Shown here one piece after another: positions 1-64,000 of a stretch of 64,000 bases of DNA (positions are counted from its first letter, which is position 1; the number at the start of each line of letters is the position of its first letter). A program made the position numbers and the translations under genes. Source of the stretch: Frigoribacterium sp. VKM Ac-2836 (GTDB lineage: Bacteria > Actinomycetota > Actinomycetes > Actinomycetales > Microbacteriaceae); the NCBI RefSeq assembly GCF_013248995.1, contig NZ_JABRPK010000006.1, forward strand, positions 1 through 64,000, given 5' to 3'. The notes beneath the pieces were generated by a model. It searched no databases. It saw nothing but the letters and a program-made list of their open reading frames with translations, and was not told the DNA's origin.

Positions 1-206
1 GTGTCGACACCGTTGCTGAGGTCGGCGATCGACGCGGCGGGCGTCGAGGCGGCGCTGGGCTCGGCGGACGACGAGGACGACGTCGAGGAGGTGTCGGTCG
101 CGGTGCCCGAGTTGGACGAGCACGCGGCGAGGGAGAAGATCAGGGCGCCGGAGGCGGCGATGCCGAAGGCGGCTTTCGTGATGCGCTTGCGAGTGAAGGC
201 GTTCAT
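1..206 (-). CDS. Secreted lipoprotein, N-terminal part only (runs off the window)
   Basis: The first 68 codons of a gene whose 3' end lies beyond base 1. It begins with a lipoprotein signal: basic residues (MNAFTRKR), a hydrophobic stretch, then the lipobox LAAC, so the mature protein should be lipid-anchored on the outer membrane face through Cys29. A long Ser/Thr/Ala-rich linker follows, and the globular domain has just begun (ASIADLSNGVD) at the edge. The ATG at 204-206 is preceded by a good ribosome binding site, AAGGAG at about 213-219. Too little is present to name a family. Confidence 0.8.
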   Translation of the reverse strand, partial: MNAFTRKRITKAAFGIAASGALIFSLAACSSNSGTATDTSSTSSSSSAEPSAASTPAASIADLSNGVD

Positions 207-357
207 GGTAAAGCTCCTTGTCTGTTGGTCCCGGTGGGGATGTACAGGGTTCGCCACCGGGCCCGGAATCGATTGGGCCCGATCCACTTCGTTACCCGCC
301 CGTGACCTTCACCCCCGAACGGGGGGCGAGGGTGCGCGATGGGCCCAGCAGGACGCG

Positions 358-402
358 CAGGAGGCGCGGTGCCGGTCTCGAGGACCGGCACCGCGCCTCC
401 TG
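358..402. terminator. Perfect 20-bp hairpin built from the GGAGGCGCG motif
   Basis: Arms 358-377 and 383-402 are perfectly complementary with a 5-nt loop. Each arm carries GGAGGCGCGG or its complement followed by TGCCGGTC. It lies 20 bp past the stop of the minus-strand hydrolase gene, so a terminator role is likely although no T-run follows. Confidence 0.65.
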
Positions 403-422
403 CGGTCGCGTCGGGTGCTGCC

Positions 423-1259
423 CTACTTCTTCAGGAACTCGAGCACGACGCGGTTGAACTCCTCGGGGTCGCTGACGTTGGCGCCGTGCGGGGCGCCCGC
501 GATCACGTGCAACTCGGAACCGGCGATCGCCGCGTGCGTCCGTGCACCCGAGCCCTCGTACGGCACCGTCTCGTCGCCGTCGCCGTGGATGACCAGCGTC
601 GGCACGGTGACCTTCGTCAGGTCGTCGCGGAAGTCGGTGGTGGCGAACGAGGTCATGGCCTCGAGCGCGGCGGCCTTGTTCGCCTGCTTGGCGAGCCGGA
701 GGGCGTCCTGACGGTCCGCCTCGGACACCTTGAGCACGCCGCCGACCGAGAAGAATCCGGTCGTGAAGTCCTCGTAGAACGAGTCCTCGTCCTTGGTCAG
801 CCCGGCCGTCATCTCGGCGGCGGCCTCCTTGGTGAGAGGGCCGTCGGGGTTGTCGTCGGTCTTCAGCAGGTACGGCGGCACGGCCGAGGCGAAGACGATG
901 CTGTGCAGGCGCTCGGTGCCGTACTTCGCGACGTAGCGGGCGACCTCGCCACCACCCATCGAGAAGCCGACGAGCGTGACGTCGTCCAGGTCGAGTTCGG
1001 TGAGGACGGTGTGCAGGTCCTCGGTCAGGTGGTCGTAGTCGTAGCCCGTCTTGGGCTTGTCGCTGCGTCCGAAGCCGCGGCGGTCGTAGGTGACGACCCG
1101 GTAGCCGGCCTCGACGAAAGCCGGGACCTGCTTGCTCCAGGACTCGCCCGACAGGGGCCAGCCGTGGATCAGGACGACGGTGCGGCCCGAGCCGCCGGTG
1201 TCGTCGACGTGGAGGTTCGTGTCCTTGAAGAGGCCGTGATGTGCGGTGATCTCGGTCAT
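423..1259 (-). CDS. Alpha/beta-fold hydrolase (non-haem haloperoxidase/esterase type)
   Basis: 278-residue cytoplasmic alpha/beta hydrolase. The oxyanion-region HGW is at residues 32-34, the nucleophile elbow GFSMGG places the catalytic Ser at 100, the acid is in the HGDGDETVP segment and the catalytic His in GAPHGA near the C terminus. Pattern and length match the cofactor-free chloroperoxidase-like hydrolases; the natural substrate cannot be read from sequence. I chose the ATG at 1257-1259 (MTEITAHH) because an AAGG-containing leader precedes it and the longer open frame upstream is Arg-rich and unlike the family. It is divergent from the copper operon and ends at a hairpin. Confidence 0.85.
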
Positions 1260-1389
1260 GGTCGGGTGCCTTCTCTCTCCCGCCGTCCCGGCGGGGTCCC
1301 TTCCGTTCGTAGTCCGCCGCCGGGCGCCCCGTCTCGACGCGGAGGCATCTCGGAGGTTGGGGGACAGCCGGTCGGGCGCCCTGGCATTC

Positions 1390-1406
1390 ATACCCCTAGG
1401 GGGTAT
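1390..1406. promoter_or_regulatory. CsoR-type copper operator upstream of copZA
   Basis: ATACCCCTAGGGGGTAT: perfect 7-bp arms around a 3-bp spacer, matching the CsoR family operator (ATACCCC...GGGGTAT). It lies 30 bp before copZ and overlaps TATAAC (1404-1409), a likely -10, so bound repressor would block transcription. Cu(I) releases CsoR in characterised systems. No csoR gene is in this window. Confidence 0.8.
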
Positions 1407-1435
1407 AACCTGGGCGTCGATCGAGAGGACCGCGC

Positions 1436-1663
1436 ATGACCGACACCACCATCACCACCCTGCAGGTCGACGGCATGACCTGCGAGCACTGCGTCGCGAG
1501 CGTCACCGAAGAGCTCTCCGAGGTCGAAGGCGTCGACTCGGTCGAGGTCGACCTCAACCCGGGAGGCGCGTCCACCGTCTCGGTCCAGGCCGACGCCACC
1601 GTCGAGCACGACCGGCTGCGGGCCGCTGTCGAAGAGGCCGGCTACCAGCTCTCCGCACGATGA
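1436..1663 (+). CDS. copZ: Copper chaperone CopZ
   Basis: 75-residue single heavy-metal-associated (HMA) domain. The Cu(I)-binding motif GMTCEHC is at residues 13-19; the rest shows the beta-alpha-beta-beta-alpha-beta pattern. Family members carry Cu(I) in the cytosol to the P-type ATPase or to CsoR. The start is supported by GAGAGGA 9 nt upstream. Its stop overlaps the copA start (ATGA at 1660-1663), so the two are translationally coupled behind the CsoR-type operator. It contains one in-frame copy of the GGAGGCGCG motif (1562-1570). Confidence 0.93.
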
Positions 1664-3987
1664 CGCGAGACGTGCAGCCCGGCGCCGTGCAGCTCGACAT
1701 CTCGGGCATGACCTGCGCCTCCTGCGCGAACCGCATCGAGCGCAAGCTCAACAAGCTCCCCGGCGTCGAGGCGTCGGTCAACTACGCGACCGAGAAGGCG
1801 CACGTGCGGGTCGTGGCCGGCGAGGCACGCGACGGCGACCCCGGGGCACCCGACGTCGACGCCCTCATCGCTACGGTGGCCGCGGCGGGGTACGGGGCCA
1901 CCCTGCCCGCGCCTCCTGCGCCTTTGGCCGGTTCGGCCGACGCCGCGGGCGTCGACACCCCGGACGCCCGGACCACCGAGGTCGTCGCCCTGCGTCACCG
2001 CACCCTGGTCAGCGCCGCCCTGGCCCTGCCGGTCGTCGTGCTGTCGATGGTGCCGGCCCTGCAGTTCACGAACTGGCAGTGGCTCGCGCTGACCCTCGCC
2101 GCTCCGGTCGCCGTCTGGGGTGCCTGGCCGTTCCACCGCGCCGCCGCCGTGAACGCGCGGCACGGCGCCGCGACCATGGACACCCTGGTCAGCGTCGGCG
2201 TCGTCGCCGCGTTCGCGTGGTCCCTCTGGGCCCTGTTCTTCGGCGACGCCGGCCGACCGGGCATGCACATGTCGTTCAGCCTGGTCGCGACCCACGGCGG
2301 TCCGACCGAGATCTACCTCGAGGTCGCGGCTGCCGTCACGGTCTTCATCCTGCTGGGGCGCTGGCTCGAGGCCCGAGCCAAGCGTCGCTCGGGTGAGGCC
2401 CTGCGCGCCCTGCTCGAGCTCGGCGCGAAAGAGGCCACCGTGCTGCGCGACGGTCAGGAGGCGCGGGTCGCCACCTCGAGTCTGGTGCCCGGCGATCTCG
2501 TGGTCGTCCGCCCGGGCGAGGCGATCGCCAGCGACGCCCTCGTGCGCGAGGGCACCTCGGCGGTCGACCTGAGCATGCTGACCGGTGAATCGGTGCCGGT
2601 CGAGGTGGGCCCGGGCGACCGGGTGGTCGGCGCGACGATCAACGTCGGCGGGCGTCTGCTCGTCGAGATCACCCGGGTCGGGGCCGACACCGAGCTCGCT
2701 CGTCTCGGCCGCCTCGTCGAAGAGGCACAGAGCGGCAAGGCCGAGGTGCAGCGCCTGGCCGACCGGGTGTCGGCCGTGTTCGTGCCCGTCGTCATCGGGC
2801 TGGCGGTGCTGACCTTCGTCGGCTGGCTGGCGTTCGGCGGCCTGGTGGACGGCACCGGAGGGTTCTTCGCCGGGCCGCTCCAGACCGCGTTCACGGCTGC
2901 GGTGGCCACCCTGATCATCGCCTGCCCGTGCGCGCTGGGACTCGCGACGCCGACCGCGCTGCTGGTCGGCACGGGCCGCGGCTCCCAGCTCGGCATCGTG
3001 ATCCGCGGGCCCCAGGTGCTCGAGCGCACCCGCACGGTCGACACGATCGTGCTCGACAAGACCGGGACGGTCACCACCGGACGCATGGGCGTGCGCGAGG
3101 TCGTCGTGGGCGAGGCCGAGACGGCCGACGAGGTCCTGGCCCGGGCCGCCGCCGTCGAGTCCGGCTCGGAGCACCCGGTGGCCCGTGCCGTCGAGGCCGA
3201 GGCCACCCGTCGCGGGGTCGTCGTCCCCGGCGCCGAGGCGTTCGCCGCTCACGCCGGGGCCGGCGTGCAGGCCCTCGTCGGCGGCACGCTCGTGCTGGTC
3301 GGCCGCCCCGGGTGGCTGGCCGACGAGTGGTCGGTCACCGCGCCTCCTGAACTCGACAGGGCGTTCGCCGCGGCCGAGGCGACCGGGGCGACGCCCGTCG
3401 CGGTCGCCTGGGACGGCCGGGTGCGCGGTGTCGTCACCGTGGCCGACACCGTGAAGCCCGGCGCCCGTGAGGTGGTCGAGCGGTTCCGTGGGCTCGGCCT
3501 GAGGCCCGTGCTGCTGACCGGCGACAACGCGGGCGCGGCCCGACACGTCGCGACGCAGGTCGGCATCGCGGCGGCGGACGTCGTCGCGCAGGCGACCCCG
3601 CAACAGAAGGTGGAGGCGGTGGCCCGGTTGCAGGCGGACGCTCACGTCGTCGCCATGGTGGGCGACGGTGTCAACGACGCGGCGGCCCTCGCCACGGCCG
3701 ACCTCGGCATCGCCCTGGGCACCGGCACGGACGCGGCGATCGCGGCGGGCGACCTGACCGTCGTCGGCGGTGAGCTCGCCGGGGTGGCCGACGCCATCCG
3801 GTTGTCGCGGGCGACGCTCGGCACGATCAAGGGCAACCTGTTCTGGGCCTTCGCCTACAACGTGGCGGCGATCCCGATCGCGATGCTCGGGCTGCTCAAC
3901 CCGGTGCTGGCCGGTGCGGCGATGGCGGCCTCGTCGGTCTTCGTCGTGACGAACAGTCTGCGCCTGCGGCGGTTCCGCGCCGGCTGA
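1660..3987 (+). CDS. copA: Cu(I)-exporting P1B-type ATPase CopA
   Basis: 775 residues. Order: one HMA domain with GMTCASC (residues 16-22), membrane segments, actuator loop with TGES (about 308-311), transport motif CPC (about 424-426), phosphorylation site DKTGT (Asp about 466), nucleotide-domain HP (SEHPV, about 505), hinge GDGVND (about 668-673), then YN and a Met-x-x-Ser-Ser motif in the last two helices, the Cu(I) signature of subgroup P1B-1. It pumps cytosolic Cu(I) out using ATP. The start overlaps the copZ stop; the longer frame upstream runs through copZ and is not used. GGAGGCGCG-family motifs occur in frame at 1908, 2457 and 3339, the first in the Pro/Ala linker after the HMA domain. 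Confidence 0.95.
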
Positions 3988-3999
3988 GGTGCGGGCCCG

Positions 4000-4067
4000 C
4001 GTCGCACCGCCCTCTGAACGTCGCACCGCCTGTTTCGGCGGTGCGACGTACAGTTCGTGGTGCGACG
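4000..4067. repeat. Palindromic element, family A copy 1
   Basis: Outer arms CGTCGCACC (4000-4008) and GGTGCGACG (4059-4067); inner perfect 13-bp stem 4018-4030/4037-4049 with a 6-nt loop. The outer ends and the CTGAACGTCGCACCGC module recur in the element at 9207-9264. It lies just after the copA stop, so it may also terminate transcription. Confidence 0.7.
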
Positions 4068-4096
4068 CGGCTCGGCACCGGGTCGGGGGCGCCGCC

Positions 4097-4102
4097 TAGG
4101 GT
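4097..4102 (+). promoter_or_regulatory. Leaderless-type -10 (TAGGGT)
   Basis: TAGGGT ends 6 nt before the ATG at 4109, so transcription would begin at or next to the start codon. Confidence 0.6.
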
Positions 4103-4108
4103 GAGCGC

Positions 4109-4381
4109 ATGATCATCTTCGGCACCAAGGGCACGAGCGCCCTGCTGGGCGTCCTCTTCTTCGTCTGCCGGGTCTGCGGCAACGAGGCCGCGCAGCGCCT
4201 GGTGAAGCACCGTCGGTGGTTCACGCTGTTCTTCATCCCGGTGATCCCGTACTCGACGAAGCACGTCTACACCTGCGCCTACTGCGGCGCGGGCACCGAG
4301 CTCGACGCCGAGGCGGCCGGGCGCTTCCAGGCCGACGCCGAGCACGCGGCGGCGACCCACGGCGGGCGACCGCAGGGCTGA
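4109..4381 (+). CDS. Small zinc-ribbon protein
   Basis: 90 residues. Two Cys pairs, CRVC at about residues 20-23 and CAYC at about 53-56, form a zinc ribbon separated by a hydrophobic stretch (WFTLFFIPVIPYS). This matches the short zinc-ribbon family common in actinobacteria, of unknown function. The C-terminal tail is Ala/Glu rich. No ribosome binding site precedes the ATG, but a TAGGGT hexamer sits 6 nt upstream, so the message is probably leaderless. A palindrome lies directly after the stop. Confidence 0.75.
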   Translation: MIIFGTKGTSALLGVLFFVCRVCGNEAAQRLVKHRRWFTLFFIPVIPYSTKHVYTCAYCGAGTELDAEAAGRFQADAEHAAATHGGRPQG

Positions 4382-4405
4382 CCGGCCGCTCGGCAGCACA
4401 CAGCC

Positions 4406-4469
4406 GAACACCACCGACGGGACAGAAAACCGCGCTGTTCCTGGGTGTTCTGTCCCGTCGATGGTGTTC
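4406..4469. repeat. Palindromic element between convergent genes
   Basis: 22-bp arms 4406-4427 and 4448-4469 (one mismatch) around a 20-nt centre. It lies between the convergent zinc-ribbon gene and the gene ending at 4494, where it could end transcription both ways. Same size class as the other palindromes but unrelated sequence. Confidence 0.65.
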
Positions 4470-4493
4470 CGGCACGGGAGGCGCGGGGCGGCG

Positions 4494-4739
4494 TCAGGGC
4501 AGCGCGCGGTACCAGCCGGCCATGCGGGCTCGGAGGCCGGCGCGGCGGGGCCGACACCGCGCCTCCTCGGGGGTGTCGTCGACGACCGGGGCGAAGCCGA
4601 CGGTCGCGCACGAGGTGCAGACGAGCACGTGGCGATGCACCGAGAGGGCCGTGCCGTAGAACGGGTTGGGCTCCCGGCGGGTCGGTGCCGCGCAGAGGGC
4701 GCACGGGGGCAGCGCCTCGTCGTCGGTCTCTGTCGCCAC
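4494..4739 (-). CDS. Small Cys-pair protein, function unknown
   Basis: About 81 residues with CALC (13-16) and CTSC (41-44), suggesting a zinc-ribbon fold; the C terminus is Arg-rich. I do not recognise a named family. The start is uncertain: GTG at 4737-4739 has only a weak GGAA upstream. An ATG 15 bp further upstream is in another frame that lacks the paired cysteines, so I rejected it. The 3' part holds two copies of the GGAGGCGCG motif in opposite orientation (4477, 4558). It is divergent from the ROK regulator. Confidence 0.55.
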   Translation of the reverse strand: MATETDDEALPPCALCAAPTRREPNPFYGTALSVHRHVLVCTSCATVGFAPVVDDTPEEARCRPRRAGLRARMAGWYRALP

Positions 4740-4865
4740 ACTCGATGTTCCGTCATCGGGCCGCCTTCGGTTGTCCCCCACTTCGGGTGCCGGGGTACGA
4801 ACGAGCAGGACGGAGACCCCCAGGTCGATCCGATGACCCGACCGAGGAGGCGCGGGTCGGCTGCG

Positions 4866-4871
4866 TAGGAT
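4866..4871 (+). promoter_or_regulatory. Leaderless-type -10 (TAGGAT)
   Basis: TAGGAT ends 6 nt before the GTG at 4878. A GGAGGCGCGGGTC motif sits 12 bp further upstream. Confidence 0.6.
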
Positions 4872-4877
4872 CGTCGC

Positions 4878-6098
4878 GTGACGGACTCCCACGACCCCGG
4901 GCACGGCGCCGGCGGGCACGGCGGCTGGTCACCGCTGGCCGGGAGTGCGCAGGCCGTGGTGCTCGACATCCTCGTGCACGGCGCCCGGCCCAGGACCGAG
5001 CTCGCGGCCCGGCTCGGCCTCTCGGGCCCGAGCCTCACGCGCATCACCCGGCCCCTGCTCGAGAGCGGGCTGCTGGTCGAACGCCCCGCCCTGGCGTCGC
5101 CGTCCGGTTCGGGTCGGCCCTCGATCCCACTCGACCTCGACCCGGACGCGCACCACTTCGTCGGCCTCAAGCTGACCCGAGACCGTCTCTTCGTCGTCGT
5201 GACCGACCAGCGCGGTGAGGTGCTGAGCGAGCACGACGAGCCCTTGCCCGACCTCGCGCCGGGGGCGGTCGTGGCGCAGCTGGCCGTGGTCGTGGCCGCC
5301 GCCCGTGCCCGGGACGACCGGGTCAGGGCGGTCGGCGTCACCGTCGGAGGGCAGGTCGTCGACCGGGCCCACGTGCGCCACGCGCCCTTCCTGGGCTGGG
5401 ACGACGTGCCTCTGGCCGATCTGGTGGGCACCGCGACGGGCTTGCCCGTCTGGGTCGAGAACGACGTACGCGCGCTCACCCAGGCCGAGCACTGGTTCGG
5501 CGAGGGGCGCGGGCTGCGGTCGTTCGCCCTCGTCACGATCGGGGCGGGCGTCGGGCTCGGCCTCGTCGCCGCGGGCGAGGTGATCGGCGGGGCGCACTCG
5601 TCGGCGGGCAGCGTCGGGCATCAGCGGATCGTGGCGCCGGCTCCGATGCCGGTTCACACCCCCGCCGCACCCCCTCCCGCCGCCCCGGCCCCGACCTGCG
5701 ACCTCGGCCACCGCGACTGCGCCGGGGCGTTCCTCACGGTCGCCGCGGTCGAGAGCGCCGCCGCCCGGGTCCTCGGCCGCCCGGTCGCCTACGACGACCT
5801 GCTCGCCCTCGCCGTCGACGGACACGAGGAGGCGCGGGTCGTCGTCGACACCGCCGCCGACGTCCTCGGGCAGCTGATCGCGGGCGTGCTGAACCTGCTC
5901 GACCCCGAGGTGGTCCTGCTGTCGGGAGAGGGCGTGCGGCTCGCGGTCGTCGGCGGCGCCGCGGTCGCCGCCGCGATCGAGCGCGGCACCCACGGGGCGG
6001 TTCCCCCGCCGCGACTGATCGTCCAGGAGTTCCGGTTCGACGAGTGGGCCCGCGGCGCCGCAGCCGTCGCGATCCAGATGCACGCGCTCGGCCGCTGA
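4878..6098 (+). CDS. ROK-family transcriptional regulator
   Basis: 406 residues. N-terminal winged helix (about 20-80: AVVLDILVHGARPRTELAARLGLSGPSLTRI), then a sugar-kinase-like ROK domain with VGVTVGG, VENDV and TIGAGVGLG motifs, and the ROK zinc-site region around CDLGHRDCAG. A Pro/Ala insert precedes the zinc region. ROK repressors respond to sugars or sugar phosphates. The neighbour is an alpha-galactosidase with a palindromic operator at 8498-8522, so control of alpha-galactoside use is the natural inference. GTG start, leaderless by TAGGAT 6 nt upstream. Confidence 0.87.
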   Translation: MTDSHDPGHGAGGHGGWSPLAGSAQAVVLDILVHGARPRTELAARLGLSGPSLTRITRPLLESGLLVERPALASPSGSGRPSIPLDLDPDAHHFVGLKLTRDRLFVVVTDQRGEVLSEHDEPLPDLAPGAVVAQLAVVVAAARARDDRVRAVGVTVGGQVVDRAHVRHAPFLGWDDVPLADLVGTATGLPVWVENDVRALTQAEHWFGEGRGLRSFALVTIGAGVGLGLVAAGEVIGGAHSSAGSVGHQRIVAPAPMPVHTPAAPPPAAPAPTCDLGHRDCAGAFLTVAAVESAAARVLGRPVAYDDLLALAVDGHEEARVVVDTAADVLGQLIAGVLNLLDPEVVLLSGEGVRLAVVGGAAVAAAIERGTHGAVPPPRLIVQEFRFDEWARGAAAVAIQMHALGR

Positions 6099-6154
6099 CG
6101 CCGTGTGCGCTCGCTGACACCGCGCGCGCTCCTCGGGACGCGACCCGCGCCTCC

Positions 6155-8479
6155 TCAGCCCTCGGCGGTGACCCGCAGCAGCACGACGCGTTCGGGGAAC
6201 GACACGGGCGCCTGTACCCCGGCGACCGCCAGGGTGCGCCCGTCGAGCACGATCCCGGGGTAGGCGCCGCCCTCGTCCGGCGTGCCCCACCACGGCGGAG
6301 GCGTCAGGCCGTGGTCCGGCGATCCCACGGTCACGGGGGCCACCCGGTACCTCCGCTCGGGGGCGAGTCCGGGCAGCAGCACGCGGCCGGCCGGCGCGAC
6401 GTCCGAGCGTCCGACGGTGGCGAGGAAGAACAGGGCCTCGCTCGCGTCGGCGGCGACCGATCCGTAGACGAGCAGCGACGGGTCGGCCTCGTCGACCCGT
6501 ACGACGTCGCCGGTGTGCAGCAGATGGCGGTGCCGCTTGTAGAGCGCGATCCACTCGGCGAGATCGCGGTTCTCGGCGTCGGTGGCACGGGCGAGATCCC
6601 ACTCGATGCCGAGGTGGCCGAACAGGGCGGTGCCGGCCCGGAACGACAGCTCGTGCCAGCGGCCGGTCATGTGGCTGACGCCCGAGGCGATGTGCGAGCC
6701 GAGCAGCTCGGGCGGCAGCAGCTGCATCGTCCAGCGGTTCATCTGCTGCCGGTCGAGCGGGTCGATGCAGTCGCTCACCCAGACGCGGTCGGTGCGCTCG
6801 AGCACGCCGAGGTCGACCCGGGCGCCGCCGGACGAGCACGACTCGATCTCGAGACCGGGGAACCGCGCCTTGAGCTCGTCCATCAGCCGGTACGCCGCGA
6901 GGGTCTGTTCGTGGACGCCCGCGGCACCCGTCGGCCACGTGCCCGCGTCGACGAGGTCGCGGTTGTGGTCCCATTTCAGGTAGGCGATGTCGTACTCGGT
7001 CAACATCGCCGTCATCTGGCCGAGCACGTGCTCGAACGCCCCGGGGATGCCGAGGTTCAGCACCTGCTGGTCACGCGACCGTGGGGGCAGACGGTCACCG
7101 GTCTGCAGGATCCATTCGGGGTGGGCCCGGGCGAGGTCGCTGTCCTCGTTGACCATCTCGGGCTCGAACCAGAGGCCGAACTCCATGCCGAGGCCCGTGA
7201 CGTGGTCGATCAGCGGCGACAGGCCGTCGGGCCAGACGTCGGTGTCGACCACCCAGTCGCCGAGGCCCGCGTGGTCGTCGCGCCGCCCCTGGAACCAGCC
7301 GTCGTCGAGCACGTACCGTTCGACACCGAGGGCGGCGGCGCGGTCGGCCAGGTCGCGCAGGCGGGCGAGGTCGTGGTCGAAGTAGACGGCCTCCCAGACG
7401 TTGATCGTCATCGGGCGCGGACGGGTCGGGTGCTGCTCGCGCGCCCTCAACCACCGGTGGAACCGTCGGGCCTGGTCGTCGAGGCCGTCGCCGTACGAGC
7501 CGTACACCCAGGGGCTGCGGTACGACTCGCCGACCTCGAGCCGCAGTTCGCCGGGCAGCAGCAGCTCCCCGCCGCCCAGCACCTGCACGCCCGTCGACAG
7601 GCGCTCGGCGTAGTGCCGGTGGTTGCCGCTGAACCCGACGTGCAGGCCCCAGACCTCGCCGGCGGCGAAGCCGAAGCCCGGCACGCCGACGCTCAGCACC
7701 GTCGCGGCGTCGGGTCCGGTGCGGCCCTTTCGTCCCTCGCGTTCGTGCACGCCGACCACGAGATCGCGGCGCTGTGGCGTGCGCTCCTTGCCCCAGCGGC
7801 CGGCGAAGTCGAGGATCTCGCGGGCCCGCGGCGGCAGCGGCAGGGCCAGGTGCAGGTCGGTCAGCGTGTAGACGTCGGCGGCGACGCTGGCGGCGCCGGC
7901 TGCGGTGCTCGCCGAGCGGTCCTCGCCCGAGCCCGCGCGGCCGCCGTCGCGTCGTCCGGCGACGTTCGTCAGGGCGGCCCGGGTGCGGACGAGCCCGCTC
8001 GTCGTCAGCTCGACCTCGATCGCGACCGCGAGTCCGGCCACGTCGTCGTGCGCCTCGACCGTGACGACGGCGGCCCCGGCGTCGAGCAGCCCTGGCCCCG
8101 AGGAGGCGCGGGTCGCCCGGGCCTCGCCCGTCACGTCGAGCGTGTCGACCGCGAACCGCGGCGACCAGTCGGCACCGTCCGATCGGTGGCCGCCGACCCC
8201 GGGCTTGCCCGACCATCCCGCGTGGTGCTCGGGCAGGATGGCCAGCCGCACCGGCTCGTCCATCAGGTTGTTGACGGAGGGTGGCACCGCCGCGGCGGCG
8301 AGCGCGCGCACGTCGTCGAGGCCGGGTCGGCCGAGTGCGGCTCCCCAGTGCACGATCGCCGGCAGGCGCCCCCCGGTCACGTCGAGCAGCAGGCTGACGC
8401 CGGCGCTGCTCAGGTGGACGAAGGCGTCGGGTGCCTCGGGCGGCGAGACGACGGTGGGCGACGGGGTGGGGTGCGACAC
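6155..8479 (-). CDS. GH36 alpha-galactosidase
   Basis: 774 residues, normal length for bacterial GH36. No signal peptide, so it acts on imported sugars such as melibiose or raffinose. An N-terminal beta-sandwich of about 330 residues precedes the barrel, marked by VLDDGWF, WFEPEMV, the nucleophile in KWDHNR and the acid/base in SDCID. The C-terminal domain follows SHMTGR. The start is GTG at 8477-8479 with CTGGAG upstream; 18 bp further is a palindromic operator. A GGAGGCGCG copy at 8102 encodes the linker TRASSG in the N-terminal domain, and another (6146-6154) abuts the stop. Confidence 0.92.
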   Translation of the reverse strand: MSHPTPSPTVVSPPEAPDAFVHLSSAGVSLLLDVTGGRLPAIVHWGAALGRPGLDDVRALAAAAVPPSVNNLMDEPVRLAILPEHHAGWSGKPGVGGHRSDGADWSPRFAVDTLDVTGEARATRASSGPGLLDAGAAVVTVEAHDDVAGLAVAIEVELTTSGLVRTRAALTNVAGRRDGGRAGSGEDRSASTAAGAASVAADVYTLTDLHLALPLPPRAREILDFAGRWGKERTPQRRDLVVGVHEREGRKGRTGPDAATVLSVGVPGFGFAAGEVWGLHVGFSGNHRHYAERLSTGVQVLGGGELLLPGELRLEVGESYRSPWVYGSYGDGLDDQARRFHRWLRAREQHPTRPRPMTINVWEAVYFDHDLARLRDLADRAAALGVERYVLDDGWFQGRRDDHAGLGDWVVDTDVWPDGLSPLIDHVTGLGMEFGLWFEPEMVNEDSDLARAHPEWILQTGDRLPPRSRDQQVLNLGIPGAFEHVLGQMTAMLTEYDIAYLKWDHNRDLVDAGTWPTGAAGVHEQTLAAYRLMDELKARFPGLEIESCSSGGARVDLGVLERTDRVWVSDCIDPLDRQQMNRWTMQLLPPELLGSHIASGVSHMTGRWHELSFRAGTALFGHLGIEWDLARATDAENRDLAEWIALYKRHRHLLHTGDVVRVDEADPSLLVYGSVAADASEALFFLATVGRSDVAPAGRVLLPGLAPERRYRVAPVTVGSPDHGLTPPPWWGTPDEGGAYPGIVLDGRTLAVAGVQAPVSFPERVVLLRVTAEG

Positions 8480-8497
8480 GGGACTCCAGACGGCGGA

Positions 8498-8522
8498 AGA
8501 TACTTTTGTCCAAAAAGTATCT
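8498..8522. promoter_or_regulatory. Palindromic operator of the alpha-galactosidase gene
   Basis: AGATACTTTT (8498-8507) and AAAAGTATCT (8513-8522) are perfect 10-bp arms around GTCCA. It is strikingly AT-rich here and lies 19 bp before the start codon. The TACTTTT/AAAAGTA form is like ROK-family operators; the ROK gene at 4878 is the obvious candidate. Confidence 0.75.
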
Positions 8523-8587
8523 CTGAGGTCACGCCGGCGTCACAACCCCTTCGTATCGGTCGCGGGGTCCGAGCGCCGGGGTCGGGA

Positions 8588-9070
8588 TCAGGAGGCGCGG
8601 GGCGAGAAGAGCTCGTCGGTCACCTCGGTGGGCTGGTCGCGGAACCAGCGCAGCAGGGTGCGGACCTTGTGCGACGACGACGGGGACAGGTTGCCCAGCC
8701 CGTCGCGGTCGCGGTTCCCGGCCTCGGTCTCGGTGCCGAAGACGTCGGCGTAGCCCGGGATCACCGTGGCGAGGTCGTCCGTGACGGCGCGGTAGCCCAT
8801 GGTCCAGCCGGGGAACAGCCGGTCCTCGACGCGTTCGTCGACGATGGTGTGCACGGCCGTGTGTCGCGGGTCGCGGGCGATGACCGCGAGGCGCGCGCGG
8901 ACCGCCTCCTCGGGCCCCTCGAGCACCTGGATGAATCGCCCCTCGCGGTGCAGCAGCATGCCGGTGATGCCCAGTCGGGCGTTGTTCGAGCGACTGGTCA
9001 TCAGCAGATTGGCCAGGTCGTCGTCGGTGAAGGGGTACGACGATCGGCTGACGTACACGGTGGACAGCAC
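8588..9070 (-). CDS. BLUF-domain blue-light sensor
   Basis: 160 residues: a BLUF domain at 1-95 plus a short tail. The flavin hydrogen-bond residues are present at expected places: Tyr6 (VYVSRS), Asn30 (SNNARLGITG) and Gln48 (FIQVLEG). BLUF domains bind FAD and switch by rearranging this network. No output domain is attached, so it must signal by protein contact; no GGDEF/EAL partner lies nearby. GTG start with a strong GAGGAGG 7 nt upstream. A GGAGGCGCG copy covers the last codons and stop. Confidence 0.9.
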   Translation of the reverse strand: MLSTVYVSRSSYPFTDDDLANLLMTSRSNNARLGITGMLLHREGRFIQVLEGPEEAVRARLAVIARDPRHTAVHTIVDERVEDRLFPGWTMGYRAVTDDLATVIPGYADVFGTETEAGNRDRDGLGNLSPSSSHKVRTLLRWFRDQPTEVTDELFSPRAS

Positions 9071-9206
9071 GGGCGGGCCTCCTCGGGATCAGCGTCCGAG
9101 TCTGCCGGTCCGGTCGCGCCGCCGCCCTCCCCAGTTCTGGGCGCTGACAGCTCCCGCACGTCCATGCCACGCCCTGCCCGCCTGCCTGCCTGCGGAGTGG
9201 GTGTCA

Positions 9207-9264
9207 CACCACGTTCTGAACGTCGCACCGCGCAATTCGGCGGTGCGACGTTCAGAACGTGGTG
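9207..9264. repeat. Palindromic element, family A copy 2
   Basis: Perfect 25-bp arms 9207-9231 and 9240-9264 with an 8-nt loop. Shares CTGAACGTCGCACCGC with the element at 4000-4067 and the outer end GTGGTGCGACCCC with that at 18787-18852. It lies past the 3' end of the MFS gene at 9292. Confidence 0.8.
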
Positions 9265-9291
9265 CGACCCCCTGATCCGGTTCGTACCGGA

Positions 9292-10623
9292 TCAGCTGCC
9301 ACGAGGCGCCGACCCTCGTTCCCGTCGTCCCTCGAGCACCCCGGCGAGCAGCACCACGGCCACGCCCACCACGGGCACGATCAGCAGTCCGAAGCGCAGG
9401 CCGGCCGAGTCCGCGACGAACCCGACGATCGGAGGCGACGCCAGGAACCCCAGTCGCAGCAGCCAACTGACCAGCGTCAGGCCCGTGCCGGCGCGGAACC
9501 CCGGCAGGTTGTCCGCCGCATGCATCGCGGCCGGGATCAGGGTCGCGACGCCGAACCCCGCCGCCGCGAAGCCCACGATCGTCCCGACCACCGAGGGGAA
9601 CGCCAGCGCGACGCCCATGCCGACGGCGACGAACACGCCTCCGGCCCGGGCGACGGCCTTCTGCCCGAAGCGGTCGACCATGCCGTCGCCGAGCAGCCGT
9701 CCGACGAACTGTGCCCCCTGCAGCGACACGAACCCGAGTGCGGCGACCGTCACGCCGGCCCCGAGCGACCCGAGGTAGAGCGCCGCCCAGGTGCTGCCGG
9801 AGTCCTCGACCACGGCGCCCGACGACGCGATGACCACGAGGGCCAGCAGTACGCCCCACTTCGCCAGGAACCCGGGCGAGACCCGGCGGCCGTCACGAGC
9901 CGAGGAGGCGCGGGTCGAGTCGACGGGACCGCCCCCCGCGGGCGCGACCCCCGGCTCCGCGCCCGCGGCACCCGTCACGACCACCGCGTCCACGGCCTCG
10001 GGGAGGCCCTCGGCCGGTTCGCGCCCGGCGAGCAGCAGCGGGTAGGCGACGAGCGCCACGACGGCGAAGATCAGCGCCGAGGCCCCGAGGTGCCAGGCGA
10101 TCGGGATGCCGAGACCTGCCGCCGCGCCGCCCATCAGGCCGCCGAGGACGGCTCCGATGCTCCACACGGCATGGAACGAGTTGAGGATCGACCGGCGGTA
10201 GCGGTACTGCACGCGCAGTCCGTGGGAGTTCTGCGAGACGTCGACGATGGCGTCGAGGGCGCCTGCGAGCAGGAAGCCCGCGGCGAGCAGTCCACCGACG
10301 GGGGCGATGCCGGTCAGCAGGACGGCGATGCCGGTGATCACGGTGCCGACCACGGCCACGCGCGACGACCGGAACCTGCGGATCAGCCATCCGGCCCCGA
10401 GCCCGGCGACGAGCGCGCCGACGGGCATCGCCGCGACCGCCAGGCCGAAGTCGGCGTTCGACAGTTCGAGGCCGGCCTTGATCGCGGGGTATCGCGGCAG
10501 GAGGTTCGCGATCAGGGCGCCGTTGGTGAAGAAGAGCAGGGCGACGCCGAGTCGGGCGCGGCGGTCCTCACGCGTCGGCACGGTGCGGGCCGGTGCGGCA
10601 GGAGAGGTCGTCGGTGACGTCAT
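9292..10623 (-). CDS. MFS transporter A (exporter-like)
   Basis: 443 residues with about 12 hydrophobic segments in two halves, joined by a Gly/Ala-rich cytoplasmic loop around residues 210-250. Substrate unknown. The start MTSPTTSP at 10621-10623 is placed just behind the operator TGTACGAACGTACA; the longer frame upstream is Arg-rich and runs through that operator. The central loop contains VDSTRASSARDG, where RASS is encoded by a GGAGGCGCG copy (9904). It is downstream of MFS transporter B (17 bp apart), sharing fold type but not close in sequence. Confidence 0.85.
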   Translation of the reverse strand: MTSPTTSPAAPARTVPTREDRRARLGVALLFFTNGALIANLLPRYPAIKAGLELSNADFGLAVAAMPVGALVAGLGAGWLIRRFRSSRVAVVGTVITGIAVLLTGIAPVGGLLAAGFLLAGALDAIVDVSQNSHGLRVQYRYRRSILNSFHAVWSIGAVLGGLMGGAAAGLGIPIAWHLGASALIFAVVALVAYPLLLAGREPAEGLPEAVDAVVVTGAAGAEPGVAPAGGGPVDSTRASSARDGRRVSPGFLAKWGVLLALVVIASSGAVVEDSGSTWAALYLGSLGAGVTVAALGFVSLQGAQFVGRLLGDGMVDRFGQKAVARAGGVFVAVGMGVALAFPSVVGTIVGFAAAGFGVATLIPAAMHAADNLPGFRAGTGLTLVSWLLRLGFLASPPIVGFVADSAGLRFGLLIVPVVGVAVVLLAGVLEGRRERGSAPRGS

Positions 10624-10625
10624 GG

Positions 10626-10639
10626 TGTACGAACGTACA
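10626..10639. promoter_or_regulatory. TetR-type operator before MFS A
   Basis: TGTACGAACGTACA, 6-bp arms around AA, overlapping the stop region of MFS B and ending 2 bp before the MFS A start. The near-identical site at 11868-11881 suggests one repressor, most likely the TetR at 12200. Confidence 0.7.
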
Positions 10640-11857
10640 CTAAGGCCGGACGGCCGTTGACCGCTCACGGGGACGTGCCGCCGAGGTGACCAGCGACGCA
10701 CCCGCGACCACCGCCAGCACGACCACCATCGCGCTGCGCAGGCCCACGTGCTCGCCGACGAAGCCGAGCAGGGGCGGCCCGACCAAGAACGCCACGTAGG
10801 CCATCGTCGCGACGGCTCCGACCGCCGTCGTCGGGTCGTCGCTGTCGGCCGCGGCCGAGACGGTCACCGGGAACCCCAGGGCGGCGCCCAGTCCCCAGAG
10901 CAGGACGGCGACGCCTGCGACGACGACCGAGTCCGAGAAGACGACGAGGGCGATGCCGGCCGCCGAGACGAGGGCGCTGGCGCGCAGCACGGTGGCGTGG
11001 CCGAAACGCGCGAGCAGGGGTTCGCCGAGGAACCGGCCGACCGTCATCGCCGCCGCGAACGCGGTGAAGACGACCGTGCCGGCGGTCGCCGAGACGCCGT
11101 GGCCGTCGACGAACAGCAGGGGCAGCCAGTCGTTGGCCGACCCCTCGGCGAGGGCGAGTGCGAGCACGATCAGCCCGAGCAGCACGAGCCGGCGGTCGCG
11201 CCAGACCGCGAGCGAGCCGGCGAGTCGAGCCCTCGCCCCGGAGGCGCGCTCGGCCGCCGCGTCGGACCGTCCGGTCGCCCGCGGCACGATCGGCACCGCC
11301 CAGAGCAGTGCGGCACCGCCCGCGAGCGCGACGCCGAGCAGGTGCCACTGGACGGGCACGTGGGTCGCGGTGAGCAGGATGCCCAGGCCGGCCCCGGCGA
11401 CCGTGCCGAGGCTGAAGCAACCGTGCAGGACGGGCAGCACCGACCGGCCCGACGCGGTCTCGATGGCCGCGCCCTCGATGTTGACGGCGATCTCGGCGAG
11501 GCCGACGCCGGCGCCGACCAGAGCGAGGCCGCAGAAGACGCCCGGCATCACCGAGAGCGAAGCGGCCAGGCCGACCAGGGCGACCCCGAGCACCAGCGAG
11601 GTGCCCCCGATCGCCACGGCGCGGTGCGCCCCGTGCCGCCGCACGATCGGGGCGGAGGACAGGATGCCGCCCATCGATCCGACGGACAGGCCGAAGATGA
11701 CGAGGCCCATCTCGCCCGTGCTCGCCTGGAGCAGGTCGCGGATGGCGGGGGTGCGAACCACCCACGAGGCGAGCGAGACGCCGACGACGGCCATGAACAC
11801 GAAGACCGCCGCTCGACGTCTGGCGAGTTCGGGGGTGAACGGCGGTCGGTTGGTCAT
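10640..11857 (-). CDS. MFS transporter B (exporter-like)
   Basis: 405 residues, about 12 transmembrane segments, with sugar/drug-efflux style motifs ([19 protein letters not shown] in the second/third helix region and [16 protein letters not shown] in the second half). Substrate unknown. The start [11 protein letters not shown] at 11855-11857 lies 11 bp from the palindrome TGTACGTTCGTACG. The gene is divergent from the acetyltransferase/TetR pair, a classic arrangement for a TetR-controlled efflux pump. Confidence 0.85.
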
Positions 11858-11867
11858 GCGTCCAGTG

Positions 11868-11881
11868 TGTACGTTCGTACG
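11868..11881. promoter_or_regulatory. TetR-type operator in the divergent promoter
   Basis: TGTACGTTCGTACG, the second site of the pair. It sits between MFS B (minus) and the acetyltransferase-tetR unit (plus), 10 bp before the plus-strand TAGGGT -10, so it could control both directions, including tetR itself. Confidence 0.7.
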
Positions 11882-11890
11882 CTCGTCGTC

Positions 11891-11896
11891 TAGGGT
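11891..11896 (+). promoter_or_regulatory. Leaderless-type -10 (TAGGGT)
   Basis: TAGGGT ends 7 nt before the ATG at 11904. Confidence 0.6.
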
Positions 11897-11903
11897 GTCG
11901 GGC

Positions 11904-12197
11904 ATGACGACCACCGACCACTTCGCCGGCGACGCGCGCACGAACCACGAACGCATGCTGGCGGGCGACCTCTACATCTCGGACGACCCCGACATCGCCG
12001 CGCAGCAGCAACGGGCGATCACGCTCCAGGCGCGTTTCGCCGGCGACAACGTCTGGCTCGGTGGTGGCGTGATCGTGCTGCCCGGGGTGACGATCGGCGA
12101 CAACAGCGTGATCGGTGCCGGGGCGGTGGTCACGAAGGACGTCCCCGCGAACGTCGTCGCGGTCGGCAACCCGGCCCGCGTGGTGCGGAGCCTCTGA
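11904..12197 (+). CDS. Maltose/galactoside O-acetyltransferase, internally deleted
   Basis: 97 residues. The N-terminal 40 residues match the helical Mac cap of maltose O-acetyltransferases ([18 protein letters not shown]), and the last 50 match the final hexapeptide coils and C terminus ([19 protein letters not shown] through [14 protein letters not shown]). The middle, about 90 residues holding most left-handed beta-helix coils and the catalytic His region, is absent, yet the join is in frame. Family length is about 185. A functional enzyme is unlikely. Leaderless by TAGGGT; tetR follows 2 bp after the stop, so the frame may persist to keep that transcript. Confidence 0.75.
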
Positions 12198-12199
12198 GC

Positions 12200-12754
12200 A
12201 TGGGGGGCACGCGGCGCACCGAGCCCGACCGTCGCGACCGGCTGATCGACGTGACCCTCGACGTCGTGGCCGAGGTCGGCGTCGCCGGCGCGTCGCACCG
12301 CAGGATCGCGGCGCGCGCGGACGTGCCGCTCGGCTCGATGACCTACCACTTCGACGGCATGGACGAGCTGCTGCACGAGGCGTTCTCCCGTTTCGCCGAG
12401 ACGATCATCGTGCGGTTCGAGGGACGACTCGGTGCCGCGACCACCCGGGACGAGGCCAAGGAGGCGGTGGTCGCGTTGATCCACGACGACCTGACCGGCC
12501 CGGCCGCGGTCCGCGACCAGGTGATCAGCTACGAGCTCTACGCCCTCGCCGCCCGCGAGCCACGGTTCCGCGAGATCACGCGGGAGTGGATGCGTCGCAG
12601 CCGGGTCGAGCTCGAGCGCCACTTCGACCCGGACACCGCCCGCCAGCTCGACGCCTTCGTCGAGGGGGCGTCGATCCATCTCGCGCTCGACCCGTCGCCG
12701 CCGAGTCGTGCCCTGACCCGAGAGGCCGTGGAGCGCATCACGCGGCCCTCGTGA
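12200..12754 (+). CDS. TetR-family repressor
   Basis: 184 residues. N-terminal helix-turn-helix at about 15-60 (VAGASHRRIAARADVPLGSMTYHF), then an all-helical ligand domain. It follows the truncated acetyltransferase by 2 bp and probably uses its transcript. Two TGTACGWWCGTAC palindromes, one before each MFS gene, are the likely operators, so it would repress both exporters and itself until an effector binds. The effector is unknown. No second TetR gene is near. Confidence 0.87.
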   Translation: MGGTRRTEPDRRDRLIDVTLDVVAEVGVAGASHRRIAARADVPLGSMTYHFDGMDELLHEAFSRFAETIIVRFEGRLGAATTRDEAKEAVVALIHDDLTGPAAVRDQVISYELYALAAREPRFREITREWMRRSRVELERHFDPDTARQLDAFVEGASIHLALDPSPPSRALTREAVERITRPS

Positions 12755-12919
12755 CCGGCTCCACCCGCGCCTCCTGCGGTCGGCCGGAATGGCCGCAAAC
12801 CGAACTGTGCCCACCGCGGCACGCGGTCCGAGGTCGCTAGGCGATCTAATGGAACAGGTGCAGAAGGTGCACGCCGGTGAGAACGTCGGCACCTGATCAG
12901 GACGAGAGTCGAGAAACCA

Positions 12920-13393
12920 GTGGACGCAGAGGGCGACGAGTCGCGCCGCGCTCCCACGGTCGACAGCCCGGGCGGCTCCACCTCGGGTGCACCCGACACC
13001 GGGTTCGGCGACTTCAACGTCGCCAGTGACTTCGGCGAGATCGGTGACGCGGCCCGGACCCCGGCGGCCGACCTGTTCTTCGGCGACTTCGCGCCCCCGC
13101 TCGACCCCGACCTGATCTTCGAGTGCTCGGCGTCCATGAACGGCGAGCACGGGGCTGTGACCCTCTACGAGGACCGCATCATCGTCGAGAGCCCGGACGA
13201 GCCCGACGGTGAGGCCGTGTTCGCCGCCGATACGGTGCGGGCCTGGTGGCTGGTCGATGGTGACTCCTTCTTCGCGCTCGTCGTCGAGGCCGACGTGCTC
13301 CACCGCACCCGTCTGCCGACGGGCTTCAAGGCCGTTCTCAAGGCGGCGTTCTCGAAGGCCTTCGGGCCCGCGTCGCCCCCGACCGGGGCCTGA
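12920..13393 (+). CDS. Hypothetical acidic protein
   Basis: About 157 residues, family not recognised. The first 70 are low-complexity acidic/Gly/Ser sequence with repeated DF-x-F-G-D-F-like segments; residues 75-150 look folded and beta-rich (GAVTLYEDRIIVESPDEP, RAWWLVDGDSFFALVVEADVLHRTRLPTGF), ending near a basic helix. No signal peptide or clear membrane segment. GTG start at 12920 is preceded only by a weak GAGA; the start is uncertain. It lies between tetR and an AraC gene in the same direction. Confidence 0.6.
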   Translation: MDAEGDESRRAPTVDSPGGSTSGAPDTGFGDFNVASDFGEIGDAARTPAADLFFGDFAPPLDPDLIFECSASMNGEHGAVTLYEDRIIVESPDEPDGEAVFAADTVRAWWLVDGDSFFALVVEADVLHRTRLPTGFKAVLKAAFSKAFGPASPPTGA

Positions 13394-13478
13394 GCGCCTT
13401 ATACCTCTGCCCCCGCTTCGGGGGTTCCGCCCGGTCAGGCCATTCTTTCAGTGCGCGCGACATGGCAGGATCACTGTG

Positions 13479-14438
13479 ATGGAACCCGAACAGACCCTGC
13501 CCCCGGTGCGCTCCGAGATGGGCGGCCGCGACATGGACCAGGCGCGCGCCCTGTTCGAGGACACCTACAACGGCGCCGGCTTCCGCACCGACACCCGGCA
13601 AGAGACCTTCGCCTACCGCTACACGACGGCGGGCGACGAGGACATGACCCTGCGGTCGGCGATGTTCCTGGGGGACATCCGCGGGGCGATCCAGCCCGAG
13701 CGTGAGTACGTCGTCGCCTGGATCACCGCGGGCGAGGGGCGGGTCGACGTCGGGGCCGAAGAGGCCGCGTTCGAGATCGGCCGACCGTTGATGTTCCCGA
13801 CCGGCAAGGCCTTCGAGTTCGAGGTTCGCGAGTACCGACAGAACCTCGTGCACTTCGACGCCGCGTTCCTCGAGCGCATGGCCGCCGAGCACGAGGGTGC
13901 CCTCGCCGGGCCCCTGCAGTTCGACCACACGGCCGTGCCCGAGCTCGCCGACCTGCGTCGGTGGCAGGCCACCATCACGAACGCCGCGAAGACGATCCTG
14001 GGTGGGGAGTCGACCGAACTGCTGCGCTCCGAACTCAAGCGGGAGTCGGCGTTCGCCCTGCTCGACACCTTCTCGCACCGGTCGATCGACCTGCCGCCCG
14101 CCTTGCTCGTGCCCCGCAACGCCCGCCTGCGCGAAGCCGTCGAGTACCTGCACACCCACTCGCACCTGCCGGTCAACATGACCCAGTTGGCCGAGGCCGT
14201 GCACCTCACACCACGCGGACTGCAGCAGGCCTTCAGCCGCCAGCTCGGGGTGACCCCCACCGAGTACCTGCGCACCATCCGCCTCGACCACGTGAAGGCC
14301 GAGCTGAGCGAACTCGCTCCGGGCGAGGCCACCGTGGCCGCCGTCGCGCAACGCTGGGGCTTCACGCACCTGAGCCGGTTCACGGCGTCGTACGTCAAGC
14401 GCTTCGGCGAGTACCCCAGCGCCACCCTGCAGGGCTGA
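13479..14438 (+). CDS. AraC-family transcriptional regulator (paralogue 1)
   Basis: 319 residues. N-terminal cupin-like sensing domain (about 1-190) of the type that ends in a helical dimerisation region, then a double helix-turn-helix AraC domain: LPVNMTQLAEAVHLTPRGLQQAFSRQLG for the first and TVAAVAQRWGFTHLSRFTASYVKRFGEYPS for the second. The start ATG at 13479 has AGGA 8 nt upstream and also a CAGGAT hexamer at leaderless spacing. Closely parallels the regulator at 39623-40621. Targets are unknown; the nearest downstream genes are convergent. Confidence 0.85.
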   Translation: MEPEQTLPPVRSEMGGRDMDQARALFEDTYNGAGFRTDTRQETFAYRYTTAGDEDMTLRSAMFLGDIRGAIQPEREYVVAWITAGEGRVDVGAEEAAFEIGRPLMFPTGKAFEFEVREYRQNLVHFDAAFLERMAAEHEGALAGPLQFDHTAVPELADLRRWQATITNAAKTILGGESTELLRSELKRESAFALLDTFSHRSIDLPPALLVPRNARLREAVEYLHTHSHLPVNMTQLAEAVHLTPRGLQQAFSRQLGVTPTEYLRTIRLDHVKAELSELAPGEATVAAVAQRWGFTHLSRFTASYVKRFGEYPSATLQG

Positions 14439-14466
14439 GCCGGCGCGCACATCCCGCCACCCACCA

Positions 14467-14524
14467 CGCCAGGAGGTGGACACCGCACCACGAGAACGCT
14501 TGGCGCTGTGACCACGTCCTGGCG
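14467..14524. repeat. 58-bp repeat, family B copy 1
   Basis: Ends CGCCAGGAGGTGG and CCACGTCCTGGCG form a 13-bp stem with one mismatch. Over 58 bp it matches the reverse complement of 48454-48511, including CCACGAGAA and TGGCGCTGTG in the centre. It lies between the 3' ends of the AraC gene and the convergent pyruvyl transferase gene. Confidence 0.75.
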
Positions 14525-14545
14525 CTGTGCCCGGCGCCGGGCGAG

Positions 14546-15775
14546 TCAGCCGCGCAGTGCGCCGGCGACCCGGTCCCACCACACGGTCGACGCCGCGCGG
14601 GTCTCGTCGAGGCGCTCGGCCCAGGCCGCGTGCACCGCGTCGCGCCTGGACCACGCCGCCAGCGCGATCGCGTCGGCTTCGCCCGCGAGCAGCTGCCCGG
14701 CCGAGACGACGCTCGTCTGTCCGAAGTTGCCGAGCGCCCCGGTCAGCTTGATCGTCGTGTAGTCGTCGACCGCGAGTCCGACCGTCGGCACCCCGCCCGC
14801 GACGGCGAACACGGCCGGGTGGTAACGGCTGGTCAGGTGCAAGGCCGCACCCCGGGCGAAGCGCGCGGCCGCGGGGGAGTCGGTCGTCGGTTCGACCCGC
14901 GCGGGCACGGTCAGCTGGTCGAGCACGGCCCGGTGCAGCAGCGAGTCACCGCGCTCCTCGGTCGGGTCGAGCGATGCCCAGTGCGCGAGGAACACGACCT
15001 CGAGCCCCGCCTCGCCCGCCACCCGGTCGAGCAGCCGGGCGACGGCCGTGGCGAACGCCGCGCGGTCGGCGTCGCCCACGTGCGCGGACAGGCTGACGGC
15101 GAGGTACGGCGCCGGTGCGGCCGCGGCGTCCACGGCGCCACCGGCAGGAGGCGCGGCGTCGAACCCGAGGAAGCTCGCGTCGTCCACCGTCCCCACCGTC
15201 GTCGCCGGGTCGACCCCGAGCGTCCGCACCAGCTCGAGCGACGCGCCCTCGCGCAACCCGACGAGGGCGGCGGCGTCGAGCAGCTCGGTCACGAGTTCGC
15301 GGTCCTCGCCCTCGAGCACCGGCCCGATGGTCTGCCCGCTGACGACGAGCGGCTTGTCGAACCGTCGGGCGATCAGCCCGAGCGTGTTCCGCTCGTAGAC
15401 GTGCATCGGCCAGAGCGAGGCCATGTTGCCGCCGCCCGCCACGAGCACGCCGTCGGACTCGCGGACGGCCTCGACCACCTGCCAGGCGGGGTCGTCCTGC
15501 GGGAGGTGACCCGCGCCTCCGTCGATCGCCGACAGCACCCGGGCGCGACGCTCGCGCTGGCCGAGCCGGCCGCCGGTGGTCGCGGGGTGGAAGCCGATCG
15601 CGGGCACGGCGTCGACGCCGTACCGCTCGGCGGTCTCGGCCGGGTTCGACGAGACGCCGGTGATCGTGGCGCCGCGGGCACGCAGCTGCACGGTCGCCTC
15701 GTGGAACATCGCCTCGTCGCCGACGTGGACCATGCCGTCGAGCACGCCGACGTCTCCGATGGTGACGATTCGCAC
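14546..15775 (-). CDS. Polysaccharide pyruvyl transferase family protein
   Basis: 409 residues. Matches the CsaB/WcaK-type family: N-terminal IGDVGVLDGMVHVGDEAMF (substrate loop), a central GGGNMAS motif, and C-terminal SRYHPAVFAVAGGVPTVGL with the conserved RYH and following Gly-rich segment. The family moves pyruvate from PEP onto a sugar of a cell-wall or capsule polymer. I chose GTG at 15773-15775 (VRIVTIGDVG) with AGAGG upstream. It is divergent from two glycosyltransferase genes, which supports a surface-glycan role. Confidence 0.83.
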   Translation of the reverse strand: MRIVTIGDVGVLDGMVHVGDEAMFHEATVQLRARGATITGVSSNPAETAERYGVDAVPAIGFHPATTGGRLGQRERRARVLSAIDGGAGHLPQDDPAWQVVEAVRESDGVLVAGGGNMASLWPMHVYERNTLGLIARRFDKPLVVSGQTIGPVLEGEDRELVTELLDAAALVGLREGASLELVRTLGVDPATTVGTVDDASFLGFDAAPPAGGAVDAAAAPAPYLAVSLSAHVGDADRAAFATAVARLLDRVAGEAGLEVVFLAHWASLDPTEERGDSLLHRAVLDQLTVPARVEPTTDSPAAARFARGAALHLTSRYHPAVFAVAGGVPTVGLAVDDYTTIKLTGALGNFGQTSVVSAGQLLAGEADAIALAAWSRRDAVHAAWAERLDETRAASTVWWDRVAGALRG

Positions 15776-15951
15776 GGGTGGGACCTCTCGCTGCGGGATT
15801 CGGCAGCGGGATCGATGCCGCCCACGACGGTACCGGACCCCCGAGGCACGCAACGCACCGCCGGGTCACGCCGCGGCGATAGGCTCCACCAGGCCCGGGG
15901 CTCCGGGGTCGACCCCCGCGCGACGCGCGACGCACCATCGAGAGGCACCGC

Positions 15952-18243
15952 ATGGGCATCCAGACCTCGCTCGACGCGATCCACGAGGCCGACCGCCTGG
16001 TCGACTCGATGCGGCTCGCCGACGACCTCGCGCTCGACGCCGCGCGCACCGGTGGGGCCCGCACGATCCGGGTGCTCCGCGGTGCCCTCGGCAGCCAGGA
16101 CCAACTCGTCGCCATCGCGGCCACGAACGCGCTCGCGCAGGTCTTCGACGAGCAGGCCGACGTGGTGCTGAGCGACCTGCTGTCGAGCGACCGCACCTTC
16201 TTGCGTGAGCACGCCGCGTCCGCGCTCAGTCAGCGACTGCCCCGGTACGACACCATCGGCCGGCTGATCGGACTCGTCATCGCCGGGGGCTTCACCGGCA
16301 TGGTGGCCCAGCGCACGCTCGAGCAGTGGTCGTCGTCCGCCCCCGCCGTGGTCGCGGTGGCACTCGAGGGTGCCCTCATCGGCGTGCACGAGCCCGCCGC
16401 GCGGTACCGCCTGGTCGAGACCCTCGGGCTGGTGCGGGCCCGCATCGCCTCGCGCCCGCTCTCGACCATCGCCCGAGACGGGGGCGAGGACGAGCACGTC
16501 CGCGTCGCCGCCGTGTCGGCCCTCGGCCAGCGACGCGGCGACCAGGCCGTCGCCGCCGTCGTGCGCGAGCTCGCCCGTCACGACGGCTACCTCGGTGACG
16601 TCGCGCGCCTCGCCGAGATCGACCTCTCGGCCCGCGACGACGTGTTCGGCGGTGACCGCGGGCTCGACCGCACCGGCGACCGGGGCGGCGCCGACCCCGT
16701 CGACCTCGCCGACCCCGCCGGGCGCGAGGGTCTCACCATCGCCCAGCTCTTCCTGCACGCCGACATCGACGCCGGCCTCACGCACGCCGGCAGCGGCGAC
16801 AACGGTGGCATCGCGACGCTTCTCGTGCGGCTCGGCGACGCGCTCGCCGCGGGAGGCGCGGCGCACGTCCTCGACGGCCGTCACGTCGCCAGGGTCGTCA
16901 CCCTCTCGCGGGGATCGGCCGACGCGGCGGTCGCGAGCGTCCACGATCTGGCGATCCGCGCCTCCGGACACGTGTACGGGCGCGTCCCGCTGCTCAGCGA
17001 CCCCGTCACGTCGGCGACCGCGTGGCCGCTGCGGGTCGCCGCGCGTCGCGGCATCCGGCGGGTGCTGCGCGCCGCGGGCGGCGTCGACCTGCTGCACCTG
17101 CGCATGGCCGACGTGGGCAGCCTCGCGGCGGCCGACGTGGCGCGCGAGCTCGACATCCCCGTGGTGTTCACGGTCGCGCCCGACCCGCACGCCGTCATCC
17201 AGTCCCTCGACCTGTCGGGCGCGCTGACCCGCGAGACCTTCGGCGACGTCGACGAGGTCGAGCACTTCTGGTTCCGCACGCGACTCGTGCAGCAGCTCGC
17301 CTCGAACGCGTCGCACACGGTGTTGTTCCCCCGGCCGGAGCTCGAGCGCGACATGCGCGAGCTGGTCGGCATCGACGTCACCTCCCACCCCGAGCGCCAC
17401 ACGATCGTGCCCGAGGGCATCGACCTCGACGTGGTCGACCGCTCCGTCGCCGAGGCCGCCGAGCACGCCGCGGGCCTGCCCGCGACCCCGCCGATGGCCG
17501 AGCTGTGCGCCCTGCTCGAGACCCTGCCGCCCGAGCGTCGCGGCCTGCCGCTGCTGGTCAGCGTCGGACGCCTGCACCGGGTCAAGGGAATGGCGACCAT
17601 CGTCGAGGCGTGGGCCGCCGACGCGGCCGGTGCCGACGGGGCCGCCGCGGCCGGGTCCCACGCGTCCGGGGTGCCGCTCCGCGACCGAGCGAACCTGCTG
17701 CTGATCGGCGGCGACCTCGAGCACCCGAGCGCCGACGAGCGCGAACAGCTCGACCTGATCGACGCGATCGTCCCCGCCGGTCGGCACCGCGCCTCCGGAC
17801 TGCTGCTGCCCGGCCACCGGCCGAACGACACGGTCGCCCGCTGGGTCGCCGCGGCGCGCTTCGGCCTGCCGGGGCTCGCGGCACCGCGCGGCGTCTACGT
17901 CTGCGGCAGCCTGAAAGAGGAGTTCGGCATCGCCCTGCTCGAAGCCATGGGCTCGGGCCTGCTCGTCGTCGCGCCGCAGGGGGGCGGGCCGTCGACCTAC
18001 GTCCGTCAGGGGGACACCGGCTGGCTCACCCGCACCTGGGACGTCGACGCCCTACGCCTCGCGATGGGCGAGGCGCTCACCGCGGCCTCGGCCGAGACCA
18101 CGGAGGCGCGCGCGGCCCGGTCACGCGACACCGTCGAGCGCTCCTTCACGATCCAGGCCATGGCGCGGGCGTTGTCCGGCGTCTACGGCACGGTGCACCA
18201 CGACGAACTCGAACAGCGCGAGTGGAGCGTGAGCGCACGATGA
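15952..18243 (+). CDS. HEAT-repeat / GT4 glycosyltransferase fusion
   Basis: 763 residues. Residues 1-220 are helical HEAT-like repeats (LVAIAATNALAQVFDE, LREHAASALSQRLP, VRVAAVSALGQRRGD). From about 265 a retaining GT-B glycosyltransferase begins, with LLVSVGRLHRVKGM, a GGDLEHPS insert as in sucrose-phosphate-synthase-like GT4 enzymes, and the C-terminal donor motif EEFGIALLEAMGSG with its E-x7-E spacing. Likely cytoplasmic, building a glycan from NDP-sugars; the HEAT part may dock partners. GAGAGG precedes the ATG. Its stop overlaps the next start (ATGA). Confidence 0.87.
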   Translation: MGIQTSLDAIHEADRLVDSMRLADDLALDAARTGGARTIRVLRGALGSQDQLVAIAATNALAQVFDEQADVVLSDLLSSDRTFLREHAASALSQRLPRYDTIGRLIGLVIAGGFTGMVAQRTLEQWSSSAPAVVAVALEGALIGVHEPAARYRLVETLGLVRARIASRPLSTIARDGGEDEHVRVAAVSALGQRRGDQAVAAVVRELARHDGYLGDVARLAEIDLSARDDVFGGDRGLDRTGDRGGADPVDLADPAGREGLTIAQLFLHADIDAGLTHAGSGDNGGIATLLVRLGDALAAGGAAHVLDGRHVARVVTLSRGSADAAVASVHDLAIRASGHVYGRVPLLSDPVTSATAWPLRVAARRGIRRVLRAAGGVDLLHLRMADVGSLAAADVARELDIPVVFTVAPDPHAVIQSLDLSGALTRETFGDVDEVEHFWFRTRLVQQLASNASHTVLFPRPELERDMRELVGIDVTSHPERHTIVPEGIDLDVVDRSVAEAAEHAAGLPATPPMAELCALLETLPPERRGLPLLVSVGRLHRVKGMATIVEAWAADAAGADGAAAAGSHASGVPLRDRANLLLIGGDLEHPSADEREQLDLIDAIVPAGRHRASGLLLPGHRPNDTVARWVAAARFGLPGLAAPRGVYVCGSLKEEFGIALLEAMGSGLLVVAPQGGGPSTYVRQGDTGWLTRTWDVDALRLAMGEALTAASAETTEARAARSRDTVERSFTIQAMARALSGVYGTVHHDELEQREWSVSAR

Positions 18244-19652
18244 CCCTGCTCGTCATCAGCCCGGATTACGCGTCGCACCTGCTGCCCCTCGCGACCCTGG
18301 CCACCGAGTGGCGCGATCGCGGCGAGCGCGTCGTCGTCGCGACCGGGCCGGCCACCGCCGCCATCGTCCGGTCGTTCGGCTTCGAGCGTGTGCACCTGCA
18401 GCTCGGTCGCGGCTCGAACCCCGGCGTGATCCGCGCCGAGGAGCAGGTGGCCGAAGAGGACGCGTCGCTGCGCGGCTTCTTCGACGCCACCCGGCTCGGC
18501 ATGGTCGAGACGCTCTCGTACCAGGCGCGCGAACGTCTCACCGACCTCATGTGGCAGCCCGTCGCGACGGCCCGGGCCGTGCTCGACGTGGTCGCCGCCG
18601 TGCAGCCCGACCAGATCGTCGTGGACCACCTTGCGTTCAGTGCCCGGCTCGCACTCGTCGCCGGGGGCGTCTCGTTCGCCGACGTCGTGCTCGGGCACCC
18701 GACGGCGCTGCCCGTGGGCGACGAGGTCTACGGCTGCCCGCCCGAGTGGCCCGCGGCCTTTGGCGGCGCGCAGCCTTCCGAGGCGAGTCGCACCACCGAT
18801 GTGGCGTCGAACCACGCACATCGGTGGTTCGACGCCACATCGGTGGTGCGACCCCCGGCCCCGGGCGTGGGGGGGCTGCGCGAGCTGTGCCAGCGGGTCG
18901 ACGCCTCGTTCACCGCCGAGTGGAACGCTGCACTGGCCGAGCTCGCTCCGCACCTGGCTCCGTCGACGAGTGCGTTCGGCGAGCACGGCGACCTGCTGCT
19001 CTACAACTATCCCGGCGAGCTGGCCGACCCCGCGCGTGAGGCCCTGCTGCCGCCGCACGTCTGGCTCGGCTCGGCCGTGCGTGCCGAGCCCGTCGACACC
19101 GAGGTCGCCGCGTGGCTGGCCGCCGATGCCGACCCCACGCCCGCCCCCTTCGTCTACGTCAGCTTCGGCAGCTTCCTGTCGGTGCGGTCCGACGTGCTCG
19201 GGCGTGTGGCCGAGGCCCTCCGCCGTGTCGGGGTGCGGGCCGCGATCGCGCTCGGCTCGGGTGACCGGGCCGACCTCGGCGAGGTGCCGCCCGACTGGCT
19301 CGTGCGTGAGTTCCTGCCGCAGGTGACGTTGCTCGACGCGGCGGCCGCGGCGGTCACGCACGGCGGCAACAACAGCGTGACCGAGGCGATGACCGCGGGT
19401 GTTCCCGTCGTCGTCCTGCCGTTCTCGACCGACCAGTTCGCCGGGGCGGCGGCCCTCGAACGGACCGGAGTCGGCGTCGCGCTGGCCCCGAACACGGCGA
19501 CCGTCGACGAGCTGGCGGAGGCGCTGCGGCACGTGCTCGACCTGCCGTCGCGCGACCCCGCTGCGGCCGGGCGGCTGGCCGGGCTGGCGGCGTCCCTGCG
19601 CGAGACGCCCGGGCGGGCACGAGCCCACGCGGCACTCACCGGACGCGGCTGA
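18240..19652 (+). CDS. UGT/MGT-like glycosyltransferase carrying an in-frame palindrome
   Basis: 470 residues, GT-B fold. The C-terminal nucleotide-sugar motif THGGNNSVTEAMTAGVPVVVLPF (His near 374) is the UGT/MGT signature; the N terminus (LLVISPDYASHLLPLATLATEWRDRG) is the usual acceptor-domain start. Translationally coupled to the HEAT-GT4 gene. Residues about 183-204 (SRTTDVASNHAHRW onward to VVR) are encoded by a perfect 66-bp palindrome, 18787-18852, which adds 22 codons without breaking the frame. The insert falls in the loop before the second domain, so activity may be kept. Acceptor unknown. Confidence 0.87.
   Translation: MTLLVISPDYASHLLPLATLATEWRDRGERVVVATGPATAAIVRSFGFERVHLQLGRGSNPGVIRAEEQVAEEDASLRGFFDATRLGMVETLSYQARERLTDLMWQPVATARAVLDVVAAVQPDQIVVDHLAFSARLALVAGGVSFADVVLGHPTALPVGDEVYGCPPEWPAAFGGAQPSEASRTTDVASNHAHRWFDATSVVRPPAPGVGGLRELCQRVDASFTAEWNAALAELAPHLAPSTSAFGEHGDLLLYNYPGELADPAREALLPPHVWLGSAVRAEPVDTEVAAWLAADADPTPAPFVYVSFGSFLSVRSDVLGRVAEALRRVGVRAAIALGSGDRADLGEVPPDWLVREFLPQVTLLDAAAAAVTHGGNNSVTEAMTAGVPVVVLPFSTDQFAGAAALERTGVGVALAPNTATVDELAEALRHVLDLPSRDPAAAGRLAGLAASLRETPGRARAHAALTGRG
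18787..18852. repeat. Family A palindrome inserted in frame in the glycosyltransferase gene
   Basis: Perfect 29-bp arms 18787-18815 and 18824-18852 around an 8-nt loop. Ends GTCGCACCAC and GTGGTGCGAC match the ends of the family A elements at 4000 and 9207. Length 66 bp (22 codons), no stop in the frame used. Confidence 0.85.
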
Positions 19653-19686
19653 CCGACCCGGCCCGCACCTCCTCGGCCCCGCCCCT

Positions 19687-19744
19687 CGAGATGTCGCGAC
19701 GTGCCGCTCACCTTCGAACGTGAGCGGCACGTCGTGACATCTCG
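19687..19744. repeat. Palindromic element / bidirectional terminator
   Basis: 24-bp arms 19687-19710 and 19721-19744 with one G-T wobble and a 10-nt loop. It lies between the convergent glycosyltransferase genes (stops at 19652 and 19772). Confidence 0.75.
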
Positions 19745-19771
19745 CCTGCGGGACGCCCGGGCGAGCCCGGC

Positions 19772-20428
19772 CTAGCCGCCGAAGACGACGGCGCGCATCG
19801 CGTCGGCGCCGACCGAGGCGTCACGGTACCGCTGCATGAGCGCGGCGTTGGCGTCGTACTGCGGCCCCTCGCGCACCTCGGCCTGGTGGTGCAGGGCGAA
19901 GACCATGCCCTCGTGGCGGCGGGGTGGTTCGCCGAGCAGCGTGGTGTGGGCGAGGTACCAGGCGGCGTCCTCGAAACCCCAGCCGCGGAAGCGCTCGTCC
20001 TGCCCGCCGTGCGCCTGCCACGAGGAGGCGCGGGTCACGTAGACCCCCGAGCAGGCCCCGCGCACGAGTTCGAATTCGCACCGCTCGAGGGGGGTGCCCG
20101 CGGCCGCCTGCGCGGTGCCGGCGCTCCCCAGCCAGCGGTACTCGGTGTAGGGGAGGTGCACCCGGCCGCTCGTGCGCGCCGCCTCGATCGCCGCGAGCAG
20201 GGGCTCGCGTTGCGGCAGGGTGTCGGCGTCGCCGATCACGGCGACCTCGTCGTCGGCCAGGGCCGCGACCCCGAGGTTGCGGCACTGCGCCAGGTTGAAG
20301 ACCGGGTCCGGCGAGTCGATCGTGCGGATCTCGGCCTCGGGCAGGGCCTCGGCGTACCAGTCGCGCACGACCTCGAACGCCGCGATGCGACTGGGTTGCG
20401 GACGCCAGGGGAGCACGACGGTGACCAT
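19772..20428 (-). CDS. Glycosyltransferase, galactosyltransferase (GT7 C-domain)-like
   Basis: 218 residues, GT-A fold. MVTVVLPWRPQPSR opens like family 2 enzymes, VIGDADTLP supplies the metal-binding DxD, and FRGWGFEDAAW matches the GWG-x-E-D motif that binds acceptor in beta-1,4-galactosyltransferase-type enzymes. No membrane segment. A TAGGCT hexamer 6 nt upstream of the ATG implies a leaderless message. It belongs with the glycan genes on the left. A GGAGGCGCG copy (20024) lies in frame just after GVYVTR. Confidence 0.8.
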   Translation of the reverse strand: MVTVVLPWRPQPSRIAAFEVVRDWYAEALPEAEIRTIDSPDPVFNLAQCRNLGVAALADDEVAVIGDADTLPQREPLLAAIEAARTSGRVHLPYTEYRWLGSAGTAQAAAGTPLERCEFELVRGACSGVYVTRASSWQAHGGQDERFRGWGFEDAAWYLAHTTLLGEPPRRHEGMVFALHHQAEVREGPQYDANAALMQRYRDASVGADAMRAVVFGG

Positions 20429-20434
20429 CCCGCG

Positions 20435-20440
20435 AGCCTA
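20435..20440 (-). promoter_or_regulatory. Leaderless-type -10 (TAGGCT)
   Basis: On the minus strand, 6 nt before the ATG at 20428. Confidence 0.55.
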
Positions 20441-20632
20441 GCGGCGCCCGCCCGCCCGCACGGCCGCCCGCACGACCGTCCGCGCCCGGCGGCCTGGCTG
20501 CGCGGCTGACCCCTGTGCCCGGGACGCCGAGCGGGCGTGTTCGTGGCCGGCGGGCGTCGTCGGACGCCCGCCTTCACGGACTCGCCCGTTTCCGCGTGCT
20601 CGCCCGCTGGCGACCCGGAGGCGCGGTGCCGG

Positions 20633-21019
20633 TCAGGCGGGGACGTCGTCTCCGGCCGTCGACCGGCGCTTCTCGACCTCGGCCTCGAGCTTCGCCAAGC
20701 GGGCGAGCCGCTCGTAGTGCTCGGCCTCGCGGTCGAGGTCGGCGAGCTGCTGCTCCGTGCTGCGCACACGGTGGTCGAGCGTGCGGGCGGCGGCCTCGTG
20801 GTACCGGCTCTGGTCGCGCGGCCCGACCTGCTCGACGCGGTGACCGTACTCACGGCCGGCGGCGAACCAGACGATGCTGCCGATCAGCGGCAGGAACAGC
20901 ACGATCATGATCCACAGGCCCTTGGGCAGGTGGCGTACGTCGCTCTCGGGGCGCGTCACGATGTCGACGAGCGCCCCCACGATCACCAGCAGGGGCAGGG
21001 CAGCCAGCACGAAGGTCAC
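20633..21019 (-). CDS. PLDc_N-type small membrane protein
   Basis: 128 residues. Two transmembrane helices at about 2-20 and 33-55, with PKGLWIMIVLFLPLIGSIVWFAAGREYG matching the PLDc_N (phospholipase D nuclease N-terminal) motif without any nuclease domain. The rest is a charged coiled-coil tail. Role unknown; such proteins are common actinobacterial membrane proteins. GTG start, leaderless by TACCCT 6 nt upstream; a longer upstream frame is Arg/Pro rich and was rejected. Confidence 0.75.
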   Translation of the reverse strand: MTFVLAALPLLVIVGALVDIVTRPESDVRHLPKGLWIMIVLFLPLIGSIVWFAAGREYGHRVEQVGPRDQSRYHEAAARTLDHRVRSTEQQLADLDREAEHYERLARLAKLEAEVEKRRSTAGDDVPA

Positions 21020-21025
21020 GGCCCG

Positions 21026-21031
21026 AGGGTA
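21026..21031 (-). promoter_or_regulatory. Leaderless-type -10 (TACCCT)
   Basis: On the minus strand, 6 nt before the GTG at 21019. Confidence 0.55.
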
Positions 21032-21277
21032 GGGGCGCCGGCGACCGGACGGAACCCCCGCGAGGTGGGGTGACGGCGGTCCCGGTGTGCCGCGTTCTGG
21101 GTGTGACCGGTCCCTCCCGTGGCCGATATCGTCGCCCGCATCGCGGCGAGCGTCCCCGGTCCGGAGGCGCGGTGTCGGTCGACCCGAAGGGTGCAGCTCA
21201 TGAAAGATCGCCTCCACCCCTGGTCAGCGGGCGCCTCGGATCGTAGAGTGGGTCGGTCCGCCCAGCCGAGGAGAACC

Positions 21278-21316
21278 GTGAGTCGACGCGCCGTCCTGAT
21301 CAGGAAGCGCTCATGA
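21278..21316 (+). CDS. 12-codon upstream peptide coupled to the M23 gene
   Basis: GTG at 21278 follows a strong GAGGAGA site and encodes a basic peptide (MSRRAVLIRKRS). Its stop overlaps the M23 start (ATGA at 21313-21316). The M23 ATG has no ribosome binding site of its own, so it is probably translated by coupling. A TAGAGT hexamer at about 21244 could be the -10. Confidence 0.5.
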   Translation: MSRRAVLIRKRS

Positions 21317-22359
21317 CCGACCCCTCGACCGCCGCCGGGTCCGCGGCATCGGTGACCACCGATCCGCCGCTGACGCGCCGCGAGGCCCTGGCCCGCGAGC
21401 GTGCCGCCGCAGCTCCGGCCGCCGCAGCTTCTGCCGCCGCACCTTCTGCGTCCGCACCTTCTGCGTCCGCGCCTCCTGCTGCCGCCCCTCTCGTCCCCGT
21501 CACGAAACCGGGTGCGACGGTCTCCCGCGTCGTGAGCCCGAGTCCGCGCCAGGGCCCGAGCCCCCGCGGCAGGTCCGGCCGGTCGCGACTTCGGGCCGTC
21601 TCGTCGCGCGTCCGTGCGGCGACCCTGCCCGTGCTCGGCGTCTGCGCCGTCATGCTCTTCTTCACGTCGAACCTCACTCCCGCCTCGGCGAGCGACCTCG
21701 GCGGGTCGAACATCCCGACCGCCGGTGCCGCGCCGATGCCGACCCAGACGCTCGCGGCCTCGCTCGTCGTGTTGACCGTGTCCGATCGCGACGCCTTCGG
21801 GGTGACCGACGCTCCGCCGCCCCCTCCGCCGCCCGAGCCCGAGCCCGTGGTCACCTCGAAGAACCTCGCGGGTTCGACGAGCTCGAACCGCGCCTCCTCG
21901 GGGGGCGGCACCATCGTCAACTCGGGCACCGGCGACATCCGGTGGCCCTTCCCCGGCACCGTCGTGCTCAGTTCCGGGTTCGGCCCCCGCTCGGCCCCGT
22001 GCGCGGCGTGCTCGAGCATGCACATGGGGCTCGACCTGACGCCCGGTGGTGGCACCCCGATCGGTGCCGCTGCGGCGGGTGTCGTGCGGACCTCGAGCAT
22101 GCACGGCCAGTTCGGCCAGTACGCGGTGATCGACCACGTGATCGACGGCCAGCGGGTCAGTACGCTCTACGCGCACATGCAGGTCGGCTCGAGTCCGCTC
22201 GTCGCCGGGCAGACGGTCCAGGTGGGCGAGCTGGTCGGCAAGGTCGGCCGCAGCGGGGTCGCGACCGGAGAGCACCTGCACTTCGAGGTGCTGCTGGGCG
22301 GCACCACACAGGTCGACCCCAAGGCCTGGCTCGACGCGAACGCCGGCCGAACGCTCTAG
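21313..22359 (+). CDS. M23 (LytM-type) peptidoglycan peptidase, membrane-anchored
   Basis: 348 residues. Residues 1-95 are low-complexity Ala/Ser/Pro and basic; a single membrane segment lies at about 100-125 (TLPVLGVCAVMLFFTSNL); a Pro-rich linker follows; the catalytic M23 domain spans about 220-345. Zinc ligands are His237 and Asp241 in HMGLD and a His in HLHFE (322-324). It should cut or bind peptidoglycan cross-links outside the cell during growth or division. Two GGAGGCGCG copies (21468, 21889) encode parts of the linkers (SAPPA and NRASSG). Start by coupling to the 12-codon peptide. Confidence 0.88.
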   Translation: MTDPSTAAGSAASVTTDPPLTRREALARERAAAAPAAAASAAAPSASAPSASAPPAAAPLVPVTKPGATVSRVVSPSPRQGPSPRGRSGRSRLRAVSSRVRAATLPVLGVCAVMLFFTSNLTPASASDLGGSNIPTAGAAPMPTQTLAASLVVLTVSDRDAFGVTDAPPPPPPPEPEPVVTSKNLAGSTSSNRASSGGGTIVNSGTGDIRWPFPGTVVLSSGFGPRSAPCAACSSMHMGLDLTPGGGTPIGAAAAGVVRTSSMHGQFGQYAVIDHVIDGQRVSTLYAHMQVGSSPLVAGQTVQVGELVGKVGRSGVATGEHLHFEVLLGGTTQVDPKAWLDANAGRTL

Positions 22360-22411
22360 CCGCTCCGAGCCGCTCCGCGTGGGGCCATCCCGTGGCGGGA
22401 CGTCCCGGGTC

Positions 22412-23482
22412 TCAGGCCGTGCGACGCGCCTCGCGCCAGGCTCGCACCTCGGCGGCCAGCTCGGCCTTGCGGTCCGCATCGGCGAACGACGCCTCGACGG
22501 AGTTCGTCGCCAGCAGGGCGAGTGTGTCGTCGTCGAGGCCCAGTACGTCGCGCAACGCCTGGTAGTTGTCGCCCACGTAGCCGCCGAAGTACGCGGGGTC
22601 GTCGCTGTTGACCGTGACGAGCAGCCCGGCCTCGAGCATGCGGGGCAGGGGGTGGTCGGCCAGGTCGGACACCACGGCGAGCCGCAGGTTCGACAGCGGG
22701 CACACGGTGAGCGGCACCCGGTCGGCGACGAGGCGCGCGACGAGCGCGTCGTCCTCGAGGCTGCGCACCCCGTGGTCGACCCGTTCGACGTGCAGCAGGT
22801 CGAGGGCGTCCGTGACGTACGACGGCGGCCCCTCTTCGCCGGCGTGGGCGACGACGTGCAACCCGAGGGCGCGGGCACGATCGAAGACGCGGGCGAACGC
22901 GGCCGGCGGGAACCCCACCTCGGAGGAGTCGAGCCCCACCCCGATCAGATCGGAGGCGCGGTGCGCGACGGACTCGAGGGTCGCGGCCGCGTCACCCACC
23001 GGCAGGTGGCGCAAGAAGCACAGGATGAGCCCGCCCGTGATGCCGTACCGCTCGCGTGCCTCGTCGAGTGCCTGCGTCAGGCCGTCGACGACCGCGTCGA
23101 CGTCGACGTCGCGCGAGGTGTGCGCCTGGGGATCGAAGAACATCTCGACGTGTCGCAGCCCCTGGGCGTGGGCCCGTTCGAGATAGGCCCAGGCGAGGTC
23201 GCGGAAGTCCTGTGCGGTCTGCAGCACGGCCGTGCACGCGTAGTACAGGTCGAGGAACTCTTGCAGCGAGCCGAACGAGTACGCGGAGCGCAGCTCGTCG
23301 ACCGAGGCGAAGGGCAGATCGACGTCGTTGCGTTCGGCCAGGGCGAAGACGAGCTCGGGTTCGAGCGTGCCCTCGACGTGCAGGTGCAGCTCGGCCGTCG
23401 GCGGCGTCGCGAGCACGGTGCCCGTCAGGGGCGTGCCCGGGGCCGTGGCCGTGGTCGTCGGGGAGGTGTCGATCGCCGTCAT
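22412..23482 (-). CDS. add: Adenine/adenosine deaminase
   Basis: 356 residues, amidohydrolase TIM barrel. Metal ligands HLHVEG (first His pair), HAGEEG (third His with the proton-shuttle Glu) and NSDDPAYF (Asp pair). FFDPQAHTSRDV and the E-G-T-L-E-P-E start are features of the bacterial adenine deaminase branch (EC 3.5.4.2) as well as adenosine deaminases; I lean to adenine. It feeds purine salvage by forming hypoxanthine or inosine. The ATG at 23480-23482 has a TACGGT 6 nt upstream, so it is likely leaderless. Low-complexity Thr/Pro leader before the barrel. Confidence 0.88.
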   Translation of the reverse strand: MTAIDTSPTTTATAPGTPLTGTVLATPPTAELHLHVEGTLEPELVFALAERNDVDLPFASVDELRSAYSFGSLQEFLDLYYACTAVLQTAQDFRDLAWAYLERAHAQGLRHVEMFFDPQAHTSRDVDVDAVVDGLTQALDEARERYGITGGLILCFLRHLPVGDAAATLESVAHRASDLIGVGLDSSEVGFPPAAFARVFDRARALGLHVVAHAGEEGPPSYVTDALDLLHVERVDHGVRSLEDDALVARLVADRVPLTVCPLSNLRLAVVSDLADHPLPRMLEAGLLVTVNSDDPAYFGGYVGDNYQALRDVLGLDDDTLALLATNSVEASFADADRKAELAAEVRAWREARRTA

Positions 23483-23488
23483 CGGGCC

Positions 23489-23494
23489 ACCGTA
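23489..23494 (-). promoter_or_regulatory. Leaderless-type -10 (TACGGT)
   Basis: On the minus strand, 6 nt before the ATG at 23482. Confidence 0.55.
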
Positions 23495-23652
23495 GCGGCA
23501 CGGTGCCACCTGACGAAGCCTCGTGCACGATCGTTCACCGTCCCGTCACCGGAGGACCGCCTGGGGACGAGACGAGGAGGCGCGGGTGGCGGACCCGAGG
23601 GCCCTCGCGACCGGCGCGTACCCGCTGCCGGCACCGCGCCTCCTTCGGGTCG

Positions 23653-24333
23653 TCAGGCCGTGAGCACGACCGCGAGCGTCTCGGGCTGGTCGTGCCCGGT
23701 CCAGGTGCCGGTGAGTACGTCGACTCCGTGGTCACCCGTGTGACCACCGGTCGCGGCGAGTGCGCCCGCGTCGTGTCGGCCGAGGACGCGGGCGACGACG
23801 ATGCGGACCGTGGCGCCCGTGACGACCGTGCGGCCCTCGACCTGGTCGACGGTGATCTCGTCGACGTCGGGCACCGGGGTGCCGGGGGCACCGCTGCCCA
23901 CGACGGTCGAGTTCGGCTCGCGGACCTGCCGCTCGCCCTCGACCTCGAACCAGGCCTCGGCCTGCGTGCCGCCGGTCAGCACGGCGGTGGCGAGGGCCCC
24001 GGCCCATACGGGGTCGGCCGTCCCGTCGTAGACCCACCGCTCGCCGAGCACCGAGTGTCGCGTCGTCCCGACCAGGTGGGCGTCCGCGCCCGCAAGGGGA
24101 GCGTCGCGGTAGGTGAGGGGGACCTGCAGCTGCACGCCGTCGGCCGTCGCGACGACGATCGTCTCGATGCCGACCTCGCCGGCGGGGTCGTCGAAGCGGA
24201 AGGCGGCGACGTCGCGCAGGCCCCCGTCGCTCCCGGGGGGCGGCGGGCCCTCGAACCACGGCTGGGTGGGCACCCACGCGTCGAGCAGATCGATCTTGGA
24301 GGGGCTCATCTCGGCCCGGTGCAGGTGTGCCAT
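23653..24333 (-). CDS. Maltokinase N-terminal cap-like protein
   Basis: 226 residues. Resembles the Mak_N_cap-like domain (MSPSKIDLLDAWVPTQPWFEG, FRFDDPAGEVGIETIVVATADGVQLQVPLTYRDAPL, GTTRHSVLGERWVYDGTADPVW) found free-standing in actinobacteria and fused to maltokinase in others. No kinase domain is attached or adjacent. Its role is unknown; a link to trehalose/alpha-glucan metabolism is inference from the fused relatives. Leaderless by TACGAT 7 nt upstream of the ATG. A GGAGGCGCG copy overlaps the 3' end (23635) and another of opposite sense lies at 23576. Confidence 0.78.
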   Translation of the reverse strand: MAHLHRAEMSPSKIDLLDAWVPTQPWFEGPPPPGSDGGLRDVAAFRFDDPAGEVGIETIVVATADGVQLQVPLTYRDAPLAGADAHLVGTTRHSVLGERWVYDGTADPVWAGALATAVLTGGTQAEAWFEVEGERQVREPNSTVVGSGAPGTPVPDVDEITVDQVEGRTVVTGATVRIVVARVLGRHDAGALAATGGHTGDHGVDVLTGTWTGHDQPETLAVVLTA

Positions 24334-24340
24334 GCCGTCG

Positions 24341-24346
24341 ATCGTA
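24341..24346 (-). promoter_or_regulatory. Leaderless-type -10 (TACGAT)
   Basis: On the minus strand, 7 nt before the ATG at 24333. Confidence 0.55.
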
Positions 24347-24431
24347 GGACCGACCTCCGTCACGGGCGCGAGGCGTGTCCGCCTCGGGGATGTACGGCGA
24401 CACCTGTCGCCCGAATTCCAGCAGCCGGGCG

Positions 24432-24437
24432 TAGCCT
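24432..24437 (+). promoter_or_regulatory. Leaderless-type -10 (TAGCCT)
   Basis: Ends 7 nt before the ATG at 24445; no ribosome binding site is present. Confidence 0.6.
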
Positions 24438-24444
24438 GCGCCCC

Positions 24445-25488
24445 ATGAAGGCACTCCAGTACACCCAGATCGGTCAGCACCCCGAAGTCGTCGAGATCGA
24501 GAAGCCGTCGCCCGGCCCGGGGCAGGTGCTGCTGAAGGTCACGGCGGCCGGCGTCTGCCACAGCGACGAGTACGTCATGAGCCTCAGCGACGAGGACTAC
24601 ACGGCGCAGGGCTACCCCCTGCCGCTCACGCTCGGGCACGAGGGAGCCGGCATCGTCGCCGAGCTCGGTGACGGCGTCGAGCACCTGCAGGTCGGTGACG
24701 CCGTCGCCGTCTACGGCCCGTGGGGCTGTGGTCGCTGCCACCAGTGCGCCCAGGGCAAGGAGAACTACTGCGTCAACGCGGCCGCCGAGGGCATCAAGCC
24801 CCCCGGGCTGGGCGCTCCCGGCTCGATGGCCGAGTACATGATCGTCGACGACCCCCGCCACCTCGTGCCGCTCGGCGACCTCGACCCCGTCGAGAACGTC
24901 TCGCTGACCGACGCCGGCCTCACGCCGTACCACGCGATCAAGACCTCGCTGCCGAAGCTCGGGGCGGGCACCTATGCGGTCGTGATCGGCACCGGTGGCC
25001 TCGGCCACGTCGGCATCCAGATCCTGCGGGCGCTCTCGGGTGCGCAGATCATCGCACTCGACGTGACCGACGAGAAGCTCGAGCTGGCGAAGCACGTCGG
25101 CGCGCACCACACCGTCATCAGCGACGAGCACGCCGCCGACGCGATCCGTGAGATCACGGGAGGCCTCGGCGTCCAGGCCGTCTTCGACTTCGTCGGTGCC
25201 AAGCCGACGATGGCCACGGCCGTGGCGGTCGCGGCGCCGGACGCCGACGTCACGATCGTCGGCATCGGCGGCGGCACCGTCGAGGTCGGGTTCGGCACGG
25301 TCGCCTTCGACGTCGCCGTCCGCATCCCCTACTGGGGCAGCCGCAGCGAGCTGATCGAGGTCCTCGATCTCGCCCGTGCGGGGCAGGTCGAGGTCGCCAC
25401 CCAGCGCTACTCGCTCGACGACGGCCCGAAGGCCTACGAGGCCCTCGCCGCCGGAACGGTCCGCGGCCGCGCGGTCATCGTCCCCTAG
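24445..25488 (+). CDS. Zinc-dependent NAD(P) alcohol dehydrogenase (MDR family)
   Basis: 347 residues. Catalytic zinc ligands in GVCHSDE and GHEGAG, four structural-zinc cysteines in CGRCHQCAQGKENYC, then the Rossmann motif GTGGLGHVG. LDVTDEKLELAKHVGA after the second strand suggests an Asp that favours NAD over NADP. Length and motifs are standard for medium-chain alcohol dehydrogenases; the best alcohol substrate is not clear. No ribosome binding site; TAGCCT 7 nt upstream gives a leaderless start. A His-rich orphan frame and a terminator follow. Confidence 0.9.
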   Translation: MKALQYTQIGQHPEVVEIEKPSPGPGQVLLKVTAAGVCHSDEYVMSLSDEDYTAQGYPLPLTLGHEGAGIVAELGDGVEHLQVGDAVAVYGPWGCGRCHQCAQGKENYCVNAAAEGIKPPGLGAPGSMAEYMIVDDPRHLVPLGDLDPVENVSLTDAGLTPYHAIKTSLPKLGAGTYAVVIGTGGLGHVGIQILRALSGAQIIALDVTDEKLELAKHVGAHHTVISDEHAADAIREITGGLGVQAVFDFVGAKPTMATAVAVAAPDADVTIVGIGGGTVEVGFGTVAFDVAVRIPYWGSRSELIEVLDLARAGQVEVATQRYSLDDGPKAYEALAAGTVRGRAVIVP

Positions 25489-25510
25489 GGCGACCACCCC
25501 GAGGAGGCGC

Positions 25511-25582
25511 GTCCACACCCACCAGGCGATCACCCACACGCACGAGCACTACCCCGACAGTCATCACCGCCACACCCACTGA
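25511..25582 (+). pseudogene. His-rich orphan C-terminal fragment
   Basis: A frame of 23 codons and a stop, starting right after a GGAGGCGCG motif, encodes a tail with 9 His residues (VHTHQAITHTHEHY, then PDSHHRHTH). There is no start codon. It looks like the tail of a metal-binding His-rich protein whose body is lost, or a peptide read from a non-canonical start. It sits between the alcohol dehydrogenase and a strong terminator. Confidence 0.45.
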
Positions 25583-25584
25583 GG

Positions 25585-25620
25585 CGAGAGCCCGATCACG
25601 GACGCGTGATCGGGCTCTCG
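25585..25620. terminator. Terminator between convergent genes
   Basis: Perfect 16-bp stem, 25585-25600 with 25605-25620, and a GACG tetraloop, placed between the alcohol dehydrogenase and the CNNM/CorC gene ending at 25627. Confidence 0.8.
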
Positions 25621-25626
25621 GGGTGC

Positions 25627-26958
25627 TCAGGACGAGGGGCGGTCGACGACCTCGTCGGTGTCGGCTGGAGGGTCGGTCTCGTCGGCGTCGGGGATGACCA
25701 GGAGCTCCGAGATGCGGCGTCGGTCCAGCTGGGTCACCTGGAGCCGTGCACCGTCGATCTCGACGACGTCGCCCACCTTCGCCAGGCGCCCGAGGGTCTC
25801 GATGACGTAGCCGGCGACGGTGTCGGAGGCGCTGTCGGGGAGGTGGATGCCGGTCGCCTCCTCGAAGTCCTGGAAGTTCAGGCGACCGTCGACGGTCCCC
25901 CCTCCTGCCTCGAGATCGGCGGCGGCGGACTCGGTGTCGTACTCGTCGAAGATCTCGCCGACCACTTCCTCGACGAGGTCCTCCAGGGTGACGATGCCGT
26001 CGGTGCCGCCGTACTCGTCGACGATGACGGCGATGTGGTGGCCATCGGCGCGCATCGAGGTCAAGGTCGGGAGGACGCGTGCCGTCGCCGGGAGGTAGGA
26101 GATGGTGCGGACGATGTCGCGGACCGGTGTGGCGGGGTCCGTCGAGATCGCTTCGAAGAGATCGCGGACGTGGACGAAGCCGATGATGTCGTCGATCGAC
26201 CGGTCGATGACCGGGTACCGCGAGTAGGGCTGGTCGTGAACCTCGACCGCGGCATCTCGTACGGTCCCCGTGCCGTCCACGGCCGTGACCTCCGGGCGAG
26301 GGCGCATGACCTGGCTGAGCTGCCGGTGCCGAAGCGACAACACGTCGTCGAGGATGCGCCGCTCGTCCTCGGGGAGGCCCTCGTGGCTCGAGACGATGTC
26401 GCGGAGCTCTTCCTCCGTCATCTCCTCGCCCGTCTTGTTCGGGTCCCCGCCCAAAAGACGGACGACGAGGTTGGTCGAGATCGACAGCAACCAGATGACG
26501 GGACGCATGAGGACGGCGAAGACCGCGAGGACGGGGGCCACGGCGTACGCGAAGGAGGCGTTCCGCTGGATCGCGAGCCGCTTCGGTGCCAGCTCGCCCA
26601 GGACGAGCGAGAGGTAGGCGATCACGAGGGTCAGGGCGATCGTCGCGACCGTGGACGCGAGCTGCTCGCCGAGGCCGAGGCCGACCAGCAGCGGCGCGAC
26701 CGACGGGGCGATGGAGGACGCGCCGTAGGCGGCCGAGGCGAAGCCGGCGACGGTCACGCCGATCTGCACCGCCGCGAGGAACATGTTGGGGTCGCGGGCG
26801 AGACCGGCGACTTTCTCGCCGCGCTTGCCACGTGCTGCGATGGCGTTGACCTGGCTCTCACGGAGCGTGACGAGCGCCATCTCCGTGGCGGCGAACACCC
26901 CGCCCACGAGGACGAAGACGACGACGAGGACGATGTTGAGGAGCAGGTCGCCGTTCAT
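25627..26958 (-). CDS. CNNM/CorC-type membrane protein with CBS pair
   Basis: 443 residues. DUF21/CNNM membrane domain with about 4 helices (1-190; [24 protein letters not shown]), two CBS repeats (about 210-330; [55 protein letters not shown]), and a C-terminal CorC_HlyC domain ([24 protein letters not shown]). The family is involved in divalent-cation (Mg, Co) homeostasis; older names call it hemolysin-like. Start ATG at 26956-26958. A short hairpin (26985-27008) lies in the leader. Divergent from an ABC exporter. Confidence 0.87.
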
Positions 26959-27151
26959 CGGATCGTGGTGGCCAAAGCTCGGTGGGTGCCCGGGGTCGTC
27001 CGGGCACCGGGCCTGTGGCAGTCGGACGGAGAATCTGCTGTGCGCTTCATGGGCAGAGATTACCGGCAGCCCTCCGCCGCCGTCTGTGATCGACGTCCCG
27101 AGGCCACGACCGCCGTCTAGGTTGGGCCTGGTACCCATGGAAGGAACCGTC

Positions 27152-29041
27152 ATGAGCATGGAAGGCGCGGCCTGGAGCTCGCTGTACAAGATCTCGTCCG
27201 CGAGGGACGGCAAGCACGGCATCTCCCGCGAGTCCGTGCGGCGGATCATGAGGTTCGCGGTGCCCTACCGCTCCAAGCTGGTGGTTTTCATCGGTCTCTC
27301 GATCGTGGGGGCCTTCCTCGCCGTCGCGACGCCGGTGCTGGCCGGTCGGGTGGTCGACGTCATCGTCGCGCGGGGCGAGGTCGGAGCGATCGTCCGACTC
27401 GCCCTGCTCATCGCCGCCGTGGCCGTGGCCGACGCCGGCGTCTCGCTCGCGACGCGCTGGTACTCGGCCCGGATCGGCGAGGGGGTCATCCTCGACCTCC
27501 GCACCGCCGTGTTCGACCACGTGCAGAAGATGCCCATCGCGTTCTTCACGCGCACCCGGACGGGCGCCCTCGTCAGCCGGCTCAACAACGACGTGATCGG
27601 TGCCCAGCAGGCCTTCAGCGGCACGCTGTCGGGCGTGGTCACGAACGTCGTGGCCCTCGTCCTCACGCTGATCGTCATGCTCAGCACGTCCTGGCTCGTG
27701 ACCGTCCTCGCCGTGATCATGCTGCCCGTGTTCCTCGTGCCCGCACGGCGCATGGGCAGCCGTCTCGCGGCGTTGCGCCGCGAGGCCGCCGACCACAACT
27801 CGGCGATGAGCACGCAGATGACCGAGCGGTTCTCGGCTCCTGGGGCCACCCTCGTCAAGCTGTTCGGTCGTCCCGACGAAGAGGCCGAGGAGTTCCGCGT
27901 CCGCGCCGCCCGCGTCCGCGACATCGGAGTCCGGAGCGCCCTGCTGCAGTTCGTCTTCGTCACCGCGTTGACGCTCGTCTCCGCTCTCGCCCTCGCCCTC
28001 GTGTACGGGCTCGGCGGTGCGCTCGCGCTCGCGGGCCAGCTCGACACCGGCGAGGTCGTCACCCTGGCCCTCCTCCTCACCCGCCTCTACGTGCCGCTGA
28101 CCGGTCTCGCGAGCGCCCGGGTCGAGATCATGAGCGCGGTGGTCAGCTTCGAGCGCGTCTTCGAGGTGCTCGACCTCGAACCGCTCATCAAGGAGAAGCC
28201 CGACGCGGCGGTCGTCCCCGACGGCCCGGTGAGCGTCGAGTTCGACGACGTCCGCTTCGCGTACCCCTCCGCCGACAAGGTGTCTCTCGCCTCGCTCGAG
28301 GAGGTCTCCACCCTGGACACCCGCGGCGGCGACGAGGTGTTGCACGGAGTGTCGTTCAGGATCGAGCCGGGGCAGACCGTCGCCCTCGTGGGCACGTCCG
28401 GTGCCGGCAAGTCCACCATCGCGCAGCTGCTCTCACGCCTCTACGACGTCGACGGTGGTGCCGTCCGACTCGCGGGTGCGGACGTCCGCGACGTGACCTT
28501 CGCCTCGATGCGCCACACCCTGGGCATGGTGACGCAGGACGGCCACCTCTTCCACGAGACCATCCTCAGCAACCTGCGCCTCGCCCGTCCGGAGGCGTCG
28601 GAGGACGAGGTGTGGGACGCCGTCCGCCGTGCCAGGCTCGAGCCCCTGATCAGGTCGCTGCCGGACCAGCTCGACACGATGGTGGGGGAGCGCGGCTACC
28701 GGCTCTCGGGAGGCGAGCGCCAGCGGATGACCATCGCGCGCCTCCTGCTCGCCCAGCCGCGTGTCGTGATCCTCGACGAGGCGACCGCGGCACTGGACTC
28801 GACGTCGGAGGCCGCCGTGCAGGCGGCGCTCAGCGAGGCGCTCGACGGGCGGACGGCGATGGTGATCGCCCACCGCCTGTCGACCATCCGCAGCGCGGAC
28901 ATGATCCTCGTGGTCGAGGACGGTTCGATCGTGGAGCGCGGCACGCACGACGAGCTGCTGGCTGCGGCCGGTCGGTACGAAGAGCTGCACCGGACCCAGT
29001 TCGCCGTGCAGCGGACCCCTCACGCCACGGATCAGTCGTAG
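27152..29041 (+). CDS. ABC exporter, fused membrane and ATPase domains
   Basis: 629 residues. Six-helix transmembrane domain (about 25-330) followed by the nucleotide-binding domain: Walker A GTSGAGKST, Q-loop VTQDGH, signature LSGGERQR, Walker B VVILDEATAAL, switch His in AHRLST. Half-transporter that should dimerise and move lipids or drugs outward; substrate unknown. I chose ATG 27152 (MSMEGAAWSS) because GGAAGGAA lies 6 nt upstream; another ATG at 27137 is possible. Its last codons overlap the convergent gene at 29032 by 10 bp. A TAGGTT at about 27117 may be the -10. Confidence 0.9.
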   Translation: MSMEGAAWSSLYKISSARDGKHGISRESVRRIMRFAVPYRSKLVVFIGLSIVGAFLAVATPVLAGRVVDVIVARGEVGAIVRLALLIAAVAVADAGVSLATRWYSARIGEGVILDLRTAVFDHVQKMPIAFFTRTRTGALVSRLNNDVIGAQQAFSGTLSGVVTNVVALVLTLIVMLSTSWLVTVLAVIMLPVFLVPARRMGSRLAALRREAADHNSAMSTQMTERFSAPGATLVKLFGRPDEEAEEFRVRAARVRDIGVRSALLQFVFVTALTLVSALALALVYGLGGALALAGQLDTGEVVTLALLLTRLYVPLTGLASARVEIMSAVVSFERVFEVLDLEPLIKEKPDAAVVPDGPVSVEFDDVRFAYPSADKVSLASLEEVSTLDTRGGDEVLHGVSFRIEPGQTVALVGTSGAGKSTIAQLLSRLYDVDGGAVRLAGADVRDVTFASMRHTLGMVTQDGHLFHETILSNLRLARPEASEDEVWDAVRRARLEPLIRSLPDQLDTMVGERGYRLSGGERQRMTIARLLLAQPRVVILDEATAALDSTSEAAVQAALSEALDGRTAMVIAHRLSTIRSADMILVVEDGSIVERGTHDELLAAAGRYEELHRTQFAVQRTPHATDQS

Positions 29042-29304
29042 ACGCGACCGAGCACCCAGCCGCCGTCGGCATCGAGGACGACCTCGAACATGTGGGTCGT
29101 GCCGTCGTCGTCGGTGGCCTGGAAACGCCAGCCCACGAAGCGCCGGGGCGGGTGCGTGATGAAGGCCGGCGTGACGGCCGGCTCGACGCGCAGCTCGGTC
29201 GGGGTGTCGCTGACCCGCCACCGACGGCACGACCAGACCAGCCGCGCGGGGAGGTCGCGCTCGAACCACAGCGCGACGGGCTCGTGGGTGGTCTGCGTGG
29301 TCAT
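29032..29304 (-). CDS. Small DUF6504-like protein under a LexA box
   Basis: 90 residues, soluble, rich in Trp/Arg. Features EPVALWFERDLPARLVWSCRRWRV and a later GWRFQATDDDGTTHMFEVVLDADGGWVLGRVYD fit the small beta-barrel-like DUF6504 group that accompanies mutagenesis genes (imuA-imuB-dnaE2) in actinobacteria; the family call is tentative. AGGAGGACGAG precedes the ATG. A perfect LexA operator sits 18 bp upstream, so it should be induced by DNA damage. Overlaps the ABC exporter 3' end by 10 bp. Confidence 0.7.
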   Translation of the reverse strand: MTTQTTHEPVALWFERDLPARLVWSCRRWRVSDTPTELRVEPAVTPAFITHPPRRFVGWRFQATDDDGTTHMFEVVLDADGGWVLGRVYD

Positions 29305-29321
29305 CTCGTCCTCCTGCTCGC

Positions 29322-29337
29322 TCGAACATGTGTTCGA
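29322..29337. promoter_or_regulatory. LexA (SOS) box
   Basis: TCGAACATGTGTTCGA is a perfect copy of the actinobacterial/Gram-positive SOS palindrome TCGAAC-N4-GTTCGA. It lies 18 bp before the start at 29304. Confidence 0.85.
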
Positions 29338-29452
29338 ACGGATCGAGTGTAGGTCAGCACGGCAGGGCGGGCAACCAGATCACGATCGTCCTGACGAGCA
29401 GGCGTCGGCACTCCTGCCGGCCCCCTGTCCGCTATGCGAACTGCTCGGGGGA

Positions 29453-29473
29453 GTAGCTAGATGGCCTAACTAC
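29453..29473. promoter_or_regulatory. Imperfect inverted repeat upstream of two tiny genes
   Basis: GTAGCTAG and CTAACTAC (one mismatch) around ATGGC, inside an AT-rich patch. The half-site resembles those of the YtrA-type operator at 47355-47376 in everted order. Spacing to the first tiny ORF is about 120 bp. Confidence 0.35.
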
Positions 29474-29594
29474 CTCATGGTTTCATTCATGTGTACCGAC
29501 TTCACGGGCGGTACGGGACACCGCACACGAGTCGCGGTCCCTCCAGATCAGCATCACGGGCAGGCGGCACAGGGCTGCCGAGAACGGATTCACC

Positions 29595-29765
29595 ATGACA
29601 CTCCTCACCCCGACGCGTCGCCGTTCCGACGAAGGCCGCAGCGCCTTCTCGGAGGTCCGCGAGACCGAGCGCCAGGCGACCCTCTTCGTCATCGCCACGG
29701 CCGCCGTCGGCGCGAGCGCGAGCCTCGTCGCCGCCCTCTTCCTCAGCAACGGTCTCTTCCTGTGA
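29595..29765 (+). CDS. 56-residue single-helix membrane peptide
   Basis: Basic/acidic N terminus (RRRSDEGRSAFSEVRETERQ), then a single hydrophobic helix at about 30-52 (ATLFVIATAAVGASASLVAALFL) and a very short outer end. Family not recognised. Weak GAGAACGGA site upstream. Its stop overlaps the GTG of a 27-residue frame (GTGA at 29762-29765), so the two are coupled. No immunity, maturase or transport gene is adjacent. Confidence 0.6.
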   Translation: MTLLTPTRRRSDEGRSAFSEVRETERQATLFVIATAAVGASASLVAALFLSNGLFL

Positions 29766-29845
29766 ACGACGACCTGACCCACCTCGAGCTGGCTCCCACC
29801 GAGCCCCTCGACCTCTCGATGCTCTTCGAGGCCGACGCCGCCTGA
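29762..29845 (+). CDS. 27-residue acidic peptide, coupled
   Basis: Coupled to the 56-residue peptide by GTGA. Acidic, no Cys (DDLTHLELAPTEPLDLSMLFEADA). It looks like the leader part of a ribosomal peptide precursor without a core, or a small regulatory peptide; both are inference. Clean in-frame start and stop and high coding-like codon use are the only evidence it is real. Confidence 0.45.
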   Translation: MNDDLTHLELAPTEPLDLSMLFEADAA

Positions 29846-29922
29846 TCCGCGGCTCGGCCGCGGCCCCCGGCGCGTCGGCGGCCCCGCCCGCGACGTCCAT
29901 GCGGTTCGGAGCCGGCGCCTCC

Positions 29923-29928
29923 TACCCT
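29923..29928 (+). promoter_or_regulatory. Leaderless-type -10 (TACCCT)
   Basis: Ends 7 nt before the ATG at 29936. GGCGCCTCC, one base off the dispersed motif, abuts it directly upstream. Confidence 0.6.
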
Positions 29929-29935
29929 GGTCGGC

Positions 29936-30361
29936 ATGCAGACCCTCCACCCGACACCCGTCGATCCGGCGGCACGACTCGACGACCGGTACGGCCGTCG
30001 GCCGGGTAGAGCTCGTCGCTCGCGGCTGATCGCCCTCGTGTCGGGTGGCCTCGTGGCCGTCGTGGTGGCGGCGTGGGTCGTGCTGGTCGCCTTCGACGGC
30101 GACTCGGCCGAGCTCGAGGTGAGTCACTACGGCTTCACCGTCGCGGACGACGACGCCGTCCGGGTGCAGTACACGATCAACGTGGCCGGCGGCACCGACG
30201 TGAGCTGCGCCGTCCAGGCGCTCAACGAGAATCGTGCGGTGGTCGGCTGGAAGGTCGTCGACCTGCCCGCCGTCGACACGTTCACCCAGACCTACACGAC
30301 CTCGCTGGTGACGAGCGAGCGTGCCGTGACCGGGTCGGCGTACCGCTGCTGGGTGCCCTGA
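29936..30361 (+). CDS. DUF4307-family membrane protein
   Basis: 141 residues. Basic N terminus, one transmembrane helix at about 32-53 (LIALVSGGLVAVVVAAWVVLVAF), then an extracytoplasmic beta-rich domain with a Cys pair (VSCAVQAL and YRCWVP). Pattern and length match DUF4307, an actinobacterial family of unknown role. Leaderless by TACCCT 7 nt upstream. It ends just before a 44-bp perfect palindrome shared with the convergent gene. Confidence 0.75.
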   Translation: MQTLHPTPVDPAARLDDRYGRRPGRARRSRLIALVSGGLVAVVVAAWVVLVAFDGDSAELEVSHYGFTVADDDAVRVQYTINVAGGTDVSCAVQALNENRAVVGWKVVDLPAVDTFTQTYTTSLVTSERAVTGSAYRCWVP

Positions 30362-30384
30362 GCCGCCTGCCGTCCGGTCCGACG

Positions 30385-30428
30385 ACGACGCGACCCGCGC
30401 CTCCTGCAGGAGGCGCGGGTCGCGTCGT
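30385..30428. terminator. 44-bp perfect palindrome made of two head-to-head GGAGGCGCG motifs
   Basis: Arms 30385-30406 and 30407-30428 are perfect complements with no loop. Each carries GCGACCCGCGCCTCC or its complement. It separates convergent genes (stops 30361 and 30456), so bidirectional termination is likely. Confidence 0.7.
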
Positions 30429-30455
30429 TCGGGGCGGCGTCGCCACCCGGCCGGT

Positions 30456-31106
30456 TCAGGAGGCCTGCGGCACCCGGTTCGCCTTCGCGAGGTTGGCGAC
30501 GAGCTCGTCCTTCGTCTGGCGCACGACGTAGGCGGGACGGTCGCGCTCGACGCGCCAGCTCTCGGACAGCGGGCTGACGTCGACGGTGTCGAAGCCGAGC
30601 TCGTCGTAGAGGTCGGTCATCAGGGCGACGGCCTCGGGCGAGTCGCTCGACGTCGCCAGGGCGCGACGGTCGGGGGTGCCGGAGGGGGCGACGTCGGTGG
30701 TGATGTCGTCGGCGGGGATGTGGTTGAAGCCCTTCACCACGCGGCTCGTGGGCAGGTGGCGCTGCAGCATCTCGGCGGTCGTGTCGGTGCCCTGGTCGAG
30801 CGCCTCGATGTGACCGTCGCGCTCGAAGTAGTAGTTGTTCGTGTCGATCACGGTCTTGCCGGCGAGCGGCTCGACGGGCACCTGGTCGATGTTCTTGAGG
30901 GGGACGGTGACGACGACCACGTCGCCGGCCGCGCCGGCCTCGGTCGCCGTGGCGGCCCGCGCCTTGGGGCCGAGGTCGGCCACGAGGTCGGTGAGGGTCT
31001 CGGGTCCACGCGAGTTGCTGATCACGACGTCGTGCCCGTGGGCGATGACCGCCCGGGCGACCTGGCTGCCGATGTTGCCTGCTCCGATGATTCCGTAGGT
31101 TGTCAT
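30456..31106 (-). CDS. NADP-dependent oxidoreductase, F420-type (NAD-binding domain)
   Basis: 216 residues. GIIGAGNIGSQVARAVIAHGHDVVISNSRGP is the Rossmann motif of the F420-dependent NADP reductase / 6-phosphogluconate-like family, with Ser-Arg after strand 2 fitting NADP. Remaining motifs: VVVTVPLKNI, GKTVIDTNNYYFERDG, VVKGFNHIPA. Such single-domain members act on NADP with varied partners; cofactor F420 use is not certain. Start ATG at 31104-31106, after an Arg-rich upstream frame that was rejected. Divergent from the kinase gene. Confidence 0.82.
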   Translation of the reverse strand: MTTYGIIGAGNIGSQVARAVIAHGHDVVISNSRGPETLTDLVADLGPKARAATATEAGAAGDVVVVTVPLKNIDQVPVEPLAGKTVIDTNNYYFERDGHIEALDQGTDTTAEMLQRHLPTSRVVKGFNHIPADDITTDVAPSGTPDRRALATSSDSPEAVALMTDLYDELGFDTVDVSPLSESWRVERDRPAYVVRQTKDELVANLAKANRVPQAS

Positions 31107-31318
31107 GTGCAACCCAACCGGTGGACGGCGCACTCCCTTCCCGGTGACCCCGTTCTCCCAGGGCATCGCAAGGTGCGAACCCGGCGCGGTGGGGTCGCGG
31201 GCGCTCGCCGTGACGCCGGCCACGAGACCGTCGTGATGCGATCGTCACCCGCGCGGTCGTCACCGGAACGCGCCACATGCGACAGGATGGACCCCACACC
31301 AGTCACGAGGGGGAGGCG

Positions 31319-32770
31319 ATGGCCGCGCCACAGCAGGACGACGCGCTCGATCGTGTCCTCGCCGAGCGCTATCGCCTGCAGTCCGTCGTGGGTCGCGGCG
31401 GCATGGCGACCGTCTACAAGGCCGTCGACGAGAGCCTCAACCGCACGGTGGCCATCAAGGTGTTCCACAGCGCGATGGTCGACCCCGCGCGGCAAGAGGC
31501 CGAGCTCGGCGTGCTGTCGAGCCTCGAGCACCACGGCCTGGTCGGCTTGTTCGACGCGGGTGTCGAGCAGGGTCCGAACGGGCCGCAGCGATTCCTCGTG
31601 ATGCCCCTGATCGCCGGTCTCAACCTCGAGGACCGGCTTCGTCACGGCGCACTCGCCCCCCGGCACATCGCCGAGATCGGCTACGACATGGCCGAGGCGC
31701 TCGACTACATCCACGGCCACTCGGTCGTGCACCGCGACATCAAGCCGTCGAACATCCTGCTCGTCGACTACGGCGACCACGGCGCCGCGCGTGCCCGGGC
31801 CAAGCTCGCCGACTTCGGCATCGCCCTGACCGAAGACGTCGAACGGCTCACCGCCGAGGGCGTCACGACGGGGACCGCCGCCTACCTCAGCCCCGAGCAG
31901 GCCGTGGGCGGCCAGGTCGGCCCCCCGAGCGACGTCTACAGCCTCGGTCTCGTGCTGCTGCAGTGCTTCACCCGCCGGCGCGAGTTCCCCGGTTCGCTCG
32001 TCGAGTCGGCCGTGGCCCGGCTGTCACGCGACCCCGTGCTGCCCGACCCGCTGCCCGACCACTGGCGTCACGCGTTGCGCGCGATGACCCGCCGCGACCC
32101 CGCCGAACGCCCGACGCGCGCCGAACTCGTGGCGCTGATGCGCGACGTCGTGATCACCGAGAGCACGGAGCACCGTGACGGCCTCGGCGACCTGTCGGTG
32201 GGCGACGGCACGACGCGCGGGGGCGACACCGAACCCTTCGACCACAGCGAGGTGCTCGACACCTTGCCGAACGAGGCGCTCGACCGGGTCACGGCCATGG
32301 CCGCGCGGCTGTTCGCGGCGCCCATCGCCCTGGCGACCGTGATCGACGACGACCGCACCTGGTTCACCACCCACTACGACCCCGCCGTGGGCGACGTCGC
32401 GCGGCAGATCGACCTCTCGCAGGGTGCCGTGCACTCGTCCGAGCCCTTGGTCATCGAGGACGCCGCGACCGACCGTCGCGTGGCGACCAGCCCGCTCGTC
32501 ACCGGCCCGCTCGGCATGCGGTTCTACGTGAGCGTGCCCCTCACGAGGCGCGACGGCCACACGATCGGCACGCTCTCGGTGATCGACCGCGAACCGGGCA
32601 CGGCGAGTGACGAGCAGGTCGCCAACCTCGCCGATCTCGCGGCGCTCGTGGTCGCCCAGCTCGAACTGCGACAAGAGAGCCTGCGCATCGCCGGCACCAC
32701 CACGGGCAACGTGCCGCACGCCTCGCGCGCCGATCTCGACACCCAGGCCTGGAGCCCTTCCGACGACTGA
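31319..32770 (+). CDS. Ser/Thr protein kinase fused to a GAF domain
   Basis: 483 residues. Hanks-type kinase domain at about 10-285: Gly loop GRGGMATVY (25-33), Lys47 in AIKVF, catalytic HRDIKPSN (His138), DFG (Asp165), APE-like SPEQ. From about 320 to 470 a GAF domain (VTAMAARLFAAPIALATVIDDDRTWF, PLGMRFYVSVPLTRRDGHTIGTLSVID). Unlike PknB there is no transmembrane or PASTA part, so it should be cytosolic and tuned by a small molecule or by redox through the GAF domain. GGGGGAGG precedes the ATG. The restriction-modification pair follows 19 bp after the stop. Confidence 0.9.
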   Translation: MAAPQQDDALDRVLAERYRLQSVVGRGGMATVYKAVDESLNRTVAIKVFHSAMVDPARQEAELGVLSSLEHHGLVGLFDAGVEQGPNGPQRFLVMPLIAGLNLEDRLRHGALAPRHIAEIGYDMAEALDYIHGHSVVHRDIKPSNILLVDYGDHGAARARAKLADFGIALTEDVERLTAEGVTTGTAAYLSPEQAVGGQVGPPSDVYSLGLVLLQCFTRRREFPGSLVESAVARLSRDPVLPDPLPDHWRHALRAMTRRDPAERPTRAELVALMRDVVITESTEHRDGLGDLSVGDGTTRGGDTEPFDHSEVLDTLPNEALDRVTAMAARLFAAPIALATVIDDDRTWFTTHYDPAVGDVARQIDLSQGAVHSSEPLVIEDAATDRRVATSPLVTGPLGMRFYVSVPLTRRDGHTIGTLSVIDREPGTASDEQVANLADLAALVVAQLELRQESLRIAGTTTGNVPHASRADLDTQAWSPSDD

Positions 32771-32789
32771 GGTGCGGCAGACTTGCCCG

Positions 32790-33908
32790 GTGACCATCGA
32801 GCTCGTGCCCGCCGACGTGGGTGAGGCCGCCGCCGGGCCCGTCCCCTCGCGTGTCGCCGCCTTCCCGCGCCTGCGCTACATGGGCTCGAAGTACGCCCTG
32901 CTGCCCGTGCTGCACGACGTCTTCTCCCGCGTCGCCCCCGTACCGGCCGGCGATCCCGACGACGCAGGAGGCGCGGCTCGGCCCTCGACCGCGATCGACG
33001 CCTTCAGCGGGTCGGGCGTCGTCTCGTACCTGATGAAGGCGGAAGGTCGCCAGGTCGTGAGCAACGATTTCCTGGCCTTTCCCGCGGTCATCGCCCGCGC
33101 CTCCGTCGTCAACGGGTCGACGACGGTGTCGGACGACCTCGTGGACGAGATCTGCGGCCCGCCCGCCGACGACCGCGACTTCGTTCGTCGCACCTTCGAC
33201 GGCGTCTTCTTCTCGGCCGACGACCGGGCCTTCCTCGACTCGGCCTGGTCGCACGTCGACCGGCTCGACGGTGCCGAGCGCGACGTGGCGATCGCCGCTC
33301 TCGTGCTGGCTGCGGCGCGCAAGCAGCCGCGGGGCGTCTTCACGTTCACCGGCACGCGCTACGACGACGGACGCCGCGACCTGAGGATGACCATGGCAGA
33401 GCAGTTCCGGGCGGCCGTCCGGGCCTACGGCGCGACGGTCTTCGACGACGGGCTCGCGCACGAGGCCGTCGAGGGCGACGTGGTCGACCTGACGCGACCA
33501 CCCGCCGACCTGGTGTACCTCGATCCGCCCTACGCGCCTCCTCGGGACGACGCGGACTACATGAAGCGGTACCACGTCCTGCAGGGGCTGGCCGTGTACT
33601 GGCGGGGACAGACGATCATGACCGAGACCAAGACCAAGAAGATCGCCAAGCTCTACACGCCGTTCGCCTACCCGCGCACGGTCGACGACGCCCTCGTGCG
33701 CACCTTCGAGCAGTTCTCGGACGCCGGGGCCCTCGTGCTCTCGTACTCGTCGAACGCCGTGCCGAGCCGCGAGCGCATCGAGCAGCTGCTGCGGACGGTC
33801 AAGCCGCACGTCGAGGTGCACGTGGTCGATCACACCTACAGCTTCGGCACGCATCGAGCGGCGACCCGCACGGCGGCCACCGAATACGTCTTCGTCGGGA
33901 GGGACTGA
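32790..33908 (+). CDS. D12-class adenine-N6 DNA methyltransferase (type II R-M)
   Basis: 372 residues. MGSKYALLP near the N terminus is the D12/Dam-class start; motif I is DAFSGSGVVSYLM (about 71-82, SAM binding), and the catalytic motif IV is DPPY (Asp about 245, methylates adenine N6). Recognition specificity cannot be read; Dam-class enzymes often act on GATC. GTG start at 32790, no clear ribosome binding site. The restriction gene starts 3 nt after its stop, giving a two-gene modification-restriction unit. Confidence 0.88.
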   Translation: MTIELVPADVGEAAAGPVPSRVAAFPRLRYMGSKYALLPVLHDVFSRVAPVPAGDPDDAGGAARPSTAIDAFSGSGVVSYLMKAEGRQVVSNDFLAFPAVIARASVVNGSTTVSDDLVDEICGPPADDRDFVRRTFDGVFFSADDRAFLDSAWSHVDRLDGAERDVAIAALVLAAARKQPRGVFTFTGTRYDDGRRDLRMTMAEQFRAAVRAYGATVFDDGLAHEAVEGDVVDLTRPPADLVYLDPPYAPPRDDADYMKRYHVLQGLAVYWRGQTIMTETKTKKIAKLYTPFAYPRTVDDALVRTFEQFSDAGALVLSYSSNAVPSRERIEQLLRTVKPHVEVHVVDHTYSFGTHRAATRTAATEYVFVGRD

Positions 33909-33910
33909 CC

Positions 33911-34750
33911 ATGACCATCCCCACCTTCGACGAGTACCTGGCGTCGCTCGGCCGCATGACCCCGCACGTCGACCCGACCTCCCCTTCGGCGGCGGCGGCC
34001 GACCTCGCCCGGGCCGCGGCGAGCCTCGGCGAGCTGCCCGTGGTCGACCGCGACCACCTGGCCGAGTGGACCCGGCAGCACCCGGCGTGGGTGCCGGCCC
34101 TCGGCCTGGCGGTCGGGCTGTCGCAAGAGAAGCTGCGCAACTCGCTGCGGCACGCCTTCGACACCCCGAGCTGGCTGACGCTCGCCCGAGGGCGAGCCGA
34201 CGACCTGGTCGCCCACCTCGACGACGAGTTCGAGCTCGTCCGCCTGATCGCGTCGCAACGGCACCGCACCTACGACTTCGGTGACCTGCTCTCGGCGCGG
34301 GCCGGCACGCGGGCGTCGGCGATCCGTGCCGGTGTGTCGGGCCGTCGACTCGAGGACGAGATCGAGGCGATCGCCCGCGACCTCGGGCTCGCCTGCGGCA
34401 CCCGAACGCGCTTCACCGGCCGGGCGAACCGCACGGCGCCGTGCGATCTCGTGATCCCGTCGGCCGCCGAGCCCGCGATCGTGGTCGCGGCGAAGGGCTT
34501 CGACTCGACCGGTTCGAAGCTGACCGACGCGGTACGCGAGATCGAAGAGATGGCCGACGTGCGGCTGCCGCGGCAGACCGTGATGGCCGTGATCGACGGC
34601 ATCGGCTGGAAGAGTCGCCAGGCCGACCTCCGGCGCATCCACCAGCTCTGGGTCGACCAGCAGATCGACGGGCTCTACACGCTGGCCACACTCGACCGGT
34701 TCCGGGTCGACCTGGCCGACGCCGCCCGCCTGCGCCGCCTCATCCCGTAG
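33911..34750 (+). CDS. Type II restriction endonuclease (PD-(D/E)XK-like), active site atypical
   Basis: 279 residues, partner of the methyltransferase by position. Residues 1-150 are helical. The PD-(D/E)XK core is CDLVIP (Asp179) then IVVAAKGFDSTGSKLTD, with the catalytic Lys at about 196. The Glu expected two residues before the Lys is Ala here (AAK instead of EAK); Glu in AAEPAIV lies nearby and could compensate. So it is either an unusual active site or a dead enzyme. I infer endonuclease function mainly from linkage. Confidence 0.7.
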   Translation: MTIPTFDEYLASLGRMTPHVDPTSPSAAAADLARAAASLGELPVVDRDHLAEWTRQHPAWVPALGLAVGLSQEKLRNSLRHAFDTPSWLTLARGRADDLVAHLDDEFELVRLIASQRHRTYDFGDLLSARAGTRASAIRAGVSGRRLEDEIEAIARDLGLACGTRTRFTGRANRTAPCDLVIPSAAEPAIVVAAKGFDSTGSKLTDAVREIEEMADVRLPRQTVMAVIDGIGWKSRQADLRRIHQLWVDQQIDGLYTLATLDRFRVDLADAARLRRLIP

Positions 34751-34772
34751 CGACCCCTCCGCGCGGGACGGA

Positions 34773-35270
34773 TCAGGCTGCGGCGGGGGCTGCGGCGGTG
34801 CCGACCCCGTGCCGGTCGAAGGCCCGGCCGAGGTCGATCAGCGTGTCGGCGAAAGCGTCGTGCTGCGACGCCGGCACGACCTCGGCGAACGCGGCCGCGT
34901 AGGCGCTCGCGATGGCGGTCGTGACCTCGACGCCGCGCGGCGTGCGGCTGACGATGACGCTGCGTCGGTCGTCGGGATTGCGGCGGCGGTCGAGGTGGCC
35001 GGCGTCGACGAGGCGGTCGACGAGGTTCGTCATCGCGCCCGACGAGAGGTCGAGGTGGTCGGCCGCTCGCTTGGGCGTGACCAGGTCGCCGGTGGCCCAC
35101 ACGTAGAAGAGGAACCGGATGTCGGTGTCACCCAGCCCGAAGAGGTCGCCCTGGTGGTCGAGCACCCGGGAGTGGTTCAGCATCAACAGCCGGAACGAGT
35201 CGAGCAGGCGCCCGAGGTCGGCGGGGCCGGGGGTGGCGGTGCCGGGATCGGCGGGGGTCGTGACGGGCAT
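34773..35270 (-). CDS. MarR-family regulator
   Basis: 165 residues. Winged helix-turn-helix at about 60-125 (DIRFLFYVWATGDLVTPKRAADHLDLSSGAMTNLVDRLVDAGHLDRR, then the wing RNPDDRRSVIVSRT). Likely a dimeric repressor relieved by a small phenolic or lipid ligand, as in the family; its ligand is unknown. GGAGGA precedes the ATG at 35268-35270. It is divergent from the SipW-type secretion genes across a 278-bp AT-richer spacer holding TCAAGT/CACTTGAA boxes. Confidence 0.83.
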   Translation of the reverse strand: MPVTTPADPGTATPGPADLGRLLDSFRLLMLNHSRVLDHQGDLFGLGDTDIRFLFYVWATGDLVTPKRAADHLDLSSGAMTNLVDRLVDAGHLDRRRNPDDRRSVIVSRTPRGVEVTTAIASAYAAAFAEVVPASQHDAFADTLIDLGRAFDRHGVGTAAAPAAA

Positions 35271-35372
35271 GGGGGTCCTCCGTGACACAGGTCGGTGTGC
35301 CGTCCATGGCACGGGCTCAGTCAACAAGAGTCTTGACGATCGGGACACCCCCACCACTGGGGACATGGTTTG

Positions 35373-35439
35373 GCTTGCAAGCCTCTCAAGTAGCAAGTAA
35401 TTTGATTGCCGTACCACTTGAAGACAACGATCACTTGAA
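35373..35439. promoter_or_regulatory. Possible operator cluster in the marR / sipW-locus spacer
   Basis: GCTTGCAAGC palindrome at 35373-35382, TCAAGT at 35386-35391, and two direct CACTTGAA boxes at 35415-35422 and 35432-35439, the last two in inverted relation to TCAAGT. A MarR target is plausible but unproven. Confidence 0.3.
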
Positions 35440-35548
35440 ACCAGAACGGTTCGAGTGGTGAGCGTCTCACCGGCGAAGTCCTTGATCTCGTCGCCGGGTG
35501 GCCCCCGATCTCCCCCTCCTTCCACCCTCTCGCCCCCTGGAGCACACC

Positions 35549-36148
35549 ATGTCCCGTCCCACCCCCCGCATCGCTCGCATCGCCGCCTGGATCGCCATCC
35601 CCGCCGCCCTCGTCGCCTCGGGCATCGTCGTCTCGACCGCGTCGTACTCGGCCTTCTCGTCGACCACGGTCAACCCCACCAGCAACTGGACCGCCGGCAC
35701 CGTCGCCCTGACCGACGACGACAGCAACACCGCTCTCTTCACCGCCACGAACCTCAAGCCCGGCCAGACCGGCAGCAACTGCATCGCCGTCACCAGCACC
35801 GGCTCGCTCGCCTCGGCCGTCAAGCTGTACGGCACGGGCGCCGCCACGACCAACAACCTCGCGTCGAACATCACGCTGAGCGTCGTGCAGGGCACCGGCG
35901 GCGGCTTCGGCTCGTGCACCGGCTTCACCCCGCTCTCGTCGGGTTCGAGCCTCTACAGCGGCACGCTGGCCGCCTTCGGCACGAGCTACACCAACTACTC
36001 CAACGGCGTCGGCACCTGGGCCCCGACCGGCACCGCGTCCGAGACCCGCACCTACCAGGTGACCTACACCGTCTCGAACACCGCCCCCAACACGACCCAG
36101 GGCGGCACCGCGAGCCTCGGCCTCACCTGGGAGGCCCAGAACAGCTGA
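35549..36148 (+). CDS. SipW-type signal peptide secreted protein (TasA/camelysin-like)
   Basis: 199 residues. Signal: basic start, a helix at about 12-32 (IAAWIAIPAALVASGIVVSTA), then SYSAFSSTTVNPTSNWTAG, the conserved SipW-dependent cleavage region (SAF...N-TAG). The mature part is Thr/Ser/Gly-rich beta sandwich without Cys pairs of a catalytic type, as in TasA-like fibre and camelysin proteins. It should be exported by Sec and cut by an ER-type signal peptidase, here encoded next (109 bp downstream). Start ATG 35549 with GGAG 6 nt upstream. Confidence 0.8.
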   Translation: MSRPTPRIARIAAWIAIPAALVASGIVVSTASYSAFSSTTVNPTSNWTAGTVALTDDDSNTALFTATNLKPGQTGSNCIAVTSTGSLASAVKLYGTGAATTNNLASNITLSVVQGTGGGFGSCTGFTPLSSGSSLYSGTLAAFGTSYTNYSNGVGTWAPTGTASETRTYQVTYTVSNTAPNTTQGGTASLGLTWEAQNS

Positions 36149-36256
36149 GCCCCCGGCTGACGCCCGGCTGACCCCCGGGACACGGCACCACACCGCACCA
36201 CGGCACCAGGCGGCCCGACACCGCATCACCCGCACCATCCCCGAGCAGAGGCACCC

Positions 36257-37744
36257 ATGAGCACGATCGACCTGAAGTTGCGGCCCGCCGCAGCGGCCAC
36301 GGCCTCGATCACCGTGCCCCTGGGTGCCTCTCGCTCGTGGCTCGACTGGACCCGCCTCGCCCTCGGTACCGCCTCGCGCGTCGTGCTCTACTCGCTGCTC
36401 GGCCTGATGGTCTACGCCGCCGCTCCCGCCGCCCTCGGTTGGAGCCCCACCACCGTGATGACCGGCTCGATGGAGCCCCGCATCCACCCCGGCGACGTCG
36501 TCGTCGCGAAGCCGGTGGCGGCCTCCGACGTCCACCGCGGACAGGTGCTGCTCTTCGACGACCCCGACCAGGCCGGCCACCTCCGTCTGCACCGCTACTC
36601 CGACAACGGCCAGGCCGGGCAGATCGTCACCAAGGGCGACGCCAACCCGAGCGCCGACTCGACCCCGATCGACCGCAGCGCCGTGATCGGTGTCGGTTTC
36701 CTCCGCGTCCCCTACGTCGGCACGCCCTTCGTCTGGGCGGCGGGCCACCAGTACGGCCACCTGCTGGTGACCGGCGGCCTGCTGATCCTGATCGTCCTGC
36801 TGAGCCGCAACGACCGGTACCTGCTGCGCGAGGACCGCGACGAGCGCGTCGCGTCGAGCCGCGTGACCGCCTCGACCGGCCGCCGTGCACAGCGACGACG
36901 CGAGCGGCGCCTCCGTCGCCTCCGGACCGCAGGAGGCGCGATCGGCCTGGCAGCGATCGGCGGCGGTCTCGCACTCACCCTCGTCGTCTCGGGTGGTTCG
37001 CACGCCGCGTTCGCCGCGTCGGTGGCGAACCCGACGTCCAAATTGACGGCCGGCGCCTACGACTGCCTCACCGAGACGTTCAGCGACAAGCCCGACTTCG
37101 CCTTCGCCTACAGCGAGGTGTCCGGGACGACGGCCACCGACAGCTCGGGCAACGCCCGGCCCGGAACCCTGGTCGGCGGGGCGTCCTTCACCGCCGGAAC
37201 CTGCGCGGCCGACGACAGCCCGTACCTGACGCTCGACGGCGCCAGCGGTCAGGTCACCACCCCGACGTCGTTCACCGGCTCGAACAACTTCACGATCGAG
37301 ACCTGGGTCAGGACGAAAACGACCGCCGGTGGCGAACTCGTGGGTTTCGCCAACTCGCAGGCGGGGGCTCCCGGGTTCTACGACCGGCACCTCTACATGA
37401 CGAACGCGGGCAAGCTCGTGTTCGGCGTCTACCCCAACGCGGTCAAGACGATCGCCTCGCCGCTGTCGTACAACGACGGAGCCTGGCACCACGTCGTCGC
37501 GACCCTCTCGAGCACGAACGGCATGAGCCTCTACGTCGACGGCACGAGAGTCGCCGCCGACGCGGCCACCCGGAGCGCACAGGCCTACACCGGCTGGTGG
37601 CGCATCGGCCAGCTGCCGCTGTCGGGCTGGACCTCGGCCCCGAGCAGCAACTACTTCGCCGGCTCGCTCGACAGCACCCAGGTCTGGAACACCGGCGTGC
37701 TGACGGCGACCGGGGTCACCGCCCACTACAAGGCGGGGCGCTGA
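36257..37744 (+). CDS. ER-type signal peptidase fused to a LamG/concanavalin-like cargo
   Basis: 495 residues in one frame. Residues 30-200 are a SipW/ER-type signal peptidase I: TM helix, catalytic Ser71 in TGSMEPRIHPGD, and His112 in GHLRLHRY in place of the Lys of bacterial type I enzymes, then a second helix at about 175-190. A basic linker (RRAQRRRERRLRRLR) follows, then a new hydrophobic segment with HAAFAASVANPTSKLTAG, itself the SipW-type cleavage signal of the neighbouring substrate. A LamG-like sandwich follows (about 280-490; LDGASGQVTTP, FTIETWVRTKT, WHHVVATLSS, GSLDSTQVWNTG). So enzyme and substrate-like cargo are one polypeptide. Confidence 0.85.
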   Translation: MSTIDLKLRPAAAATASITVPLGASRSWLDWTRLALGTASRVVLYSLLGLMVYAAAPAALGWSPTTVMTGSMEPRIHPGDVVVAKPVAASDVHRGQVLLFDDPDQAGHLRLHRYSDNGQAGQIVTKGDANPSADSTPIDRSAVIGVGFLRVPYVGTPFVWAAGHQYGHLLVTGGLLILIVLLSRNDRYLLREDRDERVASSRVTASTGRRAQRRRERRLRRLRTAGGAIGLAAIGGGLALTLVVSGGSHAAFAASVANPTSKLTAGAYDCLTETFSDKPDFAFAYSEVSGTTATDSSGNARPGTLVGGASFTAGTCAADDSPYLTLDGASGQVTTPTSFTGSNNFTIETWVRTKTTAGGELVGFANSQAGAPGFYDRHLYMTNAGKLVFGVYPNAVKTIASPLSYNDGAWHHVVATLSSTNGMSLYVDGTRVAADAATRSAQAYTGWWRIGQLPLSGWTSAPSSNYFAGSLDSTQVWNTGVLTATGVTAHYKAGR

Positions 37745-37760
37745 GCCCGAGCCTCCTCGC

Positions 37761-38243
37761 TCAGCCGGCCAGCGCCTCCTCGATGACCGCGACGACCTCG
37801 GGGGCGTCCGGCTCGGTCGTCGGGCGGAAGCGGTGCACGGCACCGCCGGGCGTGACGACGAACTTCTCGAAGTTCCACTTGACGCGGCCGGCCTTGCCGT
37901 CGGCGTCGGTGGCCTTCTTCAGCTCGGTGTAGAGCGGGTGCTCGCCACGACCGTTGACCTTGACCTTCTCCATCATCGGGAAGGTCACGCCCCAGGTCGC
38001 CGAGCAGTACTCCTCGATGGCCTCGCCGCTCGAGAGCTCCTGGAAGAACTGGTTGCTGGGGAAGCCCAGCACCGTGAAGCCCTGGTCGCCGTACTGCTTC
38101 TGCAGCGCCTCGAGCTTCTCGTACTGCGGGGCGAGGCCGCAGCGCGAGGCCACGTTCACGACCATCACCACCTTGTCGGCGTAGGCGCCGAACGTGGTGG
38201 ACTCGCCGCGGATCGTGGTCAGGGTGATGTCGTCGAGGGTCAT
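37761..38243 (-). CDS. Glutathione/thiol peroxidase (Gpx family)
   Basis: 160 residues. Active-site Cys35 in NVASRCGL, Gln65 in FPSNQF, Trp123 in KWNFEKF, the conserved triad. Bacterial members usually take electrons from thioredoxin rather than glutathione. FPSNQF replaces the common FPCNQF, so the usual resolving-type Cys is Ser here; a Cys at about 80 (EEYC) is another candidate. Leaderless by TACCGT 7 nt upstream of the ATG. Detoxifies peroxides in the cytosol. Confidence 0.88.
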   Translation of the reverse strand: MTLDDITLTTIRGESTTFGAYADKVVMVVNVASRCGLAPQYEKLEALQKQYGDQGFTVLGFPSNQFFQELSSGEAIEEYCSATWGVTFPMMEKVKVNGRGEHPLYTELKKATDADGKAGRVKWNFEKFVVTPGGAVHRFRPTTEPDAPEVVAVIEEALAG

Positions 38244-38250
38244 GCGGTCG

Positions 38251-38256
38251 ACGGTA
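38251..38256 (-). promoter_or_regulatory. Leaderless-type -10 (TACCGT)
   Basis: On the minus strand, 7 nt before the ATG at 38243. Confidence 0.55.
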
Positions 38257-38332
38257 GGCCCGCCTGCTGCGAACCTGCTCGCGATCTGCGCCGCCGTTCC
38301 GTCCTGCGCCCCTGGTCACCCCGCGTCCGTCG

Positions 38333-39298
38333 TCACCCTGCCATCGTCGGCAACTCCTGACCCGTGCGTCGCCGAGGTGGAGCGAGCCGCCAGGCTCTCC
38401 GCCCTCTCGGTCCGAGCACTCGCGGCAGGGAGGAGTTCCCGACACCCACGACGGGCCGCGGCCCACCCGCCGTGCGGATGAGTGCCCTGATCGCGGCGGC
38501 CGTGGCCTCCCACAGGTCTCGCAACATCACCGTCCCTGCCCGGAACGGGATTCGACCGTCGCGAGCTATGTCGGCATCTTTAAGGCGGTCCTTGTCGAAG
38601 CGTGTCTCGTGATGTCTTCGCCCGTCCGTCTCGAGACCGACGATGCCGTCGACCACCATGTCGATGATCTTCGGCGTTCCGGGGATGGGCACCTGGCGCA
38701 GGACGTGATGCCCTGCCTGCCGGAGTCTCGTGCCCGCCGCGCTCTCGAGGATGCTCTCGGCGCCGGAGTCGCTCCACGCCACGAGACCGGCAGCGTCGGC
38801 ACGTTTGCGGGACAGCACTTCGGCCGCATCGTCGTCCCCCTCGACGATGCCTGCCCGCCTGGCCCAGTCGACCAGGATGACCGCATCCTCGAGAGACCGG
38901 GTCTCGACCACTGCCCGGGCCAAGGCGTCGCGGGGGTCGACGGACCAGGTCGAACCGCGACCACTGATCTCGAGGGCATCCCATACGACCCGGACTCCGC
39001 GCCGGCGCCGCAGCCGCGAAGCCGTCTCGGGGACCGACACCGTCACGGGCGGCCGGGACCACGACCACGCGCCCAACTGATGCAACGCGGAGGCACCGGT
39101 GAGTCGACCACCCACGGCGACCGCGATGTATCGAGGGTCTTCAGGCGCCCAGGTGGAGTACCACCCGCGCCGGGGCCTGCTGACGGTGCGTGAACGAACC
39201 GCGACCGTCAGATGCCGGTCGTTGGCACCGGATGCGACGAGGTCGTGTTTGTGGAGGAGCCCCCCGGCGGACGAGACGAGTTCGGCGATCGTGGTCAT
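38333..39298 (-). CDS. AbiEi-antitoxin-like / DUF559 protein
   Basis: 321 residues. N-terminal winged-helix part like the type IV antitoxin AbiEi (MTTIAELVSSAGGLLHKHDLVASGANDRHLTVAVRSRTVSRPRRGWYSTW), then a region with SALHQLGAW, and a DUF559/VSR-like nuclease fold toward the end (SGAESILESAAGTRLRQAGHHVLRQVPIPGTPKIIDMVVDGIVGLETDGRRHH, E/D and HHET). Stand-alone members are common in actinobacteria and their role is unknown. No AbiEii toxin lies next to it. The last 35 codons are encoded by a copy of an inverted repeat that recurs at 39472-39557, so the gene sits between two inverted copies. Confidence 0.72.
   Translation of the reverse strand: MTTIAELVSSAGGLLHKHDLVASGANDRHLTVAVRSRTVSRPRRGWYSTWAPEDPRYIAVAVGGRLTGASALHQLGAWSWSRPPVTVSVPETASRLRRRRGVRVVWDALEISGRGSTWSVDPRDALARAVVETRSLEDAVILVDWARRAGIVEGDDDAAEVLSRKRADAAGLVAWSDSGAESILESAAGTRLRQAGHHVLRQVPIPGTPKIIDMVVDGIVGLETDGRRHHETRFDKDRLKDADIARDGRIPFRAGTVMLRDLWEATAAAIRALIRTAGGPRPVVGVGNSSLPRVLGPRGRRAWRLAPPRRRTGQELPTMAG
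38346..38443. repeat. Inverted repeat element F, copy 1 (inside the AbiEi-like gene end)
   Basis: Ends GTCGGCAACTCCT and AGGAGTTCCCGAC (one mismatch) over 98 bp. Its reverse complement shares GTCGGNAAYTCCTCCCT at one end and CACGGGNCAGGAGTTGCCGA at the other with 39472-39557. It encodes the C terminus of the AbiEi-like protein. Confidence 0.65.
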
Positions 39299-39383
39299 GC
39301 CACACGAGCGTGGCGACGAGACGGGCTCCCTCGTCGAGCACGCATCTGCGGGTGTTCAGGGAGCGTCCGGCATCGCCTCTGGG

Positions 39384-39431
39384 GAGGAGGCGTCGGAGGA
39401 GGCGTCAGAGGAGGCGGCGGAGGAGGCGTCG
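39384..39431. repeat. Four tandem 12-bp units (GAGGAGGCGTCG)
   Basis: Units GAGGAGGCGTCG, GAGGAGGCGTCA, GAGGAGGCGGCG, GAGGAGGCGTCG. They resemble the dispersed motif but lack its GCGCG core. In an intergenic spacer. Confidence 0.75.
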
Positions 39432-39471
39432 GAGGGGCCGACGCGAGGTTCCTGCGAGCCGCGGGTCTCCG

Positions 39472-39557
39472 GTCGGCAATTCCTCCCTCACGTGCCGAAC
39501 GTGCCTGTCGCGCCGCTCAGTTCGCCGCGGCCGCAGCACGGGGCAGGAGTTGCCGAA
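39472..39557. repeat. Inverted repeat element F, copy 2
   Basis: Left GTCGGCAATTCCT (39472-39484), right CAGGAGTTGCCGAAC (39544-39558). Inverted relative to copy 1 at 38346, so the two bracket the AbiEi-like gene. Confidence 0.65.
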
Positions 39558-39601
39558 CGCAGAGCGCGGCGCGGGCGGGGGCAACAAGGAGCGGCACGCA
39601 G

Positions 39602-39622
39602 ATGTCAACCCCCTCGGGGTGA
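39602..39622 (+). CDS. 6-codon upstream ORF before AraC paralogue 2
   Basis: AAGGAG at 39588-39593 and ATG at 39602 encode MSTPSG, ending at TGA 39620-39622, directly followed by the ATG at 39623. The regulator may be translated by reinitiation. Confidence 0.35.
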   Translation: MSTPSG

Positions 39623-40621
39623 ATGGTGCGGACTTTGGAGCGCGTGCAACAATTCGCAGAGATGGCTGCCTGGGACGACAAGATGCGCTTCGACGCGCGC
39701 GGTCGCGATCTCGACGAGGCCATCGACATCATGGAGGCCGGCTACAACGGCCGTGGTTTCCACGTCGTCCCCACCGAGGCGCCTTTCGCCTTCCGCCACA
39801 CGATCGTGGGCGACGGGGCGATGACCCTCCGCTCGACGATGTTCATGGGGCGTGTCGACGGCCAGGCCGCGGCGGGCGACGAGCACGTCGTGCACTGGCT
39901 GCTCGGCGGGCGTTCGACCGTCGACAACGGTCGCGACGAGGTGGCCGGCGCCGTCGGGCGGCCGATCCTCTTCCCCGAGGGACGCGAGTTCGAGTTCACC
40001 ACCGAGGACGTCAACCAGAGCCTGCTGCACCTGTCGAAGTCCGTCGTCGACGAGGTCGCGGCCGAGCGGCTCGGCATCATGCCCGGCACGCTCCGCTTCG
40101 ACCACGCCGCCCCCGTGTCGTCGGCTGCGGTGCAGGCCTGGCACGCGACCGTGCGCCTGATCGGCCGCGTCTACCTCGGATCGGGCGAACCCAGCGACAT
40201 GATGCGCTCCGAGATGGCCCGACTCGCCGCCGGCGCCCTGCTCGACACCTTCGTCCACACCTCGACCTCGATGCCCGCGGCCCTGCTCGCACCGCGCAAC
40301 GCGAGCCTGCGCCTGGCCGTCGAGTACATGCACGCCAGCGCCCACCTGCCGATCTCCGCCGTCGACATCGCCCGGGAGGCGGGGCTCACCCCGCGCGGGC
40401 TGCAACAGGCGTTCAGCCGCCACCTCGACACCACCCCCACGGCCTACCTGCGCGAGATCCGGCTCGGGCGCGTGCACGAGGCGCTGCGGGCGGCCGCCCC
40501 GGACACGACGACCGTCGCCGACGTCGCCCGACACTGGGCCTTCGCCCACCTCGGTCGGTTCTCGGCCGCGTACCAGCAGCGGTTCGGCGAGTACCCCCGC
40601 GAGACGCTGCACCGCGGCTGA
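39623..40621 (+). CDS. AraC-family transcriptional regulator (paralogue 2)
   Basis: 332 residues from ATG 39623. Same layout as the regulator at 13479: cupin-like N-terminal domain (MTLRSTMFMGRVDG corresponds to MTLRSAMFLGDIRG) and C-terminal AraC domain with LPISAVDIAREAGLTPRGLQQAFSRHLD and TVADVARHWAFAHLGRFSAAYQQRFGEYPRETL. Starts at 39662 or 39683 are also possible; the paralogue starts at the position equal to about 39683. A 6-codon upstream ORF with AAGGAG precedes it. Target genes unknown; adjacent genes are unrelated. Confidence 0.8.
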   Translation: MVRTLERVQQFAEMAAWDDKMRFDARGRDLDEAIDIMEAGYNGRGFHVVPTEAPFAFRHTIVGDGAMTLRSTMFMGRVDGQAAAGDEHVVHWLLGGRSTVDNGRDEVAGAVGRPILFPEGREFEFTTEDVNQSLLHLSKSVVDEVAAERLGIMPGTLRFDHAAPVSSAAVQAWHATVRLIGRVYLGSGEPSDMMRSEMARLAAGALLDTFVHTSTSMPAALLAPRNASLRLAVEYMHASAHLPISAVDIAREAGLTPRGLQQAFSRHLDTTPTAYLREIRLGRVHEALRAAAPDTTTVADVARHWAFAHLGRFSAAYQQRFGEYPRETLHRG

Positions 40622-40623
40622 GG

Positions 40624-41553
40624 TCAGTGTCCGATCGCGGCGTACACGTGCAAGGCGCCGGGGACGACCTCGACCGTGACGGGCAGCGGTCCGACACGCT
40701 CGCCGTCCGCGTAGGCCGCGACCCCGTCGGCCTCGACGACGGCACGACGCACCCGGTGCACCGTGACGTTCGGGTGGCTCAGGTGGGTGCCGCGGAACAC
40801 GCTCGGGAAGAGCCGCACGAACTGCCACCGGGTGAGCCGCTCGACCACGAGCACGTCGAGCAACCCGTCGTCGAGCACGGCGTCCGGGGTGACCTTCATG
40901 CCCCCGCCGAGGGACTGACCGTTGCCGATCGAGATCAGGGTGCCCTCGACCGTCGTCGCGACGCCGTCGAGTTCGAGGCGGTAGGCGATCTTCGGCAGGC
41001 GGACCAGTTCGATGGCGAGCGCTACGTCGTACCTGCGGCGACCCTTCGGCCAGCTCAGCCGGTTGGCCCGCTCGTTGACGACGGCGTCGAAGCCTGCCGA
41101 CACCATGCAGGCGAACCAGGTGGCGCGGCCGTCGGCCTGCAGCACGCGGCCGGCGTCGATGGTGGTCGGTTCGCCCTCGAGCAGCCGGACCAGGAGGCGC
41201 GTGGCCGCCTCGGCGTCGTCGTGGGGCAGCCCGAAGGCCCGGGCCGTGTCGTTGCCGGTGCCCGTCGGCACCAGTCCCAGCGGCACGTCGGTACCCGCGA
41301 CCAGGTTCGCCCCGAGGTTCACCATGCCGTCGCCGCCGACGACGATCAGCGCGTCGGGGCGCTCGCCGCGACCGGGATCGAGCTCGCGGCGGGCCGCGGC
41401 CACGAGATCGTCGTAGCTCGACTCCGTGAGCGGCACGACGGTGTGGCCTGCTTCTCGCAGAACGGCGAGCACCCGGTCGATGAGGTGCTCGCGGCCGCCG
41501 GCGGACGCACCGGGGTTGATCGCCACGACCAGGCGGAGGGGCATCGGGCTCAT
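40624..41553 (-). CDS. Diacylglycerol kinase family lipid kinase
   Basis: 309 residues. DAGK_cat fold: NPGASAGG near the start, VVGGDGMVNLGANLV (nucleotide site), PTGTGNDTAR, and GNGQSLGGGMKVTPDAVLDDGLLDV in the C-terminal half. It phosphorylates a lipid (diacylglycerol or sphingoid) with ATP, on the inner membrane face. ATG at 41551-41553; MPLRLVV 9 bp in is an alternative. CAGGAT 7 nt upstream is a near-leaderless pattern. A GGAGGCGCG copy (41193) lies in frame. Confidence 0.85.
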   Translation of the reverse strand: MSPMPLRLVVAINPGASAGGREHLIDRVLAVLREAGHTVVPLTESSYDDLVAAARRELDPGRGERPDALIVVGGDGMVNLGANLVAGTDVPLGLVPTGTGNDTARAFGLPHDDAEAATRLLVRLLEGEPTTIDAGRVLQADGRATWFACMVSAGFDAVVNERANRLSWPKGRRRYDVALAIELVRLPKIAYRLELDGVATTVEGTLISIGNGQSLGGGMKVTPDAVLDDGLLDVLVVERLTRWQFVRLFPSVFRGTHLSHPNVTVHRVRRAVVEADGVAAYADGERVGPLPVTVEVVPGALHVYAAIGH

Positions 41554-41654
41554 GGGGACGATCCTGCCAGCCACGCGCCCGTCCGGGTCGGACGGCCCGC
41601 CGCGGGTGGCGGGCATACTGGACAGCGACCGGACCGACGAGAGGCACCCCCACC

Positions 41655-42107
41655 ATGAGCAGCACCCACGGCACCACGACCACCGCGACCCCGGCTCCCT
41701 ACGAGCCGACGATCCGCGAGTCGCCCAACCGCGGGGCCGGTCTGTTCGTCGGCACGGTCTTCCTGCTGCTCGGTGCCATCGGCTTCCTCGTCGAGGACAT
41801 GGGCACCTTCTTCTCCACCCAGGGGGCCTCGCTCTGGTTCGTCTGGAACCTCAACCCGGCGCTGGTCGTCGTCTGGGTGCTGGCCGGCGCCGCTCTCATC
41901 ATCGCGGGTGCGTCGTCGCGGGCGAGTGCCCGCTACATCAACACCTGGATCGGTCTGATCTTCGTCGTCTTCGGCGTCGCCGGGTTCTTCCTCGAGGGCA
42001 CCGACGTCAACTTCCTCGCGTTCAACCTCGGTGACAACGTCACGCACCTCGTCGGTGGTCTGCTGCTGCTCGCGACCGCGGTGGGGGCCGAGCGCCGCCG
42101 CCGCTGA
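41655..42107 (+). CDS. DUF4383 membrane protein
   Basis: 150 residues, four hydrophobic helices (about 28-48, 62-85, 95-115, 120-140). Pattern RGAGLFVGTVFLLLGAIGFLVE, LNPALVVVWVLAGAALIIAG and NLGDNVTHLVGGLLLLATAVGA matches DUF4383. Function unknown. GAGAGG lies 9 nt before the ATG. It lies between the divergent lipid kinase and the heme oxygenase. Confidence 0.75.
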   Translation: MSSTHGTTTTATPAPYEPTIRESPNRGAGLFVGTVFLLLGAIGFLVEDMGTFFSTQGASLWFVWNLNPALVVVWVLAGAALIIAGASSRASARYINTWIGLIFVVFGVAGFFLEGTDVNFLAFNLGDNVTHLVGGLLLLATAVGAERRRR

Positions 42108-42199
42108 CCCGGCGGGGAGCCGCCTCGCAGCGGCCTGTGGTCCGCCTGCGCGTCCGCCGGGATCGTCCCCGGGGGCTACCGACGCCGGGCGTCTCTGGC

Positions 42200-42220
42200 T
42201 AGGTTTAGGGTCACCTAACC
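42200..42220. promoter_or_regulatory. DtxR/IdeR-like iron box
   Basis: TTAGG (42205-42209) and CCTAA (42214-42218) around GTCA, inside TAGGTTTAGGGTCACCTAAC; the right half matches the DtxR/IdeR consensus well, the left less so. It lies about 26 bp before the heme oxygenase start. Confidence 0.6.
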
Positions 42221-42244
42221 CAGGTCACCCAGGAGGTGCGTCTC

Positions 42245-42889
42245 ATGACCGTCGTCATCCCCTTCTCCGAGGCGGTACGCGAGCGAACGGCCGAGCGCGT
42301 GCCCACCGACGTCGGCTGCTCGTTCATGACCGACCTGCTGATCGGGCGCGGCACGCGTGACGACTACGTGCAGCTGCTCGCCCAGCACTACTTCGTCTAC
42401 GCCGCCCTCGAGGACGCCGCCGAGAGCTGGTCGGGCGACGTCGTCGTGGCACCGTTCCTCGCCCCGGGGTTGACCCGGTTGCCGGCCATCGAGGCCGACC
42501 TGGCGTTCTTGCTCGGCGACGACTGGCGCACCAGGATCGCGCCGCTACCGACCACCCGCGCGTACGTCGAGCGCATCGAGCTGGCCTCGACCTGGGCCGG
42601 CGGGTTCATCGCGCACCACTACACGCGGTGCCTCGGCGACCTGTCGGGCGGGCACCTGATCCGCAGCATCCTGCAGCGACGCTTCGGGTTCGACACGAAC
42701 GGGGTCGGCTTCTTCCTGTTCGCCGAGATCGCCGAACCGAAGTCGTTCAAGACGACCTACCGCCGGCAGCTCGACTCGGTGCCCTGGTCCGACGACGAGC
42801 GCGAGCAGGTGCTCGACGAGGTCTGCGCCGCCTACCGCTTCAGTACCGAGCTGTTCGCCGACCTCGCCGCCGCGAAGGCCGCCGCCTGA
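42245..42889 (+). CDS. Heme oxygenase (biliverdin-producing)
   Basis: 214 residues, the usual length for HmuO-type enzymes. Proximal His within LLAQHYFVYAALE, distal Gly-rich helix LGDLSGGH, and FIAHHYTRCLGDLSGGHLIRSIL match the family. It opens haem with O2 and electrons to biliverdin, CO and Fe(II), recycling iron. AGGAGGTG precedes the ATG. A DtxR/IdeR-like box upstream fits iron repression. Confidence 0.87.
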   Translation: MTVVIPFSEAVRERTAERVPTDVGCSFMTDLLIGRGTRDDYVQLLAQHYFVYAALEDAAESWSGDVVVAPFLAPGLTRLPAIEADLAFLLGDDWRTRIAPLPTTRAYVERIELASTWAGGFIAHHYTRCLGDLSGGHLIRSILQRRFGFDTNGVGFFLFAEIAEPKSFKTTYRRQLDSVPWSDDEREQVLDEVCAAYRFSTELFADLAAAKAAA

Positions 42890-42925
42890 CTCGCAGCGGT
42901 CAGGCGGCCGCCGTGAGGCGAGCGC

Positions 42926-44269
42926 TCAACCCGCGGCGGCCGTGGCGTCCTCGGCCACGCCGGCGTCGGCCGCGGCCTTGATCGCCGGCACGCGCGACGC
43001 CTCGCTCATGAAGCGGCGGACGTCGAGGTCGACGATGATGTCGGCCGGCCGGAGCGGGCGAGACAGGTAGAGGCCCTCGAGCGAGGTGATGCGGCTCAGG
43101 GCGACGTAGGTCTGCCCCGCACTGAACACCCGGGAGCCGAGGTCGACGATGGCCCGGTCGTAGGTCTTGCCCTGGGACTTGTGGATCGTGACGGCCCAGG
43201 CGAGCCGCAGCGGGAACTGCGTGAACTCGGCCACGACGTCTTTCTTGAGCTGCTTGGTGGTCGCCGAGTACGAGTACTTGTGTTTCTCCCACACGACGGG
43301 CTGCACCTCGTGCACCTCGCCGTCGACCTCGACGAAGACGGTGTCGCGCACCCGGGTGACGACGCCCGTCGTGCCGTTGACCCACCGCTGCTCGGAGTCG
43401 TTGCGGAGGAACATGACCCGGGCCCCGACCTTGAGCTCGAGGGCTTCGTCGGCCGGGTAGGCCCGCCCGCCGAACTCGCCGCTGACCTCGGCCTTGGCGG
43501 TCATCACCTTGCCCGACAGGCGATCGAGCTCGACCTTGTTGATGCGGTTGACCGTGTCGTTGCGCGTCGCCAGGGTGATGGCCCCGCCGTCGGTGGGCAC
43601 CGGCCGGGCGCCGGCGCCGTTCAGCGCCCCGGCGATCTCGGCCGTGACCCGACCGTGCCGCACGGCGTTGAGCATCTCTTTGAAGTCGCCCTCGGTCTGG
43701 CGGTGGATGAACGCGAGCTCGTAGATGCGCAGGCTCGCCTCGGCCCACACCTTGGCGTCGAAGAACCACATCGAGCGGTAGTTGTCGCGGAAGTACTCGC
43801 GCTCTTCGGCGTCGCCGGGCACCGGTGGCAGTTGGTAGGGGTCGCCGAACAGCACGACCTGCACCCCGCCGAACGGCTCGTGTTTGCGCTGTCGGGCCTG
43901 GCGCAGCGACCGGTCGATGGCGTCCATCAGATCGGCGTTGACCATCGAGACCTCGTCGATGACGAGGGTGTCGATGGTGTTCAGCAGCTTGCGCAGCTCG
44001 GCGTTCTGCTCGATGTCGTGGTCGGCGATGAGCCCCACCGAGAGGCGGAACAGCGAGTGGATCGTCTGGCCGCCGACGTTGAGGGCGGCGACGCCCGTGG
44101 GGGCGCAGATGACGATCTGCTTCGAGGTGTTCCACGACAGGTGGTTCAGCAGCGTCGACTTGCCGGTGCCTGCCCGTCCCGTGACGAAGATGTGCTCGCG
44201 GGTGTTCTCGATCGCGTCGTACAGCGCCTGCTGTTCGGCGGAGAGGGCCACGCTCACGACGACGAGCAC
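42926..44269 (-). CDS. Pif1-family DNA helicase
   Basis: 447 residues, SF1B. Walker A GRAGTGKST, Walker B VIDEVSM, VVLFGDPYQLPPV, and the C-terminal WAVTIHKSQGKT and FSAGQTYVALSRITSLEGLYL motifs. It unwinds DNA 5'-3' with ATP, with likely roles in genome maintenance; some such genes lie in defence or mobile regions, but nothing here says so. Start GTG at 44269 or GTG 15 bp inside (VSVALSAEQ) is ambiguous: AAAGGTG fits the inner one. Confidence 0.85.
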   Translation of the reverse strand: MLVVVSVALSAEQQALYDAIENTREHIFVTGRAGTGKSTLLNHLSWNTSKQIVICAPTGVAALNVGGQTIHSLFRLSVGLIADHDIEQNAELRKLLNTIDTLVIDEVSMVNADLMDAIDRSLRQARQRKHEPFGGVQVVLFGDPYQLPPVPGDAEEREYFRDNYRSMWFFDAKVWAEASLRIYELAFIHRQTEGDFKEMLNAVRHGRVTAEIAGALNGAGARPVPTDGGAITLATRNDTVNRINKVELDRLSGKVMTAKAEVSGEFGGRAYPADEALELKVGARVMFLRNDSEQRWVNGTTGVVTRVRDTVFVEVDGEVHEVQPVVWEKHKYSYSATTKQLKKDVVAEFTQFPLRLAWAVTIHKSQGKTYDRAIVDLGSRVFSAGQTYVALSRITSLEGLYLSRPLRPADIIVDLDVRRFMSEASRVPAIKAAADAGVAEDATAAAG

Positions 44270-44347
44270 CTTTCAGGAGGGAGTGGGGGAGGCCACCAAT
44301 CTACCCGCGACGGGGGCGACGCTCGGCTGTTCGTGACCCGCGCCTCC

Positions 44348-44353
44348 TATTGT
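44348..44353 (+). promoter_or_regulatory. Leaderless-type -10 (TATTGT) abutting a GGAGGCGCG motif
   Basis: TATTGT ends 7 nt before the ATG at 44361; CGCGCCTCC (44339-44347) ends at its first base. Confidence 0.6.
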
Positions 44354-44360
44354 TGTCGTC

Positions 44361-45374
44361 ATGTCGTCGTCTGTGGGGGAGGGGACGCGCTCACCGCTCG
44401 GCTGGCCTTTCGTCGCGATCTGGGGCGGAGCGCTGCTCTTCGTGCTGATCGGTTTCTGGGTCACCGTCGTGGCGCTGAACGCCACCGTCTACAGCGCCGC
44501 CGGCTTCGCCCGCGGCTACGTGGCCGCGGTCGACCGCGGTGACACGTCGAGCGCGCTGACCCTCGCGGGCGTCACGCCGACCGACCAGCTGGCCGATGCG
44601 CTGCTCGAGGTGCCCTCGCTCGGCGGCGTCGACGACGTGACCGAGGTGGGCGACGTCGACCTCGGCGACGACACCCACGCCATCACGCTCTCGTACTCGA
44701 TGCAGGGCACGTCGGCCACGGCCGAGGCCCCGGCCCAGTCGCAGTTCGTCGTGCAGCGGGTGGGCACCCGGTTCGGGCTGTTCCACTCGTGGCGCTTCGT
44801 GCAGGCACCCACCGCGCAGCTCGACGTGACGCCCCAGCACGACTCCCGGTTCAGGGTGGACGGTCGCGACGTCACGACCGACGCCCCCGACGTCGCGACC
44901 CGGTTCACGGTGCTCGCCCCGTCGCGATTCGAGCTCGACCATTCGTCGCGCTACCTCGAGGCACCGACGGTCCAGGCCGACGCGCTCAGCGTGGGGGCGA
45001 CGACGGGGGTGTCGATCGAGGTGCAGCCGCGGGTCGCGTTCGTCGAGGCCGTGCAAGACATGGTCGACCAGCAGCTCGACGAACAGTGCGTCACGCAGCA
45101 GGTGCTGCTGCCCGCCGGCTGCCCGTTCGGCCGCCAGGTCGACGACCGGGTCACCGACGACCCGACGTGGACGGTCCCCGTGCACCCGGTCGTCTCGATC
45201 GTGCCCGGTCCGTCGGGCCAGTGGCAGGTGCCCGGTGTGGCCGGCACCGCCCACCTGGTCGTCGGTGCCCAGTCGCTCTTCGACGGCAAGCGGTACACGA
45301 TCGACGAGGACGTCCCGTTCACGGTCACGTACCTGATGCGCATCAGCACCTCCGACGAGCTGACCTTCGAGTAG
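44361..45374 (+). CDS. Membrane-anchored hypothetical protein
   Basis: 337 residues. One TM helix at about 15-42 (FVAIWGGALLFVLIGFWVTVVAL), then a long extracytoplasmic part with two repeats of similar strands (FRVDGRDVTTDAPDVATRFTVLAPSRFEL) and one CVTQQVLLPAGCPF pair. No catalytic motif seen. Paralogues occur in actinobacteria without function. Leaderless by TATTGT 7 nt upstream. Confidence 0.65.
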   Translation: MSSSVGEGTRSPLGWPFVAIWGGALLFVLIGFWVTVVALNATVYSAAGFARGYVAAVDRGDTSSALTLAGVTPTDQLADALLEVPSLGGVDDVTEVGDVDLGDDTHAITLSYSMQGTSATAEAPAQSQFVVQRVGTRFGLFHSWRFVQAPTAQLDVTPQHDSRFRVDGRDVTTDAPDVATRFTVLAPSRFELDHSSRYLEAPTVQADALSVGATTGVSIEVQPRVAFVEAVQDMVDQQLDEQCVTQQVLLPAGCPFGRQVDDRVTDDPTWTVPVHPVVSIVPGPSGQWQVPGVAGTAHLVVGAQSLFDGKRYTIDEDVPFTVTYLMRISTSDELTFE

Positions 45375-45384
45375 TCACTCCCGG

Positions 45385-46095
45385 TCAACGGACGGAGGCG
45401 CGGCGCAGGAACGCGTACGTCCCCGCGATCGCGGCCGCCGCGAGCAGCGCCGCCGTGAGTGCCGACCACCAGCTCTGGTAGTTCGCGAACACGGTGGGCA
45501 GCGAGGGGCCGGAGGCGAGGAGTGCGACGGCCAGCACGAGGACGATGCCGATCGAGATGCCGAGCGGACCGCGCGGCCCGAACCGCAGCCAGGCCGCTCC
45601 GAACACCCCACCGGCCGTCTGGGCGACGAGGGCGCCGAGGAACACGATCGGGACGAGCGCGCCCAGGTCGCCGGCACCGAGGACGTTGACGTCGAAGACG
45701 TAGAAGCCGCCGAACCAGTGGTCGGTCAGGATCTCGAGCGCGAGCAGGGCGGCGGACACGCCGGTCAGGTAGAGCGCGACGAGGGTGTGCGTCACGGCCG
45801 TGCCCAACGCGAACGCGCGCCGCGTCGCCCCGAACGAGGCGGCGAGGGGGAAGGTCGAGGCGACCGAGGCGACGCCCATGGCGACGAGGTACCCGGACTG
45901 GGCCCACACGACCCCCGGATTGAAACGCGCGCCGGTGGCGTATGAGGTGCCGTCGTCGTAGGTGCCCGAGCGTTGGAGGGTGACTTGGATCACCACGGTG
46001 ACGGCGACCGTGATGGCTACGATGATCAACGGTACGAGCAGGACGCTGCGTCGACGGGCGAACTGCAGGCGGACGACGGGCATGATGCGGTTCAC
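45385..46095 (-). CDS. ABC-2-type permease of the YtrA-like operon
   Basis: 236 residues with six hydrophobic helices and no ATPase motifs. Its start overlaps the ATPase stop by 4 bp (ATGA at 46092-46095), so the pair form one transporter. Substrate unknown; in bacitracin/acetoin-related Ytr systems it moves lipids or antimicrobials. The last codons contain a GGAGGCGCG copy (45394). Confidence 0.8.
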   Translation of the reverse strand: MNRIMPVVRLQFARRRSVLLVPLIIVAITVAVTVVIQVTLQRSGTYDDGTSYATGARFNPGVVWAQSGYLVAMGVASVASTFPLAASFGATRRAFALGTAVTHTLVALYLTGVSAALLALEILTDHWFGGFYVFDVNVLGAGDLGALVPIVFLGALVAQTAGGVFGAAWLRFGPRGPLGISIGIVLVLAVALLASGPSLPTVFANYQSWWSALTAALLAAAAIAGTYAFLRRASVR

Positions 46096-46985
46096 GAGGC
46101 GGCTCCTTCGAGTTCGGTGTCGCGCGACCCGAGCGCCGCGACGACCTGTTGCAGTGAGACCCCCGAGAGTTCGACGCCCGCGGTGGCCGCCTCGGCGCGC
46201 GCGGTGCCGTCGGCGACGCCGTCCACGACCGCCGTCTTAAGCCCGCCCACCGCGTGCTGCGACAGGAGGCGGCGCCCACTCGTGAACCGGTCGACGGTGG
46301 ATGCCGTACCCGCGACCTGGTAGGCGGAGGCCCGCGCTTGGTCGACGTCGGAGTCGAGCCGCACCCGGCCCTCGTCGAGCACGACTACCCGCTCGAGCAG
46401 GGCTTCCATCTCGTCGATCAGGTGGGTCGAGAGCAGGATCGTGCGGGGGTGGGTCGAGTAGTCGGCGAGCAGGCGGTCGTAGAAGAGCTGCCGGGCCGTG
46501 GCGTCCAGGCCGAGGTAGGGCTCGTCGAAGATCGTCAACGGGGCCCGAGAGGCCATGCCGATCACGATCGACGCGGCGGACAGCTGCCCGCGGGACATCT
46601 TCTTCAGGTCGGTCTTCTCGGGCACCCGCAGTTCGGCGGCCAGGTCGCGGGCGAGCGCGGCGTCCCACCCGCGATGGAAGGCCGGCGCCACCGACAGCAC
46701 GTGCTTGAGCCGGAAACCGTCCGGGTACCGCTGACTGTCGCGCACGAACGACACCCGCGACAGGACGTCGGCGTGGTCGGCGGGCTCTCGGCCGAAGACC
46801 CTCACCGCGCCTCCTGATGGTCGTTCCTGGCCGGCGACGCAGGCCATCAACGTGGTCTTGCCGGCGCCGTTGCGGCCGAGGAGGCCGCAGATGACGCCTT
46901 CGTCGACGTGGAGGTCGACGCCGTCCAGGGCTAGGGAGGAGCCGTAACGGCGGCTCAGGTCGGTGATCTCGATCACGGGGCTCAT
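46092..46985 (-). CDS. ABC transporter ATP-binding protein
   Basis: 297 residues. Walker A LLGRNGAGKTT, Walker B LTIFDEPYLGLD, switch His in STHLIDE. The signature is MSRGQLSA instead of LSGGQ, as in YtrB-like proteins, and a C-terminal regulatory tail of about 90 residues follows. Forms a transporter with the downstream permease. It overlaps the GntR gene by 4 bp at 46982-46985. Confidence 0.88.
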   Translation of the reverse strand: MSPVIEITDLSRRYGSSLALDGVDLHVDEGVICGLLGRNGAGKTTLMACVAGQERPSGGAVRVFGREPADHADVLSRVSFVRDSQRYPDGFRLKHVLSVAPAFHRGWDAALARDLAAELRVPEKTDLKKMSRGQLSAASIVIGMASRAPLTIFDEPYLGLDATARQLFYDRLLADYSTHPRTILLSTHLIDEMEALLERVVVLDEGRVRLDSDVDQARASAYQVAGTASTVDRFTSGRRLLSQHAVGGLKTAVVDGVADGTARAEAATAGVELSGVSLQQVVAALGSRDTELEGAAS

Positions 46986-47341
46986 GACTGGTCCTCTTGT
47001 TCGATCAGGTGGTGGAGGGCGGCGACGTCGATGCCCAGCGCGCGCGCCTCGGACACCAGGGGGCGCACGTACTCGTCGGAGAAGCGGGCCCGTCGGTGTT
47101 CGGCCAGGCGCTCGCGGGCGCCGGTCGCGACGAACATGCCGACGCCCCGGCGCTTGTAGAGGATGCCGCGGTCGACCAACAGGTTGACGGCTTTGCCGGC
47201 CGTGGCCGGGTTGATCCGGTAGAACGCGGCGAGCTCGGTGGTCGACGCCACCGGTGCCTCGTCGGCATAGGTGCCGTCGAGCACGTCCTTCTCGATCTGC
47301 GCAGCGAGCTGCTGGAAGATCGGCGTCCCATCGTCGAGCAC
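46982..47341 (-). CDS. GntR-family regulator, YtrA type
   Basis: 119 residues: a winged helix (about 5-70) with a short C-terminal helix pair and no ligand domain, the YtrA form. STTELAAFYRINPATAGKAVNLLVDRGILYKRRGVGMFV is the DNA-binding part. GTG start with AAAGGAG upstream. Its own operator lies 14 bp upstream, so it autoregulates this operon; family members respond to cell-envelope stress. Confidence 0.85.
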   Translation of the reverse strand: MLDDGTPIFQQLAAQIEKDVLDGTYADEAPVASTTELAAFYRINPATAGKAVNLLVDRGILYKRRGVGMFVATGARERLAEHRRARFSDEYVRPLVSEARALGIDVAALHHLIEQEDQS

Positions 47342-47354
47342 AACAGCTCCTTTG

Positions 47355-47376
47355 GTTAGCTACTTAGGTAGTTAAC
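47355..47376. promoter_or_regulatory. YtrA-type operator
   Basis: GTTAGCTAC and GTAGTTAAC around TTAG, one mismatch, in an AT-rich 22-bp site. Position just before the GntR start supports autoregulation. Confidence 0.7.
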
Positions 47377-47414
47377 CTAGGAGGCGCGGATCGGCCTGTC
47401 AAGGTCCGTCCTGG

Positions 47415-48422
47415 TCAGGCGGTGGCCGCTCCAGCCCGCTCGAGGTCGCGCACGTCGCCCACGCCGCCGAAGGTCGCGCGATAGGCCCGCGGGGTGGTGC
47501 CGAGCACGCGGGCGAAGTGGTGCCTCAGGACGGCGGCCGAACCGAAGCCGACCCCGTCGGCGATCGCGTCGATGCCGAGCCCCGTCGCCTCGAGAAGCTC
47601 TTGCGACCGCAGGAGGCGCTGGCGGGTGAGCCATGCCCCGGGCGTCGCCCCCGCCTCGGCCTTGAATCGTCGGGCGAAGGTGCGCGGCGACATGTGCGCC
47701 CTCGCGGCCAACCCCTCGATGCTCAGGTCGTCGCGGAGGTGCCCGAGCATCCAGTCGGTCAACGGCGCGAGGGAGTCGTCGACCTCGACCGGGAGGGGCG
47801 TCTTGATGAACTGGCTCTGACCGCCGTCGCGGTGCGGCGGGACGACCATGCGCCGAGCGATCACGTTCGCGGCGGCGGCACCGTGCTCGCGGCGGACGAG
47901 GTGCAGGCAGGCGTCGATGCCGGCGGCGGTGCCGGCGCTCGTGATGATCCGGCGGTCCTCGACGAAGAGCACGTCGGGGTCGACGTCGATCGCGGGGTAC
48001 TCGCGCTGCAAGGCGTCCGAGTACCGCCAGTGCGTCGTCGCCCGGCGGCCGTCGAGCAACCCGGCCTCGGCGAGGACGAACGCCCCGCTGCAGACGCTCA
48101 GCAACCACGCCCCCCGGGCCTCGGCCGCGACGAGCAGCTCGCGCACCGCCGGCGAGACGAACTCGGCCTGGTCGGGGCGGTTCCATAGGGCCGGCACGCA
48201 GATGACGTCCGCGTCGGCCGCGGCACCCAGGTCGAGGTCGACCGTGATCGAGAACCCCTGGTTCGTGCGGACGAGCCCCGGGTGCTCGGTCACGATGCGG
48301 TGCTCGAACGGAGGCGCGCCCTCGTCGGTCCGGTCGAGGCCGAACACCTCGCAGAGCACCCCGAATTCGAAGGGCGCGACGCCGTCGGCGACGATCGTGG
48401 CGACGGTGCGGAACGGGGGCAT
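47415..48422 (-). CDS. GlxA-family transcriptional regulator (DJ-1/AraC)
   Basis: 335 residues. N-terminal DJ-1/PfpI-like domain (about 5-195; GVAPFEFGVLCEVFG, LLSVCSGAFVLAEAGLLDGRRATTHW) and C-terminal AraC domain (about 225-320; LSIEGLAARAHMSPRTFARRFKAEAGATPGAWL). The Cys in SVCSG is present but catalysis is not implied. AGGAG precedes the ATG at 48420-48422. A 58-bp repeat (48454-48511) lies in its upstream region. Controls unknown. Confidence 0.87.
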   Translation of the reverse strand: MPPFRTVATIVADGVAPFEFGVLCEVFGLDRTDEGAPPFEHRIVTEHPGLVRTNQGFSITVDLDLGAAADADVICVPALWNRPDQAEFVSPAVRELLVAAEARGAWLLSVCSGAFVLAEAGLLDGRRATTHWRYSDALQREYPAIDVDPDVLFVEDRRIITSAGTAAGIDACLHLVRREHGAAAANVIARRMVVPPHRDGGQSQFIKTPLPVEVDDSLAPLTDWMLGHLRDDLSIEGLAARAHMSPRTFARRFKAEAGATPGAWLTRQRLLRSQELLEATGLGIDAIADGVGFGSAAVLRHHFARVLGTTPRAYRATFGGVGDVRDLERAGAATA

Positions 48423-48453
48423 CGGGGCTCCTGGGGTGAGTCGAGCCGCACGC

Positions 48454-48511
48454 CGCCACGACGTGGACACAGCGCCATCTTTTCTCGTGGCGTGGTGATC
48501 ACATCGTGGCG
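48454..48511. repeat. 58-bp repeat, family B copy 2
   Basis: Reverse complement aligns with 14467-14524 over 58 bp, with terminal CGCCACGA/CGTGG-type arms. It lies between the GlxA gene start and the HD gene promoter. Confidence 0.75.
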
Positions 48512-48573
48512 CGTTGGCGGGATGTCGAGGGGTGGTGGCAACACTGCCACTCGTGGCAGGAGCTGTCCACCCG

Positions 48574-48579
48574 TAGGGT
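48574..48579 (+). promoter_or_regulatory. Leaderless-type -10 (TAGGGT)
   Basis: Ends 7 nt before the ATG at 48587. Confidence 0.6.
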
Positions 48580-48586
48580 TCCTGCC

Positions 48587-49231
48587 ATGACGCCCGAGCC
48601 CCGCCCGACGCCCGAGTCGCGACCGACCGCCGCCCTCCTCGACGAGCTGCTCGCGCCTCCTTCGCTCGTAGCCTCCCGCGCCCTCGAGGCCGCCGCCGCC
48701 GTGTCGAGCCCGGCCCTGCTCGCGCACAGCCGCCGCTCGGCGGCGCTCGCCGTCGACCTCGGGCGACGTGAGGGCCTGGCCTTCGACCACGAACTGCTGT
48801 TCGTGGCGGCGGCCCTGCACGACGTCGGGTTGACGTCACCGTTCGACAGCCACACCGAGCCGTTCGAGCGAGCAGGGGGCGAGGTCGCCCGGGTGTTCGC
48901 GACGGGGGCGGGCTGGTCGGCCGAACGGGCCCAGCGGGTGCTCGACGTGATCGTGCGGCACATGTGGCCGGCGGTCTCGGCCGACCTCGACGTCGAGGGG
49001 CATCTGCTCGAGCGGGCGACGAGCCTGGACGTGTCGGGGGTCGGTGGCGACGACTGGCCGGGCGAACTCGTCGGCGCCCTCGTCGCGCGCGTGCCCCGGG
49101 ACGGCTTCGGCGTCGAGTTCGCCGGGTCGATGTCGACCCAGGCCCACCGGAAGCCCGGGTCCGAGGCCGCCCGGGCCATCCGTGGCGGAATGCGCGACCG
49201 CATCGCCGCGAACCCCCTCGACCGGCCGTGA
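48587..49231 (+). CDS. HD-domain protein
   Basis: 214 residues. HSRRSAALAVDLGRREGLAFDHELLFVAAALHDVGLTSPF carries the HD metal pair (HD in ALHDVG) with a first His at HSRR; a later His in RHMWP may be the fourth ligand. Resembles the cyanamide-hydratase-like HD proteins (metal-dependent phosphohydrolase fold). Substrate unknown. Leaderless by TAGGGT. It lies opposite the GlxA-type regulator, which may control it. Confidence 0.78.
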   Translation: MTPEPRPTPESRPTAALLDELLAPPSLVASRALEAAAAVSSPALLAHSRRSAALAVDLGRREGLAFDHELLFVAAALHDVGLTSPFDSHTEPFERAGGEVARVFATGAGWSAERAQRVLDVIVRHMWPAVSADLDVEGHLLERATSLDVSGVGGDDWPGELVGALVARVPRDGFGVEFAGSMSTQAHRKPGSEAARAIRGGMRDRIAANPLDRP

Positions 49232-49296
49232 GTCGAACCACATCCGGCGCCGATCGGGTAGAATGATGCAAACGTATTGATTTGGAGAGCACGCGC

Positions 49297-50331
49297 ATGG
49301 CACACCCCCTCGAGTTCGGCCTCGACACCTTCGGCGACATCACGGACCGTCTCGACGGCAGTCCGGTCACGCACGCCGAGGCCATCCGCAACCTGGTCGA
49401 CCAGGCCGTCCTGGCCGACGAGGTGGGCCTCGACTTCATCGGAGTCGGCGAGCACCACCGCAAGGACTTCGCCGTCTCGGCCCCCGAGGTCGTGCTCGCC
49501 GCGATCGCCGCCCGCACGAAGACGATCCGTCTGGGTTCTGCCGTCACGGTGCTCAGCTCGGACGACCCCGTCCGGGTCTTCCAGCGCTTCGCCACAGTCG
49601 ACGCGATCTCGAACGGCCGGGCCGAGGTCATCCTGGGCCGCGGCTCGTTCACCGAGTCGTTCCCGCTCTTCGGGCTCGACCTCCAGGACTACGAGGTGCT
49701 CTTCGAAGAGAAGATCCAGCTCTTCGCCGAGCTGCTGAAGGAGGGGCCGACGACCTGGTCGGGCACCGTCCGCGCCGGCCTCGACGGGCAAGAGGTCTAC
49801 CCGAAGACCGAGGGCGGCTCGATGCGCACCTGGGTCGGCGTCGGCGGATCGCCGCAGTCGGTCATCCGGGCCGCGCACTACGGGTTCCCGCTCTTCCTCG
49901 CGATCATCGGTGGCCAGCCCGCCCAGTTCGCGCCCTACGCCGACCTCTACCGTCGCGCCCTCGGCGAGTTCGGTCACGACTCGCAGCCGATCGCGATGCA
50001 CTCGCCCGGCTTCGTCGCCGAGACGGACGCCGACGCCAAGGAGGCGCTGTTCCCCTACCAAGAGGAGCAGACGAACCAGCTCGGTCGCGAACGCGGCTGG
50101 CCCCCCTACAGCCGCGCGCAGTACGAGGCGAGCGCCAGCTCGACGGGTGCGCTCTACGTGGGGTCGCCCGAGACCGTCGCCACGAAGATCGCGCAGAACA
50201 TGCGTCTGCTGGGTGCGACCCGCTTCGACATGCGCTACAGCATGGGGCGCCTGCCGCACGAGCTCATGATGCGCAGCATCGAGCTCTACGGGACGAAGGT
50301 CGTGCCGCTGGTCCGCGAGATGCTGGCCTGA
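49297..50331 (+). CDS. Luciferase-like flavin monooxygenase
   Basis: 344 residues. Bacterial-luciferase TIM barrel: FIGVGEHHRKDF near strand 3, LGSAVTVLSSDDPVRVFQRFATVDAISNGRAEVILGRGSF, and the C-terminal LGATRFDMRYSMGRLPHELMMRSIELYG. Uses FMN or F420. GGAGAG precedes the ATG at 49297; TAGAAT at 49259-49264 is a good -10. A GGAGGCGCG copy follows the stop. Confidence 0.87.
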   Translation: MAHPLEFGLDTFGDITDRLDGSPVTHAEAIRNLVDQAVLADEVGLDFIGVGEHHRKDFAVSAPEVVLAAIAARTKTIRLGSAVTVLSSDDPVRVFQRFATVDAISNGRAEVILGRGSFTESFPLFGLDLQDYEVLFEEKIQLFAELLKEGPTTWSGTVRAGLDGQEVYPKTEGGSMRTWVGVGGSPQSVIRAAHYGFPLFLAIIGGQPAQFAPYADLYRRALGEFGHDSQPIAMHSPGFVAETDADAKEALFPYQEEQTNQLGRERGWPPYSRAQYEASASSTGALYVGSPETVATKIAQNMRLLGATRFDMRYSMGRLPHELMMRSIELYGTKVVPLVREMLA

Positions 50332-50367
50332 CCCGACCCGCGCCTCCTCGACCCCCGGGCCGTCGCG

Positions 50368-52353
50368 TCAGCGGGTGCGCTCGCGCTGATGCGCCAGCGC
50401 CTCGAGCTGCTCGTTGTACGCCCTCAGCTCGGCGTCGTCGTCGCGCTCGGCCTGGCGGTCCTTCCGGACGGCCTCGCGGCCGTCGCTGCGGCTCCACATG
50501 ATGGCCACGGCGATGGCCATGACGATCGTCGGGATCTCGCCGACGCTCCAGGCGATGCCGCCGGCGACGTACTGGTCCTCCATGGGGGTCGGCCCCCACG
50601 TGCGACCCATGGCGCCGTACCAGTCGGCGAGGAAGAGCCCGGTGGCACTCATGATGCCCAGGCCGAAGAACGCGTGGAACGCCATGGTCCCCAGCAGCAC
50701 GACGAGGCGGGCGGGGTAGGGGAGTCGACCCTTGACGGGGTCGATGCCGATCATCGACTGCACGAAGAGGTAGCCGGTGATCAGGAAGTGCACGATCATC
50801 CAGTAGTGGCCGATGTGCGTGGTCGTCGCCCAGCTGAACAACGGCGTGTAGTAGAACGCCCACAACGAGCCCGCGAACAGCACCGCCGAGATGATCGGGT
50901 TGCTGACGAAGGTCGCGAACCGGGAGTGCACGAGGATCATGATCCACTCGCGGCCGCCGCGGGTCCCGTCCTTGCGCTTCGTGATGGTGCGCAAGGCGAG
51001 CGTCACGGGCGCACCCGGCACGAGCAGCACGGGGACGAGCATGCCCAGCGCCATGTGCGCGAGCATGTGGGTGCTGAAGAGGTACTCCTCGTAGACGTTC
51101 GGGGCGCCACAGGTGATGTAGAACAGCACGACGAGGCCGGCCACCCACGAGACGGTGCGCCCGATCGGCCAGCGGTCGCCGCGGCGGTGCAGGCGGACGA
51201 CGCCGGCCAGGTAGAAGAAGACGCCGAAGGCGCAGAGCAGCCCCCAGAGCAGGTCGACGTTCCACTCGGTGAGGTAGCGCAGGGGCGTCAGCTCGGGCGG
51301 CAGCGCCTCTTCGGTGAGGATGACCGCCGGCGTGGGGTCGGCGAGATCGGTCGCGGCGATCTGTTCGACCGGGGTGGCCGTCCGGGCCAGGGCCGCCGCG
51401 ACGCCCGAGGCGAGACCCATGAACGCGAGCTCGGCGGTGACGAACCACCAGAAGAGCTTCGTCGTCGCCTTGGGGTGCGTCGCCAGGCGGTCCACGAGCC
51501 ACCGCCGCTGCACGACGCCGAACAGACCCAGCGCCACGAGGGCGAACGTCTTGACCAGCACGAGGACGCCGTAACCCGACGTCAGGGCCGACCAGTCGCC
51601 GATGCGGATGGCGGCGCTTCCGACGCCCGAGACCGCGACGACCACGAAGCAGACGATGGCCACGCTCGAGTAGCGCGCCAGCACGATCGCCAGCCGCCCG
51701 CTCGAGAGGTGGCCGCGGAGCAGCACGATGGCGAGCAGGCCACCGAGCCAGACCGAGGCCCCCACCAGGTGCAGGGCGAGGTCGGTGACGGCGGCGTCGT
51801 GCCCACTCGTGCCGGCCGCGTGGCCCTGCTCGGCGATGGGGATGAGCCCGCCCGCGGCGAGCACGGTCACGGCGACGACCAACCAGATGTTGCGGACGAC
51901 GAAGCACAGCACCGTGACCGTCGCCGCGATCAGGGTCGTGATGAGCCAGGCGGTCCCGAGCTCGGTGTCCGTCAGGAAGAACGCGAGCGTCCGTCCGAAC
52001 TGGTCGTCGAAGGTGACCGGCACGTTGGCCACGCTGAGGAAGGTGAAGAACGCGGTGACGGCCGAGGCGACGGCCCAGAAGCCCGCGGCGGCGGCCGCGA
52101 CGTCCAGGGCGCGGTCGTATTCGGCTTCGCGTCGGGTGAGGGCGAAGCAGGTCAGGAAGAGCGTGCCGATGGTGAGAGCCGCACCGATGTTGCCGAGCAT
52201 CTTGGCCATCGGTAGGCCGTAGCGCACGACCTGGCCGGGGTCGACGACGAGGGGCGCGTCGGCCGCCCCGCCGAACGTGAGTGCGGCGAGGAGGGACGCG
52301 AACGCCACCAGCACGAGCAGTGCGGGCGCCGTGGTTCGGGCGAGTCTGGGCAT
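50368..52353 (-). CDS. CopD-CtaG fusion: copper uptake / cytochrome oxidase assembly membrane protein
   Basis: 661 residues, about 15 TM helices. N-terminal part (about 60-320) resembles CopD (HDAAVTDLALHLVGASVWLGGLLA); C-terminal part (about 370-620) is a CtaG/caa3-assembly domain (MLAHMALGMLVPVLLVPGAPVTL, FYYTPLFSWATTTHIGHYWMIVHFLITGYLFV, AFHAFFGLGIM). Likely supplies copper to cytochrome oxidase or handles copper in the envelope. Leaderless by TACCCT 8 nt upstream. Confidence 0.85.
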   Translation of the reverse strand: MPRLARTTAPALLVLVAFASLLAALTFGGAADAPLVVDPGQVVRYGLPMAKMLGNIGAALTIGTLFLTCFALTRREAEYDRALDVAAAAAGFWAVASAVTAFFTFLSVANVPVTFDDQFGRTLAFFLTDTELGTAWLITTLIAATVTVLCFVVRNIWLVVAVTVLAAGGLIPIAEQGHAAGTSGHDAAVTDLALHLVGASVWLGGLLAIVLLRGHLSSGRLAIVLARYSSVAIVCFVVVAVSGVGSAAIRIGDWSALTSGYGVLVLVKTFALVALGLFGVVQRRWLVDRLATHPKATTKLFWWFVTAELAFMGLASGVAAALARTATPVEQIAATDLADPTPAVILTEEALPPELTPLRYLTEWNVDLLWGLLCAFGVFFYLAGVVRLHRRGDRWPIGRTVSWVAGLVVLFYITCGAPNVYEEYLFSTHMLAHMALGMLVPVLLVPGAPVTLALRTITKRKDGTRGGREWIMILVHSRFATFVSNPIISAVLFAGSLWAFYYTPLFSWATTTHIGHYWMIVHFLITGYLFVQSMIGIDPVKGRLPYPARLVVLLGTMAFHAFFGLGIMSATGLFLADWYGAMGRTWGPTPMEDQYVAGGIAWSVGEIPTIVMAIAVAIMWSRSDGREAVRKDRQAERDDDAELRAYNEQLEALAHQRERTR

Positions 52354-52361
52354 CGTCTACC

Positions 52362-52367
52362 AGGGTA
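52362..52367 (-). promoter_or_regulatory. Leaderless-type -10 (TACCCT)
   Basis: On the minus strand, 8 nt before the ATG at 52353. Confidence 0.5.
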
Positions 52368-52432
52368 AGTCGGATCACCTGGTGAACAGGCGGGGGTGCA
52401 GGACGTCGCTCGACGTCGAGTGATCAGAACGA

Positions 52433-52473
52433 GAGAAGGGGCGGGACGACCGATGGTCGTCACGCCCCTTCTC
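52433..52473. terminator. Terminator after the HU gene
   Basis: Stem GAGAAGGGGCG with CGCCCCTTCTC, plus inner GACGACC/GGTCGTC around GAT: 18 pairs with one mismatch. It lies 22 bp past the HU stop on the minus strand. Confidence 0.8.
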
Positions 52474-52494
52474 GGGTGCTCGTGAGAGCGAGGA

Positions 52495-52782
52495 CTACTT
52501 GACGGCAGCCTTGAGCTTGCTGCCGGCGCTGACCTTGACGCTGTCGCTGGCGGCGATCTCGAGGGCCTCACCCGTCTGGGGGTTGCGGCCGGTGCGAGCG
52601 GCGCGGTGCGTCTTCTCGAAGGCGATCCACCCGGGGATGGTGACCTTCGTGCCGTCGGCGACCGACTTCGAGACGACGGAGAAGAACGCGTCGACGACGC
52701 CGCTGACGGCGGCCTGGCTCTGGCCGGACTCGGATGCGACAGCTGCGACGAGCTCGGTACGGTTCAGTGACTTGTCAGCCAT
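52495..52782 (-). CDS. hup: HU-family nucleoid protein
   Basis: 95 residues. Typical HU: MADKSLNRTELVAAVASESGQSQAAVSG helices, then the beta arms TIPGWIAFEKTHRAARTGRNPQTGEALEIAASDSVKVSAGSKLKAAVK with the minor-groove PQTGE region. No Lys/Ala-rich tail, so not the HupB-long form of mycobacteria. Start ATG at 52780-52782 with AGGAGGACAT upstream. Followed by a strong terminator. Confidence 0.93.
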   Translation of the reverse strand: MADKSLNRTELVAAVASESGQSQAAVSGVVDAFFSVVSKSVADGTKVTIPGWIAFEKTHRAARTGRNPQTGEALEIAASDSVKVSAGSKLKAAVK

Positions 52783-52887
52783 ATAAATGTCCTCCTCGGA
52801 CTTCGTTCGGTATGACGAGACACGGCGTTCACCATGCCTGCGCGGTCGAGACCAGAGAGCCGAGGGCCCTGTGGAACCGGTTGAAAC

Positions 52888-53193
52888 CTACCAGGAAGAC
52901 TTCGTGATGCCCGGCAACTCGCCCCGGTGGGCCATGTCGCGGAACCGCACGCGGCTGATGCCGTAGGCCTTGAGGTGACCACGGGGGCGGCCGTCGACCG
53001 AGTCGCGGTTGCGGAGGCGGACCGGCGACGCGTTGCGCGGCAGCTTCTGCAGACCCAGGCGAGCGGCCTCACGGCTCTCGTCGGAACCGTTCGGGTCGAT
53101 CAGGGCCTTCTTCAGCTCGAGACGCTTCTCGGCGTAGCGGGCCACGATCTCGGCGCGCTGGTTGTTCTTGGCGATCATGCTCTTCTTGGCCAT
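52888..53193 (-). CDS. rpsN: 30S ribosomal protein S14 (zinc-free form)
   Basis: 101 residues: [13 protein letters not shown] start and [22 protein letters not shown] end are diagnostic. The 101-residue type lacks the CxxC zinc pair of the short form, so it needs no zinc. Third gene of rpmB-rpmG-rpsN, 3 nt after the rpmG stop. GAGGAGCGC, which also codes the rpmG end, serves as its ribosome binding site. Confidence 0.95.
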
Positions 53194-53195
53194 TT

Positions 53196-53363
53196 TTAGC
53201 GCTCCTCGCGGAATTCGACGTGCTTGCGAATCACCGGGTCGTACTTCTTCAGCACGAGACGGTCGGGGTTGTTGCGACGGTTCTTCTTGGTCACGTACGT
53301 GAAACCGGTGCCCGCCGTCGAGCGGAGCTTGATGATGGGACGAACGTCCTGCTGACGAGCCAT
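53196..53363 (-). CDS. rpmG: 50S ribosomal protein L33 (Cys-less form)
   Basis: 55 residues: [44 protein letters not shown]. No Cys, so it is the zinc-independent form. It overlaps the rpmB stop (TAATG). Too short to stand out by length alone. Confidence 0.93.
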
Positions 53364-53599
53364 TAGATCTTCTCCCCACGAGCGAGCAGGTCCTTGACGA
53401 CCGACTCGATACCACGAGCGTCGATGACCTTGATGCCCTTGGCGCTGAGCTGCAGCGTCACGTTACGACGAAGCGACGGCACGTAGTACGTCTTCTTCTG
53501 GATGTTCGGGTCGAAACGACGCTTGGTGCGTCGGTGCGAGTGCGAGATGTTGTGCCCGAAGCCGGGAACGGCTCCAGTCACCTGGCAGGTTGCTGCCAT
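53363..53599 (-). CDS. rpmB: 50S ribosomal protein L28
   Basis: 78 residues: [25 protein letters not shown] and [27 protein letters not shown] single Cys, hence no zinc site. First gene of the rpmB-rpmG-rpsN unit. GGAGGAAAACC gives a strong start. A short hairpin (53620-53639, CGAA loop) lies in the leader. I saw no Zur box in front of it. Confidence 0.95.
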
Positions 53600-53852
53600 G
53601 GTTTTCCTCCGTAGATACCGTGAGGGCCGAAGCCCTCACCCAAGGTCACTTGTCGGCGCGCCGGTCCCCCTGCCCGATCGTCGGATCGGGCGATGGTGCC
53701 GGGGGGCGGTGCACATGGGCGCAGAGAGCGCCCAACCAAAGGGAGAGCTTACGCGACACGCCCGGAGCGACGCAACCCGCGCCTGCGGGGCCCTCGCGAC
53801 GTCGGGCCGAGGCGCCGCGGGGCCGTGGCGACCGGTGTCGAGGAGGCGCGGC

Positions 53853-54269
53853 TCAGTGGGACGCGGAGGCCTCGGCGGCCTCACGGGCCTCGGCCGTGCA
53901 CGCGGGGCACAGGCCGAACACGTCGACGACGTGCTGCGCCTCGGTGAACCCGTGCGTCGCGGCGACGTGATGGGCCCAGGTCTCGACCTCGTCGGCCTCG
54001 ATCTCGACCGTGGTGCCGCAGTTCCGGCAGATCAGGTGGTGGTGGTGCGTGCCCGGGGTGCAGGCGCGGTAGAGGCTCTCGCCCTCTTGCTGCAGCGAGT
54101 CGGCGGAGCCGTCGGCGGCGAGGTCGGCGAGGGCCCGGTAGACCGTGGCCAGGCCGATGCCGGTCTCGCGCAGGTGGGCGTGCAGCGCCTGGGCGCTGAC
54201 GAACCCCTCGCTCGTGCCGAGTGCTTCTCGCACGGCCTCGCGTTGCCACGTGTTGCGTCGGACCACCAC
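53853..54269 (-). CDS. zur: Fur-family regulator, zinc type (Zur)
   Basis: 138 residues. N-terminal winged helix (FVSAQALHAHLRETGIGLATVYRALADL), the metal-sensor HHHH cluster GTHHHHLICRNCGTTVEIE with one CxxC pair, and a second CPAC pair near the end, the structural zinc. Position next to znuABC and the operator at 57022 support Zur. GTG start with AGGA upstream. It lies 3' of znuB on the same strand, 19 bp apart. Confidence 0.87.
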   Translation of the reverse strand: MVVRRNTWQREAVREALGTSEGFVSAQALHAHLRETGIGLATVYRALADLAADGSADSLQQEGESLYRACTPGTHHHHLICRNCGTTVEIEADEVETWAHHVAATHGFTEAQHVVDVFGLCPACTAEAREAAEASASH

Positions 54270-54288
54270 GTCGTCCTGCCTCTCTGTG

Positions 54289-55179
54289 TCAGACCCCGGT
54301 CGGGGCCAAGGGTACCCGTGGCCTCCTGCGTGGCCTCCCGGCGGCGGTCGTGCGCCGCCAGCTGACGAGGCGGCAGACGAGCCAGATCGCGAACGAGATC
54401 GTGGTGACGTAGGGGCTGATCGGCAGGCCGCCGCCGAGGGCGAGCAGGATGCCGCCGACGACCGAGACGACGGCGAACGTCACGCTCAGCACGGGCACGA
54501 GCCGTGGGTTCACGGTGAGTCGCAACGCGGCCGCCGCGGGCGTCACGAGCAGCGAGAGCACGAGCAGCGCGCCGATGATCTGGACCGACACCGCGACCGA
54601 CAGGCCGAGCACCAGCATGAACACGATGCCGAGGGTGCGGACGGGCACGCCGGCCGCCGCGGCGACGTCGGGGTCGACGCTGGCGAAGGTCAGGGGTCGC
54701 CAGATGACGACCAGCGTGACGATCACGACGGCGGAGATGGCGATCAGCCAGCCCAGCTGCGGGTTGTCGACCGACACGATCTGACCGGTCAGCAACCCGA
54801 ACTTGTTGGCCGACCGTCCCCGGTAGAGCGCCAGGAAGAGGATGCCGAGACCCAGGCCGAACGGCATGAGCACCGCGATGATCGAGTTGCGTTCGCGGGC
54901 CCGGGTGCCGAGCAGACCGATCAGCAGGGCGGCGATCAGGCTGCCGACGAGCGACCCGCTGACGACGTTGACGCCGAGCAGCAGGGCGGCCGCGGCGCCC
55001 GCGAACGAGAGCTCGCTGATGCCGTGCACCGCGAAGGGCATGTTGCGGGTGATGACGAACGGGCCGATCAGTCCACCGACGAGGCCGAGCACGGCGCCGG
55101 CGATGACGCTGTTGCGCACGAGCACGAGCAATTCGCCGAAGTCCTGGAAGCTGAACAGCTGCGACCACAGGTCGGTCAT
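54289..55179 (-). CDS. znuB: Zinc ABC transporter permease
   Basis: 296 residues with about eight TM helices and the ABC-3 family pattern (VGGLIGPFVITRNMPFAVHGISELSFAGAAAALLLG, GALLVLSLLVTPAAAA). Part of znuA-znuC-znuB; start overlaps the znuC stop (ATGA). Imports Zn, possibly Mn. Confidence 0.9.
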   Translation of the reverse strand: MTDLWSQLFSFQDFGELLVLVRNSVIAGAVLGLVGGLIGPFVITRNMPFAVHGISELSFAGAAAALLLGVNVVSGSLVGSLIAALLIGLLGTRARERNSIIAVLMPFGLGLGILFLALYRGRSANKFGLLTGQIVSVDNPQLGWLIAISAVVIVTLVVIWRPLTFASVDPDVAAAAGVPVRTLGIVFMLVLGLSVAVSVQIIGALLVLSLLVTPAAAALRLTVNPRLVPVLSVTFAVVSVVGGILLALGGGLPISPYVTTISFAIWLVCRLVSWRRTTAAGRPRRRPRVPLAPTGV

Positions 55180-56057
55180 CGGACGAGCCCTTCGTCGCCC
55201 GGGTGCTCGTCGACGTGGTGGTCGTGCCCGTCGTGGCTGCCGACGATCACGACGCGGCCCATGGTGCGGATCACGTCGACCGGGGTGCCGTAGAGGTCGC
55301 TCAGCACGTCGGCACGGAGCACCTCGTCGGGTGTGCCGATGCGGAACCGGCCGCCGGCGAGGTAGAGCACCCGGTCGACGACGTCCAGGATCGGGTTGAC
55401 GTCGTGGGTGACGAACACGACCGCAGCGTTGCGTGCGCGCCGCTGCTCGTCGATCAGGCGCGTGACCTCGCGCTGGTGGCGCAGGTCGAGCGAGATGAGG
55501 GGCTCGTCACAGAGCAGCAGGGCCGGTTCGGCCGCGAGGGCCTGGCCGACCCGGGTGCGCTGCTGCTCGCCGCCGCTGAGGCTCGCGACCGGCGAGCTCG
55601 CGAACGACGTCGCGCCGACCTCTCGGACCAGGGTGTCGATGCGGGCGCGCTCGGCGGGTGACTCGCGGCGCGGCCCCCAACGGTGACCGGTGACGCCGAG
55701 CGCGATCATGTCGCGGGCGCGCAGGGGAGTGCCCGATTCCATCAGTCGTTGCTGCGGCACGTAGCCGATGCGCCGGTGGCCGCGCCCCACCGGCCGGCCG
55801 AGGAACTCGATGCTCCCGTCGGTCAGCTGTTGCTGCCCGAGGATCGTCCGCAGCATCGTCGTCTTGCCCGCGCCGTTGGGGCCCAGGACGGCCACGAACT
55901 CACCCGGCCGCACGTCGAGGTCGAGCCCCGACCAGAGCGTCCGGGCGCCGAACGAGACGCCCGCGCCGCGCAGGCGCAGCACGGCGTCGCCGCCGCCACC
56001 GGCCGAGGAGGCGCGGGTGGCGGCGGCGACGGAGGTCGCGCCGGAGGGGTCGGTCAC
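55176..56057 (-). CDS. znuC: Zinc ABC transporter ATP-binding protein
   Basis: 293 residues. Walker A LGPNGAGKTT, signature LSGGEQQR, Walker B LLCDEPLISLD, switch His in THDVN. N-terminal extension of about 40 residues includes a Gly-rich linker where RASSAGG is encoded by a GGAGGCGCG copy (56007); the C terminus is His-rich (HDGHDHHVDEH), a zinc-linked feature. Start GTG overlaps the znuA stop (GTGA). Confidence 0.9.
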   Translation of the reverse strand: MTDPSGATSVAAATRASSAGGGGDAVLRLRGAGVSFGARTLWSGLDLDVRPGEFVAVLGPNGAGKTTMLRTILGQQQLTDGSIEFLGRPVGRGHRRIGYVPQQRLMESGTPLRARDMIALGVTGHRWGPRRESPAERARIDTLVREVGATSFASSPVASLSGGEQQRTRVGQALAAEPALLLCDEPLISLDLRHQREVTRLIDEQRRARNAAVVFVTHDVNPILDVVDRVLYLAGGRFRIGTPDEVLRADVLSDLYGTPVDVIRTMGRVVIVGSHDGHDHHVDEHPGDEGLVR

Positions 56058-57001
56058 CGGCCGAGTGCCTCCGAGATCGCGTCGATGTTGCTCTGTTGCC
56101 ATGACACGTAGTCTTCCCCCTCGGGCAGCAGCTCGGTGACCGGCACGATGGCGACGCCCGCGTCGGTCGCGGCCTTCTCGACCTGCTCGGTCTCGGGGCT
56201 CGAGGTCTGCTCGTTGTAGGCGAGCAGGTCGACCTGACCGTCGGTGAACAGCTTCAGGGTCTCGTTGAGCACGGCGGGCGAGACGTCGTCGCCCTCCTCG
56301 ATCGCCTCGGCGAACGCCTCGGGCGTCACGTTGACGAGACCCATCGCGTCGAACAGGTAGCCGGGCACGGGCTCGGTGTAGGCGACCGATTCGCCGTCGT
56401 GGGCCGTCTTGATCGACGCGGCCTGCGCCTCCAGGTCGGCGACCTTCTCGCCGAACGCCTCGGCGTTCGCGGTGAAGGTGTCGGCGTTCGCCGTGTCGAC
56501 GCGGCCGAACTCGTCGGCCATGGCGGTGGCGAGCTTCGCCATGCTCGGGAGGCTGTAGAAGACGTGCTCGTTGAACGCAGCGTGGTCGTGGTCGGCGTGG
56601 TCGTCGTGCCCGGCCTCGGGGTCGAGGCCCGAGACGTCGACGGCGTTCACGACCGTGGCGTCGGTGCCGCTCGCGTCGACCATCGTGTCGACGAACGAGT
56701 CGTAGCCACCGCCGTTCTCGACGATCACGTCGGCCTTCGAGACGGCCAGCTGCGTGCGGGCGTCGGCTTCGTACGAGTGCGGGTCCTGAGAGGGATCGCT
56801 GATGATGCTCGTGACGTCGACGAGGTCCCCGCCGACGGTCTCGGCGATGTCGCCGTAGACGTTGGTCGACGTGACGACCGAGACCGCGCCTCCGTCGGCG
56901 GCCTCGGCCGAACCGGCATCGCTCGACGTCGCGCATCCGCTCAGGACGAGGGCCGCCGCGGCAGGCAGGACGATCAGGGTCGGCAGCGAGCGCATCTTCA
57001 T
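56054..57001 (-). CDS. znuA: Zinc-binding lipoprotein of the ABC transporter
   Basis: 315 residues. Lipobox LVLSGC, SBP_bac_9-type fold: HSYEADARTQLAVSKADVIVENGGGYD and a His-rich loop (GHDDHADHDHAAFNEH) before the second lobe, typical of Zn binding. Outer-face lipoprotein. ATG at 56999-57001 (MKMRSL); a GTG 9 bp upstream is possible. A Zur box sits 21 bp upstream. Confidence 0.92.
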   Translation of the reverse strand: MKMRSLPTLIVLPAAAALVLSGCATSSDAGSAEAADGGAVSVVTSTNVYGDIAETVGGDLVDVTSIISDPSQDPHSYEADARTQLAVSKADVIVENGGGYDSFVDTMVDASGTDATVVNAVDVSGLDPEAGHDDHADHDHAAFNEHVFYSLPSMAKLATAMADEFGRVDTANADTFTANAEAFGEKVADLEAQAASIKTAHDGESVAYTEPVPGYLFDAMGLVNVTPEAFAEAIEEGDDVSPAVLNETLKLFTDGQVDLLAYNEQTSSPETEQVEKAATDAGVAIVPVTELLPEGEDYVSWQQSNIDAISEALGR

Positions 57002-57021
57002 GACCGCCACGCTATTGCTAC

Positions 57022-57036
57022 TGATAATGATTGTCA
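57022..57036. promoter_or_regulatory. Zur box upstream of znuA
   Basis: TGATAATGATTGTCA, close to the actinobacterial Zur consensus (TGAAAATGATTTTCA). It ends 21 bp before the start. The AT-rich site is conspicuous here. Confidence 0.75.
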
Positions 57037-57080
57037 AAACGAGGAGGCGCGCGCCACCCGAGCGCGCCTCCCCCGCTGCG

Positions 57081-57144
57081 CGACACCCCCTGTTCGGCAC
57101 GACACCCCCTGTTCCGAGGGTGTGACGCGGAACAGGGGGTGTCG
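57081..57144. repeat. Tandem-plus-inverted palindromic element
   Basis: CGACACCCCCTGTTC twice in direct repeat (57081-57095, 57100-57114) and once inverted (57129-57144). The 16-bp stem 57100-57115/57129-57144 lies 8 bp past the PTS IIC stop, so it may be a terminator. Confidence 0.65.
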
Positions 57145-57151
57145 AGAGCGC

Positions 57152-58399
57152 TCAGGCCGAGGCGGACTCGCCGACAGCGGCGTCGTCGTCTTCGCGGCCG
57201 GGGGTCTTGAGGTTCCACTTCTTGATCACGAAGCTGAACAAGAAGTAGTAGACGACCGCGTAGCCCAGCCCGATCGGGATCAGCCAGATCGAGTTCTGCG
57301 AGATGTTGAAGTTCAGCACGTAGTCGATCAACCCCGCCGAGAACGTGAACCCGGTGTGGATGTCGAGCGCGTTGACCAGCATCATCGACGTTCCGGTCAG
57401 CACCGCGTGGATGAGGTAGAGCGGCCAGGCGACGAACATGAACGAGAACTCGAGCGGCTCGGTGATGCCCGTGATGAACGCGGTCAGCGCGGTCGACAGC
57501 ATGATGCCGCCGATCAGCTTCTTCTTCTCGGGGCGCGCGTGACGCCAGATCGCGAGGGCCGCCGCGGGCAGGGCGAACATGAAGATCGGGAAGAACCCGG
57601 TCATGAAGACGCCGGCGCTCGGGTCACCGGCGAAGAAGCGGTACAGGTCGCCGCGCACGACCTCGCCGCCTGCGTTGGTGTAGTCACCGACCAGGAACCA
57701 CACGACCGAGTTGAGGATGTGGTGCAGTCCCGTCGGGATCAGAAGTCGGTTGACGACGCCGTAGACCCCGCCGCCGATCACGTCGTTCGAGGCGACGGCC
57801 TGCCCGATGCCGGTGAGCGCGTTGTTGAACAGGGGGTAGATGAACGACATCACGACGCCGACGATCAGACCGGTGACCGCGGTGAGGATCGGCACCATGC
57901 GCCGCCCCGAGAAGAAGCCGAGGAAGTCGGGCAGCTTGGTCCGGTAGAAACGCTGCCAGATCATCGCCGACAGGATGCCCATCACGATGCCGCCGAGTAC
58001 GCCGTAGTTGATCAGCTCGGGGTCGCCCGTCGCGGTCTCGCGACCGGCGAGCACGAGGGGCGACATCGCCTTGAACACCCCGTCGATCACCATGTAGCCG
58101 ACCACGGCCGCCAGGGCGGTCGAGCCGTCGCTCTTCTTGGCCCAGCCGATGGCGATGCCGACCGCGAAGATCAGCGGCAACCAGGTGAAGACGGCCTGGC
58201 CGGCCGCGCCGATCACCGAGGCACCCGTCTCGAAGCCGGGGATCGCGCCGAGCAGGTCGGCCTGCCCGAGCCGCAGCAGGATGCCCGCGGCCGGCAGCAC
58301 GGCGATCGGCAGCATGAGGCTGCGACCGAGGCGCTGCAGCACCGCGAACGCGGCCGAGCCCCTCTTCTTGGTCGGGGCCGACTCGGTCGTCGTCGTCAT
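57152..58399 (-). CDS. PTS EIIC permease (glucose/N-acetylglucosamine type)
   Basis: 415 residues. PTS EIIC of the Glc/GlcNAc family: RSLMLPIAVLPAAGILLRLGQ, GVFMTGFFPIFMFALPAAALAIW and GITEPLEFSFMFVAWPLYLIHAVLTG (catalytic E-P region), about ten helices. B and A domains are separate genes here on the opposite strand. Start ATG at 58397-58399 with GAGAGG upstream. Likely imports GlcNAc or glucose; the GntR/DasR-like operator favours amino sugars. Confidence 0.87.
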   Translation of the reverse strand: MTTTTESAPTKKRGSAAFAVLQRLGRSLMLPIAVLPAAGILLRLGQADLLGAIPGFETGASVIGAAGQAVFTWLPLIFAVGIAIGWAKKSDGSTALAAVVGYMVIDGVFKAMSPLVLAGRETATGDPELINYGVLGGIVMGILSAMIWQRFYRTKLPDFLGFFSGRRMVPILTAVTGLIVGVVMSFIYPLFNNALTGIGQAVASNDVIGGGVYGVVNRLLIPTGLHHILNSVVWFLVGDYTNAGGEVVRGDLYRFFAGDPSAGVFMTGFFPIFMFALPAAALAIWRHARPEKKKLIGGIMLSTALTAFITGITEPLEFSFMFVAWPLYLIHAVLTGTSMMLVNALDIHTGFTFSAGLIDYVLNFNISQNSIWLIPIGLGYAVVYYFLFSFVIKKWNLKTPGREDDDAAVGESASA

Positions 58400-58499
58400 C
58401 AGGTGGTCCTCTCGTCGGTGAGCAGCCGTGGCGCGGGGTGGGTCGTGGGGGTGGGGCGGTGCAGGAGGCGCGGGTCGCGCAGAGCGCGTCCGGTCCTGT

Positions 58500-58514
58500 C
58501 CGGTCATGACCAGT
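58500..58514. promoter_or_regulatory. GntR (DasR-like) operator in the PTS divergent promoter
   Basis: CCGGTCATGACCAGT with GGTCATGACC core at 58502-58511, the reverse complement of the site at 60109-60123 over 14 bp. Resembles the dre element. Confidence 0.75.
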
Positions 58515-58604
58515 GAGTGGTAGTTTCCTCAGACCGGCGGGTGGTGTCAACTAGGACGACACCCGCGTCGCCCCGAGCGACCGACCGATGGAGGAGAACA
58601 GCTC

Positions 58605-58838
58605 ATGTCGAAAGCACAGGCCATGATCGACGGACTCGGCGGCGCCGACAACATCGAAGAGATCGAGGGCTGCATCACGCGCCTCCGCACCGACGTGCGG
58701 GACGTCTCGCTCGTCGACGACGCCGCCCTCAAGGCCGCCGGAGCGACCGCCGTCGTCCACGCCGGTGGCAGTGTCCAGGTGATCGTCGGCACGATCGCCG
58801 ACTCGCTCGCTGAAGACATCAACGACCTGCTGCCGTGA
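58605..58838 (+). CDS. PTS EIIB (glucose family) protein
   Basis: 77 residues, the phospho-Cys domain: IEEIEGCITRLRTDV with Cys23 as phosphoryl acceptor. AGGAGA precedes the ATG. Its stop overlaps the EIIA start (GTGA). Acts between EIIA and EIIC. Confidence 0.92.
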   Translation: MSKAQAMIDGLGGADNIEEIEGCITRLRTDVRDVSLVDDAALKAAGATAVVHAGGSVQVIVGTIADSLAEDINDLLP

Positions 58839-59317
58839 CCACGGTCGTCTCGCCGGTCGCCGGCCGGGTGACGGCGCTCGCCGAGGTGCCCGACGCCGTG
58901 TTCGCCGGGCAGCTCGTGGGCGCGGGTGTCGCGGTCGAGCCGAGCGCGCCTCCTGCCGGTGACGGCGCTGACGCCGGCGCGGGCGCTCGCGTCTTGGTCG
59001 TCTCACCGATCGCGGGCGAAATCGTCAAACTGCACCCGCACGCGTTCGTCGTCGTCGCCGAATCCGGCACGGGTGTGCTCGTGCACGTCGGCATCGACAC
59101 CGTGAAACTCGGCGGCTCGGGCTTCGAACTCGCCGTCGCCGAGGGCGCGACCGTCGCGGCGGGCGACCTCGTCGTCCGCTTCGACCCGGCCGTCGTGGCC
59201 GAGGCGGGCTACTCGGCCGTCGTCCCGGTCGTCGTGCTCGACAGCGCCCCCGACAGCGTCTCGCAGCAGGCCGTCGGCACGACCGTCAACTCGGGGGAGC
59301 CCCTCTTCTACCTCTGA
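58835..59317 (+). CDS. PTS EIIA (glucose family) protein
   Basis: 160 residues, Crr-type. VSPVAGRVTALAEVPDAVFAGQLVGAGVAVEPS and HPHAFVVVAESGTGVLVHVGIDTVKLGG carry the two His (the second in HVGIDT is phosphorylated). SAPPAGDGADAGAG is a GGAGGCGCG-encoded linker loop (58945). GTG start coupled to EIIB. Confidence 0.92.
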   Translation: MTTVVSPVAGRVTALAEVPDAVFAGQLVGAGVAVEPSAPPAGDGADAGAGARVLVVSPIAGEIVKLHPHAFVVVAESGTGVLVHVGIDTVKLGGSGFELAVAEGATVAAGDLVVRFDPAVVAEAGYSAVVPVVVLDSAPDSVSQQAVGTTVNSGEPLFYL

Positions 59318-59340
59318 GGCCGACGCGGCGGGGCCAGGAG

Positions 59341-60072
59341 TCAGGCGGGTGACGTGCCCGACGCGACGTGCATCTGCAGCCGGTAGCGATCCGAGCGGTA
59401 CCAGCTCTTGGCGTGTTCGAGCGGGACGTCGCCGGCGAACGAGACCCGGTCGAAGTACAACACCGGGGCACCCTCACGCGTGCCGAGCAGGGTCGCGACG
59501 TCGGCGTCCGCCCCCTCGGCGCTGACCGTCTGGGTCGCCCGGGTGATCGGCGTCGAGTAGTCGCCGTCGAGCGTGCGGTAGAGCGACCTGCTGAGGTCGT
59601 GGTCGAGCAGGCCGGGCAGGCGCTCGACCGGATACCAGCCGTCGTCGATGCTGACCGGCACGCCGTCGGCCAGGCGCAGGCGTTTGATGTGGAACGCCGG
59701 GGCACCGGTCTCGAGCCCGAGGGCCGCAGCCGTCTCGGTCGGGGGTGTCGTCTCGGCTTTGACCAGCACGACGGTGCTCGGCACGTGGCCCAGTTTGGTC
59801 ATCTCGTCGGTGAACGAGGCGAGGTGCAGGGTCGACTGCACGACACGGTGCGCCACGAAGGTGCCCTTGCCGCGCACCCTCGTCAACCAGCCCTCGTTCA
59901 CGAGCTGCCCCACGGCCTCGCGGACCGTGATGCGGCTGACGCCGTACTCGAGCATGAGCTGGCGCTCGCTCGGGATGGCCGAGCCGGGCTGCGATCCGGC
60001 CGCGAGGCGCTGCACGATGGAGCGCAACTGCTCGTGCTTCGGCACGGCTCCGTCGGTGATGTGGTCGGTCAT
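59341..60072 (-). CDS. GntR/HutC-family regulator (DasR/NagR-like)
   Basis: 243 residues. N-terminal winged helix (AIPSERQLMLEYGVSRITVREAVGQLVNEGWLTRVRGKGTFV) and a UTRA ligand domain. GAAGG precedes the ATG. Its own promoter and the PTS spacer share CTGGTCATGACCGG, so it likely represses both until an amino-sugar phosphate binds; ligand is inference. Confidence 0.87.
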   Translation of the reverse strand: MTDHITDGAVPKHEQLRSIVQRLAAGSQPGSAIPSERQLMLEYGVSRITVREAVGQLVNEGWLTRVRGKGTFVAHRVVQSTLHLASFTDEMTKLGHVPSTVVLVKAETTPPTETAAALGLETGAPAFHIKRLRLADGVPVSIDDGWYPVERLPGLLDHDLSRSLYRTLDGDYSTPITRATQTVSAEGADADVATLLGTREGAPVLYFDRVSFAGDVPLEHAKSWYRSDRYRLQMHVASGTSPA

Positions 60073-60108
60073 GGGCCCTTCGTCGGTCGAACCCGAGGGT
60101 GGTCCCAT

Positions 60109-60123
60109 CTGGTCATGACCGGT
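60109..60123. promoter_or_regulatory. GntR (DasR-like) operator of the regulator gene
   Basis: CTGGTCATGACCGGT, matching the PTS site in 14 bp. Lies 37 bp before the start. Confidence 0.75.
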
Positions 60124-60218
60124 CGTCCTGCACTTGACGCTAGTGCACACCGACGGACCGGGGCGATGCCCGGGCCCCTCGCGGTGTACTTCTCAGGAAC
60201 GGACGAGGAGGCGCGGCG

Positions 60219-61709
60219 TCAGTCGAGCAGCAGCGCCGGCTCTTCGAGGACGCTCGCGACGTCGGCCACGAACCGGCTGGCGACGTCGCCGTCGACCACG
60301 CGGTGGTCGAAGCTCGCCCCGATCGTCGTCACCATGCGCGAGCGCACCTCGCCGTCGACCACCCAGGCCTTGGGCTTGATCGTGCCGAGCGCGACGATCG
60401 CGACCTCGCCCGGGTTGAGGATCGGCGTGCCGGTGTCCATGCCGAAGACGCCGATGTTGGTGATGGTGATCGTGCCGTCCTTCATGTCGGCCGGCGTCGT
60501 CTTGCCGTCGCGGGCGGTCAGGGTCAGTTGCTCGAGGGCCTGGGCCAGTTCGAGCAGGCTCATCGACTGGGCCTCTTTGACGTTCGGCACGATCAGGCCG
60601 CGAGGGGTCGCCGCAGCGATGCCGAGGTTGACGAAGTGCCGCACGAGGATCTCGCGGTCGGTCCAGGCCGAGTTGACCATGGGGTTGCGACGCACGGCCC
60701 AGATGATCGCCTTGGCCATGATCAGCAGCGGCGAGACCTTGACGCCGGCGAACTGCGGCGAGGCCTTGAGCCGCTTGACGAACTCCATCGTGCGGGTCGC
60801 GTCGACGTCGACGAACAGGCTGACGTGCGGGGCCGTGAACGCCGAGGAGGTCATGGCTGCGGCGATGGCCTTGCGGACGCCCTTGACGGGGATGCGCTCG
60901 ATGCGCTCCTCGCCCCATTCGGGCGTCTCGATGTTGCGGAAGACGCTGGCCTGCTGGGCGTGACGAATCACGTCGTCACGCGTGACCTCGCCGGCGAGAC
61001 CGGTGGGCTGCACGACGGCCAGGTCGACCTCGAGGTCTTTGGCCAGCTTGCGGATCGGCGGCTTGGCGATGATCGGCAGGGCCTGGGCGGCGGGCACCGA
61101 GGTGGTGGGTCGGCGACGGGCCTGCTCGGCGACGCGCAGCTGCCGGGCGTCGACCTCGGTCTGCGAGGGGCGGCGGCGGCGGGTCGCGCCGTGACCGCCC
61201 GCGGCACCGTAGCCGACGAGCACGGCACCCGAACCCGAGTCGGCCGGGGCGTCGGGAGCGTGCTCCACCGAGCCCGTGTCGCCGTCGGCGCTGACCGCGT
61301 CGGCCGAGCGGGCCGGAGCGGCGGGCGCGGGGGCAGCGGGCTCGGCCTGGCGGGCCCGCTGGGCCGACAGCGCCTCTTCACCTCGCGACACGATCTGTGC
61401 CGTGCGGGCCAGTCCGCCCGATTCGAGCGACTCGGACTCGGCGGCTCGGCCCGACGGGGTCGCGGGCGCCGAGGAGTCGCCGACCCGGATGATCGGGGTG
61501 CCGACGTCGACCGTCGTCCCGGGCTCGACCAGGATGCTCTCGACCACGCCGGCGTAGGGGGAGGGCAACTCGACGAGGGATTTCGCGGTCTCGATCTCGA
61601 CGAGCACCTGGTTGATCTCGACGCTGTCGCCCGGGGCGACCTTCCACTCGACGATCTCGGCCTCGGTCAGGCCCTCGCCGACGTCGGGCAGGGTGAATTC
61701 GCTGGTCAT
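60219..61709 (-). CDS. Branched-chain alpha-keto acid dehydrogenase E2 component
   Basis: 496 residues. One lipoyl domain (Lys43 in [12 protein letters not shown]), an Ala/Pro linker, a peripheral-subunit-binding domain ([15 protein letters not shown]), and a catalytic acyltransferase domain ending in [15 protein letters not shown] (His and Asp of the active site). Third gene of the operon after E1alpha and E1beta, 10 bp from E1beta. A GGAGGCGCG copy lies past the stop. Confidence 0.92.
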
Positions 61710-61719
61710 GTCGTGACTC

Positions 61720-62748
61720 CTAGTAGGCCAGGGCCCGGTCGACCGCTTCGAGCACGCGGTCGGCGTCGGGCAGGTACTGCGTCTCGAGCTTGGCGGGCGG
61801 GAAGGGGGTGTCGAAGCCGCTCACGCGGAGCACCGGCGCCTGGAGCGAGTAGAAGGCCTTCTCGGCCACGGTGGCGGCGATCTCGGACCCGACGCTGACG
61901 AAACCGGGTGCTTCTTGCGCGACGACGAGCCGTCCGGTCTTGCGGACCGACTCGAGGATCGGCCCGTAGTCGACGGGAGAGAGCGACCTCAGGTCGACGA
62001 CCTCGGCCGAGACGCCCTCGGCGGCGGCGATCTCGGCGGCCTGCAGCAGCACGCTGACCATGGCGCCGTGCCCGAGCAGAGTGACCTCGGTGCCCGTCCG
62101 GACGACCCGGCTGGCGTGCAGCGGGGCCTGGGGATCGCTCAGGTCGACCTCGCCCTTGGGCCAGTACCGGCTCTTGGGTTCGAAGAACATGACGGGGTCG
62201 TTCGACGCGATCGCCTCTTGGATCATCCAGTAGGCGTCGTGCGGGGTGCTCGGGCTGACGACGCGCAGACCCGCCGTGTGGGCGAAGTACGCCTCGGGGC
62301 TCTCCTGGTGGTGCTCGACCGCGCCGATGTGCCCGCCGTAGGGCACCCGGATCACGACGGGCATGGTGACGGCTCCCTCGTGTCGGTTCGTCATCTTGGC
62401 GAGTTGCGACGTGATCTGGTCGAAGCCGGGGTAGATGAAGCCGTCGAACTGGATCTCGCAGACCGGGCGGAACCCGCCCATCGCAAGTCCGATCGCGGTG
62501 CCCACGATTCCCGACTCGGCGAGCGGCGTGTCGATGACGCGCTTCTCACCGAATTCGGCCTGCAGGCCCTCGGTCACGCGGAAGACGCCGCCGAGCGTGC
62601 CGATGTCCTCGCCCATCAGCAGCACGCGGGGGTCGTCGGCCATGGCCTGGCGTAGCCCGGCGTTGATGGCCTTGCCGAGCGGCATGGTCTGGACGGAGGC
62701 TCGGGTCGGCTCGATCGTGCCGGTCGGGTCCTCGACGGTGTCGGTCAT
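61720..62748 (-). CDS. Branched-chain alpha-keto acid dehydrogenase E1 beta subunit
   Basis: 342 residues. Transketolase-like pyrimidine domain ([44 protein letters not shown]) and C-terminal domain ([11 protein letters not shown]). Start overlaps the E1alpha stop (ATGA). Partner for the TPP site of E1alpha; together they decarboxylate branched-chain keto acids from Val, Leu, Ile, giving primers for branched fatty acids. Confidence 0.93.
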
Positions 62749-63902
62749 GATGCCCCCTCGTCGGTGGTCACGGTGTCGCCCGCGCCGAAGCTCTGCTCGT
62801 AGGTCGCCAGCCACTGTTTCTGCTCGGTCATGAGCGGGTGCGGCTCGGAGTACACGTGGTCGAAGATGAGACCGCGGTCGGGGTTCGGCAGCGTGACCGT
62901 CCGCCGTCGGACGTCGGCGCCGAGATCGTCGCACTCGGTCTCGAGGTCGGCGAAGAACGCGTCACCCTCGCCGCGGCCGCGGAGGAACGCCTCGAACCGT
63001 GTGATCGGGTCACGAGCGATCCACGACTGCAGCTCGTCGTCGGTGCGGTACTTGGTGGGGTCGTCGGACGACGTGTGCGCCCCGACCCGATAGGTCAAGG
63101 CCTCGATGAAGCGGGGGCCGCCACCGGCGCGGGCGGCCTCGAGGTCGCGACGGCTGACGGCATAGCTCGCGAGCACGTCGTTGCCGTCCACCTGCGTGCC
63201 GGGGATGCCGAAGCCGCCCGCGCGGGCGACGAGGGGCGTGCGCGACTGACGGGAGACGGGCACGCTGATCGCCCACTGGTTGTTCTGCAGGAAGAACAGC
63301 TCGGGTGTCTGGAAGCTCGCGGCGAAGACCAGCGCCTCGCTGACGTCGCCCTGGCTCGTGGCGCCGTCGCCGAAGAAGGTCACCACGGCCTGGTCGACCT
63401 CGGGGTCGCCCGTGCCGCTCTTGCCGTCGAGCCCGAGGCCCATGGCGAAACCGGTCGCGTGCAACGTCTGCGAGCCGATGACGAGCGTGTAGACGTGGAA
63501 GTTCTGGTGCTCTGCCGGGTTCCAGCCGCCGTGCGTGTGTCCGCGCAGCAGACGCAGGATGTCGACCGGATCGACCCCGCGGGACAGGGCCACGGCGTGC
63601 TCGCGGTACGACGGGAAGAGGTGGTCCTGAGGGCGGGTGGCATGGGCCAGGCCGACCTGCGCGCCCTCTTGCCCGTGGCTGGGGACCCAGAGGGCGAGCT
63701 GGCCCTGACGGGCGAGTGCGGCGGCTTCGCGGTCGAAGCGGCGCGTGAGCACCATGTCGCGGTGCAGGGCGCGGAGACCGTCGTCGCCCAGGGCGTCGAC
63801 GTACGGGCGGAACTCGTCGGCCGCGGCGGACTCGACCACCTCGCCCGACGGCGACAGGAGCTGGACGGGCGGCGGCGCGTCGGTCGCTTCGGAGGAAGAC
63901 AT
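62745..63902 (-). CDS. Branched-chain alpha-keto acid dehydrogenase E1 alpha subunit
   Basis: 385 residues. TPP-binding motif FFGDGATSQGDVSEALVFAASFQTPELFFLQNNQWAIS (GDG to NN) and YRVGAHTSSDDPTKYR with a phosphorylation-loop-like Ser region. Leaderless by TAGATT 7 nt before ATG 63902; the alternative ATG at 63926 lies in front of that -10. First gene of the E1a-E1b-E2 operon. Confidence 0.92.
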   Translation of the reverse strand: MSSSEATDAPPPVQLLSPSGEVVESAAADEFRPYVDALGDDGLRALHRDMVLTRRFDREAAALARQGQLALWVPSHGQEGAQVGLAHATRPQDHLFPSYREHAVALSRGVDPVDILRLLRGHTHGGWNPAEHQNFHVYTLVIGSQTLHATGFAMGLGLDGKSGTGDPEVDQAVVTFFGDGATSQGDVSEALVFAASFQTPELFFLQNNQWAISVPVSRQSRTPLVARAGGFGIPGTQVDGNDVLASYAVSRRDLEAARAGGGPRFIEALTYRVGAHTSSDDPTKYRTDDELQSWIARDPITRFEAFLRGRGEGDAFFADLETECDDLGADVRRRTVTLPNPDRGLIFDHVYSEPHPLMTEQKQWLATYEQSFGAGDTVTTDEGAS

Positions 63903-63909
63903 GGCGTCC

Positions 63910-63915
63910 AATCTA
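63910..63915 (-). promoter_or_regulatory. Leaderless-type -10 (TAGATT)
   Basis: On the minus strand, 7 nt before the ATG at 63902. Confidence 0.6.
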
Positions 63916-63932
63916 TTCCGCGGCATATGCCG

Positions 63933-64000
63933 TCACCGGGATGTGAGGTCGACGATCTGTTGGGCGGCGTGCAGCAGCTTGTCGACCGAGGACGGTTCGC
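63933..64000 (-). CDS. C-terminal fragment of an unidentified protein
   Basis: The last 21 residues of a minus-strand gene, ending in VDKLLHAAQQIVDLTSR with TGA at 63933-63935; the rest lies outside the window. Helical and soluble in look. Not enough to name. Confidence 0.5.
   Translation of the reverse strand, partial: EPSSVDKLLHAAQQIVDLTSR

Follow-up and report, generated by a model that had tools for sequence, protein, structure and literature searches.

Palindromic repeats that spread through bacterial genomes are known in several forms, and some of them enter protein-coding genes. The Rickettsia palindromic elements (RPEs) are found between genes and in frame inside protein genes. They comprise several subfamilies, and are described as about 150 bp long, encoding a conserved peptide, with nearly half of them located in ORFs (PMC10969869). 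The GTAG-REPs, associated with RAYT transposases, are extragenic palindromes of 20-40 bp located near stop codons, mainly between convergent or tandem genes, with some intragenic copies, while the CGTC-REPs, which include RPE-4, RPE-6 and dRS3, have no dedicated transposase known and also have intragenic copies (PMC3733652). In-frame palindromic insertions are best described in Rickettsia, while intragenic REPs are reported in several other species (PMC3733652; PMC10969869). A further case is that of nematomorph mitochondria, where perfect inverted repeats are found inside protein-coding genes (PMC6649704). No such family appeared for Frigoribacterium or Microbacteriaceae in the titles and abstracts of the open-access literature that we searched.

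Here, we analysed a 64,000-nucleotide stretch of Frigoribacterium sp. VKM Ac-2836 (contig NZ_JABRPK010000006.1, positions 1 to 64,000), designated below as the window. A first-pass annotation had noticed a 66-bp perfect palindrome in frame within a glycosyltransferase gene and proposed that it was a mobile element tolerated within a coding region, as in Rickettsia. This reading is largely right, but it requires three corrections. The family is overwhelmingly extragenic, the letters of the insert have changed or been replaced since insertion, and the linker that hosts it is too variable to show a letter-exact empty site or a target duplication. Mobility is inferred from distribution and from turnover at the occupied sites, not from observed movement.

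A family of 66-bp palindromes with a fixed register

The palindrome at 18787-18852 is exact. Its left arm (18787-18815, plus strand) of 29 nt reads GTCGCACCAC-N9-GTCGAACCAC and is followed by an 8-nt loop (18816-18823), then by a right arm (18824-18852) that is its exact reverse complement. As RNA it folds at -64 kcal/mol, against a mean of -24.85 (sd 3.44) for shuffled sequences, none of 200 being as low. It belongs to a subtype that we term N (outer GTCGCACC, inner GTCGAACC), which also has intergenic copies in this genome (G000 in what follows, the other G numbers standing for the genomes used in comparison). The first-pass annotation stated that the ends of the palindrome recur at 4000 and 9207. 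This understates the case: 4001-4066 and 9203-9268 are complete 66-bp copies with the same internal layout. Both are intergenic and of a second subtype, H. The former, with arms paired at 24 of 29, lies 13 bp after a stop codon and has counterparts at the matching place in G010 and G005; the latter is paired at 28 of 29, and G010, G005, G013 and G015 carry N-subtype copies in this region, though not at the same base. Two intergenic copies of divergent subtypes are also present in the window, at 4405-4470 (CGAACACC, arms 24/29; present in G010 and G005, absent in G013 and G015) and at 57080-57145 (GCGACACC, arms 23/29). Interestingly, single GTCGCACCRC 10-mers are not in excess in the window (41 with up to 1 mismatch, 45.7 expected); it is their arrangement that is, with 27 matches of a loose arranged pattern in the genome and 0 in the control.

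A fixed-spacing pattern allowing up to 3 mismatches found 30 places in the genome, with 0 in the control. A covariance model built from 27 of these (three places with 3 mismatches being left out) has matches in all 16 genomes of the genus at E <= 0.001, from 5 in G002 to 105 in G013, both strands being counted and at most 150 candidates being scored per genome, and it finds 44 distinct places in G000. The stem co-varies: on the 27 copies 90.5% of stem cells pair against 83.4% in shuffles, and 66 cells are changed on both sides against 23.3. We then searched 616 kb of five genomes for long palindromes (at least 25 of 29 paired) without imposing any motif. This gave 77 centres, 5 of them artefacts of an N run, and 51 share one geometry, with ACC at -28 and/or -9 from the centre, GGT being mirrored, all on even centres (orthologous copies are counted separately). 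Around this register the letters differ between subfamilies (GTCGCACC, GTCGAACC, GATGCACC, GATGAACC, CGAACACC, ACTGCACC and others) but mirror each other across the stem. The arms carry direct, not inverted, repeats with a 19-bp step, and the outer and inner octamers of one copy resemble each other (3.48 of the first 5 letters against 2.42 in shuffles, maximum 2.66; as copies are related, this is no probability). The bare register pattern has 45 matches in G000, 35 in G004 and 37 in G008, with 0 in each control, although one of the 45 (C1:1119103) is not palindromic by eye and is taken as chance.

Model hits at E <= 1e-5 came from 12 of 249 genomes of the family, 5 of the genus and 7 of three other genera (g53, g5 and g78); in G142 and G069 (genus g53; for example at loci L157 and L158) several relatives of the element are 67 bp long, which would break a reading frame, others being 66. 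Among 150 genomes, 3 of them of the genus, the bare pattern stands above its control in the three genus members and in G124 (9), G087 (6), G136 (5) and G019 (4), others showing 0-2, as do controls. However, the five G136 matches do not look like this palindrome, and not all of those in G019 look palindromic. Rfam gave a single sub-threshold hairpin match (mir-555, 21.3 bits against a cut-off of 92). Other palindromes were noticed nearby or in related genomes. A different one at about 19687-19744 (CGAGATGTC...GACATCTCG, 27 of 29 paired), just after the glycosyltransferase gene, has similar copies elsewhere in G000 and G005 and seems to be a second palindromic repeat family. Another at 14463-14528 has GCC in place of ACC at the outer register (22 of 29 paired), with similar GCCACGAAGTGGAC-type palindromes in G005, G013 and G015. 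Finally, GACCCC-type palindromes with the same 19-bp step but a wider loop (register -30/-11), in G005 (C1, near 2576000-2609000) and one in G015 (C1), are possibly a sister family.

The copies sit mostly just after stop codons. Using our own codon-usage gene caller, we found that 2 of the 44 model places lie inside a CDS. With the places of the bare pattern added, 57 copies of G000 were scored: 25 convergent, 27 tandem, 2 divergent, 2 in CDS and 1 at an edge, against 12.1 convergent, 27.4 tandem and 14.5 divergent expected from the 616 kb, and 24 of the 27 tandem copies lie nearer the upstream stop. In G008, 28 were scored (12 convergent, 13 tandem, 2 divergent, 1 in CDS; 12 of 13 tandem nearer the stop), not counting three copies in a transporter gene discussed below. 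Of 55 further loci from the genus and family, some of them duplicates, none was inside a CDS. A wider survey gave 167 copies in 1.22 Mb, control 0; the regions were chosen in part because they hold copies, so that densities are not genome averages.

In-frame copies in two protein linkers

The host gene (18240-19652, plus strand) is open throughout and codes for a 470-residue UGT/EryCIII-like GT-B glycosyltransferase, matching PF06722 and PF00201. NCBIfam gives only matches below its cut-offs, macrolide glycosyltransferases first, and the nearest solved structures are GT-B enzymes such as TuUGT202A2 and macrolide glycosyltransferases, at about 20% identity. The element supplies 22 codons, at about residues 183-204, within a linker. 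AlphaFold2 gives pLDDT below 50 in two stretches, residues 178-206 and 59-71, and the first, modelled as a coil, holds the element. Orthologues were found in 12 of 16 genomes of the genus (none in G001, G008, G011 and G012), and 17 loci were aligned, weak hits (about 41% identity or less, or element-only matches) being dropped. The copy is present in 7 (G000, G005, G009, G010, G013, G014 and G015), absent in 5 (G002, G003, G004, G006 and G007) and absent in the 5 orthologues aligned from outside the genus. On a tree from 417 gap-free codons the carriers form one clade and need one change (support 100/99). The outcome that would have spoken against insertion, namely all orthologues carrying conserved amino acids on diverged DNA, is not seen. 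The linker itself is hypervariable, with Gly/Ala runs; a second linker, at about residues 296-302 and in the orthologues of G005, G013 and G015, carries Asp/Pro/Ala-rich expansions of variable length in some species, unrelated to the palindrome. It is noteworthy that the window copy has no stop in any of six frames. By contrast, in the frame used, 11 of 18 H-type copies of the model set have a stop on the strand as listed; the H-like copy of G014 differs in that stretch and is open.

Once in place, the spacers of the element changed far faster than the gene. Across 21 species pairs the gene is 93.9% identical on average, third positions 85.2%, the element 74.3%, its four blocks 91%, and its spacers and loop 48.7%. 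G005 and G015 are 95.9% identical in the gene and 35% in the spacers, while G005 and G009 have identical elements. The subtype grouping (G000, G005 and G009 against G010, G013 and G015) conflicts with the gene tree. Over species pairs 58 mirrored differences are compensated and 111 are not, so that this palindrome decays as well as co-varies. Changes of subtype at matched places between genes are also seen, though there places were matched by flanks and some groupings are loose.

The other in-CDS copy of G000 (C6:110273) covers codons 288-309 of a two-domain ABC-transporter ATPase of the oligopeptide/nickel type, between the domains. In the genus 14 genomes have an orthologue, G012 and G014 having matched only 40-45% paralogues. 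At 18 or more of 29 paired, 11 of the 14 carry copies, 17 in all, of several subfamilies and every one in phase 0; the same 17 pass a stricter test whose control was 0. None was called in G002, G003 and G009, although G009 shows a recognisable decayed peptide. G008 carries three copies of three subfamilies, while G015 carries three and G013 two of one kind, which may be local duplications. The G007 copy matches a G007 intergenic copy at 60 of 66 and nothing else compared above 48, and the G000 and G004 copies and two of three G008 copies are also nearest to copies of their own genome. Against a simple species-own rule, the copies of G001, G005, G006, G010 and G011, one G008 copy and one G015 copy are nearest to copies of other genomes, and the others of G013 and G015 tie with or sit close to each other's; in 8 of 11 genomes the nearest compared copy is not clearly the genome's own. 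To be fair, the comparison set is uneven (55 copies of G000 and 1 each of G006, G007 and G011), and it includes two further calls: a G012 protein that carries a copy in phase 2 (L227:2960-3025, a place that matches an ABC ATPase at 44% identity), and one in G008, at codon 20, which may lie before the true start.

Insertion, turnover and competing accounts

We think, with good though not complete confidence, that the segment is one copy of a genus-wide family of palindromic repeats too short to code for their own mobiliser. We infer that a copy was inserted once into the linker, predicted to be disordered, in the ancestor of seven species, that it survived because it kept the frame and sits in a tolerant loop, and that its letters were later overwritten by other copies, through gene conversion, re-insertion or recombination between species. 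The most likely spreading step is recognition of the folded hairpin, read through the ACC/GGT register, by an enzyme not yet identified; no Y1_Tnp gene (PF01797), the only mobiliser sought, was found in 30 genomes, 16 of them of the genus, while the same search gives hits in 5 of 14 control genomes. The 22 residues are probably translated and near neutral. The single gain in the glycosyltransferase, the changing content of the ABC linker and copies missing at matched places (that at 4405 in G013 and G015, where deletion is not excluded) favour mobility. Against it, G013 and G015, 96-99% identical over the 86 kb aligned in long pieces, carry 13 and 14 copies there; 11 pair up by flanks, 2 more by their letters, and the one left over, in G015, lies where the two genomes differ. 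No new insertion at a shared site is seen in the 100 kb compared, so that movement is slow or past. Several intergenic copies are also kept at the same place in several species, which fits a kept function as well as old insertions. A bolder reading, not excluded but less likely than not, is that the palindromes belong to an undescribed mobility system that reads hairpin geometry (an octamer ending in ACC, present four times at a 19-bp step) instead of fixed letters, so that subfamilies drift freely, and that it repeatedly re-targets the same tolerant sites, including the linkers of two proteins, supplying 22-residue modules to proteins in an actinobacterial genus.

It is possible, though we hold this only tentatively, that the family is a functional mRNA 3'-end hairpin, terminator or stabiliser, kept by selection, the coding copies being accidents; this would not exclude insertion of the glycosyltransferase copy. 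The excess of convergent and the scarcity of divergent locations, the proximity to upstream stops, the very stable hairpin and paired changes in situ at a shared place (TGAAC/GTTCA in G013, G015 and G005 against TGGAC/GTCCA in G000) fit this view. However, 0 of 167 copies have 5 or more T in the 8 nt after either end, a terminator does not need a fixed 66-bp ACC/GGT register, and copies sit in coding linkers. A more doubtful proposal is that the changed letters in the glycosyltransferase linker came from ordinary recombination between species at this gene, rather than from copy-to-copy conversion or re-insertion. Indeed, G010, G013 and G015 also share the last bases before the element (GGCCGGAG), against the gene tree. 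Yet the right flank of G010 resembles G014, not G015, G000 and G005/G009 share the element subtype but not the left flank, and changes of subtype are also seen at intergenic and ABC sites. It is very unlikely that the palindrome was made in place by template switching (quasipalindrome correction) in a low-complexity linker: the linker is hypervariable and the G000 copy is more perfect than its orthologues (29 against 22-27 of 29), but it shares blocks, length and register with dozens of copies elsewhere, and 62 of its 66 letters match an intergenic copy in G009. Least likely of all, an ancestral part of the glycosyltransferase lost in other lineages would fit the widely varying linker length, but the segment is absent in the 10 aligned orthologues outside the clade and one gain explains the tree.

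Comparison with described palindromic repeats

A family of this sort in an actinobacterial genus, with one clean single-gain case and one linker occupied by different subfamilies in different species, makes the question of whether palindromic repeats build protein sequence testable by comparing close species, while the fixed register under changing, co-varying letters points to a structure-reading partner that can be looked for. As in REP-like repeats in the wide sense, many dispersed extragenic palindromes are present, few of them in divergent regions. With RPEs the family shares in-frame presence in protein genes, but its copies are 66 bp long, only 2 of 57 lie in a CDS in this genome, and no conserved peptide is encoded: the reading phase is 1 in the glycosyltransferase, 0 in the ABC ATPase and 2 in the G012 protein, and the peptides differ (compare PMC10969869). 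With GTAG-REPs it shares the location near stop codons, but it is longer, has by eye no GTAG at the ends of the copies inspected, and is accompanied by no Y1_Tnp gene in the 30 genomes searched. CGTC occurs inside many copies; however, it lies in the paired stem, whereas CGTC-REPs are 20-40 bp with an unpaired CGTC tag, and here the element is symmetric, with its 19-bp internal step in each arm; the phyla listed for CGTC repeats do not include Actinobacteria (PMC3733652). The coding palindromes of nematomorphs are mitochondrial and reach 284 bp (PMC6649704). The Frigoribacterium family works like both REPs and RPEs, but does not have defining features of each (length, tag, transposase, conserved peptide), and we therefore place it beside them and not as a member of either.
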